Shown: positions 1 to 48,123 of the stretch, piece by piece | Layout of the letters: every line of letters starts with the position of its first letter | Numbering within the stretch: the first letter of the stretch is position 1 | Source: Clostridia bacterium | Lineage (GTDB): Bacteria; Bacillota; Clostridia; Oscillospirales; Acutalibacteraceae | Assembly (NCBI GenBank): GCA_017430145.1 | Contig: JAFRNP010000014.1 | Span: forward strand, 1 to 48,123 | Direction of reading: 5' to 3' | DNA length: 48,123 nucleotides | Position numbers and translations under genes: made by a program | The notes under the pieces: model-generated | Databases searched by the model: none | What the model was told of the DNA's origin: nothing | Seen by the model: only the letters and a program-made list of their open reading frames with translations

Positions 1-1
1 C

Positions 2-1531
2 TTTACGTATTCGGAATACATGCTCGACCCCGAAACCTTCGGCTACGCCTCCACGCAGGGGCAGATGAATTATGCGTCCGAGGCGATCCTTGCCGAAATG
101 CTGAACGAATTTACCGTCTCCGACGCCGGATACCTGCTGATCGCCGGGGACCTGACCTGCGGCAGACGCGCGTCGCATCTGGCGTTTGCGCAGTACCTGC
201 GGGAAACGGAGCAGGCGAGCGGCAAGCAGATCTTTGTGACGATCGGCAACCACGACTGCGCGGCCGAAAGCAGCGCGGACAGGATCTCCATGGCGGAATT
301 CAGGGAGATCTACGCCGAATTCGGTTACGATGAGGCGCTTGCCCGCCATGAATCCTCCGCCTCTTACGCCGTGGATCTGGACGACGGTTTCCGCCTGCTT
401 GCGGTGGATTCCTGCATCTACGGCGAGGACGACGGCAGGATCGGCGCGGACGTTTTCAGCTGGATCAAAGAACAGACGGCTGCGGCAAAACGGGACGGCA
501 AAACGCCGATCGTGATGATGCACCACAGCCTTCTGCCCCATTACGAACTGCAGCCGATGATCGCCGACTGGCGGGTGTACGCCGGGTGGTTCGCGGACCA
601 CGGGATCCGAACCGTGCTCACCGGGCACATCCACGCAAACGATATCTCGTCCGCGGTCTCTGACGGCGGCAATACGGTCTATGATATCCAGACCGGGGCG
701 CTGATCTCCTCTCCGAATACCTACCGGATCCTGACGGTGGGGACCGATACCGTGGAGGTGGAGAGCCGCTTTATCACCCACGTTGACCCCGCGCTGCTGC
801 CTTCGCAGCTGACCGACGCACAAAAGGATATGCTCTCTGCGGATTTCTCCGGCTACGCGAAGGCGTACTACGTCAGCGGCGTGTGCAAGTGGCTGAACCG
901 GAACATCGGCTCCGTGAACCGGGTCGCCCGCTGGTTCCGTCTGAAAGAGGGCACAAAGGCCTACGCGGCGGCGGAGAAGGTCATGGGACGGCTGGGCGCC
1001 GCGGTGGGGCAGGATATCTACGATACCGGCGGCGGCCCGAGCATCGAGGCGGCGCTTGCGCCGTACGGCGTGGCGGTGCCGCAAAGCGGGTATATGAAAC
1101 CGTATGAAGTCGCCGCAAAGATCATGTACGGGTTCTTTTACGGGGACGAGGACGCGGCAGGCAGCGAAGAGGACGTGCAGTTGCTGCTGACCTGTCTGGA
1201 GGGCGCGATCCTGACCGCGCTGACAGACGGTGCGGAAGAAAACGACCTTTGCGCGCTTGCAGGGGCGTTGGACGTCCGGACGGATCTCGCGGCGGGCCTT
1301 TCTTCCCTGCCCGGGACCGTCCGGATGCGGCAGCTTGCCCGGAAACTGGCGGCGGCGCTGCTGGAGACGCTGGCAGGCGGGTTCGTTGACGACTGCAGCG
1401 CCCCGGCGGACCTGAACGTGACGCTCTCTTTCCGGGAAAGCAGGTCGGAAGCGCTGCCGCTGCATTTTCTGATCCGGCTTTTCAGAGCTTTTGCCGAACT
1501 TTGGAAGCGGCTGTTCCCATACGCGGCCTGA
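2..1531 (+). CDS. Metallophosphoesterase, 5' end outside window
   Basis: Calcineurin-like phosphoesterase, probably acting on a phosphoester or nucleotide substrate that cannot be named. The frame is open from base 2, ahead of the first ATG at 20. The first metal motif (D-x-H), which should precede this point, is missing, so the gene very likely starts before the window. The rest of the metal site is present: AGDLT, then GNHDC, MHHS and GHIHAND. A long C-terminal region of about 230 residues follows the catalytic domain and has no motif I recognise. The gene ends about 60 bases before the RsbW-like gene on the same strand. A second, more complete member of the superfamily lies at 34351-35949. 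Fold assignment is firm; substrate is unknown. Confidence 0.85.
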   Translation, partial: FTYSEYMLDPETFGYASTQGQMNYASEAILAEMLNEFTVSDAGYLLIAGDLTCGRRASHLAFAQYLRETEQASGKQIFVTIGNHDCAAESSADRISMAEFREIYAEFGYDEALARHESSASYAVDLDDGFRLLAVDSCIYGEDDGRIGADVFSWIKEQTAAAKRDGKTPIVMMHHSLLPHYELQPMIADWRVYAGWFADHGIRTVLTGHIHANDISSAVSDGGNTVYDIQTGALISSPNTYRILTVGTDTVEVESRFITHVDPALLPSQLTDAQKDMLSADFSGYAKAYYVSGVCKWLNRNIGSVNRVARWFRLKEGTKAYAAAEKVMGRLGAAVGQDIYDTGGGPSIEAALAPYGVAVPQSGYMKPYEVAAKIMYGFFYGDEDAAGSEEDVQLLLTCLEGAILTALTDGAEENDLCALAGALDVRTDLAAGLSSLPGTVRMRQLARKLAAALLETLAGGFVDDCSAPADLNVTLSFRESRSEALPLHFLIRLFRAFAELWKRLFPYAA

Positions 1532-1591
1532 CGGGATCGCCGTGCCGTGTACGGAATGCAGACGCCTTATGCAGAAAGGGGATTGAAAACG

Positions 1592-1999
1592 ATGGCGAAA
1601 ATTACGTTACCTGCCGTCATCGAAAGTATTGAAACGGCAACCGATTTTGTAAACGGGGTCCTGGAGGACGTGGGCTGTTCCATGCGCGCGCAGATGCAGC
1701 TTGCCATTGCGCTGGACGAATTGATGAGCAACGTGGCGCATTACGCCTATAAGTCCGGACAGGGCGACGTCACGGTTTCGATCGAGATCCTCAAAGACCC
1801 GAAGCGCGCGGTCCTCACCCTGACGGACGAAGGCGCGCCGTACAACCCGCTGGAAAAAGAGGACCCGGACGTAACGCTCTCTGCTGAAAAGCGGAAGATC
1901 GGCGGGCTGGGGATCTTTATCGTGAAGCGCTCCATGGACGATATGACCTACGAATACAAGGACGGCAAAAATATTGTCACGGTGGTCAAATATATCTGA
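1592..1999 (+). CDS. RsbW/SpoIIAB-like ATP-binding protein (HATPase)
   Basis: A 135-residue GHKL/HATPase domain protein of the anti-sigma-factor serine kinase type. Visible motifs are the N box (ALDELMSNVAHYAYK, with the Glu and Asn that hold Mg-ATP), the G1 box (LTDEGAPYNP) and the G2 glycine motif (KIGGLGIFIVK). I place the start at 1592 because the stretch GCAGAAAGGGGATTG lies just upstream; an in-frame ATG at 1547 would add 15 residues without homology. Family members phosphorylate anti-anti-sigma proteins or bind sigma factors. No STAS partner or sigma factor is adjacent, so the partner is unknown. A bidirectional terminator follows directly. Confidence 0.85.
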   Translation: MAKITLPAVIESIETATDFVNGVLEDVGCSMRAQMQLAIALDELMSNVAHYAYKSGQGDVTVSIEILKDPKRAVLTLTDEGAPYNPLEKEDPDVTLSAEKRKIGGLGIFIVKRSMDDMTYEYKDGKNIVTVVKYI

Positions 2000-2029
2000 T
2001 CCGGGCGGAAATGAAAGCACGGGCAGAAT

Positions 2030-2079
2030 AAAAAAAGAATTGCCGGAAGAGGATCAAACGGCCTCTTCCGGCTATTTTT
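2030..2079. terminator. Bidirectional rho-independent terminator
   Basis: An 11-bp perfect stem GCCGGAAGAGG (2042-2052) pairs with CCTCTTCCGGC (2062-2072). It is followed by TATTTTT on the plus strand and preceded by a run of A (2030-2036), which gives a T-run on the minus strand. It serves the converging RsbW-like and DUF218 genes. Confidence 0.9.
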
Positions 2080-2114
2080 CGTATGTGCAGACGGTCTCTC
2101 TGACAGGGGCTTTA

Positions 2115-3599
2115 TCACAGGACCGCCGACAGATATTTGATGACAACGGCAAGCACGATCATCAGCGTGGCGGCGGCGATAACGAACAGGTGCTTTTTCT
2201 TTTCCGAAACGAGCGTCGCAATAAATTCCCGCACGAAGGCGTTGATCCAGAAATACCGTTTCGTGGGGCTGCCGATCCCTTCCAGATGCTCGCCCTGTGT
2301 TTCGGCGATGAGCCCAGCGCGGAAAACGTGGTAGTTGGTGGTGGAAAACGCCGTTAAGGGGTCGTCAAAGCCGGCGTGTTCCCGGATCAGACGCATGGAG
2401 TTTTCGATATTCTCCCGGGTGTTGGCGGATCTGTTTTCCGAAAGGATGCGCTCCTCCCCGATCCCGACAGACAGCAGATAGTTTTTGATCGCGTCCGCCT
2501 CAGCCATGACCTCGTCCGGCCCCTGCCCGCCGGAGGGGACGAACACGGGCGCTTTGCCGGTCTTTTCCTGCTGCATGCGGGCAAATTCCAGCGCCCTGTC
2601 CGCGCGGGACTGCAGCAGGGGCGTCAGCGTGCCGTCGTCTTTGATCTGGCAGCCGAGGATCAGGATATAGTCCTTGTCAAACGCGGGGATATGCCGCGCG
2701 GCTTTGAAACCGAAAATGACCGTGCCGATCAGGATACATTCCAGATAGCTGACCAGCATGGAGATCACGCCCTCGGTGAACAGCTCGATATAAAGGCCGG
2801 CGCCCTGCTCGTTGTGTACGTCCATGATCGGGTTCGAGGACCACTGCAGATACTCGCCGAGGGCGACGGGCGCAAGCGTGAGCAGGCAGAGGCCCACGCC
2901 GAGAAAGGTGCCCAGCATATTCCGCCAGGTGCGGCCCTCTTTGCGCATCAGGCTGACGTTGCTGGCGGTGACAAAAATCGAAAGCACGAACGCGACGGGC
3001 AGAACGAATATGGAAAAGGTATGGATGACGCCGAGAAAGTTGTTGACCGAATCGATAACGCCTTTGTAGTTTATGCACTGCCACGCCTGGTACAGCATCA
3101 AAAAGCCCAGAAAGACGATCAGGCCGAGCTCCAGAACGTTACGGTACTGATACATGCTTTTTTTGACGTCAGCCCGGTAGCGGGAGATCACAAACCAGAG
3201 CACGGCGGCAAGAAAAAGCAGCGTCGCGGCGGGAATCGCGATATCGCCGGTGCTGTCGCCGAACGCGTTTTCGTAGGTGAGCACGCCGAAGGGATGCGTA
3301 TACAAACGGAACATGGACTGCATCTCGTCGCCGAAATAGACTTTGACGTTAGTCTTTCCTTTCCGTAAGGAAGCAAAGCGGATCAGCAGTTTTCCGTCCT
3401 CCGCGCTGTACCCGGTGATCTCGGCGCCGGGCGCGTCGTTTTCGATCTCAATGCGGATGTCGCGCGGGTCTTCGGGGATCGCCTGCGAAATGTAATTGTC
3501 GTTGAGCTCGACGGTATAGGTTTGGCCGAACACGACCAGAGCAGCCGCGCACAGGGCAAACAGAACGGCGCCGGTCAGGATCAGAGTTTTTTTGCTCAT
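2115..3599 (-). CDS. Multi-spanning membrane protein with YdcF/SanA (DUF218) domain
   Basis: A 494-residue protein with an N-terminal membrane segment (LILTGAVLFALCAAALVVFG), an extracytoplasmic stretch of roughly 100 residues, several further hydrophobic segments, then a C-terminal DUF218 domain. Typical signatures are DYILILGCQIKDDGTL, VPSGGQGPDE, ENRSANTRENIENS and a late TTNYHVFRAG. The family includes E. coli SanA, ElyC and YdcF, linked to cell-envelope functions; the reaction is not established. The combination with an extra-cytoplasmic N-terminal domain is common in Firmicutes. The start is supported by AAAGGAC upstream and a promoter about 90 bases further up. It converges on the RsbW-like gene. 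Confidence 0.85.
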   Translation of the reverse strand: MSKKTLILTGAVLFALCAAALVVFGQTYTVELNDNYISQAIPEDPRDIRIEIENDAPGAEITGYSAEDGKLLIRFASLRKGKTNVKVYFGDEMQSMFRLYTHPFGVLTYENAFGDSTGDIAIPAATLLFLAAVLWFVISRYRADVKKSMYQYRNVLELGLIVFLGFLMLYQAWQCINYKGVIDSVNNFLGVIHTFSIFVLPVAFVLSIFVTASNVSLMRKEGRTWRNMLGTFLGVGLCLLTLAPVALGEYLQWSSNPIMDVHNEQGAGLYIELFTEGVISMLVSYLECILIGTVIFGFKAARHIPAFDKDYILILGCQIKDDGTLTPLLQSRADRALEFARMQQEKTGKAPVFVPSGGQGPDEVMAEADAIKNYLLSVGIGEERILSENRSANTRENIENSMRLIREHAGFDDPLTAFSTTNYHVFRAGLIAETQGEHLEGIGSPTKRYFWINAFVREFIATLVSEKKKHLFVIAAATLMIVLAVVIKYLSAVL

Positions 3600-3692
3600 A
3601 TCAAACAGTCCTTTTAAGAATGCAAGTCACGTTTCGTAAAGGAAGAGCGCCGCGCGCAGAAAGCAGGCGGACCCTTACGGGTTCACGACGGT

Positions 3693-3722
3693 ATTATAGC
3701 ACACCGCTTGCGGCAGATGCAA
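3693..3722 (-). promoter_or_regulatory. Candidate sigma-A promoter for the DUF218 gene
   Basis: On the minus strand TTGCAT (3717-3722) and TATAAT (3693-3698) are separated by 18 bases, about 95 bases upstream of the start codon at 3599. Confidence 0.55.
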
Positions 3723-3771
3723 TGATTTCCGTAAGAAAAATGAATAAAAAAGAGAGAACAGAAGGGGAAAT

Positions 3772-3804
3772 GAAAAACCAGCCCCAAGGGCAGAACGGGG
3801 CTGG
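3772..3804 (-). terminator. Rho-independent terminator after res
   Basis: Stem CCAGCCCC (3778-3785) pairs with GGGGCTGG (3797-3804). On the minus strand the stem is followed by TTTTTC. It lies about 65 bases past the end of the type III restriction subunit gene. The rest of 3600-3868 shows no gene, only this hairpin and the DUF218 promoter. Confidence 0.8.
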
Positions 3805-3868
3805 GTGTATGTACGTTTGATTTTTCAATGATAGCTTCTGTTAAAAAGCAATTTTTTCATTCTTTACG

Positions 3869-6499
3869 TTATAAACCTTTAGCAATTTCCATAAATCGGT
3901 TATAGGAATACGCGCCGGGGTAATCCGGAGTTTTTGTCTCGAACACCATAAAATAACGATACATCGTTCCCGCCAGTGAATCCCACTGTGCCCCCATTTT
4001 TGCTTTTGCCTTGGATTCATTATTATCCAGATGGTCGCCCTTCGTTTCTATCAACAGCACTTTGCCGCTGTGTGTGTAGGCGATGATATCCGGATAGGCG
4101 TGAAATGCGCCGTTGATACAGAAACCCAATCTGGAGATATTGCGGTGCCACCATTTGATATTCCCCATGGTAGAAAGTTCTGCCACGGTTTTTCTTTCAA
4201 ATTCGTTCATATCTTCCTCAGCGGAATACAGAGATTTTGGATAAATAGAGGTAAAAGCAGTAGGAGAAATAACAGACGGAAGTGAATAGAAAGGCGTGCA
4301 GGTGATTTTATCCTGTTCCAGCCAAAGATCGAATTGTTTCAACCTATGCACTTCAAGAAGCTGTTTGATTTTTTTCTCTATTTTACTAATATATGGGTAG
4401 GCGGATTGTTCCATATCGCTCAACTGATCTTCTGTCATGTTATCCACGATTCGGTCAACATATTTTTTCAGTTCTTTGTCGTTGACACTGTTAATTCTGG
4501 ATATCTTATGACAGATCATATCTTTACAGCGCGCCAGCTTTGCATCCGACGGCTGAGAAGCGAACCATTCTTTAAAATATGCGCTGTCCGCACCGCGTAC
4601 CTGCCATACCTTCGGGGCGGCGTCAATGGCGTCGTCAGTATCTACGCGCACGATCTCCGCGTCGATGGAAGAAAAATCGATCTGAACGTCCTTATCCTTC
4701 AGCGTAAATCCTTCTTCCAGATGTTCCGGCGTAAGCAAAACGGATTCACCGTCGGAGAAAAGGCTCGGCGCCGTTTTCAGCATAAACTGCGGAATGGATA
4801 ATGCGGCGGCCTCTTCGGCAAACACATCGTTCATCCGGAAAGCGTTCATTTTATCACGCACTTCTGCAGGCGCAAGATTGAGTGCGGTAGATTCTGCGGT
4901 GTTCAACTGTTCCTCATATGCTTCGTTTTGTTGCAGTGCAGAGGAGAATATCTCGTCTGCCGCCGATGGTGCTTCATCTGTAGAAACGTCCGACGACAAC
5001 GCGGCTGCGATTTTCTCTTTTATTGCGGCGAGCTGATTGGCGGAGATTTCCTCCACCGGTTCCTCAGGCACGGTAAGCTGTTCCGGTTTTGTTGTCGGCG
5101 GCGCCTTCGGTTCGGGTGTGTATTCTGCATAATCTTTGGCACGGTAGTCCTTGTTGCTGAAACCGGCATTGTTCAATCCCTTTACCACACGATCAAGCGT
5201 TTGGCTGAAATCGGCGGAAGAGGTGATAACGTAAGAAATATTCAACACATTGCTGGGGTTTTTCTGTGTGTACGGTAAACGAAGAACGCGCCCGAGAATT
5301 TGTTCCACGTCCACCGTGGAGGTGCGGTTGGCAACAGTAGCCAGCACATAGGCAAAGGGGCAGTCCCAGCCCTCTTTTAAGGCGTTGACCGTGATGATAT
5401 AGCGCACCGGGCAGGCACGGGAGAGCAGGTCCATACCCTTCAGCTCATCCTTATCGCCGGTTTTGATGGCGATTTCCTCTGCCGGTATCCCCAAAGCAAT
5501 CAGCGTTGCCTTGATTTTTACATAGGTGATGCTTTCGCTGCCGACACGGGGCTGCGCCTGAAACAGCACGATGGGGCGGATATACCGTCCTGTCGTTTTT
5601 TCATCCTCTTTGGCCTTCGCTTCCAGCTTGCAGCGGATGCTGATGGCGTCCCCGTATACGTCCTCCTGTGATTTCCGGTTATATACGATCACCGGCAGCT
5701 TGACCATATTGGCGCGTTTGAGTTGCGCGGCGTCCACAAAGGAGATGATATTGCTGGTTTTGGAGGGGGTGGCGGTTAAATCCAACACAAAACAGGGGTT
5801 GAAGTTTTCCAGCATTTCCACACTGAGCTTTGAGGTCGCGTGGTGGCTCTCATCCACGATCACTACAGGGTTCAGGGAACGGATCACCTGGATCAGTGCC
5901 GTTTCATCCGTATCGGGCAGCAAAACGGATTTGTCCTGCATCAGCTTCGGGAACATGGCAAGGTTGCCGTTTTCCTGATAGGCTTTGCGTCCTTCCTGTT
6001 TGCTGGTACGGAAGGAATCATAGCTGAGAACAAAAACGGAAAGCTGCTCCGTCACGGTAGTGGGGTTGAAATTCTGACCGTTCAGCAGCTGCGCTTTGGA
6101 ATAGACCTCTACCGCGCCGCCGAAATCCACGTCGAGCTTCTGCCGGTACGGATGGTCCGGATTGCTGAGCGCGGCATACGTCTGCGTCAATATTGCGTCG
6201 GAGGGCACCAGCCAGACCACCGCCTTTGCGGTACGCACCGGCATGGCGTCGTAGATCGTTTTCACGGCGCTGGCTGCCAAAAAGGTTTTGCCGCCGCCGG
6301 TGGGGACTTTGAAGCAAACATCCGGCACGCCGTTTTTCAGGTTGTACCGATAGGCGGGCAGACCGTTCAACCCGATATTGACGTTCCTTTCATTCCAAAA
6401 TGCGGAATATGCCTTTGCCGCCGTGCCGGTTTCGGTGAGCAGCGTGAGAAAGCGGGATAAATCCGCAATGACATCTTTTTGATAGGTTTTAAGTTCCAT
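3869..6499 (-). CDS. res: Type III restriction endonuclease, Res subunit (helicase-nuclease)
   Basis: An 876-residue Res subunit of a type III restriction-modification system. With Mod it forms the complex that hydrolyses ATP, moves along DNA and cuts when two unmodified sites are met. Visible are Walker A PTGGGKT (residues 66-72), DEAD-box motif DESHH (216-220), motif III-like LTATPS, motif VI-like EQILGRVLRLPY, and a C-terminal PD-(D/E)xK nuclease (YPDIIAY then IETKG, about residues 815-835). Length is near the family's usual 850-1000. The start is supported by GTGGAGGAAATACG. It is the last gene of the mod - AAA/TOPRIM - res operon, 18 bases after the middle gene. All catalytic motifs look intact. 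Confidence 0.95.
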   Translation of the reverse strand: MELKTYQKDVIADLSRFLTLLTETGTAAKAYSAFWNERNVNIGLNGLPAYRYNLKNGVPDVCFKVPTGGGKTFLAASAVKTIYDAMPVRTAKAVVWLVPSDAILTQTYAALSNPDHPYRQKLDVDFGGAVEVYSKAQLLNGQNFNPTTVTEQLSVFVLSYDSFRTSKQEGRKAYQENGNLAMFPKLMQDKSVLLPDTDETALIQVIRSLNPVVIVDESHHATSKLSVEMLENFNPCFVLDLTATPSKTSNIISFVDAAQLKRANMVKLPVIVYNRKSQEDVYGDAISIRCKLEAKAKEDEKTTGRYIRPIVLFQAQPRVGSESITYVKIKATLIALGIPAEEIAIKTGDKDELKGMDLLSRACPVRYIITVNALKEGWDCPFAYVLATVANRTSTVDVEQILGRVLRLPYTQKNPSNVLNISYVITSSADFSQTLDRVVKGLNNAGFSNKDYRAKDYAEYTPEPKAPPTTKPEQLTVPEEPVEEISANQLAAIKEKIAAALSSDVSTDEAPSAADEIFSSALQQNEAYEEQLNTAESTALNLAPAEVRDKMNAFRMNDVFAEEAAALSIPQFMLKTAPSLFSDGESVLLTPEHLEEGFTLKDKDVQIDFSSIDAEIVRVDTDDAIDAAPKVWQVRGADSAYFKEWFASQPSDAKLARCKDMICHKISRINSVNDKELKKYVDRIVDNMTEDQLSDMEQSAYPYISKIEKKIKQLLEVHRLKQFDLWLEQDKITCTPFYSLPSVISPTAFTSIYPKSLYSAEEDMNEFERKTVAELSTMGNIKWWHRNISRLGFCINGAFHAYPDIIAYTHSGKVLLIETKGDHLDNNESKAKAKMGAQWDSLAGTMYRYFMVFETKTPDYPGAYSYNRFMEIAKGL

Positions 6500-6517
6500 C
6501 GTATTTCCTCCACTGGA

Positions 6518-8107
6518 CTATCTTGGAATCTCAGGCGGGAGATAGCGACTAATTGCTTCTGCTATCTCATCATGTTTAGCTCCTTTTAACAAAGACATAA
6601 CTATAGAGCAATACTCTTTGTCGGTGATACCAAGAAAATGACCAATCGAATTGGAGATATTTTTTTCGTTAAATACTTTAATGATTTCAAGATAATCGTT
6701 ACTGTCGAGTGGTGCCGTAAATCTTGTTATTTGCGTATTTCTTATTTTATCGTATTCAATATCAGAATAGAGATTTTCCAAACTTGCCTTTGCTTCAGTT
6801 TCGTCTTTTTTTGAAATCTCAGCACAGGTTAATTTGTATTTGATTTCAGCGACAACGCTTTGCAAAATCTGCTTATGAATTTGATTTGCATACCGATCTG
6901 CAATCACATACTTTTTGATCTCAGAAAACACCGCATCGGCATTTTTACCAATATGGACTGCCATAAAGCGAATTAGTTCTTCAACGATAAACAGGTTTTC
7001 AACTTCAGCAACTTGTAGCGTGAAGATATGATCTTTTTTGTGTTGTTCAATCTCATAATCCGAACGATAATCCCTGTCAATCAATCCATAAACATCATAT
7101 TCATGTAAAGTTTTATTCTTCTGAAACGCCTTTGTTTGCTGAATAACTTGTGTGCAGGAACCGCAGGGGATAACGTAGTATGAAGGATAGAGTTCCGAAT
7201 AAAGCTGAAAATCATAGCTATCGCTATCGCCTTCCACGAACAAAACTGGTTTTCTGCCGCCAAGAATATTTAAAAGCAACTCGTCCGGAAGATCATTATT
7301 CTCAATCAGTTTTTTCGTCCAGTGTTTACCATCATAGTTTTGAATCCAGATTTTATCCGAGTGGCTATGAGATGCGGCAAAGAATGTATCATGTGTAAAA
7401 TATACAAAAAGGCAATCGGGGCGTGCTTGTTCCAAGGCTTCCCATAACTGATTCACGACAGAACGGTGCAAATGGAGTTCAGGCTCATCAATAATCAATG
7501 TTTTTCCTTCTGGTGCACAAAGGACCGCAGCTATTAAATAGAGCGCTTCTCTTTCTCCGTCGCTCATCATTTTTGCGGAATAATGCTTATATTCCCCGTC
7601 TATATCATAGCCTGCGTAAAATTTCGAATCCTCAAAAACTAAATAAGGGTGAGAGAATATGCGACGCCAGATTTGGAGCAAAGTGTCGACTGTCAAATTA
7701 GGAACAGTTGGCATTTCTCCTCCATTTTCTTCAGCTTTTTTACATTCATTGAAGAAATCTTCTTTTTCTTTTTGATCTTTGGCGGCTAATGTTGAAAGAA
7801 CATCATCATAATCACTGAATAGTTTCGTGGTCTCTGAGTATTTATTATAAAAGATTGAAACCTTTTTTTTAGAATTGAATACTGTATTTTTTATTTCAGA
7901 GTATTTTTTTGGAGCAACTTCATCATTAAATCTTAAATCTCTTTGAGCTCCAATTCGATGTGCATTTTCCTTGATTAGGTGTTCGAGCCATATTCCCAAC
8001 CTGCTTTTCCCTGAACCATTTGCTCCAATGATAATTACAGAATTTGTATTGGTTTTATGCTCTTGTCCTTTCCCATCTTTGTCTGGAAGCCAATATGAAT
8101 ATTCCAT
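6518..8107 (-). CDS. AAA/ABC-type ATPase fused to TOPRIM (DUF4435-like), PARIS/OLD-like defence protein
   Basis: A 529-residue two-domain protein. The N-terminal ABC/SMC-like ATPase has Walker A GANGSGKS (28-35), signature-like MSDGERE (181-187), Walker B LIIDEPE (204-210) and a switch histidine FTHD (237-240). The C-terminal half has TOPRIM hallmarks: FVEGDSDS (290-297) with the conserved Glu, GLIDRDY (341-347) with the DxD pair, and VAEVENLFI (366-374), which resembles the E-x-EN motif of DUF4435. An ABC ATPase joined to DUF4435 is the make-up of PARIS (AriA plus AriB), for which single-chain forms are described; OLD-family nucleases have a similar plan. It lies 9 bases after mod, with a Shine-Dalgarno overlapping the mod stop, and 18 before res. 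Base composition is AT-rich. ATPase-TOPRIM assignment is firm; PARIS versus OLD is inference. Confidence 0.85.
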   Translation of the reverse strand: MEYSYWLPDKDGKGQEHKTNTNSVIIIGANGSGKSRLGIWLEHLIKENAHRIGAQRDLRFNDEVAPKKYSEIKNTVFNSKKKVSIFYNKYSETTKLFSDYDDVLSTLAAKDQKEKEDFFNECKKAEENGGEMPTVPNLTVDTLLQIWRRIFSHPYLVFEDSKFYAGYDIDGEYKHYSAKMMSDGEREALYLIAAVLCAPEGKTLIIDEPELHLHRSVVNQLWEALEQARPDCLFVYFTHDTFFAASHSHSDKIWIQNYDGKHWTKKLIENNDLPDELLLNILGGRKPVLFVEGDSDSYDFQLYSELYPSYYVIPCGSCTQVIQQTKAFQKNKTLHEYDVYGLIDRDYRSDYEIEQHKKDHIFTLQVAEVENLFIVEELIRFMAVHIGKNADAVFSEIKKYVIADRYANQIHKQILQSVVAEIKYKLTCAEISKKDETEAKASLENLYSDIEYDKIRNTQITRFTAPLDSNDYLEIIKVFNEKNISNSIGHFLGITDKEYCSIVMSLLKGAKHDEIAEAISRYLPPEIPR

Positions 8108-8116
8108 TTTGTTTCC

Positions 8117-9802
8117 TCACAGTTTTGTAATATCCCGTGGAATCTTTTTGAATGTGATATTATATCGTTTCAATTCCTCGTCTGGAATAGCGCAGAGGTC
8201 TGCATAGATCAAATAGTTCTCTGCCTTTTCAGTGATGGTGGCAAGGAATTGATGGTTCAGCGTGGTAACGGTGTCTTTCTCATAATAGAAGTAGTAGCCG
8301 GTATCGCGGGCGGCGCCAAGATAATAGGGGTTATCCTGTTCTGGCGGGGCATACGGCGATTTTGTTTCCATGTACCACACATATTCACGGATTTTTTCTG
8401 TTCCGGCGTTTTCGTTCAGATTGCCGTCCGGCAGCAGCAGCGCGGGCCCCAGATCGTAGAATGTAAAATCGCCGCCAGTACCCTCCACCGCGTTTTTGCC
8501 TTCGCCGTAGCCGTCGATCACGCGCTTTACCCGCTCGGCGGTAATACTGTCGGCATAATCCATCATTTCCACCAAGATAAAATGGCGGTGCCCGCTGTCG
8601 GCTTTGTTCATATTTAAGACGGCATGGGCGGTAGTCCCGGAACCAGCGAAGGAATCGAGAACAATAAAATCACTTTTACTATAAGAATATAGCAGCTTTG
8701 TAATGAGTTTGACTGGTTTAGGATAATTAAAAGGTTTTTGTTGCCCAAAAATAATACGTAATTCTTCATCAGCGTCTTCATTTGAGCCCCAACCATCTGC
8801 TGTTAAATCATCTGGATTAATATCTGCATCATAAGAAAGATCTTCATTTTCACCAGTTCTACATAATAAATCCTTTAACCGTTTATATCTTGGTGATTTT
8901 ACAATCCTTCTTATGTATAAATCCTGTGTTATATATAATTCTTTGTTGGAAGAGAATATTTCCATATTATCGCTTGAATATCTCCAATTCCCTTCAACTT
9001 CAAAATCGTTAACAACTACTCCGTCCTCAACTACTAAATTCGTTTTATATTCTATACTCATTGTTTTGTTGGAAATAATTGTTCCAGCAGGCAAAACAAA
9101 AGATTTTTCTCTATACTTGCTAAGTATACCGCCTTTTATGTTTCGCAATTCTCTTTTGTTAGGCGCATTGATACAAGGATAGGTTTCTTCCTCGTATTCA
9201 ACACTCCCTATCAATCCTTCAAAACAGTCTTTATTCTTACAATATACAAAGACATATTCTTTAATATTAGTAATTGTTCCAGATAAAAATGAACCTTTTT
9301 TCTTTTTCTCCCAAACTAACTGAGCAATAAAGTTCAAAGAGCCAAATATCTCATTACATAATATTTTTAATTTGTCTTGTTCGTTATCATCAATGCTGAT
9401 AAAAATAACACCGTCTTTAGCCAGCAATTTATGAAGTAGTTTTAGCCGAGGGTACATCATACAAAGCCATTTATCGTGACGGCTCAAGTCTTCTCCTTCA
9501 TCACCAACAACTTCTCCCAGCCATTTTTTAATTTTTGGATCATCAACATTATCATTATAAACCCATCTTTGGTTCTCGTTTGTACTTTTTGCAGTATTGT
9601 ACGGAGGATCGATATAGATACACTTGATTCTGCCCTCATAGCGGGGCATCAGGGCTTTTAGCGCCTCTAAATTATCTCCTCGGATAATCATGTTTTCGCT
9701 TCTTTCGGCGTTGTAGGTATATTGTTCCTCCAGCACCCGGTATGGCACCTGCTGGTGATGGTTGATAACCTTTTCTTTCCCGATCCACTCAAGTGTCGGC
9801 AT
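8117..9802 (-). CDS. mod: Type III DNA methyltransferase, Mod subunit (adenine-N6)
   Basis: A 561-residue beta-class DNA adenine methyltransferase that gives the type III system its sequence specificity and protects host DNA. Motif IV DPPYNT (65-70) precedes motif I FAGSGT (385-390), the order expected for the beta class. Between them lies the target-recognition region (about 150-370). That central part (about 8640-9640) is visibly more AT-rich than the C-terminal part (8117-8600), as if the recognition domain had been exchanged separately. The start is supported by TATAGGAGGATCCTTC. It is the first gene of the operon; the middle gene starts 9 bases past its stop. I saw no simple-sequence repeat long enough to suggest phase variation within mod. 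Confidence 0.95.
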   Translation of the reverse strand: MPTLEWIGKEKVINHHQQVPYRVLEEQYTYNAERSENMIIRGDNLEALKALMPRYEGRIKCIYIDPPYNTAKSTNENQRWVYNDNVDDPKIKKWLGEVVGDEGEDLSRHDKWLCMMYPRLKLLHKLLAKDGVIFISIDDNEQDKLKILCNEIFGSLNFIAQLVWEKKKKGSFLSGTITNIKEYVFVYCKNKDCFEGLIGSVEYEEETYPCINAPNKRELRNIKGGILSKYREKSFVLPAGTIISNKTMSIEYKTNLVVEDGVVVNDFEVEGNWRYSSDNMEIFSSNKELYITQDLYIRRIVKSPRYKRLKDLLCRTGENEDLSYDADINPDDLTADGWGSNEDADEELRIIFGQQKPFNYPKPVKLITKLLYSYSKSDFIVLDSFAGSGTTAHAVLNMNKADSGHRHFILVEMMDYADSITAERVKRVIDGYGEGKNAVEGTGGDFTFYDLGPALLLPDGNLNENAGTEKIREYVWYMETKSPYAPPEQDNPYYLGAARDTGYYFYYEKDTVTTLNHQFLATITEKAENYLIYADLCAIPDEELKRYNITFKKIPRDITKL

Positions 9803-9871
9803 GAAGGATCCTCCTATATATTTCTTTTTTCTTTCTGTTTTCTATGAAATTATTTTATCGCTTTGGAAAAA

Positions 9872-9888
9872 ATACAATTTTATTGTAT
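9872..9888. promoter_or_regulatory. Inverted repeat upstream of mod (candidate operator)
   Basis: A perfect 7-bp inverted repeat, ATACAAT-TTT-ATTGTAT, lies about 70 bases before the mod start in a very AT-rich stretch (9803-9910). On the minus strand it is directly preceded by TTG, so it overlaps a possible TTGATA -35 element. It could be a regulator site or a weak hairpin; no regulator gene is in the operon. Confidence 0.4.
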
Positions 9889-9930
9889 CAAAATAAAGAG
9901 AAAAAAACAATACTAAAATCATTTTCCGCC

Positions 9931-10611
9931 CTATTTCCCCGTCAGCCGGTAGCTTTCCTCCACCAGCTCCATGACGCTTTCGTCCGTGTTCGTGTCGTCG
10001 AGGATCACGGAGATCCAGTGCTTTCGGTTCATGTGGTAGGCGGGGTAGACGCCGGGGCGGGCGGTCAGCGCTTCGATCGATTCCGGGGGCGCTTTCAGGT
10101 TCATCACGTCCGCGCTGCGTTCGTCCCCGTCTTTGGTCAGGACCCGGCGCTTTACATTCATGATCAGCGCGAACCACTTAGCGTTGTCCGTGTGCCTGAA
10201 CACGCCGCCGGTGTCGTCCCCGCTCTGTGCCCACGGGTAGTCCGGCTCCACACCGCAGCGCTCCCGGATCCTTTTTGCGATCCGGTTTGCCTGATCGGAC
10301 GAAAACTGCACGTCAATGCAGCATTCTTTTGCGATCTGCTCCAGCAGCTCCGTATACCGGGCGCGCACGGTGCTGACGTACGGGCCCTGCTGGTTCTCCA
10401 TTCTCAGCTGCCTGTATTCCTCTTTGTTCATCTCGTCCGTGACCGTCCCCGTGATCTTTCCCGCATCGGAAACAAAAAGGGCAGCCGAAAAATCGCCGCC
10501 CATAAATAACGTTTCACAGCGGTACCCGCCTGCCGTTTTCGTAAATCCGAACCGCAGCAGCTTGTCTGTTTCAAAGCGTTTGCGCCTGAAAACGTCCCCT
10601 TCGATGTCCAT
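9931..10611 (-). CDS. MmcQ/YjbR-family protein with extra N-terminal domain
   Basis: A 226-residue protein whose C-terminal ~110 residues carry the MmcQ/YjbR (CyaY-like fold) pattern: NAKWFALIMNV, VMNLKAPPE, PGVYPAYHMNRKHWISV and a closing acidic helix. The N-terminal ~110 residues are an additional domain (RRKRFETDKLLRFGF onward) found with this family in Firmicutes. YjbR proteins are described as DNA-binding-like, but a precise role is not known. The start is preceded by GAGGGGGAACGGC. It is the third gene of the sulfatase - GNAT - YjbR unit, 30 bases after the GNAT gene. Confidence 0.8.
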   Translation of the reverse strand: MDIEGDVFRRKRFETDKLLRFGFTKTAGGYRCETLFMGGDFSAALFVSDAGKITGTVTDEMNKEEYRQLRMENQQGPYVSTVRARYTELLEQIAKECCIDVQFSSDQANRIAKRIRERCGVEPDYPWAQSGDDTGGVFRHTDNAKWFALIMNVKRRVLTKDGDERSADVMNLKAPPESIEALTARPGVYPAYHMNRKHWISVILDDTNTDESVMELVEESYRLTGK

Positions 10612-10641
10612 GCCGTTCCCCCTCGTTTATTCCGGTCTTTT

Positions 10642-11121
10642 TTACAGCTCGATATAATACGGGCATATGTTTTCGTAATGCCCGTCCTTCATGCGGAAGC
10701 CTTTCGGGATCGTGCCGAGCGGGACGAACCCGACCCGTTCGTACAGATGCCTTGCGTGGACGTTGCTCTCCACGACCGCGTTGAACTGCAGGATCCTGAA
10801 ACCGAGGCGCTTTGCCTGTTTCAGGCAGTCCAGCACCAGCTTTTCGCCGATATGTTTCCCTCTGTTTCCGGCGCTGACTGCGTAGCTTGCGTTGCCGATA
10901 TGCCCGCACCTGCCGATATTGTTGGGATGCAGAATATACAGCCCCACGACCTGCCCGCCGTCGTCCGCCACCCCGCAGTAGCTCTGCGTTGCAAAAAACG
11001 CCGCGCCGGTCTCTTCGTTTAATAACTCCTCCTGCGGAAAAGCGACGCCGTCTTCCACGACCCTGTTCCAGATTTCGATCATCGCATTTAGGTCGCCGTT
11101 TTCGTATTGCCTGATCTCCAT
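10642..11121 (-). CDS. GNAT-family N-acetyltransferase
   Basis: A 159-residue single-domain GNAT enzyme expected to move an acetyl group from acetyl-CoA to an amine; the substrate is unknown. The fold is visible as the N-terminal MEIRQYENGDLNAMIEIW strand-helix, the central GHIGNASYAVS strand, the acetyl-CoA pyrophosphate loop GNRGKHIG and the late NVHARHLYERVGF motif. I start at 11121 rather than 11139 because the ribosome site GGAGGAAGAG lies between the two ATGs. It sits 30 bases after the sulfatase stop in the same orientation. Confidence 0.88.
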   Translation of the reverse strand: MEIRQYENGDLNAMIEIWNRVVEDGVAFPQEELLNEETGAAFFATQSYCGVADDGGQVVGLYILHPNNIGRCGHIGNASYAVSAGNRGKHIGEKLVLDCLKQAKRLGFRILQFNAVVESNVHARHLYERVGFVPLGTIPKGFRMKDGHYENICPYYIEL

Positions 11122-11151
11122 TTCTCTTCCTCCGGTCATCCGTCTTTTTTG

Positions 11152-12480
11152 TCATGTGACGCTGTAATTGCCCGCAAATTCCCGCGCCCAGGTCTCTTCG
11201 ATCCCGCGGCGCCAGGTAAGCGCGAGTCGTTTGAGTTCTTCGCAGGTGTCCGGCAGCGTTTCGGCAAGGTTGTTTTTTTCGCCGGGGTCTTTGCTCAGAT
11301 CAGCCAGAAAAACGGGGGCGCGGGGCGCTTCGCCCTCCTCCAGCCTGCCGTTGAGGACCAGCTTATAATCGCCGCGCCGCACGGCGGTCTGGTCCTCCAT
11401 CTCCCAAAACAGACAGTCGTGCGGGGCACTTTCGCCCTTCGTGAGCAGCCCGAGGATGCTTTGTCCGTCCGTATCGTACGCCGCCGGGTCGCCGCCGCAG
11501 GCCTGCAAAAGCGTGGGGAAGAGGTCGGTCGCCATGCATGGCTCTCCGATCACGCGGGCGGGGACTTTGTTTCCCCAGGAGAACAGCGCCGGCACGCGGA
11601 CGCCGCCTTCAAACAGGCTGAACTTGTGCCCCGAAAAGATCCCCGTCGTGCCGCCGTAATACGGGTCTTCGGTCCCGTCGAGCCAGTTGCGGCTCTCCCT
11701 TGAGGGGCCGTTGTCGCTTTGAAAATAAATGATCGTATCGTCAAACAGCCCGAGTTCCCGCAGCGTGTCTGTGATCTCGCCCACGCCGTCGTCCACGGCC
11801 GCCAGCATTGCCGCCATGATGCGCCTGTCCCACGGCAGGTCCGGGAACCGGTCAAGGTAACGCGCAGGCGCGTGCATGGGGTAGTGCGGCGCGTTGTAGG
11901 CGGTATAGAGGAAAAACGGTTCGTCTTTGTGCCGGCGGATAAAGTCCACGCTCTTTCTTGTGATGCGTTCGGTCAGGTACTCGCCGTCGGCCCGGACCTC
12001 CTCGTCGTTCTCCCACAGGTCGTGGGTGGGGTTGAAGCCCCCGTCGGACATGCCGTAGTAAAAGATATGGGAGTAGTAATCGAGGCAGCCTGCCAGAAAG
12101 CCGCTGAACTCGTCGAAGCCGTTGGCGTTCGGGCGGCATTCGGGCTTCAGCCCCAGATGCCATTTGCCGCAGATCCCCGTGGCGTACCCCTCTTTTTTCA
12201 GCGCGCCGGCAAGCGTGGGGACCCGGGGCGTCAGCCCGCTTGCCCTGCGGTGCCCCGCCAAAATCGCGCGTACGCCGGCGTTGCCGGGGTAGCGGCCCGT
12301 GAGCAGCGCCGCTCTTGAGGGCGAACAGACGGGCGACGCGGCGTACATGGAGGTAAACCGCGCGCCGTTTCCGGCAAGCGCGTCCAGGTTCGGCGTTTTC
12401 AGGTCCGCCGCGCCCATGCAGCCGAGGTCCCCGTAGCCCTGGTCATCTGTCAGAATAATGATCACATTCGGTTTTTTCAT
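11152..12480 (-). CDS. Sulfatase, Cys-type, cytoplasmic
   Basis: A 442-residue type I sulfatase (alkaline-phosphatase superfamily) that cleaves sulfate esters, probably from glycans or small molecules. The N-terminus IIILTDDQGYGDLG supplies metal-binding Asp residues. The active-site signature is CSPSR (52-56), so the catalytic formylglycine would be made from Cys52. Later conserved blocks are GICGKWHLG and the metal motif FQSDNGP. There is no signal peptide, so it should act inside the cell or on imported substrate. The divergent neighbour encodes an anSME-type maturase, exactly the enzyme needed for a Cys-type sulfatase in an anaerobe. Full length, no defects seen. Confidence 0.93.
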   Translation of the reverse strand: MKKPNVIIILTDDQGYGDLGCMGAADLKTPNLDALAGNGARFTSMYAASPVCSPSRAALLTGRYPGNAGVRAILAGHRRASGLTPRVPTLAGALKKEGYATGICGKWHLGLKPECRPNANGFDEFSGFLAGCLDYYSHIFYYGMSDGGFNPTHDLWENDEEVRADGEYLTERITRKSVDFIRRHKDEPFFLYTAYNAPHYPMHAPARYLDRFPDLPWDRRIMAAMLAAVDDGVGEITDTLRELGLFDDTIIYFQSDNGPSRESRNWLDGTEDPYYGGTTGIFSGHKFSLFEGGVRVPALFSWGNKVPARVIGEPCMATDLFPTLLQACGGDPAAYDTDGQSILGLLTKGESAPHDCLFWEMEDQTAVRRGDYKLVLNGRLEEGEAPRAPVFLADLSKDPGEKNNLAETLPDTCEELKRLALTWRRGIEETWAREFAGNYSVT

Positions 12481-12500
12481 GATTGTTCACATCCGGACGG

Positions 12501-12529
12501 TTGAATTTCGGTTCTGCTTATATTATACT
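12501..12529 (+). promoter_or_regulatory. Promoter of the anSME operon
   Basis: TTGAAT (12501-12506) and TATACT (12524-12529) are 17 bases apart, about 30 bases before the anSME start. The -10 overlaps the -10 of the opposing sulfatase promoter. Confidence 0.65.
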
Positions 12530-12549
12530 GGAAAGAGAAAACGTGTCAA
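12522..12549 (-). promoter_or_regulatory. Promoter of the sulfatase operon
   Basis: On the minus strand TTGACA (12544-12549) and TATAAT (12522-12527) are 16 bases apart, about 40 bases before the sulfatase start. It faces and overlaps the anSME promoter, so the two probably exclude each other. Confidence 0.65.
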
Positions 12550-12558
12550 GGAAAAACA

Positions 12559-13626
12559 GTGATGAAAAATCTGACCTTACTGATCAAACCCGCCGCAGGG
12601 CTGTGCAATATGCAGTGCGGCTATTGCTTTTACCGGACGCTGAGCGAAGACCGGGAAAACCGGATCATGCAGCCCGAAACCGCCGGCGAGCTGATCCGGA
12701 AGATCGCCGCCTTTCGGCCGTCGGCGCTGTCCGTCGTGTTTCAGGGCGGCGAACCGACGCTGGCGGGCCTTGATTTTTTCCGCTTTTTTGTCCGGGAGCT
12801 GGAACAAAACGTCCCCTGCCCGGTCTCTTATTCCCTGCAGACGAACGGGCTTCTGATCGACGGCAAATGGGCGGCTTTTTTGCGGGATAACGAATTTCTG
12901 GTCGGCGTTTCGCTGGACGGAAACCGCAAAACCAACGACCGGTACCGGCTTGATAAGTCAAACCAAAGCGTGCTGCCGCAGGTGCTGGAGGCGATCTCCG
13001 TCCTTGAAAAACACGGCGTCGACTATAATATCCTTTCGGTGGTCGACGATGAAAACGCAAAGGATATCGAAACGACCTGGCGGTATTTTGCAAAGCACGG
13101 ATTCCGGTTCCTGCAGTTCATCTCGTATGTTGACGAAGGCGGCGCGCGGCTCTCGCCCGAAGCTTACGAAACCTTTCTGAAAAAAGTGTTCGACCTCTGG
13201 TACGCGGATTTTCAGCGCGGCGAATACGTTTCGGTGCGGCACATCGATAATTACGTGGGCGTGCTGATGGGACGGCGGCCGGAGAGCTGCGCCATGTGCG
13301 GGATCTGCGGGGGGTATTACGTCGTGGAGGCAAACGGCGACCTATATCCCTGCGATTTTTACTGCAGGGAGGCATACAGGCTCGGCAGCGTCTTTGACGA
13401 AAACCCGTTTGAAGCGAACGAAAAACAGCGGCGCTTTACGGAAGATTCCGAAACCATCCACGTTTACTGCCGGCCATGTAAATACTACGACCTGTGCCGC
13501 GGCGGCTGCAGGCGGGACCGCACGGCTGACGGCACGAAAAACAAATACTGTGCGGCGTATTACCATTTCTTCGAGTATGCCGCCGAACGGATGAAAAAAG
13601 CGGCGGAGGCGTTTTTGAATGGATAA
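12559..13626 (+). CDS. Anaerobic sulfatase-maturating enzyme (radical SAM, SPASM)
   Basis: A radical S-adenosylmethionine enzyme of about 355 residues that oxidises the active-site Cys (or Ser) of sulfatases to formylglycine without oxygen. The radical SAM cluster motif is C16-x3-C20-x2-C23 (CNMQCGYC), followed by the GGEPTL motif. The C-terminal SPASM domain has its own Cys set for auxiliary iron-sulfur clusters (CAMCGICGG, LYPCDFYC, YCRPCKYYDLCRGGC). The start is GTG 12559 or ATG 12562, both after AAGGAA. It is divergent from the Cys-type sulfatase with which it must work, and overlaps the next gene by 8 bases. Confidence 0.93.
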   Translation: MMKNLTLLIKPAAGLCNMQCGYCFYRTLSEDRENRIMQPETAGELIRKIAAFRPSALSVVFQGGEPTLAGLDFFRFFVRELEQNVPCPVSYSLQTNGLLIDGKWAAFLRDNEFLVGVSLDGNRKTNDRYRLDKSNQSVLPQVLEAISVLEKHGVDYNILSVVDDENAKDIETTWRYFAKHGFRFLQFISYVDEGGARLSPEAYETFLKKVFDLWYADFQRGEYVSVRHIDNYVGVLMGRRPESCAMCGICGGYYVVEANGDLYPCDFYCREAYRLGSVFDENPFEANEKQRRFTEDSETIHVYCRPCKYYDLCRGGCRRDRTADGTKNKYCAAYYHFFEYAAERMKKAAEAFLNG

Positions 13627-14134
13627 GCATACCGTACACGTTGCCTACGGGTTCCACGTCAACTGTTACCATTCCTACCGCGGCGACACAAACGACGCCG
13701 CGGGCTTCGGCTCCGATCTCCGGATCATCCGCGGGATCATCAGAACGCTGGACGAACTGAACGCCGCCGGGATCCCCGTGAAAGGCACCTGGGACAGCGA
13801 GAATTTCTTTTCGCTGGAACAGATATTGCCGCAGTACGCGCCGGATATCCTTGCCGGGATGCAGCGGCGCGTAAAAGAACACGGCGACGAAAACATCATC
13901 ATGGGGTATTCCAACGGCGCGCTTGGCGCCATGCAGGGCGACGAGCTTGCGGCTTCCGTTGCGCTTGCCGTCACGAACCCGCAGGGATCGGGGCTTAACG
14001 ACCTGTTCGGCACGTGCGAGATGATCGTGCGCCCGCAGGAGGTCATGTTTACGCCCTCGCAGGTGCATACCTACAACAAGCTCGGCGCAAAGGCGTTGGC
14101 GTATATCGTCAGAAAACAGCGCCGGGCAAAATAA
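13619..14134 (+). CDS. Short protein resembling the N-terminal part of a carbohydrate-active barrel enzyme
   Basis: A 171-residue product that overlaps the end of anSME by 8 bases. It looks like the first part of a glycoside-hydrolase/deacetylase type beta/alpha barrel: an opening HTVHVAYGFHVN strand, IPVKGTWDSENFF, IIMGYSNGALGAMQ, and a late PSQVHTYNKLGAKAL. Such barrels normally run for several hundred residues, whereas this one stops soon after that motif with a basic tail (IVRKQRRAK). I read it as a truncated gene, or one fused to foreign 3' sequence. The family call is from pattern memory and is tentative; the truncation is inference from length. Confidence 0.5.
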   Translation: MDKHTVHVAYGFHVNCYHSYRGDTNDAAGFGSDLRIIRGIIRTLDELNAAGIPVKGTWDSENFFSLEQILPQYAPDILAGMQRRVKEHGDENIIMGYSNGALGAMQGDELAASVALAVTNPQGSGLNDLFGTCEMIVRPQEVMFTPSQVHTYNKLGAKALAYIVRKQRRAK

Positions 14135-14151
14135 AGAAAGGCGGAAAGAAG

Positions 14152-14820
14152 ATGTTTCTCACAGTCAACGGTGTAAAGCTTTACTACGAAAAGACCGGCT
14201 CCGGCAGGCCGCTCGTGATGGTCCACTGCAACAGCATGGACCATAAGATCTTCCGCCGCGCGGTCAAAAAGCTGTCGGCGCGTTTTACGGTATACTGCCC
14301 GGATTCCCGCGATCACGGCAAAAGCGGCAAAGTGAAGACCCTGCATTACGAAGATATGGCGGAGGATATGGCGCAGTTTATCGGCGCGCTCGGGCTTCAG
14401 CGCCCGGTGTTTTACGGCTTTTCGGACGGCGGCATCATCGGGCTGATCCTTGCGGCAGGCCGTCCGGAACTGCTTTCCGCGCTGATCGTCAGCGGCGCAA
14501 GCCTGAACCCCGACAGCACGAAGGACCTGCCGATGAAATTCTTTAAGCTGTGGAGCCACGTGGACCGCAGCGACAAAATGCAGATCATGATGCGCGAGCC
14601 CGATATCACCGACGAGATGCTGAAAAGCATCCGCGTGCCGACCTTCGTTACGGCCGGGGAGCGGGACGTGATCAAGCTCTCCCACACCCGGCGTATCGCC
14701 GAAACCGTGCCGGGTGCAGAACTGAAGATCTTTCCGAAAACCGGGCACACAGGCTATATCGTCAACAGCGACAAGATCGCGGACTACATCTTATCCGTGA
14801 TCCCGGAAGACGGGCAATAA
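14152..14820 (+). CDS. Alpha/beta-fold hydrolase
   Basis: A 222-residue alpha/beta hydrolase with a complete catalytic set: nucleophile in GFSDGG (Ser91), an acid in AGERDVI, and a histidine in KTGHTGY near the C-terminus. The oxyanion region is VHCNSMDH and the conserved CPDSRDHGKS block follows. It could be an esterase, lipase or lactonase; the sequence does not say which. I place the start at 14152, behind GGCGGAAAGAAG; the longer in-frame reading from 14014 overlaps the preceding gene and has no homology. It is the last gene of the anSME unit and is followed by a hairpin. Confidence 0.88.
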   Translation: MFLTVNGVKLYYEKTGSGRPLVMVHCNSMDHKIFRRAVKKLSARFTVYCPDSRDHGKSGKVKTLHYEDMAEDMAQFIGALGLQRPVFYGFSDGGIIGLILAAGRPELLSALIVSGASLNPDSTKDLPMKFFKLWSHVDRSDKMQIMMREPDITDEMLKSIRVPTFVTAGERDVIKLSHTRRIAETVPGAELKIFPKTGHTGYIVNSDKIADYILSVIPEDGQ

Positions 14821-14853
14821 AAAAAGCAGCCGCAGATCCGATCTCTGCGGCTG
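14818..14853 (-). terminator. Terminator after sfsA
   Basis: Perfect 10-bp stem CAGCCGCAGA (14827-14836) with TCTGCGGCTG (14844-14853). On the minus strand the stem runs into a T-rich stretch (plus-strand A-run 14818-14825). It ends the bcp-sfsA unit and overlaps the stop of the converging alpha/beta hydrolase. Confidence 0.85.
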
Positions 14854-14856
14854 GAT

Positions 14857-15522
14857 TCATATATGTACCTCCGGGCAGACCGTGAGGCTGTCCGGCGTGA
14901 CCCGGCAGGGGAGATGCAGCACCGTGACGCCCGCCTGCATAGCGTCTGCCACCGCTTTTGCAAAAGCGGGGTCCGTTGCGGCGTTGGGGCGCACTTCCGC
15001 TACGCCCCCGGTCTGGATCACAAACGCGAGTACGGCGCGGTACTCCTCGTTTTGCGCGCGGATCAGCTCCCGGACGTGTTTTTCGCCGCGTTCGGTGGGC
15101 GCGTCCGGAAAATATCCCACGCCCCCGATCTCCAGCGTGCAGCCCTTGACCTCCATCAGGTGCTTTTCATTTTTCCGCTCCATATAAAAATCGATGCGGG
15201 AATCGCCGAACCGGTACTCCGGTACGATCTTATCAAAGCCCTGCGTCTTCAGCCACTCCATTGCCGCGGCGTTTGGCGCCTGGGAGTCGATATTGAACAG
15301 CGCGCCGGTCTCTTTGCGCACCGCGATCAGGTCGTATTCCGTCTTTCTGCCGGGCGTGCCCGGCGCCGTCAGATATACTTCGGCGCCCGGGCGCAGCAGC
15401 TCCCGGCAGCGCCCCGTGTTTTTGACGTGCACGGTCTGTGTTTCGCCGCCGATCGCAACGCGGGCGAGAAAGCGGTTGGGCCGTTCCAGAAAAACGGCGG
15501 GGACGATATTCTGATACTTCAC
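14857..15522 (-). CDS. sfsA: SfsA-family DNA/RNA nuclease (sugar fermentation stimulation protein)
   Basis: A 221-residue SfsA homologue. The family has an N-terminal OB-like domain and a C-terminal PD-(D/E)xK-type nuclease fold; E. coli SfsA was first noted for effects on maltose metabolism. Seen here are HVKNTGRCRELL, YDLIAVRKE, LFNIDSQAPN, the nuclease-like DSRIDFYM and MEVKGCTLE, and FPDAPTERGEKHV. The start is GTG at 15522: it overlaps the bcp stop (GTGA), giving a 4-base overlap and likely translational coupling. A longer upstream reading has no homology. Assignment is firm; the cellular role is unclear. Confidence 0.93.
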   Translation of the reverse strand: MKYQNIVPAVFLERPNRFLARVAIGGETQTVHVKNTGRCRELLRPGAEVYLTAPGTPGRKTEYDLIAVRKETGALFNIDSQAPNAAAMEWLKTQGFDKIVPEYRFGDSRIDFYMERKNEKHLMEVKGCTLEIGGVGYFPDAPTERGEKHVRELIRAQNEEYRAVLAFVIQTGGVAEVRPNAATDPAFAKAVADAMQAGVTVLHLPCRVTPDSLTVCPEVHI

Positions 15523-15974
15523 GCGAGGACGGCGAGCATCTGCGCCGGGTTCTCCGCCGCCTTTACCTTGTCGAACGCCTTTTCGATCACGCCGTTTTCG
15601 TCGATCAGGTAGGTGGTGCGCACCACACCCATGGAGACCTTGCCGTAGTTTTTCTTTTCTTTCCACACGTCGTACGCCTCAATGACCGAGCGCTCGGGGT
15701 CCGCCAGCAGCGGGAAGGGGAGCCCGTATTTTTCCTCAAACCGTTTGTGGGACGCCACGCTGTCCTTGCTGACGCCCAAAACGACCGCGCCCTTTTCGCG
15801 GAACTGTGGGTACAGCTCCCCGAAGGCGCAGGCCTGCTTCGTGCAGCCCCCGGTCATGTCCTTGGGGTAAAAATACAAAATGACCTTCTGGCCCCTGTAA
15901 TCCGATAAGCTTCTGCTTTCTCCGTTCTGGTCCGGCAGCGTAAAATCCGGCGCTTTGGTTCCGATCTCAAGCAT
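15519..15974 (-). CDS. bcp: Peroxiredoxin, BCP/PrxQ type
   Basis: A 151-residue thioredoxin-dependent peroxiredoxin that reduces hydrogen peroxide and organic hydroperoxides in the cytoplasm. The peroxidatic Cys44 and resolving Cys49 have the five-residue spacing of atypical two-Cys BCP (CTKQAC). The conserved LYFYPKDMTGG block precedes them, where the usual Pro before Gly-Cys is replaced by Gly. VSKDS, FPLLADP and RTTYLID follow as expected. It is translationally coupled to sfsA. The start is preceded by AGGAGGAATTAT. Confidence 0.93.
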   Translation of the reverse strand: MLEIGTKAPDFTLPDQNGESRSLSDYRGQKVILYFYPKDMTGGCTKQACAFGELYPQFREKGAVVLGVSKDSVASHKRFEEKYGLPFPLLADPERSVIEAYDVWKEKKNYGKVSMGVVRTTYLIDENGVIEKAFDKVKAAENPAQMLAVLA

Positions 15975-16074
15975 AATAATTCCTCCTGTACGGTGATATA
16001 TATAGCATACCTGTGTATAACGGGAAAGTCAATACGATTTTGGGACGGAAAAAGAAAACAATGATAAAAAGGCA

Positions 16075-16278
16075 ATGTTCGGCGCCTGCGGCATCCGGCT
16101 GATCTGGGTATTTTTCTTCCTGCCGATGAACCGGACGCTGCGCTTCCTCTACGTTTCCTACCCCCTGTCGTGGGGGATCACCTTTGCCGTCGCCGTCGGG
16201 CTGTTCCTGTGGCTGACGTATTCCCGCCGGCTTGACGCGATCATCCGTGAAAAGGCGCTGCCCGGAGGCGCGCAATAA
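16075..16278 (+). pseudogene. C-terminal remnant of a MATE-family efflux transporter
   Basis: A 67-residue open frame that reads like the last transmembrane part of a MATE transporter: FGACGIRLIWVFFFLP, MNRTLRFLYVSYPLSW, then a final hydrophobic helix and a short basic tail. Intact MATE proteins are around 440-460 residues, so about 85% of the gene is missing. There is no convincing ribosome site, and bcp's promoter region abuts it. A terminator hairpin, probably that of the original gene, follows. Confidence 0.7.
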
Positions 16279-16287
16279 AAACGAAAG

Positions 16288-16323
16288 CTCCCGAAGCTGT
16301 CTTAAATGCAGCTCCGGGAGTTT
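16288..16323 (+). terminator. Hairpin terminator after the MATE remnant
   Basis: Stem CTCCCGAAGCTG (16288-16299) with CAGCTCCGGGAG (16309-16320), one mismatch, followed by TTT. The A-run before it (16276-16280) could also serve the minus strand. Confidence 0.65.
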
Positions 16324-16412
16324 ATCGTATAGTCACGACCGTCTGCGGCGCAGACGCAAACCATTTTTCCGTCTGATCCGTCGGTGTGCGCAGTTTTGCC
16401 TTTCTTCTCCTG

Positions 16413-16832
16413 TCAGATCCGTTTTGCGTGGACGGCGCGTTCAATGCCCGGGATCGGGAGTGTCGGGGGCTTTACGCCTGTGGCGCATACCACAACGTCC
16501 GGGGCGAGGGCGAGGATCTCCGAACGCGTCAATTCTTTTCCCTGCCGGACCCGGACGCCGGTAAGTTCCGCCATGCCGGGAATGTATTTGTCGTCGTCGA
16601 TCACCAGCATGCCTTTCGTATTGAGGCCCAGCGGCGCGTCCACGCAGGTGACCTCCACAACCACGGCGCCGACGCCTCCGTTTGCGCGCGCCGCGTAATG
16701 GTTCAGCACGGCCTTGTTTACAAAGCCGCCGTCCGACTGGCTCATGCCCATCGCCGCCATAACGACGCGGTTTCTCAGGGTGACGCTTCCGATATTGACC
16801 GGGGAAAACAGATGCGGATATTTGGGGCGCAT
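16413..16832 (-). pseudogene. Old-yellow-enzyme-family NADH:flavin oxidoreductase with large internal deletion
   Basis: A 139-residue frame that joins two distant parts of one enzyme. Residues 1-~92 are the start of the OYE barrel (HLFSPVNIGSVTLRNRVVMA, then DDKYIPGMAEL). Residues ~93-139 come from the C-terminal NAD(P)/FAD domain (VRVRQGKELT, APDVVVCATG, PTLPIPGIE). FadH/BaiCD-like enzymes are about 650 residues, so more than 450 are missing although the frame continues across the junction. The short frame stops right after HAKRI. It cannot hold the flavin or cluster sites and is almost certainly non-functional. Confidence 0.8.
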
Positions 16833-16886
16833 GACCGATCCCTCCTTGTTATGTTTTCAGTATAAGGGAAGAATATGAACAATTCA

Positions 16887-17047
16887 GGCAACACCGCATA
16901 ATTCCGGTGTGCGGATTGCGCAGTAGATTTTTTAGTCAGATTGTACAGATTTGACGCCGTCAACCTGGCGGTTGGCAAGGAAAATCTGTGCAGGATGACG
17001 GAATAAAGATCAAGCAAGGCGTGCACCGCGAATTGTGCGGTGTTGCC
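16887..17047. mobile_element. MITE-like element, about 161 bp
   Basis: Terminal inverted repeats begin GGCAACACCGCATAATTC (16887-16904) and end with the complement of GGCAACACCGCACAATTC (17030-17047), matching at 17 of 18 bases. TTCA flanks both ends (16883-16886 and 17048-17051), which fits a 4-base target duplication. Inside, further nested inverted repeats (TGTACAGATTT/AAATCTGTGCA and GCCGTCAACC/GGTTGGC) mean nearly the whole element could fold into one long hairpin. It encodes no protein. The rest of 16833-17190 shows nothing else that I can name. Confidence 0.7.
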
Positions 17048-17191
17048 TTCAATAATAAACAGTAAACAAAGGACGCAAACAATGGATAATCGCCGCATGA
17101 GATGTTAAAATGAAGAAAAAGAACAGATGGAGGGAAAAAACAAATTCCGGTCGATCCTTTCGATATGAAATGCGATACGGATAAAAAACGC

Positions 17192-17228
17192 TTGACAATC
17201 ATAATACTTCGTGATACGATGTATTATG
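17192..17228 (+). promoter_or_regulatory. padR promoter with overlapping operator
   Basis: TTGACA (17192-17197) and TACGAT (17215-17220) lie 17 bases apart. A perfect 8-bp inverted repeat, CATAATAC (17200-17207) and GTATTATG (17221-17228), spans the spacer and -10. PadR proteins typically bind such dyads in their own promoters, so autorepression is likely. Confidence 0.7.
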
Positions 17229-17244
17229 TAAAGGGAGGTATTTT

Positions 17245-17556
17245 ATGGATGCGCAGTTGAAACGCGGTTTGCTGGACGTGTGCGTTCTTGCCGCCATTAA
17301 GGGGGAGGATTCCTACGGTTACAGGATCATAAAGGATCTGAAACCGTATATCGCACTGTCCGAATCAACGCTGTATACCGTTCTCAAACGGCTTGAAAAC
17401 GCCGGCATGCTGACGGTGCGCACGGCGGAGCATGACGGCAGGCTCCGGAAATACTACCGGATCACGGACGTCGGCTTAAGGCGTCTTGAAGACTTCAAAA
17501 ACGAGTGGAAAGAAGTCATATCGATCTATCAGTACGTTGCCGAGGGGGGCGCATGA
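17245..17556 (+). CDS. PadR-family transcriptional regulator
   Basis: A 103-residue PadR winged-helix repressor. Visible are the opening LKRGLLDVCVLAAIKGED, the recognition region LSESTLYTVLKRLENAGML and the wing GRLRKYYRITDVGLRRLEDF. It belongs to the short PadR class with one C-terminal helix. AGGGAGGTATTTT precedes the start. It overlaps the DUF1700 gene by 4 bases (ATGA) and heads the PadR-DUF1700-DUF4097 operon, a common Firmicute arrangement linked to envelope stress. It is probably autoregulated through the dyad in its promoter; the effector is unknown. Confidence 0.93.
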   Translation: MDAQLKRGLLDVCVLAAIKGEDSYGYRIIKDLKPYIALSESTLYTVLKRLENAGMLTVRTAEHDGRLRKYYRITDVGLRRLEDFKNEWKEVISIYQYVAEGGA

Positions 17557-18152
17557 TGAATAAGGAGCGTTTTTTGTCCGAATTGAAAAGCGGCCTGTCG
17601 GGGCTTTCCGAGGCAGACGCGCAAGAGCAGATCCTGTTTTACAGCGAGATGATCGACGACCGCATGGAGGAAGGCATGACCGAGGAGGAAGCGGTTGCCG
17701 CGATCGGCGATGCAAACGTCATCGCGGCGCAGACTACGGCGCGGATCGTGTCTGCAGAGCCGGAGGAAAAAACGGGCGCGCCGAAACGAAGCCGCAGGCC
17801 GTGGGAGATCGTGCTTATCGTTTTGGGCTTTCCCGTGTGGTTCCCGCTGCTTGCCGCAGCCGCCGTCGTCGTGCTGTCTCTGTTTATTGTTTTATGGGCG
17901 CTGATCCTGTCGCTGTGGGCGGTCGAAGTGTCCCTTTGTGTGTCGGTTCCCGGTGCGGTCGCCCTGGCTGCGGTGTATTTTATGCGCACAAACGCTTTGG
18001 TCGCGCTGATGGCGCTCGGCGCCGGGGCGGTTTTGGCAGGGCTTTCGATCTTTGGGGCCTTCGGCTGTTTGGCGGCAACGAAGGGCGCATGGCGGCTGAC
18101 AAAATCTGCGGTCGGTAAATGCGGATCCATGTTCGGCGGAAAGGGGAGATAA
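17553..18152 (+). CDS. DUF1700 (HAAS-domain) membrane protein
   Basis: A 199-residue protein. The N-terminal ~70 residues match the cytoplasmic helical DUF1700/HAAS domain (FLSELKSGLSGLSEADAQ, FYSEMIDDRMEEGMTEEEAV, IGDAN). Three or four hydrophobic segments follow (about 95-180). The start is ATG 17553, overlapping the padR stop, or the adjacent ATG at 17556. Such proteins occur with PadR and DUF4097 partners and are thought to link membrane state to the regulator; this is known by association rather than mechanism. Confidence 0.85.
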   Translation: MMNKERFLSELKSGLSGLSEADAQEQILFYSEMIDDRMEEGMTEEEAVAAIGDANVIAAQTTARIVSAEPEEKTGAPKRSRRPWEIVLIVLGFPVWFPLLAAAAVVVLSLFIVLWALILSLWAVEVSLCVSVPGAVALAAVYFMRTNALVALMALGAGAVLAGLSIFGAFGCLAATKGAWRLTKSAVGKCGSMFGGKGR

Positions 18153-18154
18153 AA

Positions 18155-19114
18155 ATGAAAAAGAGATGGCTGATCGCAGGAGCGGTCCTTGTTTCGGCAG
18201 GGCTCGTGCTGTTTTGTGCGGCATATTTTGCCGGGGGATCGGATCTTTCAACCCTCGATCCCGTAAAATACGTATCGAAAACCTATACCGTGGACGACGC
18301 TTTTGAACGCCTGGAGATCACCGCCGGGGATACGGATATTACGTTTGCGCCGTCCACGGACGGAAAGTGCAGCGTCGTCTGTACGGAAAGAGAAAAGATG
18401 GGGTATTCGATCCGGACCGAAAACGGGAAGTGCCGGATCACGACGGCGGATGAACGGAACTGGTACGACCATCTGACTTTTTTTTCAAAGACCTGCTCGA
18501 TGACGGTGTATCTTCCGGAGGCGCATTACGCGGGCGTATCCGTTGACAGCGGGACGGGCGACGTTTCGGTCCCGGAAACCTTTTCCTTTGATGCGGCCGA
18601 GATCACGGCGGACACCGGCGACGTAACGTGCAGGGCGGACGTGAAGGGGGCGCTGCGGATCGTAACCGATACGGGCGATATCAGGCTCGACGGCATAAAG
18701 GCGGGCAGCATCGGCCTTACGGTATCCACCGGACGGATCGACGCCGGCGCTATTCGCTGCGACGGGGAATTTTCTGTGGAGATCAGCACCGGCGACGCGT
18801 ATCTTACGGACGTACGCTGTTCGGGCCTTCGCTCCCGCGGGAGCACAGGCAGACTGACGCTGACCGATACGGTCGCCGCCGGCGCCTTCGATCTGGAAAG
18901 AAGCACGGGCGACGTGCGCTTTGACAACTGCGACGCCGGGACGATCACCGTAAAAACCTCCACCGGCGACGTCACGGGGACGCTGCAAACGGAAAAGGTG
19001 TTCCTTGTGGATACGTCCACCGGCGACGTTCACGTCCCCGATACGGCCTCGGGCGGCAAATGCGAGGTCAGGACGTCCACAGGCGATATTGAGCTGAAAA
19101 TGGCGGACCGCTGA
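18155..19114 (+). CDS. DUF4097 family secreted/anchored beta-repeat protein
   Basis: A 319-residue protein with an N-terminal membrane anchor or signal (KKRWLIAGAVLVSAGLVLFC) and a long repetitive domain. Strands repeat the pattern STGDV / DTGDI / STGRI at roughly 20-residue steps (about residues 130-315), typical of a DUF4097 beta-helix-like adhesin domain. The start at 18155 has AAAGGGGAGATAAAA upstream; an earlier in-frame ATG lies inside the DUF1700 gene. It is the third gene of the PadR operon and probably sits outside the membrane. Its function in the family is not established. Confidence 0.88.
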   Translation: MKKRWLIAGAVLVSAGLVLFCAAYFAGGSDLSTLDPVKYVSKTYTVDDAFERLEITAGDTDITFAPSTDGKCSVVCTEREKMGYSIRTENGKCRITTADERNWYDHLTFFSKTCSMTVYLPEAHYAGVSVDSGTGDVSVPETFSFDAAEITADTGDVTCRADVKGALRIVTDTGDIRLDGIKAGSIGLTVSTGRIDAGAIRCDGEFSVEISTGDAYLTDVRCSGLRSRGSTGRLTLTDTVAAGAFDLERSTGDVRFDNCDAGTITVKTSTGDVTGTLQTEKVFLVDTSTGDVHVPDTASGGKCEVRTSTGDIELKMADR

Positions 19115-19169
19115 GCGCGTCTGCGTAAAAATACGATTTTATGTTGAAAACGTCGGTCGGAGGAAAATC

Positions 19170-19385
19170 ATGATGCAAAAAACGGAATACGATCTGAAAA
19201 AAGTCGTAAAGTATCTGCTGTTTACCTTTCTTTTCGCTTACGCCGTGCAGTTCGGCGCGTCGCTGCTTTATAACAACGGGCAAACGTTGATCGGGTAGCT
19301 TACAGTCGCCGCCGGCGCTGAGATCGGGCTGACGCGGGAGGATTGGTACGCTCTCTACCTTGCCGCGGGCTTCCGGCTGCCTTGA
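19170..19385 (+). pseudogene. Truncated CPBP-protease paralogue with in-frame stop
   Basis: Starts at ATG 19170 behind CGGAGGAAAATC and reads 42 residues (ending NNGQTLIG) before TAG at 19296, where the intact gene at 23305 has CAG (Gln). Bases 19212-19313 match 23344-23445 at 100 of 102 positions. Beyond 19313 the similarity stops, and the frame continues into an unrelated tail (LTREDWYALYLAAGF) ending at 19385. All catalytic motifs of the protease are absent. It probably was the fourth gene of the PadR operon. Confidence 0.85.
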
Positions 19386-19410
19386 CATAAAAAACCTGAC
19401 GTTACAATAC

Positions 19411-19472
19411 AAAAAAGAACAGTCCGCCGAAGGGAACGGAACCGGGTTCCCTTCGGCGGCTGTTCTTTTTTA
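19411..19472. terminator. Long bidirectional terminator
   Basis: AAAAAAGAACAG and CCGCCGAAGGGAAC (19411-19436) pair with GTTCCCTTCGGCGG and CTGTTCTTTTTT (19445-19471) in a stem of over 25 bp with A- and T-runs at both ends. It closes the PadR operon. Bases 19473-19682, between it and the metacaspase gene end, contain a small hairpin (AACTGCTC/GAGCAGTT, 19483-19505) and no gene that I can support. Confidence 0.9.
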
Positions 19473-19682
19473 TTGTATAGGAAACTGCTCGCGTTGTGAG
19501 CAGTTTGCATACAACAAGAAACACCTTTTTGCCCCCAAGATCGGGGGACGGGGTTTTGATATCCCGAAGGCATTTTCTTATCGTCATGTTGATCTGCAAG
19601 CGCGCTCGTCCTTTGAAAACGGCAGGCTTTTACGGCCGACCTTCCGCACAAAAATCGGACCGCTTGAACCGGCAGGAGGCAG

Positions 19683-22316
19683 TCAGACCCAAGTGGAAGG
19701 ATCGTCCAATTCAACGCTGGCGCGCAGGATCCTTCTTGCGTCGTCTGCTCCGACGGCCCTGTCGCCGTTCGTGTCGCACGCAAAACAGGCTAAGCTGTCT
19801 TCGGGATAGTTTTCGAGGTCCACAGATCTGCGAAGCGCCAGCCGCGCGTCGTCTGCTCCGATTATCCCGTCGTTATTAACGTCACCGCGTGTTACTGAGG
19901 ATCTGCATTTCGTACAAACATAAGTCATTCCTTGAATGGCCGTCGACGGATCGCCGTTTGCGGGGATCAGAGAATGCTGCGTCCGGAATTTTGCCGTCAT
20001 CGTCACAGACGAAATTACGGGGAACCTGTAATCCTTGTGGTCGGTAATAAGCGTTCCGTCTATGTACCAACCCTGGAATTCGCTGCAGACGGTACGCTCC
20101 GCTTGAACGGTAACATAGTCGCCTCTGACTGCGGTCACGGAGGCGGATACCTTTCCGTCTCCTTCTGCCTGTACCGTTATCTGTTCGTTCCTGATATCTT
20201 CCACGGGCATAAACTCTGCAGGGGCGATAATGCTGTCGCCGGAGGATAAGGTGTAGTTTTCAAGCTCGAAGGTCTCCGGATCGAGTACGCCTTCGTATGA
20301 ACTCCCGGGCGTCAGCGGAAGATCGTAGTAATTGACGCGCTGGATCTCTCCCAATGCGCCGTCGATTTCGGAGACCGTATAATCCATTGTGCCCGTGTCA
20401 TATCCGATGAGTTCGATTCTGTAATCCGCGTCGGACAGGGTGAAGAAGCTCTTTTCATAGCCAACGACTGTCATTTTGAGGACGTCGGTATTTTTCCGGA
20501 TTTTATTGTTTATGATCTGCCCCAAAAGCTTGCCGGTTGCATTATCGTAGACGTTGACGTTAACAGGACAGTTCAGAACATGCTTAAAAGTGGTTCTCGG
20601 CGGGTCGATCTGGTACAGTTTGATATCTGAACCGTATTTTTTTACGGTCATGTCTTTATCCTTTGTTTTCGGGGAAATAAAGTTATACAATTCTTCGAGA
20701 GTGACCGCGACGCTCTTATCCTTGTCCGCTTTCAGTTTATTGTCAAAGAACCCGATGCCTTTTCCGAGATAGTAGGAAAAACAACCGTAGGGCAATTGTC
20801 TGAAAAAAGAGAGTTTCAACGCCTCTTTCGGTTTGCTGGTTTCGTCCTTGCCGCAGGAGGTCAGAACAGAAAAACGGGTCCTTTCTTCCTGCGAAAGATT
20901 CTTAACGCCGTCTGAAATAAAGCCCTCACTGTGGCAGGCGTCAATCAGAACAACTATTTTTCCGTGGATATTGTCAAGAAGCGTTTTTGCGAGAACATCC
21001 CATCCGATGATTTCAACACGGTCGGCGGTGTCGGCCAAGACTAGTCCTGTGGAACTGCCGTGCCCGGAATAGAAAAAGAAGGAGAGATCGCTGTCCCGGG
21101 TTTGTGAAAAAGAATATTTGATTTTCTCTTTAAATGCAGTCGTATCGGTGGGATCATTATCGCAATTGTAAGAGAGAAGATGCTGATCGGATTCTAAACA
21201 GTAATGCCCGTTGAGCGTGTTGCTGCACATACGGGTATAAAACATGGAGATGTCGTTGTCTGTGCCGAAAACGCTGTTATTACTGATTCCGTTGACGCTC
21301 AGCGAAAAGATCCGGGGGATGCCCTTTTTCCGAAGAACGGGAAGGTTGGAAAACGTCCAGACGTTATCAAAGTCCCATCCCAGATCTTCATAGGTGCTCT
21401 GTTTCCCGGATTCTTCTGTTGTGATGACGGCGGCCGATTTGTTGGGCATGTCTGCCGCCAGACGGTCAATGACCCTGTTGTTTGTCAGTGTGGAATAAGG
21501 ACAGATTACGTCCCTGAATATCCTTGTCCTTCCCTCTATCGTCACAGAATCGGTCAGGGCGACGCAATTGGATATTTTACCGCTGCCGGACCCGACGATC
21601 CCGCCGCAATAAATATAAGAGTTTGTGCTTTGCGCATACAGAGAACCGGCGGCATAACAGTTTTCAATGATCGACGTAGCGTCCCACGAGGCAATGCCGC
21701 CGACCATCGTATTCTGATTATCCGCCTTCGCCGAAATGGAAGCGACCGCATAGCAATTCCTGATAATGGATTTGTCGCAGCAGCCGAACGCGGATGCGCG
21801 CGCAAACGAATTGTTTGTTGTCTGCGCCGAAACACTGCCGGTGAAGTAACAGTTTTCAACCGTCGTCATGTTGAACAGCTCGCCGGCAAAGCCTGCTGCG
21901 TGGCAAAAGGACGCATTTCTTGTCAGGCTTCCCGTCACATGGGAGGAGACAGAGGCGTTGACGATTCCAAGGTTCTTTATGGTCGCGCCGCTGACAACAG
22001 AGAACAGAGCGGCGTTGACCGGCCTTGTCCCGTCGGAGGCATCTGCAACAACCCTGACCGTCAGATTCCGGATTTCGAAACCGTTGCCGTCAAGCGTCCC
22101 GGTAAAGGGTTCCGTGCTGCTCCCGATCGGCATCCAGGAGCTGTAGCCGGACAGATCGATATCGTTTTTGAGAACGTAATGGGCGTCCGGCTTATTTCTG
22201 ATCAGGCTGAGCTCATCAGGGGTCGTGATCTCATAGATGGTCTTCGCCGAGCTCACAAGCGGGAGCGACAGAATCAAAATCAAAAGGCAGAGTAAAACGG
22301 AAACGTTTTTTTTCAT
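19683..22316 (-). CDS. Secreted metacaspase-like (C14) protein with dockerin domain
   Basis: An 877-residue exported protein. In order: signal peptide (KKNVSVLLCLLILILSLPLV); an N-terminal GLUG/beta-helix-like repeat region (about 40-290) with recurring NCY(F/A) and GGI motifs; a caspase-fold peptidase with catalytic His in FYSGHGSS (His419) and Cys in IDACHS (Cys461); a divergent InlB-type repeat (about 740-800, AERTVCSEFQGWYIDG); and a C-terminal type I dockerin of two calcium loops (GDVNNDGIIGADDARL and CDTNGDRAVGADDARR). Dockerins bind cohesins, so the protease may dock on a surface complex. Start 22316 is chosen because GAGGG precedes it, the signal peptide begins there, and the promoter's start site would fall downstream of the earlier ATG (22352). 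Slightly lower GC than its neighbours. Confidence 0.9.
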   Translation of the reverse strand: MKKNVSVLLCLLILILSLPLVSSAKTIYEITTPDELSLIRNKPDAHYVLKNDIDLSGYSSWMPIGSSTEPFTGTLDGNGFEIRNLTVRVVADASDGTRPVNAALFSVVSGATIKNLGIVNASVSSHVTGSLTRNASFCHAAGFAGELFNMTTVENCYFTGSVSAQTTNNSFARASAFGCCDKSIIRNCYAVASISAKADNQNTMVGGIASWDATSIIENCYAAGSLYAQSTNSYIYCGGIVGSGSGKISNCVALTDSVTIEGRTRIFRDVICPYSTLTNNRVIDRLAADMPNKSAAVITTEESGKQSTYEDLGWDFDNVWTFSNLPVLRKKGIPRIFSLSVNGISNNSVFGTDNDISMFYTRMCSNTLNGHYCLESDQHLLSYNCDNDPTDTTAFKEKIKYSFSQTRDSDLSFFFYSGHGSSTGLVLADTADRVEIIGWDVLAKTLLDNIHGKIVVLIDACHSEGFISDGVKNLSQEERTRFSVLTSCGKDETSKPKEALKLSFFRQLPYGCFSYYLGKGIGFFDNKLKADKDKSVAVTLEELYNFISPKTKDKDMTVKKYGSDIKLYQIDPPRTTFKHVLNCPVNVNVYDNATGKLLGQIINNKIRKNTDVLKMTVVGYEKSFFTLSDADYRIELIGYDTGTMDYTVSEIDGALGEIQRVNYYDLPLTPGSSYEGVLDPETFELENYTLSSGDSIIAPAEFMPVEDIRNEQITVQAEGDGKVSASVTAVRGDYVTVQAERTVCSEFQGWYIDGTLITDHKDYRFPVISSVTMTAKFRTQHSLIPANGDPSTAIQGMTYVCTKCRSSVTRGDVNNDGIIGADDARLALRRSVDLENYPEDSLACFACDTNGDRAVGADDARRILRASVELDDPSTWV

Positions 22317-22350
22317 TGGTCGTACCCTCGGTTTTTCATAAATTTTATTC

Positions 22351-22379
22351 ATTATACATTAGATGCTCGGAAAATGCAA
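22351..22379 (-). promoter_or_regulatory. Promoter of the metacaspase-dockerin gene
   Basis: On the minus strand TTGCAT (22374-22379) and TATAAT (22351-22356) are 17 bases apart, about 35 bases before the start at 22316. Confidence 0.65.
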
Positions 22380-22520
22380 GCCGAATCCATATACTGCTTG
22401 AAAAACGGAATCTTTTATGATACGATGCTTTATGGAAACCGAAAACGGTGAAACGGCGGCAGAAATACGGAAAAACCGTCCGAAAAAACAAAAACAGAAA
22501 AAATCTCCCTGCGTCAGGGG

Positions 22521-22551
22521 TTGCATATGACGCTGCGTCATATGTTAAACT
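22521..22551 (+). promoter_or_regulatory. merR promoter with 21-bp palindrome
   Basis: A palindrome with 10-bp perfect arms around a single central base occupies 22524-22544 (arms CATATGACGC and GCGTCATATG). It overlaps TTGCAT (22521-22526) and lies in a 19-base spacer before TAAACT (22546-22551). A long spacer with a central dyad is the hallmark of MerR-controlled promoters. Confidence 0.7.
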
Positions 22552-22574
22552 TGACGTAAAGGAGGTGAAACTCT

Positions 22575-23318
22575 GTGTCCGAATACACGACAGGAGAACT
22601 TGCAAAGCTCTGCGGCGTGACCGTGCGCACGGTGCAGTATTACGATAGCCGGGGGATCTTAATTCCCGGCAGACTGACCGAAGGCGGCAGACGGCTGTAT
22701 TCCGAGGACGACCTGAAACGGATGAAGATCATCTGTTTCCTCCGCGAGCTGGGACTTCCGATCGACGCGATCGGTCAGCTGCTTTCCGAAGAAGACCCGG
22801 GCAGCGTCATTTCTCTGCTGCTTGACCGGCAGGAGGCGACGCTGAAGGGAGAGATCGGCGAACGGGAGGAAAAGCTGCAAAAGCTTACGGAGCTGAAAAC
22901 AGGCCTCAAAGGCATAAGTGAATTCTCCATCGATTCCATCGGCGACATAGCGTACGTTATGACCGGCAGAAAAGAACTGCGCAGGTTCCGTATTTTGATG
23001 CTGCTGACCTCGATCCCGCTGGGCGTGCTGCAGTTGTCGTCCATCATCCTGTGGGCGACAAAAGGGATCTGGTGGCTGTTTGTCGCATACGTCCTCGTCG
23101 CCGTCCCGTATTCCATCCTGTTTTCGCGCAGGTACTTCCGGAAAACGGCGTACATCTGTCCTTCTTGCCACACGGTCTTTCAGCCGACGCTGAAAGAAGC
23201 GCTGTTCTCAAAACATACCTTTTCCACCCGAAAGCTTACCTGCCCTGCGTGCGCCCACCGCGGTCTCTGCGTGGAGGCCGCAGCCTCAACGGAGGAGAAA
23301 AAAGATGACAAAAAATGA
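22575..23318 (+). CDS. MerR-family regulator with membrane segments and zinc ribbon
   Basis: A 247-residue protein starting at GTG 22575 behind a perfect AAAGGAGGTGA. Residues 1-75 form the MerR winged helix (YTTGELAKLCGVTVRTVQYY, GGRRLYSEDDLKRM). A coiled region (80-115) is followed by two membrane helices (about 138-185) and a C-terminal zinc-ribbon-like pair, CPSCH and CPACA. A DNA-binding domain tethered to the membrane suggests direct sensing of envelope state. It overlaps the CPBP protease gene by 14 bases, so the two are co-translated, and it probably controls its own promoter. Confidence 0.88.
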   Translation: MSEYTTGELAKLCGVTVRTVQYYDSRGILIPGRLTEGGRRLYSEDDLKRMKIICFLRELGLPIDAIGQLLSEEDPGSVISLLLDRQEATLKGEIGEREEKLQKLTELKTGLKGISEFSIDSIGDIAYVMTGRKELRRFRILMLLTSIPLGVLQLSSIILWATKGIWWLFVAYVLVAVPYSILFSRRYFRKTAYICPSCHTVFQPTLKEALFSKHTFSTRKLTCPACAHRGLCVEAAASTEEKKDDKK

Positions 23319-24231
23319 TTTTAATAAGAAGCAGCTTATAAAATATCTGCTGTTTACCTTTCTTTTCGCTTACGCCGTGCAGTTCGGCGCGTCGCTGCTT
23401 TATAACAACGGGCAAACGTTGATCGGGCAGCTTACGGTCGCCGCCATGATGTTCGTCCCGGCGCTCGGCGTACTGTTTTCCGGCGCAAAGCTGAAGGAGA
23501 TGGGCTGGAAGCCGGCGTTTCGTCAGAACGTCCGGCATTACCTGATCGCGTGGCTTTCGCCCGCGGTCCTCACAGCCGCCGGCGCCGCTCTCTATTTTTT
23601 GGTTTTTCCGGGGCATTTCGATCTCAGCGGCAATTACGTGACGGCGCTTGCAGGGGAGGATGCCCTCCGGCAGATGGAGGCGCAGGGCCTGACCTATCCC
23701 GTCATGGTCCTTATCAGCGCGGCAAGCAGCGTCTTTTACGCGCCCCTGATCAACACGTTCGTGGCGCTTGGGGAGGAGATCGGCTGGCGGGGCTTCTTGT
23801 ATCCGCAGCTCAAAGCGCGGTTCGGCACGCCGAAAGGCAGGGCCCTCGGCGGCGTGATCTGGGGCATGTGGCACTGGCCGCTCATCTGGCTGATCGGCTA
23901 CGAGTACGGCGCCGCCGCGGGAAATAAAGCCGGGTACTTCGGCTTCCCCGTCGTTGGTATGCTGCTTTTTTGCGTCATCACGGTAGGTTGGGGCGTTATG
24001 CACGACTGGCTGTATGAAAAAAGCGGAAGCATCTGGGCGCCGGCGCTCTTTCACGGCGCCATCAACGCGGCGGGAACGATTCCGCTTGCGGTCTGCCTGA
24101 CCGATACCGGTTCCGCGCGTCTGCTGGGGCCGGCGCCTATGGGCATTCTTGCGGGGCTGCCGTTTCTGATCGCTGCCGCCGTGCTTTTGGCGCAGAAAAA
24201 GAAACCTGACGGAGAAAAAGAGGCCGCATGA
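23305..24231 (+). CDS. CPBP-family intramembrane metalloprotease (Abi/CAAX-like)
   Basis: A 308-residue multi-spanning membrane protein. The glutamyl-protease motifs are intact: EEIGWRGFLYPQL, GMWHWPLI, and HGAINA in a later helix. Eukaryotic relatives cut CAAX proteins; bacterial members are tied to bacteriocin immunity or membrane-protein processing, and the substrate here is unknown. GGAGGAGAAAAAAG precedes the start, inside the end of the MerR gene. Its 5' part shares a near-identical 102-base block with the dead copy at 19212-19313. Confidence 0.92.
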   Translation: MTKNDFNKKQLIKYLLFTFLFAYAVQFGASLLYNNGQTLIGQLTVAAMMFVPALGVLFSGAKLKEMGWKPAFRQNVRHYLIAWLSPAVLTAAGAALYFLVFPGHFDLSGNYVTALAGEDALRQMEAQGLTYPVMVLISAASSVFYAPLINTFVALGEEIGWRGFLYPQLKARFGTPKGRALGGVIWGMWHWPLIWLIGYEYGAAAGNKAGYFGFPVVGMLLFCVITVGWGVMHDWLYEKSGSIWAPALFHGAINAAGTIPLAVCLTDTGSARLLGPAPMGILAGLPFLIAAAVLLAQKKKPDGEKEAA

Positions 24232-24253
24232 CCGGAAACCATCCGGCGGCAGG

Positions 24254-24293
24254 TAAAAAAATCCCCCATCCTGCAAAAAACAGGATGGGGGAT
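24254..24293 (-). terminator. Terminator after the 24.3-kb membrane protein gene
   Basis: A 13-bp perfect stem ATCCCCCATCCTG (24261-24273) with CAGGATGGGGGAT (24281-24293). On the minus strand it is followed by a T-run (plus-strand A-run 24255-24260). It also lies just past the CPBP protease gene, which converges on it. Confidence 0.85.
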
Positions 24294-24305
24294 CGCGTTT
24301 TGCCG

Positions 24306-24962
24306 TTACCGGATCTTTGCCTTTACGCAGCGGTCCTTGATGAACTTTTCCACAAAATCAAAATCCGCGTCCTCTGCGTAAACCTGGTTTTTATCCAGAA
24401 GCTGATTGACGTGGATCGTGTTCCGTTTGCGGCGGACCGTGACGAATTCCACGTTTTTGAATGCGGAGGTGCTGATATTTTTAGCCGAAACGCTCAGGCC
24501 GAGGCCTACCATGTAGGGTTTGCCCGCAAGCATGCCCACAAACGTGGTCAGCCATCCGATCGCCTCCGCCTTTTTGAACTGCCGCGGCATCTGGATGTGG
24601 CTCACCTGGTCCTCGGTCATCTCAAACAGCACCTGATATTTCCAGCCGTAGATCGCAGCCAGGATCAGGTAGGAAATGATGCTGAGCATGAAGAATATGC
24701 CCAAAAGGATCAGGAATATCTTTGACGCGTTCCAGAAATCCTCCAGATTTGCGATCACCTTCTGGCAAAGATCCAGAATGAGGACAAACAGATAGACCAC
24801 GCCGAAGGCGATCCCGAGCGCCTTCCAGACCGAAAACAGGATCGTCGGGTTGCGCAGCATATCCATCTCGTAGGTCCAGCGGTAGACGCCGTCCTTGCAC
24901 AGCCAGATGTTTTCCGACACTTTTTGGCCGGTCGGCGCAAAGGGCTGTGTATTTTCGTCCAT
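24306..24962 (-). CDS. Membrane protein of unknown function
   Basis: A 218-residue protein. There are two or three hydrophobic segments (about 45-70 and 82-108), then a soluble C-terminal half with beta-rich character (YQVLFEMTEDQVSHIQM, FVTVRRKRNTIHVNQLL) that loosely recalls YcxB or bacterial PH-like domains. The closing DADFDFVEKFIKDRC fits that pattern, but I do not recognise the family with confidence. It follows the lipoprotein gene by 50 bases on the same strand and is probably co-transcribed. The start is preceded by GGGAGAAATAATA. Confidence 0.7.
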   Translation of the reverse strand: MDENTQPFAPTGQKVSENIWLCKDGVYRWTYEMDMLRNPTILFSVWKALGIAFGVVYLFVLILDLCQKVIANLEDFWNASKIFLILLGIFFMLSIISYLILAAIYGWKYQVLFEMTEDQVSHIQMPRQFKKAEAIGWLTTFVGMLAGKPYMVGLGLSVSAKNISTSAFKNVEFVTVRRKRNTIHVNQLLDKNQVYAEDADFDFVEKFIKDRCVKAKIR

Positions 24963-25012
24963 TATTATTTCTCCCTTCCGGTTAATATCGTCGAGCGGGC
25001 TTTTACCGGCGC

Positions 25013-25450
25013 TTACGCCGGTTCCTTTTCAAACAGCATGTCCTCAACCTTGCCTTCGCTGTTGACCATATACAGCGAAATGGTATCCTCGTCGGTGGCG
25101 TTCAGGTAATTGTTTACGACGACCGTCAGGCTGCCCACGGTGAGGTGCAGCTCGTTGGCAAGGTCATACCGGTATTCGTATACGTGGGGCGGGGTATTTG
25201 CCATGAACATATAGGTGCCTTCGCTTTTTCCCTCCGGCAGGCCGGTCAGCGCCGCCATTTCGGGGCTTACCTCCAGCGTGACGCTTTTGCCGTCTCCGTT
25301 GAAGGTCATCGTCCCGTAGGACGAAACGAAGGTGCCGACGTGCGCGGCAGGCTCCGGCGTTCCCGGGTCCTTCGGCGGGCCGTCGTAGATCCGGCAGCCG
25401 GCCGTCAGCAGGATCGTGAATAACACCAGGATCGCTATACTCTTTTTCAT
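25013..25450 (-). CDS. Small lipoprotein of unknown function
   Basis: A 145-residue exported lipoprotein. The signal KKSIAILVLFTIL ends in the lipobox LTAGC, so Cys19 should be lipidated and the protein anchored outside the membrane. A Pro-rich linker (GPPKDPGTPEPA) is followed by a compact beta domain (FVSSYGTMTFNGDGKSVTLE, YMVNSEG). No enzymatic motif is visible. It lies upstream of the 24306-24962 membrane protein gene in the same orientation, suggesting a two-gene envelope unit. Confidence 0.8.
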   Translation of the reverse strand: MKKSIAILVLFTILLTAGCRIYDGPPKDPGTPEPAAHVGTFVSSYGTMTFNGDGKSVTLEVSPEMAALTGLPEGKSEGTYMFMANTPPHVYEYRYDLANELHLTVGSLTVVVNNYLNATDEDTISLYMVNSEGKVEDMLFEKEPA

Positions 25451-25553
25451 TTGTTTTCCGGCTGTACGCCGCTCCTTTCGTCTGCGGATGCAGGTTTTCG
25501 TGGTTATGAACAGATTATATCCTTTTTTCTGCCGGAAAGCAAGTCTTTTTCAA

Positions 25554-25606
25554 TAAAAAAGGCGCAAAAGCCGCCGGGGCGCGCTGCAAAGGGAAGCGCG
25601 CCCCGG
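25554..25606 (-). terminator. Probable terminator after pyrG
   Basis: A 12-bp GC-rich stem CCGGGGCGCGCT (25574-25585) with AGCGCGCCCCGG (25595-25606). On the minus strand it is followed after about 13 bases by a T-run (25555-25560). The stem is very strong, but the T-tract is displaced. Confidence 0.6.
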
Positions 25607-25650
25607 TGTATATGCCGTCCGGTTTCGCGTGTGCGAACGCCCGGGCAGGT

Positions 25651-27382
<1,732 letters not shown>

Positions 27383-27446
27383 TATCTTTTTATATGTTTT
27401 TGCAGGAAGCCGGCGTTCTGCCGCCGCGCAGGGGCGCATGAATAAT

Positions 27447-27474
27447 AAAAACCGGCGGTTGCCCGTTTTGCCGG
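27447..27474 (-). terminator. Weak candidate terminator after the GH3 gene
   Basis: On the minus strand CCGGC and GCCGG form a short stem directly followed by TTTTTATT, with the alternative GCCCG/CGGGC pairing inside. It lies about 45 bases past the GH3 stop. Confidence 0.4.
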
Positions 27475-27516
27475 GCATCCGTTTTCCGCGCCGCACAAAA
27501 ACGGCGCCAATGCGGT

Positions 27517-29604
27517 TTACTCTGTTTCACGCTGACTTAGCGAGAGCGTCCCGGCAGGCAGGAAGTCGCGTCCGTTTTCGGTGACGGAAAACGAGTACGC
27601 CGGGTCGAGAATAAAGCCCTTATCCGTCGTCGAATAAAACCGCAGGTCTTCTGCCAAGACGGGGACGCATACCTCCTTCGTCTCCCCGGGGGCGAGGGGG
27701 ACCCTGCAAAAGCCCTTTAAGAGCTTTAAGGGGCGGTCGTATTTCGCGCCGACGGAGGAGGCGTACACCTGAATGACGGTTTCGCCCGCCCGGGGGCCGG
27801 TGTTTGTGACGCGGACCGTCACCGCTGCGCCTGCGTCCGTTTTTTCCGTTTTTGCCGCGTCCAATAAGAATGAAGTATAGGAAAGCCCGAACCCGAAGGG
27901 GAACTGCACGGGCTTTTTTGTTTTGTCAAACAGCGTATAGCCGTGGTAATAGCCGTAGCGGATATCCTTTTTTCCGTCTCCGATGTGCAGGAACGGCGGG
28001 TAATCCGCCTCGTTTCCGGCAACGGTGAACGGCAGCCTGCCGCCGGGGTTTACGTCGCCGCTGAGAACGTCCGCAAGGGCGTTGCCGCCCTCAAGCCCGC
28101 TGTAAAAGGACATCAGGATCCCGTCGGCGAGAGCCGACCATTCGCGCATCACGTAGGCGCTGCCGCCCATGACGTTCACGATCATCTTTTTGCCCGTTTT
28201 TGCAAGCGCCTGGATCAACGCCAGATCCTCGGGCGGGACGCCGAGGCTGATCCGGTCGCCGCCGCTGCCCTTGGGCTTGCGTTTGATATCGCCCATGTTG
28301 ACGAGAAATTCGCCCTCCTGCCGGTAGTCGCTGCCGACGCACACCACGATATGATCGCTGTCTGCCGCGGCCTTCAGCGCCTTTTTCGGATCGCTTCCGT
28401 TATAAAGCGCCGTGTTTTTTTCTCCGAACCGCGCTTTGATCCCCATATAGGGCGTGACGGTATACGGGCTGTAGACCTGGCTGCTGCCGTGGTCGCCCAC
28501 GTTTTTTTCGTTCGCGTACCGGCCCACGACCGCGATCTTTGCGCCTGCGGGCAGGGGGAGCACGCTGCCCCGGTTTTTCAGCAGGACCGTGCCTTTTGCC
28601 GAGACCTCCCTTGCAAGGGCGATGTGTTCTTTGGAAAGCACCGCGCTTTTTGATACGTTTTTCTGCTTCGGCAGCGTCGCGATCAGCGCCCGCAGCACGC
28701 GCTCCACCGCCGTATCAACCTGTTCTGTTGTGATCTTTCCGGCTCTCAGCGCCGCGCCCAGAAACGCATAGCGGTAGATGTAGGGCATCTCCACGTCCAT
28801 ACCGGCGGCCAGGGACCGCGGCCCGTTATAAATGCCGAAAACGAAGTCGGATAAAGTAAAGCCTTCAAATCCCCATTCGTCCCGGAGGATCTCCGTCAGC
28901 AGCCGCCGGTTTTCGCAGCAGTAAACGCCGTTGACCCTGTTATACGCGCCCATGACCGACATGGCGCCGGCGTCGATACACTTTTTGAAATGCGGCAGGT
29001 AGACGTCGTAAAGGGCGGCGTCTTCGCACAGGGCGTTCACGCTGAAGCGCAGGTCCTCGATGCTGTTGAGCGCATAGTGCTTGGGGCAGGCGATCACGCC
29101 GTTATTTTGCATGGCGCTTGTCAGCGCGGCGCCCATTTTTCCCAGCAAAAACGGGTCCTCGCCGTAGGTCTCCTGCGCTCTGCCCCATTTGGGGTGCCTG
29201 AGCAGGTTGATGCATACGCCCGCAAACAGGTTCGCCCCGCCGGCGATCGCCTCTTCGGCCATGGCTTCGCCCACGCGGTATTCCAGCGCGTCGTCAAAGG
29301 TCGCGCCCCGCAGCATGGAGACGGGAAAGCAGGTGCCGTTTCCCATCACAATGCCGCGCGGCCCGTCGGTAAACAGGACCGGCGGCACCCCGAGCCTGCG
29401 GCAGCCGCCTGCGGCGTACGCTTCGCCGTTGTAATAGCGTCCCTTTGTCAGAAACTGCCGCGCCGTCGTCCCCAGCGCATGGCCCTTGAGCATGTGCAGC
29501 TTCTCCCGCGTCGTCATCTGCGCGCGCAGCGCCGCCGCCGTTTCGCGCAGCGTTTCGGCGGTGGGGTCTTTTGCATATATTTCAACGGCTTCTTTGTAGT
29601 CCAT
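27517..29604 (-). CDS. Glycoside hydrolase family 3 (beta-glucosidase type)
   Basis: A 695-residue GH3 enzyme that releases terminal beta-linked sugars. The N-terminal barrel shows LFTDGPRGI, ETYGEDPFLLG, ACPKHYALNS, SVMGAYNRVNG and TLSDFVFG, whose Asp (about residue 253) is the expected nucleophile. The second domain (ALAREVSAKGTVLLKNRG, VCVGSDYRQEGE) and a C-terminal fibronectin III-like domain (FPFGFGLSYTSF, VTNTGPRAGETVIQVYAS) complete the usual layout. No signal peptide is present, so it should act in the cytoplasm on imported oligosaccharides or glycosides. AGAAAGGAAACGCTT precedes the start. It stands alone between pyrG and a divergent aminotransferase gene. Confidence 0.93.
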   Translation of the reverse strand: MDYKEAVEIYAKDPTAETLRETAAALRAQMTTREKLHMLKGHALGTTARQFLTKGRYYNGEAYAAGGCRRLGVPPVLFTDGPRGIVMGNGTCFPVSMLRGATFDDALEYRVGEAMAEEAIAGGANLFAGVCINLLRHPKWGRAQETYGEDPFLLGKMGAALTSAMQNNGVIACPKHYALNSIEDLRFSVNALCEDAALYDVYLPHFKKCIDAGAMSVMGAYNRVNGVYCCENRRLLTEILRDEWGFEGFTLSDFVFGIYNGPRSLAAGMDVEMPYIYRYAFLGAALRAGKITTEQVDTAVERVLRALIATLPKQKNVSKSAVLSKEHIALAREVSAKGTVLLKNRGSVLPLPAGAKIAVVGRYANEKNVGDHGSSQVYSPYTVTPYMGIKARFGEKNTALYNGSDPKKALKAAADSDHIVVCVGSDYRQEGEFLVNMGDIKRKPKGSGGDRISLGVPPEDLALIQALAKTGKKMIVNVMGGSAYVMREWSALADGILMSFYSGLEGGNALADVLSGDVNPGGRLPFTVAGNEADYPPFLHIGDGKKDIRYGYYHGYTLFDKTKKPVQFPFGFGLSYTSFLLDAAKTEKTDAGAAVTVRVTNTGPRAGETVIQVYASSVGAKYDRPLKLLKGFCRVPLAPGETKEVCVPVLAEDLRFYSTTDKGFILDPAYSFSVTENGRDFLPAGTLSLSQRETE

Positions 29605-29735
29605 AAGCGTTTCCTTTCTGTTGCGCTTTTGCTGTTTCTCTCAAAAGCTGATAGTAAAATTATAAACTGTATTCGCCGTTCTGTCAATGCCGTGGCAGGG
29701 CCTTGTTTTTTCGGTGGGCGCCGCAGGTCTTCGCC

Positions 29736-29764
29736 TTGACAAAAAACCGGGCAGGTGCTACAAT
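29736..29764 (+). promoter_or_regulatory. Consensus promoter of the aminotransferase-GH36 unit
   Basis: TTGACA (29736-29741) and TACAAT (29759-29764) with an ideal 17-base spacer, about 50 bases before the start codon at 29814. Confidence 0.8.
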
Positions 29765-29813
29765 CATAGCATCGTGCGCAGCACGCAAATGATAAAAAAA
29801 CGGAGAAAAAACC

Positions 29814-30914
29814 ATGGAAGAAGCAAAAAATCCGATCACCGGGCGGTATGACGGGATCACCAGATACGCCGGGGTACCGACCGAGCAGACGACCGGCAGG
29901 CTGCACTACAATGAAAATCTGTACGGGCCCTCGCCCAAGTGCCTTGAAACGCTTCGGCAGACGACTGCCGAGGACCTTTGCCTGTACGAATCCGGCAGCC
30001 GGGACGACCTGACGGACGCGCTGAGTGAAAAGTTCGGGATCCCGGCGGAGAATATCTTTACCGGCAACGGCTCCGCGGAGAACCTCAGGTCCATTATGAA
30101 CATATTTACAAAAGCTGGCGATACCGTGCTTCTGCCGGATCCCGGCTGGAGCTACTATACCGGCCTTGCCGACTGCCGTTTTCTGAACGTGGAGCGCTTC
30201 CCGATCGTGGAGACCGAGGACGCCTGTGTGTTCGATACCGACGGGATCCTGGCGCAGGCTGAGCGTGTCGGTCCCGCCGTGCTGATCATCGCAAGCCCTG
30301 CCATGCCCACCGGCAACAGCATTTCAGAACAGGATCTCGAACGGCTGATCTGCGGGCTGCCCGAAACGCTGGTCGTGGTGGACGAGGCGTATCACGGGTT
30401 CAAAAAAGAGAGCTTTGACGTCAGGCGTCTGATCGGCACCTACGACAACGTGGTCTTTTCCCGTACTTTCTCCAAATACTACGGCCTTGCAAATCTGCGC
30501 ATCGGCTACGGTTTCTGCAGCGCGGCGCTTAAAAAAGTTCTCTGGCTGGACCTGCCGCTGCACCGCCTGCCGCATATCGGCAAGCGTATGGCGGTCGCGG
30601 CGCTTGCCGACGACGCCTATTATACTGCGGTCACCGAAAAACTGCTTGCATCCCGCGAGCGCTTCCGCGAAGCGCTCAACACCCTGCCGGACGTGTACGT
30701 GTACCCCTCCGACGCCAATTTCGTCTATATCCGGCTTTCGGGGTACGACGTAATGAAGATCCGTGAGGAGGCGGAAGCCTGCGGGTACCTGATCCGCGTA
30801 TTCGACGGCAACGCGCAGAAGCACCTGCGCATCACGATCGGAACGGAAGAACTGATGCAGGCGCTGACCGAAACGCTGCTGAGGATCATTCCTGCGGCGC
30901 GCAATCAGGAGTAA
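29814..30914 (+). CDS. HisC-like PLP-dependent aminotransferase
   Basis: A 366-residue class I/II aminotransferase closest in pattern to histidinol-phosphate aminotransferases: HYNENLYGPSP, FTGNGSAENL, VVDEAYHGF and the PLP lysine in SRTFSKYYGLANLRIGY (Lys221). The usual NPNNPTG motif reads SPAMPTGN, which departs from typical HisC. It stands alone from any his gene and is 15 bases before a GH36-type glycosidase, so histidine synthesis is not supported by context. It may act on another phosphorylated or aromatic amino donor, or be a CobD-like relative. PLP fold is certain; substrate is open. Confidence 0.82.
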   Translation: MEEAKNPITGRYDGITRYAGVPTEQTTGRLHYNENLYGPSPKCLETLRQTTAEDLCLYESGSRDDLTDALSEKFGIPAENIFTGNGSAENLRSIMNIFTKAGDTVLLPDPGWSYYTGLADCRFLNVERFPIVETEDACVFDTDGILAQAERVGPAVLIIASPAMPTGNSISEQDLERLICGLPETLVVVDEAYHGFKKESFDVRRLIGTYDNVVFSRTFSKYYGLANLRIGYGFCSAALKKVLWLDLPLHRLPHIGKRMAVAALADDAYYTAVTEKLLASRERFREALNTLPDVYVYPSDANFVYIRLSGYDVMKIREEAEACGYLIRVFDGNAQKHLRITIGTEELMQALTETLLRIIPAARNQE

Positions 30915-30929
30915 AAGGGGACCGATGCT

Positions 30930-33263
30930 ATGAAATCGCTGTTCGGGCGCGCCGTTTCTTTTTTGTTGCTGCCGGCGCTGATATTCCTGACGTTTTTCAG
31001 AAACTTTTCGGGAGGGGTGTTTTTGGACTGTACGCCGAAGTATTGCAAAAACGGCGTGTCTGAGACCGCCGACGGCTATACCGACGCCGAAGTGCTTGCA
31101 AACGGCGGGGCGCTGGTCAAAGGCAGCAGCGCGTCTCTCGTTTCGGGGGATATGCGTTTGAGCCTTGATATCCAGAATGACCGCCTGTATGTAACGAGGC
31201 TTTCAACGCTGAAAAACGGCGAAAACCGGATCGCCGGCGCCTCCGTATTCTCGCTGCCGGCGTATATCCTGTCCGGCGGGGCGCCGCTGCGCCTTCGCTG
31301 GAAGTACGATTCCGTCCGGCAGTATGCCGCCGTCCGAAACGGCGCCGCCGAGACCGGGGTCTGCTACCGCTTCCGGAGCGTGTGCGGCGGTTTTGCGCTG
31401 GAAGTCGCCTGCGCTGCCCGCCCGGCGCTTGCGGGGCCGTTCGAGTTCTGCACGGCGCTTGAAAATCTTAGCGGGCAAGCCCAAAGGATCGTGCCCGAAG
31501 CCTTTGCCGCTTTCACCTTCGGGGACGTTTACGACGGCGACGAGCTCATGATGATCAAAAAAGAGAGCGGCATGTCGGAGGGCTATACCCATTACGACGG
31601 GCAGTCCTTTGAAGGCGAGGGGATCATCCGGTCGCCTCTGAAATTCGGCAGGCGCTTTTGCGCCTGGGTCAACACCCTCCAGAACTTCAACGCCGGCGGC
31701 TATCTGCCCATGGTGTGGCTTGACGGCGGAGACCACGGCTGCTATACGGCGCTGGAGTGGTCCTCCGGGCGAATAAACGTCACGTGCTCGAACGCCGGCG
31801 CCGCGGTCTCGGCGGACCTGGACTGCGTCGGCGAAAAGAAATACGTTTTTTCAACGGCCGTGCCCGCCGGGGAGACCTTTTCTTTCCCGTCCGTGTACCT
31901 CGGGGCGTACGACGGGACCGTGGACGCGGGCAGCAACGTTTTTAAGCGTTGGTTTTTCGCCTGCAAGGCGCCCGCGAAGCTGCGGGACGACCCGAACGAG
32001 CCGCTGACGCAGATGGATTTTCAGAGCGGGCTTGAGACTTACGGGATCGAGGCGGTCAAATGGGATTACGGGTGGTGGACCAACGAGACGCTCGGCAACT
32101 GGAAGACGCTGGAGGGCTCCTGGCAGCTCAGAAACGACGGGTACCGGAGCGTCCTTGCCGGGTACGGCTGTGAGACGCTCTCGCAGTTCGGCGCGCTGAC
32201 GAAAGCGCAGGGCAAGTCCCTTACCACCTACGTGCTGCTGCATGATACGCTGGACGCCGACGGCGATCCCACCGACGCCTACGGGGAATTCAATTCCAAA
32301 ACGCACCCCGAATGGTTCTCAGACCGCAGGATCGACCTCGGTATGGGGAATTCCGCCGACCTCGGCAACACGGAATGCGTCGCCTACCTGCAGGGGGCGC
32401 TGGCGGATTTCTTTAATTCAAACAACGTGACCACCTGGCGGTCGGACTTTGAGCCGATCTGCTATTCCTCCGACAAACAAAACCGCCACGACGCGAACGG
32501 GACCGACGTGCAGTACTGGTGTACAGTGGGATTTAAGGAGATCGTGGATTCTCTGTACGCGGACGTGCCCGGCTTCCGGTATGAGAGCTGCTCAAGCGGC
32601 GGCTCCATGAAGGACCTGTTCACGGCGACGCTGGCGGTGGTGATCAACTGCGACGACGCGGCGAATTACGCCGGGATGCGCGCAACGTTTTACGACAGCA
32701 GCTACGTGATCCATCCCGCGCAGCTCCAGATGCCCTGCAACGCCGATTTTGCGGACCCGACGCAGGCGCTGTTCCACCCCAAGGCCGAACAGGGCGGTAT
32801 GACGGACGGCGATTTCCGCGCGGCGATGCTGGATACGGAATTCCGGACCCAGTGCCTCGGCGTGCCGATGTTTTCCTCCTGGACGGGGACGCTGCTGACG
32901 GACTACTACGCGAAATACGCCGAAATGTACAAAACAAAATTGCGCCCGCTGATCCGCGAGGGCGCGCTGTACCACATCCTGCCGCGCCCCGACGGGGTCA
33001 ACTGGGACGGCGTACAGTATGCGGACGCCGACGCGGCAGGCGGGATCAAGGGCGCGGCGTTTTTGTTCAAGCCCTCGGCGGCAGCCGGGGAGACGTTGAC
33101 GGTCGCCCTGCAGGGGCTGGACCCGGATACCGTGTACAGCCTGGAATTTGAGGACCGGCCCGAACAGAACGTCTCGCTTTCCGGACGGGACCTGATGGAC
33201 GGTGGCTTAACGGTACGGATCGCCGACGCCGTCGGCTCCGAGATCGTCTGGATCAAAGGGTAA
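30930..33263 (+). CDS. GH36-like alpha-galactosidase, membrane-anchored or secreted
   Basis: A 777-residue protein with an N-terminal hydrophobic anchor or signal (VSFLLLPALIFLTFF), a beta-sandwich domain (about 60-340) and a central barrel of the GH36/melibiase type. The barrel shows YGIEAVKWDYGWW, LTTYVLLHD, TWRSDFEP (about residue 505, candidate nucleophile Asp) and YESCSSGGSMKD (about 551, matching the family's ESCSxGG acid/base block). The C-terminal beta domain begins near 690. Family members release alpha-linked galactose from oligosaccharides, but the subfamily is not clear and other alpha-glycosidic substrates are possible. It follows the aminotransferase gene by 15 bases and has a good terminator. 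Confidence 0.82.
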   Translation: MKSLFGRAVSFLLLPALIFLTFFRNFSGGVFLDCTPKYCKNGVSETADGYTDAEVLANGGALVKGSSASLVSGDMRLSLDIQNDRLYVTRLSTLKNGENRIAGASVFSLPAYILSGGAPLRLRWKYDSVRQYAAVRNGAAETGVCYRFRSVCGGFALEVACAARPALAGPFEFCTALENLSGQAQRIVPEAFAAFTFGDVYDGDELMMIKKESGMSEGYTHYDGQSFEGEGIIRSPLKFGRRFCAWVNTLQNFNAGGYLPMVWLDGGDHGCYTALEWSSGRINVTCSNAGAAVSADLDCVGEKKYVFSTAVPAGETFSFPSVYLGAYDGTVDAGSNVFKRWFFACKAPAKLRDDPNEPLTQMDFQSGLETYGIEAVKWDYGWWTNETLGNWKTLEGSWQLRNDGYRSVLAGYGCETLSQFGALTKAQGKSLTTYVLLHDTLDADGDPTDAYGEFNSKTHPEWFSDRRIDLGMGNSADLGNTECVAYLQGALADFFNSNNVTTWRSDFEPICYSSDKQNRHDANGTDVQYWCTVGFKEIVDSLYADVPGFRYESCSSGGSMKDLFTATLAVVINCDDAANYAGMRATFYDSSYVIHPAQLQMPCNADFADPTQALFHPKAEQGGMTDGDFRAAMLDTEFRTQCLGVPMFSSWTGTLLTDYYAKYAEMYKTKLRPLIREGALYHILPRPDGVNWDGVQYADADAAGGIKGAAFLFKPSAAAGETLTVALQGLDPDTVYSLEFEDRPEQNVSLSGRDLMDGGLTVRIADAVGSEIVWIKG

Positions 33264-33298
33264 AAATGATTCCGCTTTGCGAAAAACAGAATAAGGAA

Positions 33299-33341
33299 AT
33301 ACGCAGCCCTTCGGGAAAGAAAGGCTGCGTATCGCTTTTTT
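33299..33341 (+). terminator. Terminator after the GH36-like gene
   Basis: Stem ATACGCAGCC (33299-33308) with GGCTGCGTAT (33323-33332), then CGCTTTTTT. Confidence 0.9.
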
Positions 33342-33356
33342 GTCGGTACCTGTGGA

Positions 33357-34187
33357 TCAGTCGAACCAGCTCTTGACCTCTTCGATCTCCCGCCGGTAAC
33401 CGGCGTCGTCGTTGGGCGTTTCCAGAATAAACGGCAGTCCCTGCAGCGCCGGGTGCCGGGCGACGCGGCGCAGGGCGTCTTTGCCGATCTGGCCGAGCCC
33501 CAGCTTTTCGTGGCGGTCCTTGTGCGAGCCGCGCCCGTTTTTGCTGTCGTTGAAATGGACCGCTTTCAGCCTGCCGAGCCCGATGATCTGATCGAACCGG
33601 GTCAGTACGCCGTCAAGGTCGTTTACGATATCGTATCCCGCGTCCCAGACGTGGCAGGTATCGAGGCACACGCCGAGCTTTTCGTCCGGTTCGAACCGGT
33701 CGATGACCGCTTTGAGTTCCTCAAAGCTGCCGCCGACCTCCGAGCCCTTTCCCGCCATGGTCTCCAGCAGCACGTAAGTCTCTCCCGCCGCGGGCAGCGC
33801 GGCGCGCAGCGCGTCGGCGATCTGCGCGATCCCTGCGTCTGCGCCCTGTCCGGTGTGGGCGCCCGGGTGGAAGTTATAGAGCTGCCCGGGCAGCAGCGCC
33901 ATGCGGGCAAGGTCCCCGGTCAGCATCTCAAACCCGTTTTTCCGGGTGTCGGGGTTTTGGGAGCACAGGTTCATGGTATAACTGCCGTGGGCGACCAGCG
34001 GCCCGAACCCCGCTTCTTTCGCAAGACGAAGAAGCGCCGCGATATCATCCGGCGGGACGTCCTTCGATTTGCCGCCGCGGGGGTTGCGCGTAAACCAGGC
34101 GAAGGTATTTCCGCCCATGTCCCGCATGGTCTGCCCCATGGCGGCGTAGCCGTCGGCGACGGAGAGATGGCATCCGATATAGATCAT
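33357..34187 (-). CDS. nfo: Deoxyribonuclease IV (AP endonuclease family 2)
   Basis: A 276-residue endonuclease IV that cuts DNA at abasic sites in base excision repair. The trinuclear zinc ligands expected of the family are visible: H67 in LVAHGSY, H107 in NFHPGAH, Glu in LLETMAG, Asp and His in CLDTCHVWDAG, His in HFNDSK, the DRHEKLGLG block, and the last Glu in ILETPN. Length is normal. It is a single gene converging on the GH36-like gene; no neighbour is functionally related. Confidence 0.95.
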   Translation of the reverse strand: MIYIGCHLSVADGYAAMGQTMRDMGGNTFAWFTRNPRGGKSKDVPPDDIAALLRLAKEAGFGPLVAHGSYTMNLCSQNPDTRKNGFEMLTGDLARMALLPGQLYNFHPGAHTGQGADAGIAQIADALRAALPAAGETYVLLETMAGKGSEVGGSFEELKAVIDRFEPDEKLGVCLDTCHVWDAGYDIVNDLDGVLTRFDQIIGLGRLKAVHFNDSKNGRGSHKDRHEKLGLGQIGKDALRRVARHPALQGLPFILETPNDDAGYRREIEEVKSWFD

Positions 34188-34289
34188 TTTTTTGGCTCTT
34201 TTCCGTTTTTTTTACAGAATACCACATTTTTCCGGGAAAAGCAACGGGATATTTCGGACAAAACTGTCGGATCCTGTACGGATTCGGTA

Positions 34290-34319
34290 TTTACAAACGC
34301 GTATAGTATATGGTAAGAT
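34290..34319 (+). promoter_or_regulatory. Candidate promoter of the phosphoesterase-LRR-carrier cassette
   Basis: TTTACA (34290-34295) and TAAGAT (34314-34319) with an 18-base spacer, about 30 bases before the TTG start at 34351. Confidence 0.45.
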
Positions 34320-34350
34320 AAATATATATGAGAGAGAGGGGAGAGACCGT

Positions 34351-35949
34351 TTGAAATTTGCGGTTCTATCCGATACGCATTACATATCCCGATCGACGCT
34401 TTACGGCGAGGGGAGCCCGCGGGACGTCTTGCGGCACGATATCAACGTCGCCGTGTTTGACGCGCTCGAAAAGCGGACGGATATCGACACGGTGCTGATC
34501 ACCGGCGATCTGACCGACGCCGGGGACCTGGACAGCCACCGGGAATTCATCGTCCTTTTACAAAAGCTGAAGGCGAGCGGCAAAAACGTGTACGTGCTCA
34601 CGGCGACCCACGATTTCCATTTCAGCCGCGCCTGGGTCAGTATGTACGACTTTCCGGTCCGGTACCGGGAACGCCCTTGGGAGACCCCGTGGTTTGACCG
34701 GGAGGGGACCGATTACAAGAGCCTTGTGACCGAGGAATTCGCCGATCTGCCGGCGGCGGACTGCGTGCCGCAGCTAAAGCAAGTCGCGTTCCCGGACGAC
34801 CTGTGGGAGATGTACCGGGAATTCGGCAGGGCCCAGGCGTTTTCGGCCTGTGATTCCGCGTACTCCTACGCCGTGAAGCTGGAAGACAAGCTCTGGTGCC
34901 TGATGCTCAATAACAATATGCGGGACGTGGACGCGCTGTTTGACTTTTCCGCCGCCTATTCCCCCGCCTGTTACCGCTGGATCGAAGGGATCGTGCGGCA
35001 GGCGAAGGCGGAGGGGGCGTTCGTGTTCGCCTGCACGCACCACCCGCTGGTCCCGCCCTCCCCGGGCTATAAGATCGGCGGTACCACGAGAAACATGCGC
35101 AATTCCAGGATCTGCCACACGCTGGCGGACATCGGTCTTTCGCTGGTCTTCAGCGGGCACACGCACTTTGCGGACGTGGCCTTCGGGGAGAGCGACGCGG
35201 GCAGGGTCCTCTGCAACGTTACGACGCCCTCCATCTGTTTCTATCCGCCCGCATGGCGGCTGGCGGAGCTGGATCCGGCGGAACACCGGCTGAAGCTGAC
35301 GGCCGTACCGGTGGAAAAGACCGACGCCATGCAGGTGGGGGAAGAGACCCTCCGGGCGCATTTCGCGGAGGAATTCATCGCCGAATGGCGCAGAAAGATG
35401 GCGGGCCTTCCGCACGGGCTCGGCAATATCGTGCTTCGGCTGGAGCTGGGGCATCTGTATCCGCTGGTCCGGCGCGCCTCCGGCTTGACGAAGGCGGAAT
35501 TTGAACCGGTCCGGCACCGGCGGCTGTTCGATCTGATGATGGACCTGACGCTCAATATGCAGGCGGGCGACGGCAGATACACGCCGGATACGCCGGAATA
35601 CAGATTTATGATGGGACTTGCGGCGGTGGCGGACAGCGTGATCGCTGCGCAGCCCTTTATCCCGATCGAGAAAAAACTGCAGGGGTACACGGTCTCTCAG
35701 ATCATTGAACCGCTGCTGTATAACAACGGCGTGCCGGACAACGACGCGGACTTCGTGTTTGACCGGCTGCCCGAAGACCGCTTCACACCGCCGCACCTGA
35801 GCAGCCGCGCCGGCGACGCGATTATGATCGTGCTGAGTATTGCTGCGGCTCTGCTCTCGCCCCTGTCGCCCCTGGCGGCGGCAGCCGCCATCCCGGTGAT
35901 GACGCTCAGAAAAAAGCGCCGTCCGCCGCTTCGCCCGGAGAGGTATTGA
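34351..35949 (+). CDS. Metallophosphoesterase with C-terminal membrane segment
   Basis: A 532-residue calcineurin-like phosphoesterase. Metal motifs: LSDTHYIS (D-x-H), TGDLTDAGD, TATHDFHF in place of the usual GNHD, CTHHPLVPP and SGHTHFAD. The Asn that normally bridges the metals and phosphate is thus replaced by Thr, which may alter activity. The C-terminus has a hydrophobic Ala-rich segment (about 498-520) and a basic tail (LRKKRRPP), suggesting membrane attachment. I start at TTG 34351, after GAGAGAGGGGAGAG and directly before the first conserved strand; upstream in-frame ATGs overlap promoter sequence. It heads a three-gene cassette, 3 bases before the LRR gene. Confidence 0.85.
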   Translation: MKFAVLSDTHYISRSTLYGEGSPRDVLRHDINVAVFDALEKRTDIDTVLITGDLTDAGDLDSHREFIVLLQKLKASGKNVYVLTATHDFHFSRAWVSMYDFPVRYRERPWETPWFDREGTDYKSLVTEEFADLPAADCVPQLKQVAFPDDLWEMYREFGRAQAFSACDSAYSYAVKLEDKLWCLMLNNNMRDVDALFDFSAAYSPACYRWIEGIVRQAKAEGAFVFACTHHPLVPPSPGYKIGGTTRNMRNSRICHTLADIGLSLVFSGHTHFADVAFGESDAGRVLCNVTTPSICFYPPAWRLAELDPAEHRLKLTAVPVEKTDAMQVGEETLRAHFAEEFIAEWRRKMAGLPHGLGNIVLRLELGHLYPLVRRASGLTKAEFEPVRHRRLFDLMMDLTLNMQAGDGRYTPDTPEYRFMMGLAAVADSVIAAQPFIPIEKKLQGYTVSQIIEPLLYNNGVPDNDADFVFDRLPEDRFTPPHLSSRAGDAIMIVLSIAAALLSPLSPLAAAAAIPVMTLRKKRRPPLRPERY

Positions 35950-35952
35950 CCG

Positions 35953-37083
35953 ATGCAAGAAAAACCGTTACTGTACGACCCTCTGTTTGAAACGCCGCCC
36001 GACACGGTGATCCGCGACACGCCGGAGCGCGGCTTTTTCGGCAAGGCTGTTGTGAAAAAGACAGTCTTTATTCTGGTGCTGTCGCTGTTCGTGGGCGTGT
36101 CCATCTGGATGAGCTTCAGCTCCCTGACAAAGGACCGTTTCCGGTTTGCGGAGACGGAAGAAGGCTGGCGGCTGGAAGAATTCAACGCCGGCAAAACCGA
36201 CGCGGTGCTGGTGATCGACCGGGTCTGTTCCGAGGATGGCAGCGTCGTTTCCGACGACCCGGTGTCCGCCGTGCGGGAGTACGCCTTGTGCGGCAACGAA
36301 TATACGTCCTATATCCTGATCGGGAAGGACGTAAAAACGGTCTCCAATACCGCGTTTTACAGCTGTACCTCGCTGCAGGCGGTGCTGGTGGACCCCGAAA
36401 ACCCGTATTACTGTTCGGACGCGGGCGTTTTATACCGGCAGGAGGACGGCAAAAAGGTCGAGCTGATCCTCTGTCCGCAGAAAAACTATCTGTACCGGGC
36501 GATGCTTACGCTCGGCGAAGAGCCGCCTGCGGACGCCGAAGAAGCCGGGGCGCTCGCAAAGCGCTGCGAGGCGCTTAAGGAAAAAAGCGACAAGTGGATG
36601 GAATCCAGGCAGGGGGACAAGGATCCCGAAGAGCGGGGGTCGCTGACCGCAGCCGAGGTATCCGCGCTGGCCGACGCGCTTTCTTATGCGGTCGCGCCCG
36701 GCGTGATGCGCATCGGCGAAATGGCGTTTTCCGAAAACAAGGCGCTGTTTTCCGTTACGATCCCCGAGGGTGTGGTGGAATTTGCCTCCATGTCGTTTTT
36801 CAAATGTTCGGAGCTGCGCAGTCTCCTGCTTCCGGATTCCGCCGGGACCATCGGCTCCGACGCGTTCTCCTACTGCGCGAAGCTGCCGGAGATCTATATC
36901 CCGGCGAATGTGGAGACCATCGGGCACCACGCGTTTTTCGGCTGCGACGGCGCAGAGCAGGTCGAAATGGCGTGCGCCGAAGAGAATGCGCCGGACTGCG
37001 GGCAGAACTGGCTGCCGCAAAGACGCAAATTCTTTATGAAAAACGTCCCCGTGGTCTATAACGCCGAAAGGAGGGGGGACTGA
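35953..37083 (+). CDS. Membrane-anchored leucine-rich-repeat (BspA-type) protein
   Basis: A 376-residue protein. A cytoplasmic stretch of about 35 residues is followed by one membrane helix (TVFILVLSLFVGVSIWM) and an outer domain with BspA-like LRR_5 repeats: VKTVSNTAFYSCTSLQAV, then later FSENKALFSVTIPEGVVE, FASMSFFKCSELRSLLLP and AFSYCAKLPEIYIPANVE. A non-repeat insert (about 180-245) separates the two repeat blocks. Such repeats usually bind proteins or glycans. It starts 3 bases after the phosphoesterase stop and shares one base with the start of the carrier gene, so the three are clearly one operon. Confidence 0.85.
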   Translation: MQEKPLLYDPLFETPPDTVIRDTPERGFFGKAVVKKTVFILVLSLFVGVSIWMSFSSLTKDRFRFAETEEGWRLEEFNAGKTDAVLVIDRVCSEDGSVVSDDPVSAVREYALCGNEYTSYILIGKDVKTVSNTAFYSCTSLQAVLVDPENPYYCSDAGVLYRQEDGKKVELILCPQKNYLYRAMLTLGEEPPADAEEAGALAKRCEALKEKSDKWMESRQGDKDPEERGSLTAAEVSALADALSYAVAPGVMRIGEMAFSENKALFSVTIPEGVVEFASMSFFKCSELRSLLLPDSAGTIGSDAFSYCAKLPEIYIPANVETIGHHAFFGCDGAEQVEMACAEENAPDCGQNWLPQRRKFFMKNVPVVYNAERRGD

Positions 37084-38909
37084 TGGCAAAGCTGAAGGAT
37101 TTCCTTTCGGATATGAAAACGCACTGGAAAGTGCCGGATACCGCAAACGGCAAGTTCGTCAGCGGCAAAGAGTACCTGTATGCCTTTATCGGGGTCGCCG
37201 CCAACTATGCGGCGCAGGCGCCTTTCAAATATATCGGCTTCGGCGCATCCTGCTTTCTGATCATGCACCACTATAAGCTGCCGCTGCTCTCCTTTTCCGT
37301 GATCGCGCTGATCGGGCTGCCGCTGTCGTATCTGTGGAACCTGCTGGACTGGTTCGTGACCGACAACCTGGGGATCCTGCCGAAACGCACGGAGCGGCGC
37401 CTGGACGTGTTTTATCTGTCCGTGGCGGCTCTGGGGCTTCTGCTGCTCGTATTTGACGTATCCGCCCTGTTCCCGCCCGACAGCTGGCTCATTACAACGA
37501 TGAACGGGCTCAGCGGCATCAACGCCCGCGCTTTCTTCAAGATCTTCGGCGTGCAGCTCGTGGTGAACGGCTGGGGCGGCGCGCGCAGCATCTTTTTGCG
37601 TAAAAAGCTGATCCCGAAGCACGGACGCTACAAATTCAGCCTGTACGGGAACGTGATCCAGAAATCCGTGATGATCGTGCTGCTGGGCTGGCTGCCCGCC
37701 TACAAGATCGGCGACGTATATGACCGGCTCTGGATCGCCTATCTGCTGTTCAGCCTGTTTTCGATGTTCGATTTCAGCAACCGGCTGGAAGCCTGTACCG
37801 AGAATATCAGCCCGAATTCCGAGGAGCGGATCTTTATGCGCGCCTATCCCATCAAGATCTGCCATCTGCTCAACTCCCTGGTAGGGATCCTGGTCCCGCT
37901 GCTGGGCAAATTTGAAGATATCAATTTTTACCGCTTTGTGCTGCCGGGCGTCTTTTTGCCCTGCGCCGCGCTCACCATGGTTTTCGCCGGCAAGATCAAG
38001 GAGCGGATCCCGCAGCCGCCGCTGGAGAAAAAGCAGCCCATCCCGTTCTGGTACGGTATTTTTCAGGTCATGCGCAACAAATACCGCTGGCTGAACATGT
38101 TTTCCAGCCTGCTCGATACCCTCGGCAACGGCATGCTCGACATCACGGCCATCATCATGCTGTACACTATGCGCCTGTCTGGCTTGGAATACAGCCTGCT
38201 CATGGCGCTGCTCATGTTCCGCAGCACCGTGCCCACGTTTTTTGCGCCCTGGTGCCTGAAGCGCTTTTCGTTCAAGCAGCTGAAGATCTTTAAAGAGATC
38301 GTTGAGTCGCTGCACTGCGTCTTCTGTATCCTGGCGCTGATGTTCCTCGGCGGCAATATCCGCCTGTGCGGGATCGTCATGTTCATCAGTTACTGGCTGC
38401 GCGACTTTTTCGGGGAGCTGCCGAAGGTGGCGGAGCGCGATATGAACATCCGGCTGTTCGACTATCAGATGTACCTGTCCGGCGAAAGGCTGGAAGGCTT
38501 TTCCAATATTTTCGGCTGGTTCGTTTCCCCGGTCAGTACGCTCGTAGGACTGATCATCCCGCTGCTGATCTTACGCAGCGGCTTTAACGCCAACTGGGGC
38601 ATCCTGTATTTTGACAGCGCCCGTTTCGGCATCATCGCGGTGCCGCTGGCGTTCGATCTGGTGGGCCATCTGCTGATGATGATCCCGTACTTCTTCTGGG
38701 ATTATAACAACGAACAGCACGAGTACGTCATTTCCGCCCTCAAACAGCGCGCGGCGCTTGCCGAAAAAGGGATCTTTCCTGCCGAGTATAAAAAAGGCAC
38801 GCTGCGGTTCGTTGACCCCGGCAAACTGCGCCGCTGGGTGCCCGAGTCCCCGGAGGCGGTCAGGGAGCGTTCTCTGACGCCGGAGGAAACAGAGGTCTCG
38901 GTGACGTAA
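37083..38909 (+). CDS. MFS-like multi-spanning carrier of unknown substrate
   Basis: A 608-residue polytopic protein with about 12 hydrophobic segments and short hydrophilic ends, consistent with a major-facilitator or GPH-type carrier. Repeated features are a long central loop after segment 6 (KIKERIPQPPLEKKQP) and FAPWCLKRFSFKQLKIF. No substrate signature is recognisable. It starts by a TGATG overlap with the LRR gene behind AAAGGAGGGGG. The company of a phosphoesterase and a surface LRR protein suggests import or export of a phosphorylated or envelope-related compound; this is a guess. Confidence 0.7.
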   Translation: MAKLKDFLSDMKTHWKVPDTANGKFVSGKEYLYAFIGVAANYAAQAPFKYIGFGASCFLIMHHYKLPLLSFSVIALIGLPLSYLWNLLDWFVTDNLGILPKRTERRLDVFYLSVAALGLLLLVFDVSALFPPDSWLITTMNGLSGINARAFFKIFGVQLVVNGWGGARSIFLRKKLIPKHGRYKFSLYGNVIQKSVMIVLLGWLPAYKIGDVYDRLWIAYLLFSLFSMFDFSNRLEACTENISPNSEERIFMRAYPIKICHLLNSLVGILVPLLGKFEDINFYRFVLPGVFLPCAALTMVFAGKIKERIPQPPLEKKQPIPFWYGIFQVMRNKYRWLNMFSSLLDTLGNGMLDITAIIMLYTMRLSGLEYSLLMALLMFRSTVPTFFAPWCLKRFSFKQLKIFKEIVESLHCVFCILALMFLGGNIRLCGIVMFISYWLRDFFGELPKVAERDMNIRLFDYQMYLSGERLEGFSNIFGWFVSPVSTLVGLIIPLLILRSGFNANWGILYFDSARFGIIAVPLAFDLVGHLLMMIPYFFWDYNNEQHEYVISALKQRAALAEKGIFPAEYKKGTLRFVDPGKLRRWVPESPEAVRERSLTPEETEVSVT

Positions 38910-39059
38910 ACCGGCAGCCCCGTTATTATAAACCGCCTTTTCCGGTCGCAGCAGCACCGAAAAAGGGGACTGCCGGCAAATCAGAACGCGCATACGGCGG
39001 GCACGTTATAAGTAAACGGTTATATCGTGCAAAAGGTTCATTTATATTTACGTACCTAC

Positions 39060-39088
39060 TTGACATTGCGGTTGGTTTTCGTTATACT
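39060..39088 (+). promoter_or_regulatory. Promoter of the 39.2-kb small gene
   Basis: TTGACA (39060-39065) and TATACT (39083-39088) with a 17-base spacer, about 90 bases before the start. The 38910-39059 stretch holds a compound inverted repeat (CCGGCAG...CTGCCGG, with CCTTTT..CGGT/ACCG.AAAAGG inside, about 38911-38978) that may end the upstream operon, although no T-run follows. Confidence 0.75.
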
Positions 39089-39180
39089 ATATATAAATTC
39101 CCGTCTTTGAAAAACCATATTGTTACACAATTAACAAAAAAACCGGGCGGGAAAATACATAAGAAAGCAGAGGGATGCAT

Positions 39181-39555
39181 ATGGCGCGCTCAAAATATCC
39201 GCTGTTGCTGCTCGACAATTTAATGACGGTCATCAATGAAGGGGAGTACAAGTTCACGACCATGACGCTGGAGGAGACGAAGGCGATCATCGACATGCAC
39301 GATGAGGACGACATCATCAAGCTGTTCTCCGGCTACGAACTCAAACAGGTCGTGTTCAACTATCTCGGCGTGGAAAGCCGCAATTTCTCCTACGAGCCCG
39401 TTACCGACATGATCGTGGGACAGGACGCGATCGTTTTCAAGCTGTACCGCACGCCTTCCGAGAGCCAGCCCGTGATCACGACCGAGCACGGCGTGATGGC
39501 GAAGAAGATCGAAAACGTCTACGTCACCTGCCAGTACGTCAGCAGACTCAAATAA
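39181..39555 (+). CDS. Small conserved protein of unknown function (DUF1874/B116-like?)
   Basis: A 124-residue soluble protein with its own strong promoter and terminator. It reads as mixed alpha/beta: FTTMTLEETKAIIDMHDEDD, LKQVVFNYLGVESRNFSYEP, VGQDAIVFKLYR and ENVYVTCQYVSRL. The pattern of an early LEEAK-type helix, a conserved LLG turn and a GDxAIVFKL strand recalls DUF1874 (STIV B116-like) proteins, but the match is from memory and weak. I use ATG 39181 because AGAGGG lies at proper distance; the ATG at 39175 touches it. The monocistronic, strongly expressed layout suggests a regulator or small housekeeping factor. Confidence 0.7.
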   Translation: MARSKYPLLLLDNLMTVINEGEYKFTTMTLEETKAIIDMHDEDDIIKLFSGYELKQVVFNYLGVESRNFSYEPVTDMIVGQDAIVFKLYRTPSESQPVITTEHGVMAKKIENVYVTCQYVSRLK

Positions 39556-39567
39556 AAAAATAAAGTC

Positions 39568-39610
39568 AAAAAATCGCCTGAGAACGCAGCCGGTTCTCAG
39601 GCGATTTTTT
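39568..39610 (+). terminator. Strong bidirectional terminator
   Basis: AAAAAATCGCCTGAGAAC pairs with GTTCTCAGGCGATTTTTT across a 7-base loop, directly after the 39.2-kb gene. Confidence 0.92.
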
Positions 39611-39653
39611 CTATGGTAAGGTGTACTGAAAAGAGAAGAAAGGATAAGGAAAA

Positions 39654-40002
39654 GTATCAAAGTATTAAAGTAACAAAGTAACAAATTCGGAACGCCGCTG
39701 CGCGCGGCGTTGATCATAGTAAGATTACGCTCTATACCATCCTGCATCTGGAATCGGATGAAACGTTGTTGAAACAGAATACTTTCCAAGTATTACGCTT
39801 ATGCGATTATCGGACATTTTTCGGAGGTGCAGGCGTTAAGTCGGCTATGATCAGGTGCGGGTCGGAGCGTTAAGAAAATATCCCGGTGGGATATTTTTAG
39901 CGCAGACCGACCGGGCTGTGCCCGGCGGGGCAACCTAACGCAAATCTGAAGAAGCTTTCCGGTTCAGCAGAGCCCGCCCGTATTTGTTACTTTGTATCTT
40001 TT
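39654..40002. repeat. Repeat-bounded, hairpin-rich intergenic element
   Basis: Four tandem 8-mers GTA(T/A)(C/T)AAA (39654-39685) face two inverted copies at the other end (39983-39998). The outer arms 39667-39686 and 39982-40001 match inversely at about 18 of 20 bases. Inside are three perfect hairpins: AACGCCGC/GCGGCGTT (39691-39711), AAAATATCCC/GGGATATTTT (39875-39897) and CCGGGC/GCCCGG (39911-39925). No open frame looks like a gene. It could be a non-autonomous mobile element or a structured RNA. Confidence 0.55.
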
Positions 40003-40016
40003 CTGCTTTCTTACTT

Positions 40017-40543
40017 TTAATAATTGTATCCCGTGTTGATCGCCTTCAGATTGATCTCCATCAGGTCCTGGTGCCGGGCGGAGACCACTTTTTTGAGCGC
40101 CGCTTCCAGATTGTCGTAGGAGACCGCCGCGTTCTCTTTGAGGAGTTTTCCGACCATCACCATGTTGGCGAGGGTGGGCGCGCCGATATCCTTTGCAAGC
40201 TGCGTGGAGGGGACGTAATAGACCTTCACGTCCGTACGGGCCACCTTGCGGGCGATCAGCGTGGAATCCACGTAGATCTCGCCGCCGGGGACCACGTCGT
40301 TTTCGTACTTGTCAAGGCTCGGCAGGTTCATGGCGATCAGCACGTCGGGCTTTGAAACGATGGGCGAACCCACGGGATCGTCGCTTAAAATGACGCTGCA
40401 GTTGGCGGTGCCGCCGCGCATCTCCGGCCCGTAGGAGGGCAGCCAGCTCAGCTGCCGGTCCTCCAGAAGGCCCTTGTACGCTAAGAATTTACCGGCGAAC
40501 AGCACGCCCTGGCCGCCGAAGCCTGCGATCAGAATCTGAGTAG

Positions 40544-40547
<4 letters not shown>
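40017..40547 (-). CDS. 2-oxoacid:ferredoxin oxidoreductase, gamma subunit
   Basis: A 176-residue gamma subunit of a VOR/KOR-type oxidoreductase. Typical blocks are [33 protein letters not shown] and [17 protein letters not shown]. It helps bind coenzyme A in the four-subunit complex that interconverts a 2-oxoacid plus CoA with acyl-CoA plus CO2, using ferredoxin. It overlaps the beta-subunit gene by 4 bases and is the last gene of the operon. Confidence 0.93.
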
Positions 40548-42357
<1,810 letters not shown>

Positions 42358-42367
42358 GCCGGTCCCC

Positions 42368-42574
42368 TCACTTTTCTACCGTGATCACGCAGTCCGGGCA
42401 CATGGTCGCGCAAAAGGCGCAGGCGATGCACTGGTTCTGATCGGTCATCTCGGCGGGATAATGCCCTTTTTTGTTGATCTTATCTGTGGCAATGACAAGT
42501 ATTTTTTTCGGACATACGCTCACGCAAAGGCCGCAGCCCTTGCAGATGTCCGTCTGGAACGTCACTTTTGCCAT
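42368..42574 (-). CDS. 2[4Fe-4S] ferredoxin, delta subunit of the oxidoreductase
   Basis: A 68-residue ferredoxin with two complete cluster motifs: Cys 11/14/17/21 (CKGCGLCVSVCP) and Cys 49/52/55/59 (CIACAFCATMCP). It carries electrons between the TPP subunit and external ferredoxin. It is the first oxidoreductase subunit gene, 18 bases after the P-loop gene and 10 before vorB. Confidence 0.95.
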   Translation of the reverse strand: MAKVTFQTDICKGCGLCVSVCPKKILVIATDKINKKGHYPAEMTDQNQCIACAFCATMCPDCVITVEK

Positions 42575-42592
42575 ACTTTCACATCCTGTCGT

Positions 42593-43243
42593 TCAGAATA
42601 ATTTTTTCTGCAGCCGCAGCGGCATGGGAGACGGGACCGCCGGCGCCGGGGACAGCGCCGCGCTGTACGACGTGTAAACCAGCGGCAGTCCGGTCAGGTC
42701 CGCAAGCGCCGCCGCTTCGGATACGGTCGCCTCCACGTCGGCGGCGGTCGTCTCGGCGCCTAAATTCGAGTTGTTGACGATCCCCGTAAAGCGCAGCGGC
42801 GTCGCTTCCGTGATCTCACGGAATACCGCGAGCGCCTCTTCGGGGGTGCGGGTGAGCGGCCGGTAGAAATTGACGACGAAGTACATCTCGTAATCGTTTT
42901 CTTCCAGGATATACGGCGCAAAGCGCCCCAGCGCCAGCACGCCGCGCTCGTCCCCGCCGATATCCATGACCGCAAGCTTTCTGTGGGTCTGCACCAGCCC
43001 GTAGATCTCGCTGGGCAGGCTCGGCAGGTCTACGTTCGTGTTCGCAAAGGGCAGGCCGTACACGTCGATCCCGCGTTCTGTCAGCGCGTCCCTTGAATCC
43101 ACGGTACGGAAATACGGGTTCACGATATCCAGATCCGCAATGGCGACGTCGCCGCCCTGTTCCTTCAGTCTGCACGCAAGATTTACGGCCAGGTTCGTTT
43201 TGCCGCTGCCGTAGTGCCCGCAGAACAGAAAGACGCGCCGCAT
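42593..43243 (-). CDS. P-loop nucleotide-binding protein of the SIMIBI/MinD type
   Basis: A 216-residue cytoplasmic protein. Walker A is GHYGSGKT (9-16), followed by ADLDIVNPYFRT (36-47, switch-I-like) and VMDIGGDERG (Walker B region with Asp). Later FVVNFYRPLTRTPEEAL and the GIVNNSNLG segment resemble the base-recognition part of MinD/CobQ-like NTPases. It overlaps the ilvE stop by one base (TAATG) and precedes the ferredoxin gene by 18 bases. It may help assemble or load the iron-sulfur oxidoreductase. The family role is not known to me. Confidence 0.75.
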   Translation of the reverse strand: MRRVFLFCGHYGSGKTNLAVNLACRLKEQGGDVAIADLDIVNPYFRTVDSRDALTERGIDVYGLPFANTNVDLPSLPSEIYGLVQTHRKLAVMDIGGDERGVLALGRFAPYILEENDYEMYFVVNFYRPLTRTPEEALAVFREITEATPLRFTGIVNNSNLGAETTAADVEATVSEAAALADLTGLPLVYTSYSAALSPAPAVPSPMPLRLQKKLF

Positions 43244-44337
43244 TACGCCTTCAGCCCCAGCGGATAGGTCCAGCCCATGTAGTCCTCCATGGCGCCGGTC
43301 TGGATGCCGTAGAGGTTGTCGTACAGCTTCTGCGCAAGCGGGCCCACCTTGCCGTCGGCGACCGTGTGGTCCACGCCCTCGTAGTTCAGCCAGCCGATGG
43401 GGGAGATGACGGCGGCGGTGCCGCTGGCGAAGATCTCCTGCAGGGTGCCGTTCTTTTCGGCCTCAAAGATCTCGTCGATGGAGAGCTTTCGCTCGGTGAT
43501 CTTCACGCCCCAACGCTTCAGAAGCTGGATGACGGAGTCGCGGGTGATGCCGGGCAGGATCGTGCCGGAATCCAGCGGCGCGGTGATCACTTCGTCGTTG
43601 ATGCGGAAAAAGGCGTTGGAGGTGCCGATCTCTTCCACATACTTATGCTCCGCGGCGTCCAGCCACAGCACGTCCTTGCAGTCGTACTTCATGGCGTCCT
43701 GCGAGGCGCGCATGCCGCCGCCGTAGTTGCCGCCCACCTTCGCGTAGCCGGTGCCGCCCTTCGCGGCGCGGATATAGGTGTTCTGTACGTAGATGCGGGT
43801 GGTGCTGAGGCCTCCGTCGTTGGCGGCGTAATAGGAGCCCGTGGGGCTCAGGATGATCATAAAGCGGTAATGCTTGGCCGGCAGCACCGAGAAGGAGACC
43901 TCGTCGCCGAAAATGAAGGGACGCACGTACAGCGCCGTGCCGGGGGCGGTGGGCACCCAGTCGATATCCTCTTTGATGACCGCCTTCACGCCTGCCACCA
44001 GCAGGTCCTCGGGCAGCTCCGGGATACACATGCGCTCGTTGGTGCGCGCCATGCGCTTGACGTTCATATCGGGGCGGAACAGCTGGATCTCACCGGTGGG
44101 GGTGCGGTAGGCCTTCATGCCCTCGAACATCATCTGCGCGTAATGCAGCACGCAGGAGGCGGGCTCAATGGTGATGGGCGCGTGCGGGACCACGCGGCCG
44201 TCATGCCAGCCCTGGCCCTCGTCGTAATCCATCACGAACATGTGGTCGGTGAAAAAGCGGGCGAAGCCCAGCTTCGTCTCGTCCTCGGGACGGGGCTTGG
44301 GGTGCGTGGTTCTGGTTACCGGAAAATTGTATTCCAT
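43243..44337 (-). CDS. ilvE: Branched-chain amino acid aminotransferase
   Basis: A 364-residue fold-type IV PLP aminotransferase that interconverts valine, leucine and isoleucine with their 2-oxoacids. Signatures are VLHYAQMMFEGMKAYR, RPFIFGDE, the PLP lysine in YAKVGGNYGGG, SNAFFRIND and LDSGTILPGITRDSV, plus the late IFASGTAAVISPI. It is the eukaryote-like longer IlvE class. The start is preceded by AAAGGAGAAAAAATC. The next gene overlaps by one base, so it is co-transcribed with the oxidoreductase genes. A possible promoter lies in the 145-base gap upstream. Confidence 0.96.
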   Translation of the reverse strand: MEYNFPVTRTTHPKPRPEDETKLGFARFFTDHMFVMDYDEGQGWHDGRVVPHAPITIEPASCVLHYAQMMFEGMKAYRTPTGEIQLFRPDMNVKRMARTNERMCIPELPEDLLVAGVKAVIKEDIDWVPTAPGTALYVRPFIFGDEVSFSVLPAKHYRFMIILSPTGSYYAANDGGLSTTRIYVQNTYIRAAKGGTGYAKVGGNYGGGMRASQDAMKYDCKDVLWLDAAEHKYVEEIGTSNAFFRINDEVITAPLDSGTILPGITRDSVIQLLKRWGVKITERKLSIDEIFEAEKNGTLQEIFASGTAAVISPIGWLNYEGVDHTVADGKVGPLAQKLYDNLYGIQTGAMEDYMGWTYPLGLKA

Positions 44338-44381
44338 GATTTTTTCTCCTTTATGAAAAGAAATATTTTATAACATAATCA

Positions 44382-44410
44382 GTTATACAACAAATTGCCC
44401 GGAATAGCAA
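44382..44410 (-). promoter_or_regulatory. Candidate internal promoter before ilvE
   Basis: On the minus strand TTGCTA (44405-44410) and TATAAC (44382-44387) are 17 bases apart, in an AT-rich gap between the amidase gene and ilvE. If active, ilvE-vor would have a second entry independent of the T-box. Confidence 0.45.
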
Positions 44411-44482
44411 TATTTTTCTTGTGAATTCTTTTTTATTGCATCCGTAAAATACCGTTTTTCTTTCTATTGCGGCAGGAAACCG

Positions 44483-45274
44483 TCAATTGACGCAGTACAG
44501 CTCCGGACGGCGGTCGCGGAAGACGTTGATCGTTTCACGGATCTTCTGCAGGGGCGCGGTATCGCAGTCGGCGTAAACGATGCTTTCATTTTCGTCTGCC
44601 TTTGCGGCCGTCACGCCCAGCGGGTCCGCGACGAAGGAATGCCCGCCGTATACGGTCTCGCCCGCTTTGCCGCAGGAGTTGCAGCAGGCGACGAACATCT
44701 GGTTTTCAATGGCGCGGGCGGTCGTCAGCGCCTGCAGGTGCCCCACGCGCACCGCCGGCCACTGGGCGACCAGAAACAAAAAGTCCATGCCTTCGAGCGC
44801 CAGCGTGCGGGTGAGCTCCGGGAAGCGGATATCGTAACAGATCAGGATCCCGCAGGCATGCCCGTCCAGCGTAAAGCGCGTCAGATGCGAGCCCTTCTGG
44901 AAATAGTCGTGCTCGCCCATGGGGCTGAACAGGTGCGTTTTGTCGTACTGGGCGACCAGCGCGCCCGTGCGGTCGAACACGGCGGCGGTGTTGTAAACTT
45001 TGCCGTCCCGGACGTTCGCGACGCTGCCGGCGACGACGTTGATCTGCAGCTCTTTTGCAAGCGCGCCGATCTCCGCTTTGACGCGGGCAAGGTCCCGGTC
45101 TGCCAGGTCCTTAAGCGTCTCTTTCGGGAAAAAGCCGGTGTTCCAGGTCTCGGGCAGAACGGCGGTATCCGCGCCGTTTGCGGCGGCCTGCCGGATCAGG
45201 TCTTTGGCATGGGCAAAGTTTTCGTCAGGCGCTGCGAACGCCATATCCATTTGCAGTAATGCGATCTTCATCAT
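44483..45274 (-). CDS. Carbon-nitrogen hydrolase (nitrilase superfamily, omega-amidase type)
   Basis: A 263-residue nitrilase-superfamily hydrolase with an intact Glu-Lys-Cys triad: Glu42 (LPETWN), Lys112 (YDKTHLF) and Cys146 (ICYDIRFPE). The pattern, with FSPMGEHDYF and AQWPAVRVGHLQAL, is like Nit2/YafV omega-amidases, which hydrolyse 2-oxosuccinamate or 2-oxoglutaramate left after glutamine or asparagine transamination. That would fit beside an aminotransferase. Its start overlaps the synthetase stop by 4 bases (ATGATG). The specific substrate is inference. Confidence 0.88.
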   Translation of the reverse strand: MMKIALLQMDMAFAAPDENFAHAKDLIRQAAANGADTAVLPETWNTGFFPKETLKDLADRDLARVKAEIGALAKELQINVVAGSVANVRDGKVYNTAAVFDRTGALVAQYDKTHLFSPMGEHDYFQKGSHLTRFTLDGHACGILICYDIRFPELTRTLALEGMDFLFLVAQWPAVRVGHLQALTTARAIENQMFVACCNSCGKAGETVYGGHSFVADPLGVTAAKADENESIVYADCDTAPLQKIRETINVFRDRRPELYCVN

Positions 45275-47541
45275 AACAGGTTCCTCTGTATCTTACCGCT
45301 GATGGTCTTGGGCATGGACTCGCGGAAGACCACGACGCGCGGGTATTTGTAGGGGGCGGTGTGCGCCTTGACGTAGTTCTGGATCTCTTTTTTGAGCTCC
45401 TCGGTGCCCTCGGTGCCCTTCGTGAGCACGATGCTCGCCTTTACGATCTGTCCGCGCACCTCGTCCGGCACGGCGGATACGCCGCATTCCAGCACGTAGG
45501 GCAGCTCCATGATGACGCTTTCGATCTCGAACGGCCCGATGCGGTAGCCGGAGGACTTGATGATGTCGTCCACGCGTCCCACGTACCAGAAGTAGCCGTC
45601 CTCATCCCGCCAGGCGGTGTCGCCGGTGTGGTAGTAGCCGTCGTGCAGCACCTCTTTTGTCTTCTCCTCGTCCCGGTAATAGGCGGAGAACAGCCCGGCA
45701 GGGGCGCCGTCGCGCACGTCCACCACGATCTCGCCGACCTCGCCGTTTGGCACCGGCCTGCCGTCGGGATCCACCACGTCGATCTTGTATTGCGGGGAGG
45801 CCTTGCCCATGGAGCCGAGTTTGATATTGCTGCCGTAAAGGTTCGCAATGGTCAGCGTGGTCTCGGTCTGGCCGAAGCCCTCGTGGATCTCAAGGCCGGT
45901 GGCGGCGGCAAACTGCTTGGCGACCTCGGGGTTCAGCGCCTCGCCCGCCGTGGTCATATGCCTGACGGAGGAGAAATCGTAAAGGGAGAGATCCTCCTTG
46001 ATCATCATGCGCAGCATGGTGGGCGGCGCGCAGAAGGTGGTGATATTGTATTGCTTGAACAGGGGCAGGATATCGGAGGCGTGAAAACGGTCGAAATCGT
46101 AGACGAACACCGCGCCCTCGCACATCCACTGGCCGTACAGCTTGCCCCACAGGGACTTGCCCCAGCCGGTGTCGGAGATCGTGAAGTGGAGCCCGTCCGG
46201 CTGGCAGCAGTGCCAGTATTTGGCGGTGACGAAGTGCCCCAGCGCGTAGGTGTGCTTGTGCGCCACCATCTTCGGGTTGCCGGTGGTGCCGGAGGAGAAG
46301 AACATCAGCGCCGTCTCGTCGCCGGCTGGCGTGTCTTCGGTGCGCTCGAAGTGGCTGGAAAAGATCTTGTACTCTTCGTCAAAATCGTGCCAGCCTTCTG
46401 CCTTGCCGCCCACCATGATCTTTGTTTGGACCGTCGGGCAGGTTTTGGCTGCCGCATCCGCCATTTTATAGGCGTCGTCGTCGGCGGTGCAGACGATTGC
46501 GTTGACCCCGGCGGAAGAGAAGCGGTACTCGAAATCGTGGACCTTGAGCTGGTGGGTCGCCGGGATCGCGACGGCGCCGAGCTTATGCAGCGCGACGATA
46601 GAGAACCAGAACTGGTAGTGGCGCTTGAGCACCAGCATGACCTTGTCGCCCTTTTTGATGCCGAGGGAGCGGAAGTAGTTGGCGGTGCGGGCGCTCTCGC
46701 GGCGCATATCGGTAAAGGTAAAGCGGCGCTCGACCTTGTTTTTGTCCAGGTGGATCATGGCGAGCTTTTCGGGATAGGCGCGGGAGACGGCGTCCACCAC
46801 GTCGAAGCCGAAATTGAAGCGGTCGGTATTTTTAAATGCGACCGATTGCAGGACGCCGTCCTTATCCTCACGGCAGTCCACAAAGGCTTCCTCGGTCAGC
46901 AGGGCCTTCGCGGGGCGCTGCACCGGGTGCGCCACGGGGGCGGAGACGGTGTGGGTATCCTTGCCGGGCAGCACGATCGCGTAAAACACGCAGTCCTTCC
47001 CGTCCACGGCGATCATGCCGTGGGGGGTGGAGGAATCGTAGTAGATGCTGTCGCCCTCGTGCAGCAGCTCCTTGTTTTCGCCGACCTGCACCAGCAGGGT
47101 GCCGGTGAGCACGATATCCAGCTCCTGCCCCTCGTGGCGGGTCAGGTGGATGGGCTCGTTCTGCTGCCGCTCGGAGTATTCGTATTTGACCCAGTAGGGC
47201 TGGGCGATCTTGGATTTGAATTTGGGCGCCAGGTTCTTGATCAGGATGTCCTCCTCCTTGACGTCCTCGCGGCCTTCGCCGGCGCGGGTGACGGTGTAGG
47301 AGGTCAGGCGGGCGGTGTGGCCCTCCAGAAGGTCGGTGATGCCGATGCCGAAGACGTTCGCGCAGCGGAAGATGAACGAAAACGGGATATCCTCGACGCC
47401 CTTTTCAAAGGCGAGATATTCTTCGATCGGGACTTCGGTGCGTTCGGCCATGTCGGTTTCGCTGTAGCCCATGATCTCGCGCATCTCCTTGATACGCGCG
47501 GCGATCTCGGCAAGCTCGGGTCGGTTTGTCTGGGTAGGCAT
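45271..47541 (-). CDS. XRE-cupin-acyl-CoA synthetase fusion (AMP-forming)
   Basis: A 756-residue three-domain protein. Residues 10-75 are an XRE helix-turn-helix (IAARIKEMREIMGYSETDMA), 130-190 a cupin (HEGQELDIVLTGTLLVQVGE, STPHG), and 235-750 a complete AMP-forming acyl-CoA synthetase. The enzyme part has FFSSGTTGNPKMV (P-loop), EGFGQTETT, YHTGDTAWRDEDGYFW, GRVDDIIKSSGYRIGP and the catalytic Lys in PKTISGKIQRN. It resembles medium- or short-chain acid synthetases. The HTH-cupin head looks like a regulator that senses a ligand, so one chain may both activate an acid and read its level. GAAAGGAGCATTTTCC precedes the start. It is the first gene behind a T-box leader. Confidence 0.9.
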   Translation of the reverse strand: MPTQTNRPELAEIAARIKEMREIMGYSETDMAERTEVPIEEYLAFEKGVEDIPFSFIFRCANVFGIGITDLLEGHTARLTSYTVTRAGEGREDVKEEDILIKNLAPKFKSKIAQPYWVKYEYSERQQNEPIHLTRHEGQELDIVLTGTLLVQVGENKELLHEGDSIYYDSSTPHGMIAVDGKDCVFYAIVLPGKDTHTVSAPVAHPVQRPAKALLTEEAFVDCREDKDGVLQSVAFKNTDRFNFGFDVVDAVSRAYPEKLAMIHLDKNKVERRFTFTDMRRESARTANYFRSLGIKKGDKVMLVLKRHYQFWFSIVALHKLGAVAIPATHQLKVHDFEYRFSSAGVNAIVCTADDDAYKMADAAAKTCPTVQTKIMVGGKAEGWHDFDEEYKIFSSHFERTEDTPAGDETALMFFSSGTTGNPKMVAHKHTYALGHFVTAKYWHCCQPDGLHFTISDTGWGKSLWGKLYGQWMCEGAVFVYDFDRFHASDILPLFKQYNITTFCAPPTMLRMMIKEDLSLYDFSSVRHMTTAGEALNPEVAKQFAAATGLEIHEGFGQTETTLTIANLYGSNIKLGSMGKASPQYKIDVVDPDGRPVPNGEVGEIVVDVRDGAPAGLFSAYYRDEEKTKEVLHDGYYHTGDTAWRDEDGYFWYVGRVDDIIKSSGYRIGPFEIESVIMELPYVLECGVSAVPDEVRGQIVKASIVLTKGTEGTEELKKEIQNYVKAHTAPYKYPRVVVFRESMPKTISGKIQRNLL

Positions 47542-47598
47542 GGAAAATGCTCCTTTCGGTATTTTTCATACGTCTTTTCCCGGGACGGCATTTTTATC

Positions 47599-47898
47599 AA
47601 AAAAAATACCGCCTCAAAGAAAAATCCTTTGAGACGAGCCGAATATGTATTCACCCGCGGTACCACTCAAATTGCGCCCGTATGAAGCGCCCCTCAAGCT
47701 CTAACAAGCTTTATGCGTTTACGCAGCAATCACGGAAAGCGTCTACTGGGCAGAACTGCCGTTCGGGCTTTCGGCTCGGAAGGGATGGAACATTGATCTT
47801 TCACTGCCGGGCTCGCACCTGCCCCGGCTCTCTGGGAGCTGCCGATCACGTCGTCTTCGTCACAGCCTTTGTAAAATGAACGGTTCTGTTGAAACCTT
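47599..47898 (-). ncRNA. T-box leader RNA, probable isoleucine specifier
   Basis: The minus strand carries the T-box core AGTGGTACCGCGGGT (complement of 47653-47667), pairing with the tRNA acceptor end. It is followed by a terminator: CGTCTCAAAG (47627-47636) with CTTTGAGGCG (47610-47619) and a T-run (47599-47606). Stem I lies at about 47770-47865, with the conserved GGCTGTGACGAAG base, AGAGAGCCGGGG and a closing CTTCCGAGCC. By analogy with known stem I structures the specifier is the triplet one base before CTTC, which reads ATC (47784-47786), an isoleucine codon. The T-box call is firm; the specifier call is moderate. Uncharged tRNA should switch on the synthetase-amidase operon. Confidence 0.93.
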
Positions 47899-47904
47899 AT
47901 GCGT

Positions 47905-47933
47905 ATCATAGCACCGCAAAACGGCTTTGTCAA
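47905..47933 (-). promoter_or_regulatory. Promoter of the T-box operon
   Basis: On the minus strand TTGACA (47928-47933) and TATGAT (47905-47910) are 17 bases apart. Transcription should start near 47898, just ahead of stem I. Confidence 0.8.
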
Positions 47934-47990
47934 GAGGGAAGTGCGAAAAGATTGATAAAAAATTCGCAAACGCAAAATCGGAACTTAGTG

Positions 47991-48123
47991 TATAATTTTC
48001 ATTGGCAAAAGATCAGTTTTTAGATTCCGAACCGGAGGCCACAGGTAGCCACCCCGAAGGGGCATGCCCTTGCCGGGTTCTGAAAGAAATGCTACAATGG
48101 AAATGCGAAGGCGAGAGCGTATC
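47991..48123 (+). other. Start of an unidentified plus-strand transcript with a strong hairpin
   Basis: TATAAT at 47991-47996 would start a transcript near 48003, divergent from the T-box operon. Its leader can fold by GAACCGG (48037-48043) with CCGGGTTC (48073-48080), holding inner stems such as ACCCC/GGGGC and GGC..GCC. A second promoter-like pair, TTGCCG (48070-48075) and TACAAT (48093-48098) with a 17-base spacer, lies inside. No open frame begins before the window ends. It may be a riboswitch, a small RNA or a gene leader; I do not recognise the family. Confidence 0.45.

Follow-up and report, generated by a model that had tools for sequence, protein, structure and literature searches.

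An intact type III restriction-modification (RM) operon in the window (the whole stretch of 48,123 nucleotides of Clostridia bacterium DNA analysed here) contains a third gene between mod and res, and judged by its sequence this gene encodes a PARIS protein in a single chain, AriAB (AAA_21 plus DUF4435). Fused AriAB was already known; what is new is its place between mod and res. We consider it fairly probable that the operon took up the PARIS gene and that AriAB is a co-transcribed backup, which would sense anti-restriction proteins of phages and shut down the cell. The operon has the following features:

8117..9802, minus strand: mod, gene 1 of the operon, a type III DNA methyltransferase of 561 aa (PF01555, 1.7e-35; PADLOC MTase_III PDLC03644, 2.4e-173, residues 1-560)
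8108..8116, minus strand: mod-AriAB gap of 9 nt, start of the insertion slot (compared with six direct mod-res junctions)
6518..8107, minus strand: gene 2, single-chain PARIS protein AriAB of 529 aa (PADLOC AriAB PDLC02982, 1.2e-149, residues 2-527)
7298..8107, minus strand: AriA-like ABC/OLD-type ATPase half, about residues 1-270 (AAA_21, 1.1e-10; matches of a profile of 19 relatives)
6632..7255, minus strand: AriB-like DUF4435 (TOPRIM nuclease) half, residues 285-492 (PF14491, 3.4e-16; PADLOC AriB, 7.2e-18)
6500..6517, minus strand: AriAB-res gap of 18 nt, containing Shine-Dalgarno-like GGAGGAA (junction comparison)
3869..6499, minus strand: res, gene 3, a type III restriction subunit of 876 aa, helicase with a C-terminal PD-(D/E)XK-like motif (PF04851, 2.7e-18; PADLOC REase_III, 9.9e-79)
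3773..3804, minus strand: probable intrinsic terminator of the operon, a 9-bp stem and five U (fold energy -17.8 kcal/mol, z -3.99)

The operon and its AriAB protein

An ORF check of the window found mod, AriAB and res as three intact ORFs, confirming the gene order and the two gaps that had been read from the sequence beforehand. As in type III RM systems, a Mod methyltransferase and a Res helicase-nuclease, both intact, share one operon, which AriAB interrupts. The Mod translation contains DPPY and FAGSGT, which we take to be Mod motifs, and the Res translation contains TGGGKT, DESHH and PD...ETK, presumably the motifs of Res. In comparison with the direct mod-res junctions, the insert sits precisely where the conserved end of Mod (FKKIPRDI, any residue, K or R, L, stop) is followed by the start of Res, which is conserved as well. 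AriAB and res are each preceded by a Shine-Dalgarno-like stretch of their own. The operon probably ends in an intrinsic terminator 3' of res, where a hairpin lies 65-96 nt past the res stop and is followed by the five U. This call comes from the fold energy and not from our pattern scan. The scan accepts loops of 3-8 nt and hence does not list this hairpin, whose loop has 9 nt; the promoter and terminator sites found by the scan were not above those in shuffles (9 versus 12.2 and 6 versus 7.4).

PARIS systems have either a pair of neighbouring genes or a fusion of the two, and the nearly full-length AriAB match identifies the fused form. This agrees with the original prediction that one chain encoded within the RM operon combines a PARIS-type ATPase with a TOPRIM domain. 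The ATPase half is of the ABC/OLD type with Walker A (G28-K34), signature (S182-E185) and Walker B (D207-E210), and the DUF4435 half has, at the sequence level, acidic residues of the TOPRIM type. The TOPRIM-type residues (E292, D344, D346, E370 and N371) are common to AriAB and the two-gene AriB from Paraburkholderia. Two alignments, with 12 and 19 sequences, showed the motifs of both halves to be invariant or nearly so, a few of them at no less than 90%; E292, D344, D346 and E370 were invariant. The Walker A and B motifs, ABC-like signature, TOPRIM Glu and DxD predicted for this single chain are therefore conserved, and the proposed check on the TOPRIM acidic residues in homologues gave a positive answer.

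The arm of the AriA half spans 150 residues from the Walker A Lys to the signature Gly, versus 330 in E. coli AriA (8ux9). As about 180 residues of the E. coli arm are missing, the trigger may differ from that of E. coli PARIS. The profile of 19 AriAB relatives matched the retron Ec83 ATPase (2e-10) better than AriA 8ux9 (2.3e-4), and it matched OLD 6p74 at 2.7e-5. PDB matches in the single-sequence search with AriAB and in that with two-gene AriB were at chance level.

AriAB thus shares its ABC/OLD-type ATPase half with OLD, Gabija and the retron ATPases (Ec83, Ec78), but its nuclease half is DUF4435 and the flanking genes are mod and res instead of gajB or a reverse transcriptase gene. Gabija combines GajA, which has an OLD TOPRIM, with the helicase GajB. 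Here the GajA match is weak (PADLOC, 3.5e-5) and limited to residues 179-232 within the ATPase half, and we rejected Gabija or another OLD class because the C-terminal half is DUF4435 and the neighbouring helicase gene is ResIII (PF04851). Identity with PrrC/EcoprrI was likewise rejected: PrrC gave no match among the nine Pfam families, the 15 NCBIfam families and the best 25 of 45 PADLOC families, and the RM system is type III, not type I hsd.

Occurrence and origin of the insertion

Among 26 related res loci examined, AriAB occupies the mod-res slot in two, the window and genome G014 (locus L015), and no gene is found there in the other 24; AriAB is the sole extra gene seen in this slot. G014 is from the same class but from another family. 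Presence of the gene at the same locus in a relative, one of the checks set by the original prediction, is therefore found, and an assembly artefact was rejected as the source of the gene order because a second genome has it too. Family, order, class and IMG/VR searches found no further mod-AriAB-res operon beyond G014, IMG/VR containing none among the matches listed. The AriAB searches covered the family (2/120), the G014 family (1/16), the G386 order (5/249), the G014 order (1/31) and the window organism's own order (1/157), and the Res searches for this arrangement covered the class (3/391) and the order of G357 (3/210); the genome of the window and previously known loci are included in these counts. 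Across the phylum, the PADLOC AriAB model at 1e-40 matched the own genome alone (1/398), and a scan of genome contigs gave one AriAB only, without RM genes.

A third AriAB lineage lies 21 nt behind M.HpaII-R.HpaII (PF00145, PF09561) in L016 of genome G386. L052, from a second genome, has a decayed version of this arrangement, in which the RM genes are broken, AriAB is intact and the gap is 47 nt; the RM genes are full-length in the other three of the four RM-linked cases. No RM operon was seen at 36 of the 40 AriAB loci examined (one locus is truncated at the end of its contig). Evidently, then, AriAB functions without RM. Given this count and the empty slot in 24 of 26 res loci, the claim that the middle gene is integral to the type III system was too strong. 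Copies of single-chain AriAB that lack an RM operon were found on plasmids and phage-like contigs, next to a Tn7-like tnsD gene and behind a serine recombinase. In the phage collection AriAB had two records, both of one Oenococcus phage, and Res had no match.

The AriABs of the window and the G014 operon are likely to be separate insertions, as the res tree rejects one origin and the GC3 of the window AriAB differs from that of both neighbours. In the res tree, the window res pairs with that of L058, which lacks AriAB, with full support (100/100); the two res genes from AriAB operons are not sisters, and a single origin of the two operons was rejected (AU p 0.0018). In the AriAB tree, whose support is moderate, the L015 AriAB groups with the stand-alone L002 (94/91), and one clade of the L015 and window AriABs had a p of 0.024. 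The tree comprises 26 AriABs, and the four that are RM-linked all belong to a single clade of eight members (96/94). The GC3 of the window AriAB is 0.32, versus 0.58 in the last 450 nt of mod and 0.71 in the first 450 nt of res (0/5000 permutations for each neighbour), as for an inserted cassette. For the L015 AriAB the contrast with mod was not significant (651/5000) and that with res modest (59/5000), and the L016 AriAB had none (0.18 versus 0.19 and 0.21).

The DUF218 gene of the left flank is present in 11 of 26 genomes of the genus. A search of five loci around DUF218 recovered this gene among the selected ORFs in four, no other gene of the ten-gene window set (the three operon genes, three genes to the left of them and four to the right) in any, and no clean empty site.

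Possible roles of AriAB in the operon

The role ascribed to PARIS is a response to phages that disable restriction. Yet E. coli PARIS was shown to be independent of the resident restriction system: in Rousset et al. 2022 (PMC9122126), it is active in cells without EcoKI, and guarding of EcoKI is ruled out. The same paper describes single-gene AriAB fusions, detected as 'loner' genes; these have the same one-chain layout of AAA_21-type ATPase and DUF4435, whereas AriAB here lies inside a type III RM operon (window, G014) or behind HpaII RM (G386). E. coli AriB is reported to cut tRNA (PMC12409363). Precedents for the insertion seen here, which count in favour of a backup, are the recruitment of PARIS-like modules by BREX loci (PMC12839542) and a PARIS within the BREX island of Salmonella D23580 (PMC11341690). 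There, PARIS genes also sit within a methylation-based defence locus, but the locus is BREX and the Salmonella genes are two, as opposed to a single chain with type III or type II RM. In the same study (PMC11341690), the Salmonella PARIS responded neither to Ocr nor to the Ocr homologue Gp5, and deletion of ariA or ariB raised defence against TB34 tenfold.

Starting from the observed gene order, family identity, intact motifs, repeated RM linkage and separate res lineages, a backup would work as follows. Mod and Res would form the first line, with self DNA methylated and unmethylated phage DNA cut, and co-expressed AriAB the second. The ATPase half would keep its own DUF4435/TOPRIM nuclease half inactive until, by analogy with E. 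coli PARIS, it encounters an anti-restriction protein of a phage, which is probably a DNA mimic. As in E. coli, the freed nuclease may then cut host tRNA, so that translation stops and infection is aborted. The position of the gene suggests joint selection of RM and AriAB as layers of defence that face the same phages. We counted against such a backup the RM-free AriAB loci, L052 with its broken RM genes, the Salmonella Ocr/Gp5 and deletion data, the shorter arm, the Ec83 preference, the weak (L015) or absent (L016) GC3 contrast and the moderate AriAB tree.

Direct sensing of the anti-restriction protein by a backup agrees better with the data than the enzyme-wired guard of the original prediction, as E. 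coli PARIS is active without EcoKI and the Salmonella BREX PARIS is unresponsive to Ocr; by analogy, these PARIS data argue against AriAB watching the restriction enzyme itself. We therefore doubt that AriAB is bound to Mod2Res and set free by a phage protein that breaks up or blocks the complex, like PrrC with the type I EcoprrI. The mod-res position would match AriAB synthesis to both subunits, and RM accessories that act like guards have precedents in EcoprrI-PrrC and Ronin (PMC12409349); yet close relatives L002, L051 and L047 (55%, 50% and 48% identity) have no RM genes alongside, and no extra Mod/Res-binding domain is visible among the nine Pfam families listed for AriAB, all of them ATPase or DUF4435 models. 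In EcoprrI-PrrC, too, the gene for a translation-stopping nuclease is encoded with an RM system, but PrrC complexes with the type I enzyme (PMC12409349), whereas the ATPase-DUF4435 chain has its own sensor half. We hold it similarly improbable that a preferred mod-res slot was independently filled by single-chain PARIS and that AriAB, made with Mod2Res and physically monitoring it, is a type III counterpart of EcoprrI-PrrC with a different nuclease.

AriAB may instead be a mobile stand-alone gene that landed in the operon and is expressed from the mod promoter without a functional tie to RM, which we think unlikely but deserving of attention. Defence genes cluster, which counts for this reading, as do the RM-free copies on plasmids, near tnsD, behind the serine recombinase and in phage-like contigs, the intact AriAB beside decaying RM genes in L052, and the small number of insertions, two. 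A passenger is harder to reconcile with both slot fillings being AriAB and nothing else, with the confinement of RM-linked AriABs to one clade, and with the full-length RM frames in three of the four RM-linked cases. We give very little credence to a DNA-directed OLD/Gabija-like nuclease that aids Res in destroying phage DNA: the ATPase-TOPRIM layout, the adjoining helicase gene and the GajA match point that way, but this match is confined to the ATPase half, the C-terminal half is DUF4435/AriB with no OLD-type TOPRIM model among the Pfam families listed, and E. coli AriB acts on tRNA.

A probably independent insertion at the same place in a bacterium from a second family is a hint that the operon has its own backup against phages that disable restriction. 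As single-chain PARIS is joined here to a type III and elsewhere to a type II enzyme, joint selection of restriction and anti-anti-restriction becomes directly testable, and so, in the same natural operons, does whether a PARIS protein can take its signal from the restriction enzyme. The small single-chain AriABs with their shortened sensor arm are material for finding new triggers.

The middle gene of the mod-res operon

The window (C75, 48,123 bases) is an entire contig of a draft genome (3.03 Mb, completeness 86.6%). The original prediction described the order mod, ATPase/TOPRIM gene, res, and all three frames are present at the predicted positions on the minus strand of the window, with 9 nt between mod and the middle gene and 18 nt between the middle gene and res:

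8117-9802, minus strand: mod, type III family match, motifs intact in translation
6518-8107, minus strand: middle gene (529 aa), AriAB model match
3869-6499, minus strand: res, type III family match, motifs intact in translation

A hairpin (-17.8 kcal/mol, z -3.99 versus shuffles) with five U lies 65-96 nt past the res stop, which makes the three genes look like a single predicted transcription unit. A promoter scan of the window yielded none exceeding shuffles. In the middle of mod (window 8543-9382), GC3 is 0.26-0.29 versus 0.59 in the last third of the gene, the pattern that an exchange of the target recognition part would leave.

The middle gene matched AAA_21 (1.1e-10) and DUF4435 (3.4e-16) in Pfam, and in PADLOC the AriAB model (1.2e-149, residues 2-527), followed by AriB (7.2e-18). 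The AriAB model was also the top PADLOC match in all six relatives tested. Walker A, the signature, Walker B and His239, as well as E292, D344, D346, E370 and N371 in the second half, are invariant or nearly so in alignments of 12 and 19 sequences, which bears out the earlier reading of ATPase motifs and TOPRIM-type acidic residues in one 529-residue chain; the acidic positions align with those of the two-gene AriB at L013, a plasmid locus. Against solved structures, a profile of the 19 AriAB sequences matched AriA (8ux9, 2.3e-4), and it matched the retron Ec83 ATPase more strongly (2e-10). The AriAB model match, the kept motifs and the AriA profile match together identify the middle gene as encoding a single-chain PARIS protein, in agreement with the PARIS-like identity first proposed. 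The Walker A lysine and signature glycine are 150 residues apart in the window AriAB (K34-G184) and 330 in E. coli AriA (K39-G369), so the arm of the window protein is much shorter than that of E. coli AriA. Single-gene PARIS fusions were described in 2022 (PMC9122126), and how they fit among the OLD classes was termed unclear in 2023 (PMC10568477).

Elsewhere in the window, a sulfatase gene adjoins and is divergent from a radical SAM/SPASM gene (11152-13626), which could encode the maturase of its neighbour. An 889-aa protein (19683-22352) has weak caspase-like peptidase matches (PF00656 1.7e-5, PF01650 8.1e-4) and also GLUG and InlB-type repeats.

Occupancy and origin of the mod-res slot

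At a threshold of E 1e-20 or better, AriAB was found in 7 of the 391 genomes from the class, 2 of 120 from the family, 5 of 249 from the order that includes G386 (a genome with an HpaII system) and 1 of 157 from the window's own order; counts include own genome and overlaps where applicable. The Res subfamily (threshold 1e-60) occurred in 3 of 391 genomes of the class and 3 of 210 of another order, with G357 common to both. The slot was compared in 26 loci: the window, L015, L025, L056, L057, eight plasmid loci (L026-L033, out of 20 matching plasmid records) and the complete set of 13 IMG/VR loci from the scan (L058-L070). The predicted gene order, looked for in relatives, recurred once, at L015, a locus from another family of the class, so that AriAB occupies the slot in two of the 26 loci. 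In the other 24, mod runs into res, the longest gap among annotated AriAB-less loci being 221 nt (L027). No slot genes other than AriAB were seen in the 26 loci; small ORFs in the slot of L033 and L061 proved to be fragments of a broken Mod. Beside the second operon, L015:492-5427 contains genes for a SIR2-like protein, a HerA-like helicase (PF13289, PF01935) and a serine recombinase, and these surroundings look like a mobile defence island.

AriAB may have entered the slot in two insertions, in one followed by several losses, or by cassette transfer between operons through recombination. The Res tree was built from 24 rows, without L069 and L070; in it the window pairs with the AriAB-less L058 (support 100/100) and L015 is placed elsewhere; a tree constrained to a window-L015 clade is rejected (p 0.0018). 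The Mod tree likewise requires two changes, with weaker support; Mod recognition domains recombine. In the AriAB tree (26 rows; L019 omitted because of its short frame of 400 aa), L015 pairs with L002, which lacks RM genes (94/91); grouping the window with L015 in one clade has p 0.024. Two insertions are the most parsimonious reading of the Res tree. GC3 of the window AriAB is 0.32, lower than at the 3' end of mod (final 450 nt, 0.58) and at the 5' end of res (initial 450 nt, 0.71), each contrast being reached by 0 of 5000 permutations, and the seven genes flanking the operon range from 0.71 to 0.81. This composition agrees with an insertion of AriAB. The contrasts at L015 are weak (651 and 59 of 5000 permutations).

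Backup or guard

In E. coli PARIS, AriB is held by AriA, freed by Ocr and cuts lysine tRNA (PMC12409363; PMC12409349). PARIS is active without EcoKI, and its discoverers excluded a role as guard of EcoKI (PMC9122126). On these grounds we prefer a backup, in which AriAB would be made together with the RM genes and would directly sense a phage inhibitor, to a guard that binds Mod and Res. However, the PARIS of a Salmonella BREX island showed no response to Ocr or Gp5, and its deletion increased defence against some phages (PMC11341690), data which count against a simple success of the backup.

PARIS-like modules within BREX loci are already published (PMC11341690; PMC12839542), and a 2025 review mentions that some RM systems carry accessory genes with a presumed role in causing abortive infection (PMC12707154). 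No report of PARIS in an RM operon, whether of type III or of type II, was found in the literature searched, which left most subscription papers outside.

AriAB with and without RM genes

At L016 (in G386), AriAB lies 21 nt downstream of M.HpaII and R.HpaII (PF00145 1.1e-106; PF09561 9e-133), and GC3 is alike across the three genes (0.19, 0.21, 0.18). L052, in G930 from the same family but another genus, carries this order in decayed form (L052:6387-8478, G930:C2): M is reduced to a piece (residues 1-77) with an HNH gene in its place, R is broken (76.5% identity over residues 35-360, longest frame found 142 aa), and an intact AriAB follows 47 nt on. At this locus the PARIS gene has survived the breakdown of the RM system. 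AriAB is thus in RM operons at 4 of 40 single-chain loci examined (window, L015, L016, L052), and all four belong to the eight-member clade closest to the window (96/94; tree of 26).

At the remaining 36 loci (L002, L009-L014, L017-L020, L035-L038, L040-L044, L047, L051, L053, L086-L094, L098, L100-L102) no RM operon was seen, and RM types unlike the queries could have escaped. BLAST searches for RM genes used four queries, Mod and Res of the window and both HpaII proteins (M and R), and covered 26 loci and then eight more; at L087, L088 and L091-L093 absence was judged from annotation alone. Across the loci, Pfam was applied to selected neighbours. L019 has a short frame, the L020 match is confined to residues 140-524, the annotation gives L091 and L093 as fragments, and the L017 sequence stops 228 nt upstream of AriAB, where an RM system could be hidden. 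Duplicates or ATPase-only matches were excluded from the count (L039, L045, L046, L095-L097, L099, L103).

Methylase or DNA-modification genes occur near AriAB without making up an RM operon with it: dcm 3.2 kb downstream (L010), a convergent N-6 methylase (L090) and, in a phage-like IMG/VR sequence, a phage Mom DNA-modification gene that ends 110 nt before AriAB in the same orientation (L041:6775-9551). A divergent ORF at L038, judged by eye, resembles a DNA methylase. A plasmid of Paraburkholderia sabiae carries a two-gene PARIS (ATPase and DUF4435) directly ahead of a single-chain AriAB (L013:4348-8623), and at L037:6161-12775 (IMG/VR) AriAB is flanked by an AAA_15 ATPase gene and an LRR/Roc-COR/TIR-domain gene. 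At L018:8493-16578 (G054), AriAB adjoins a TniQ/TnsD gene, followed by three more genes that, from ORF order, resemble tnsC, tnsB and tnsA; a Tn7-like element likely carries this AriAB as cargo. Prophages are probably another vehicle of single-chain PARIS, since AriAB at L094:212-6934 (IMG/VR) lies amid what appear, by eye, to be phage tail genes.
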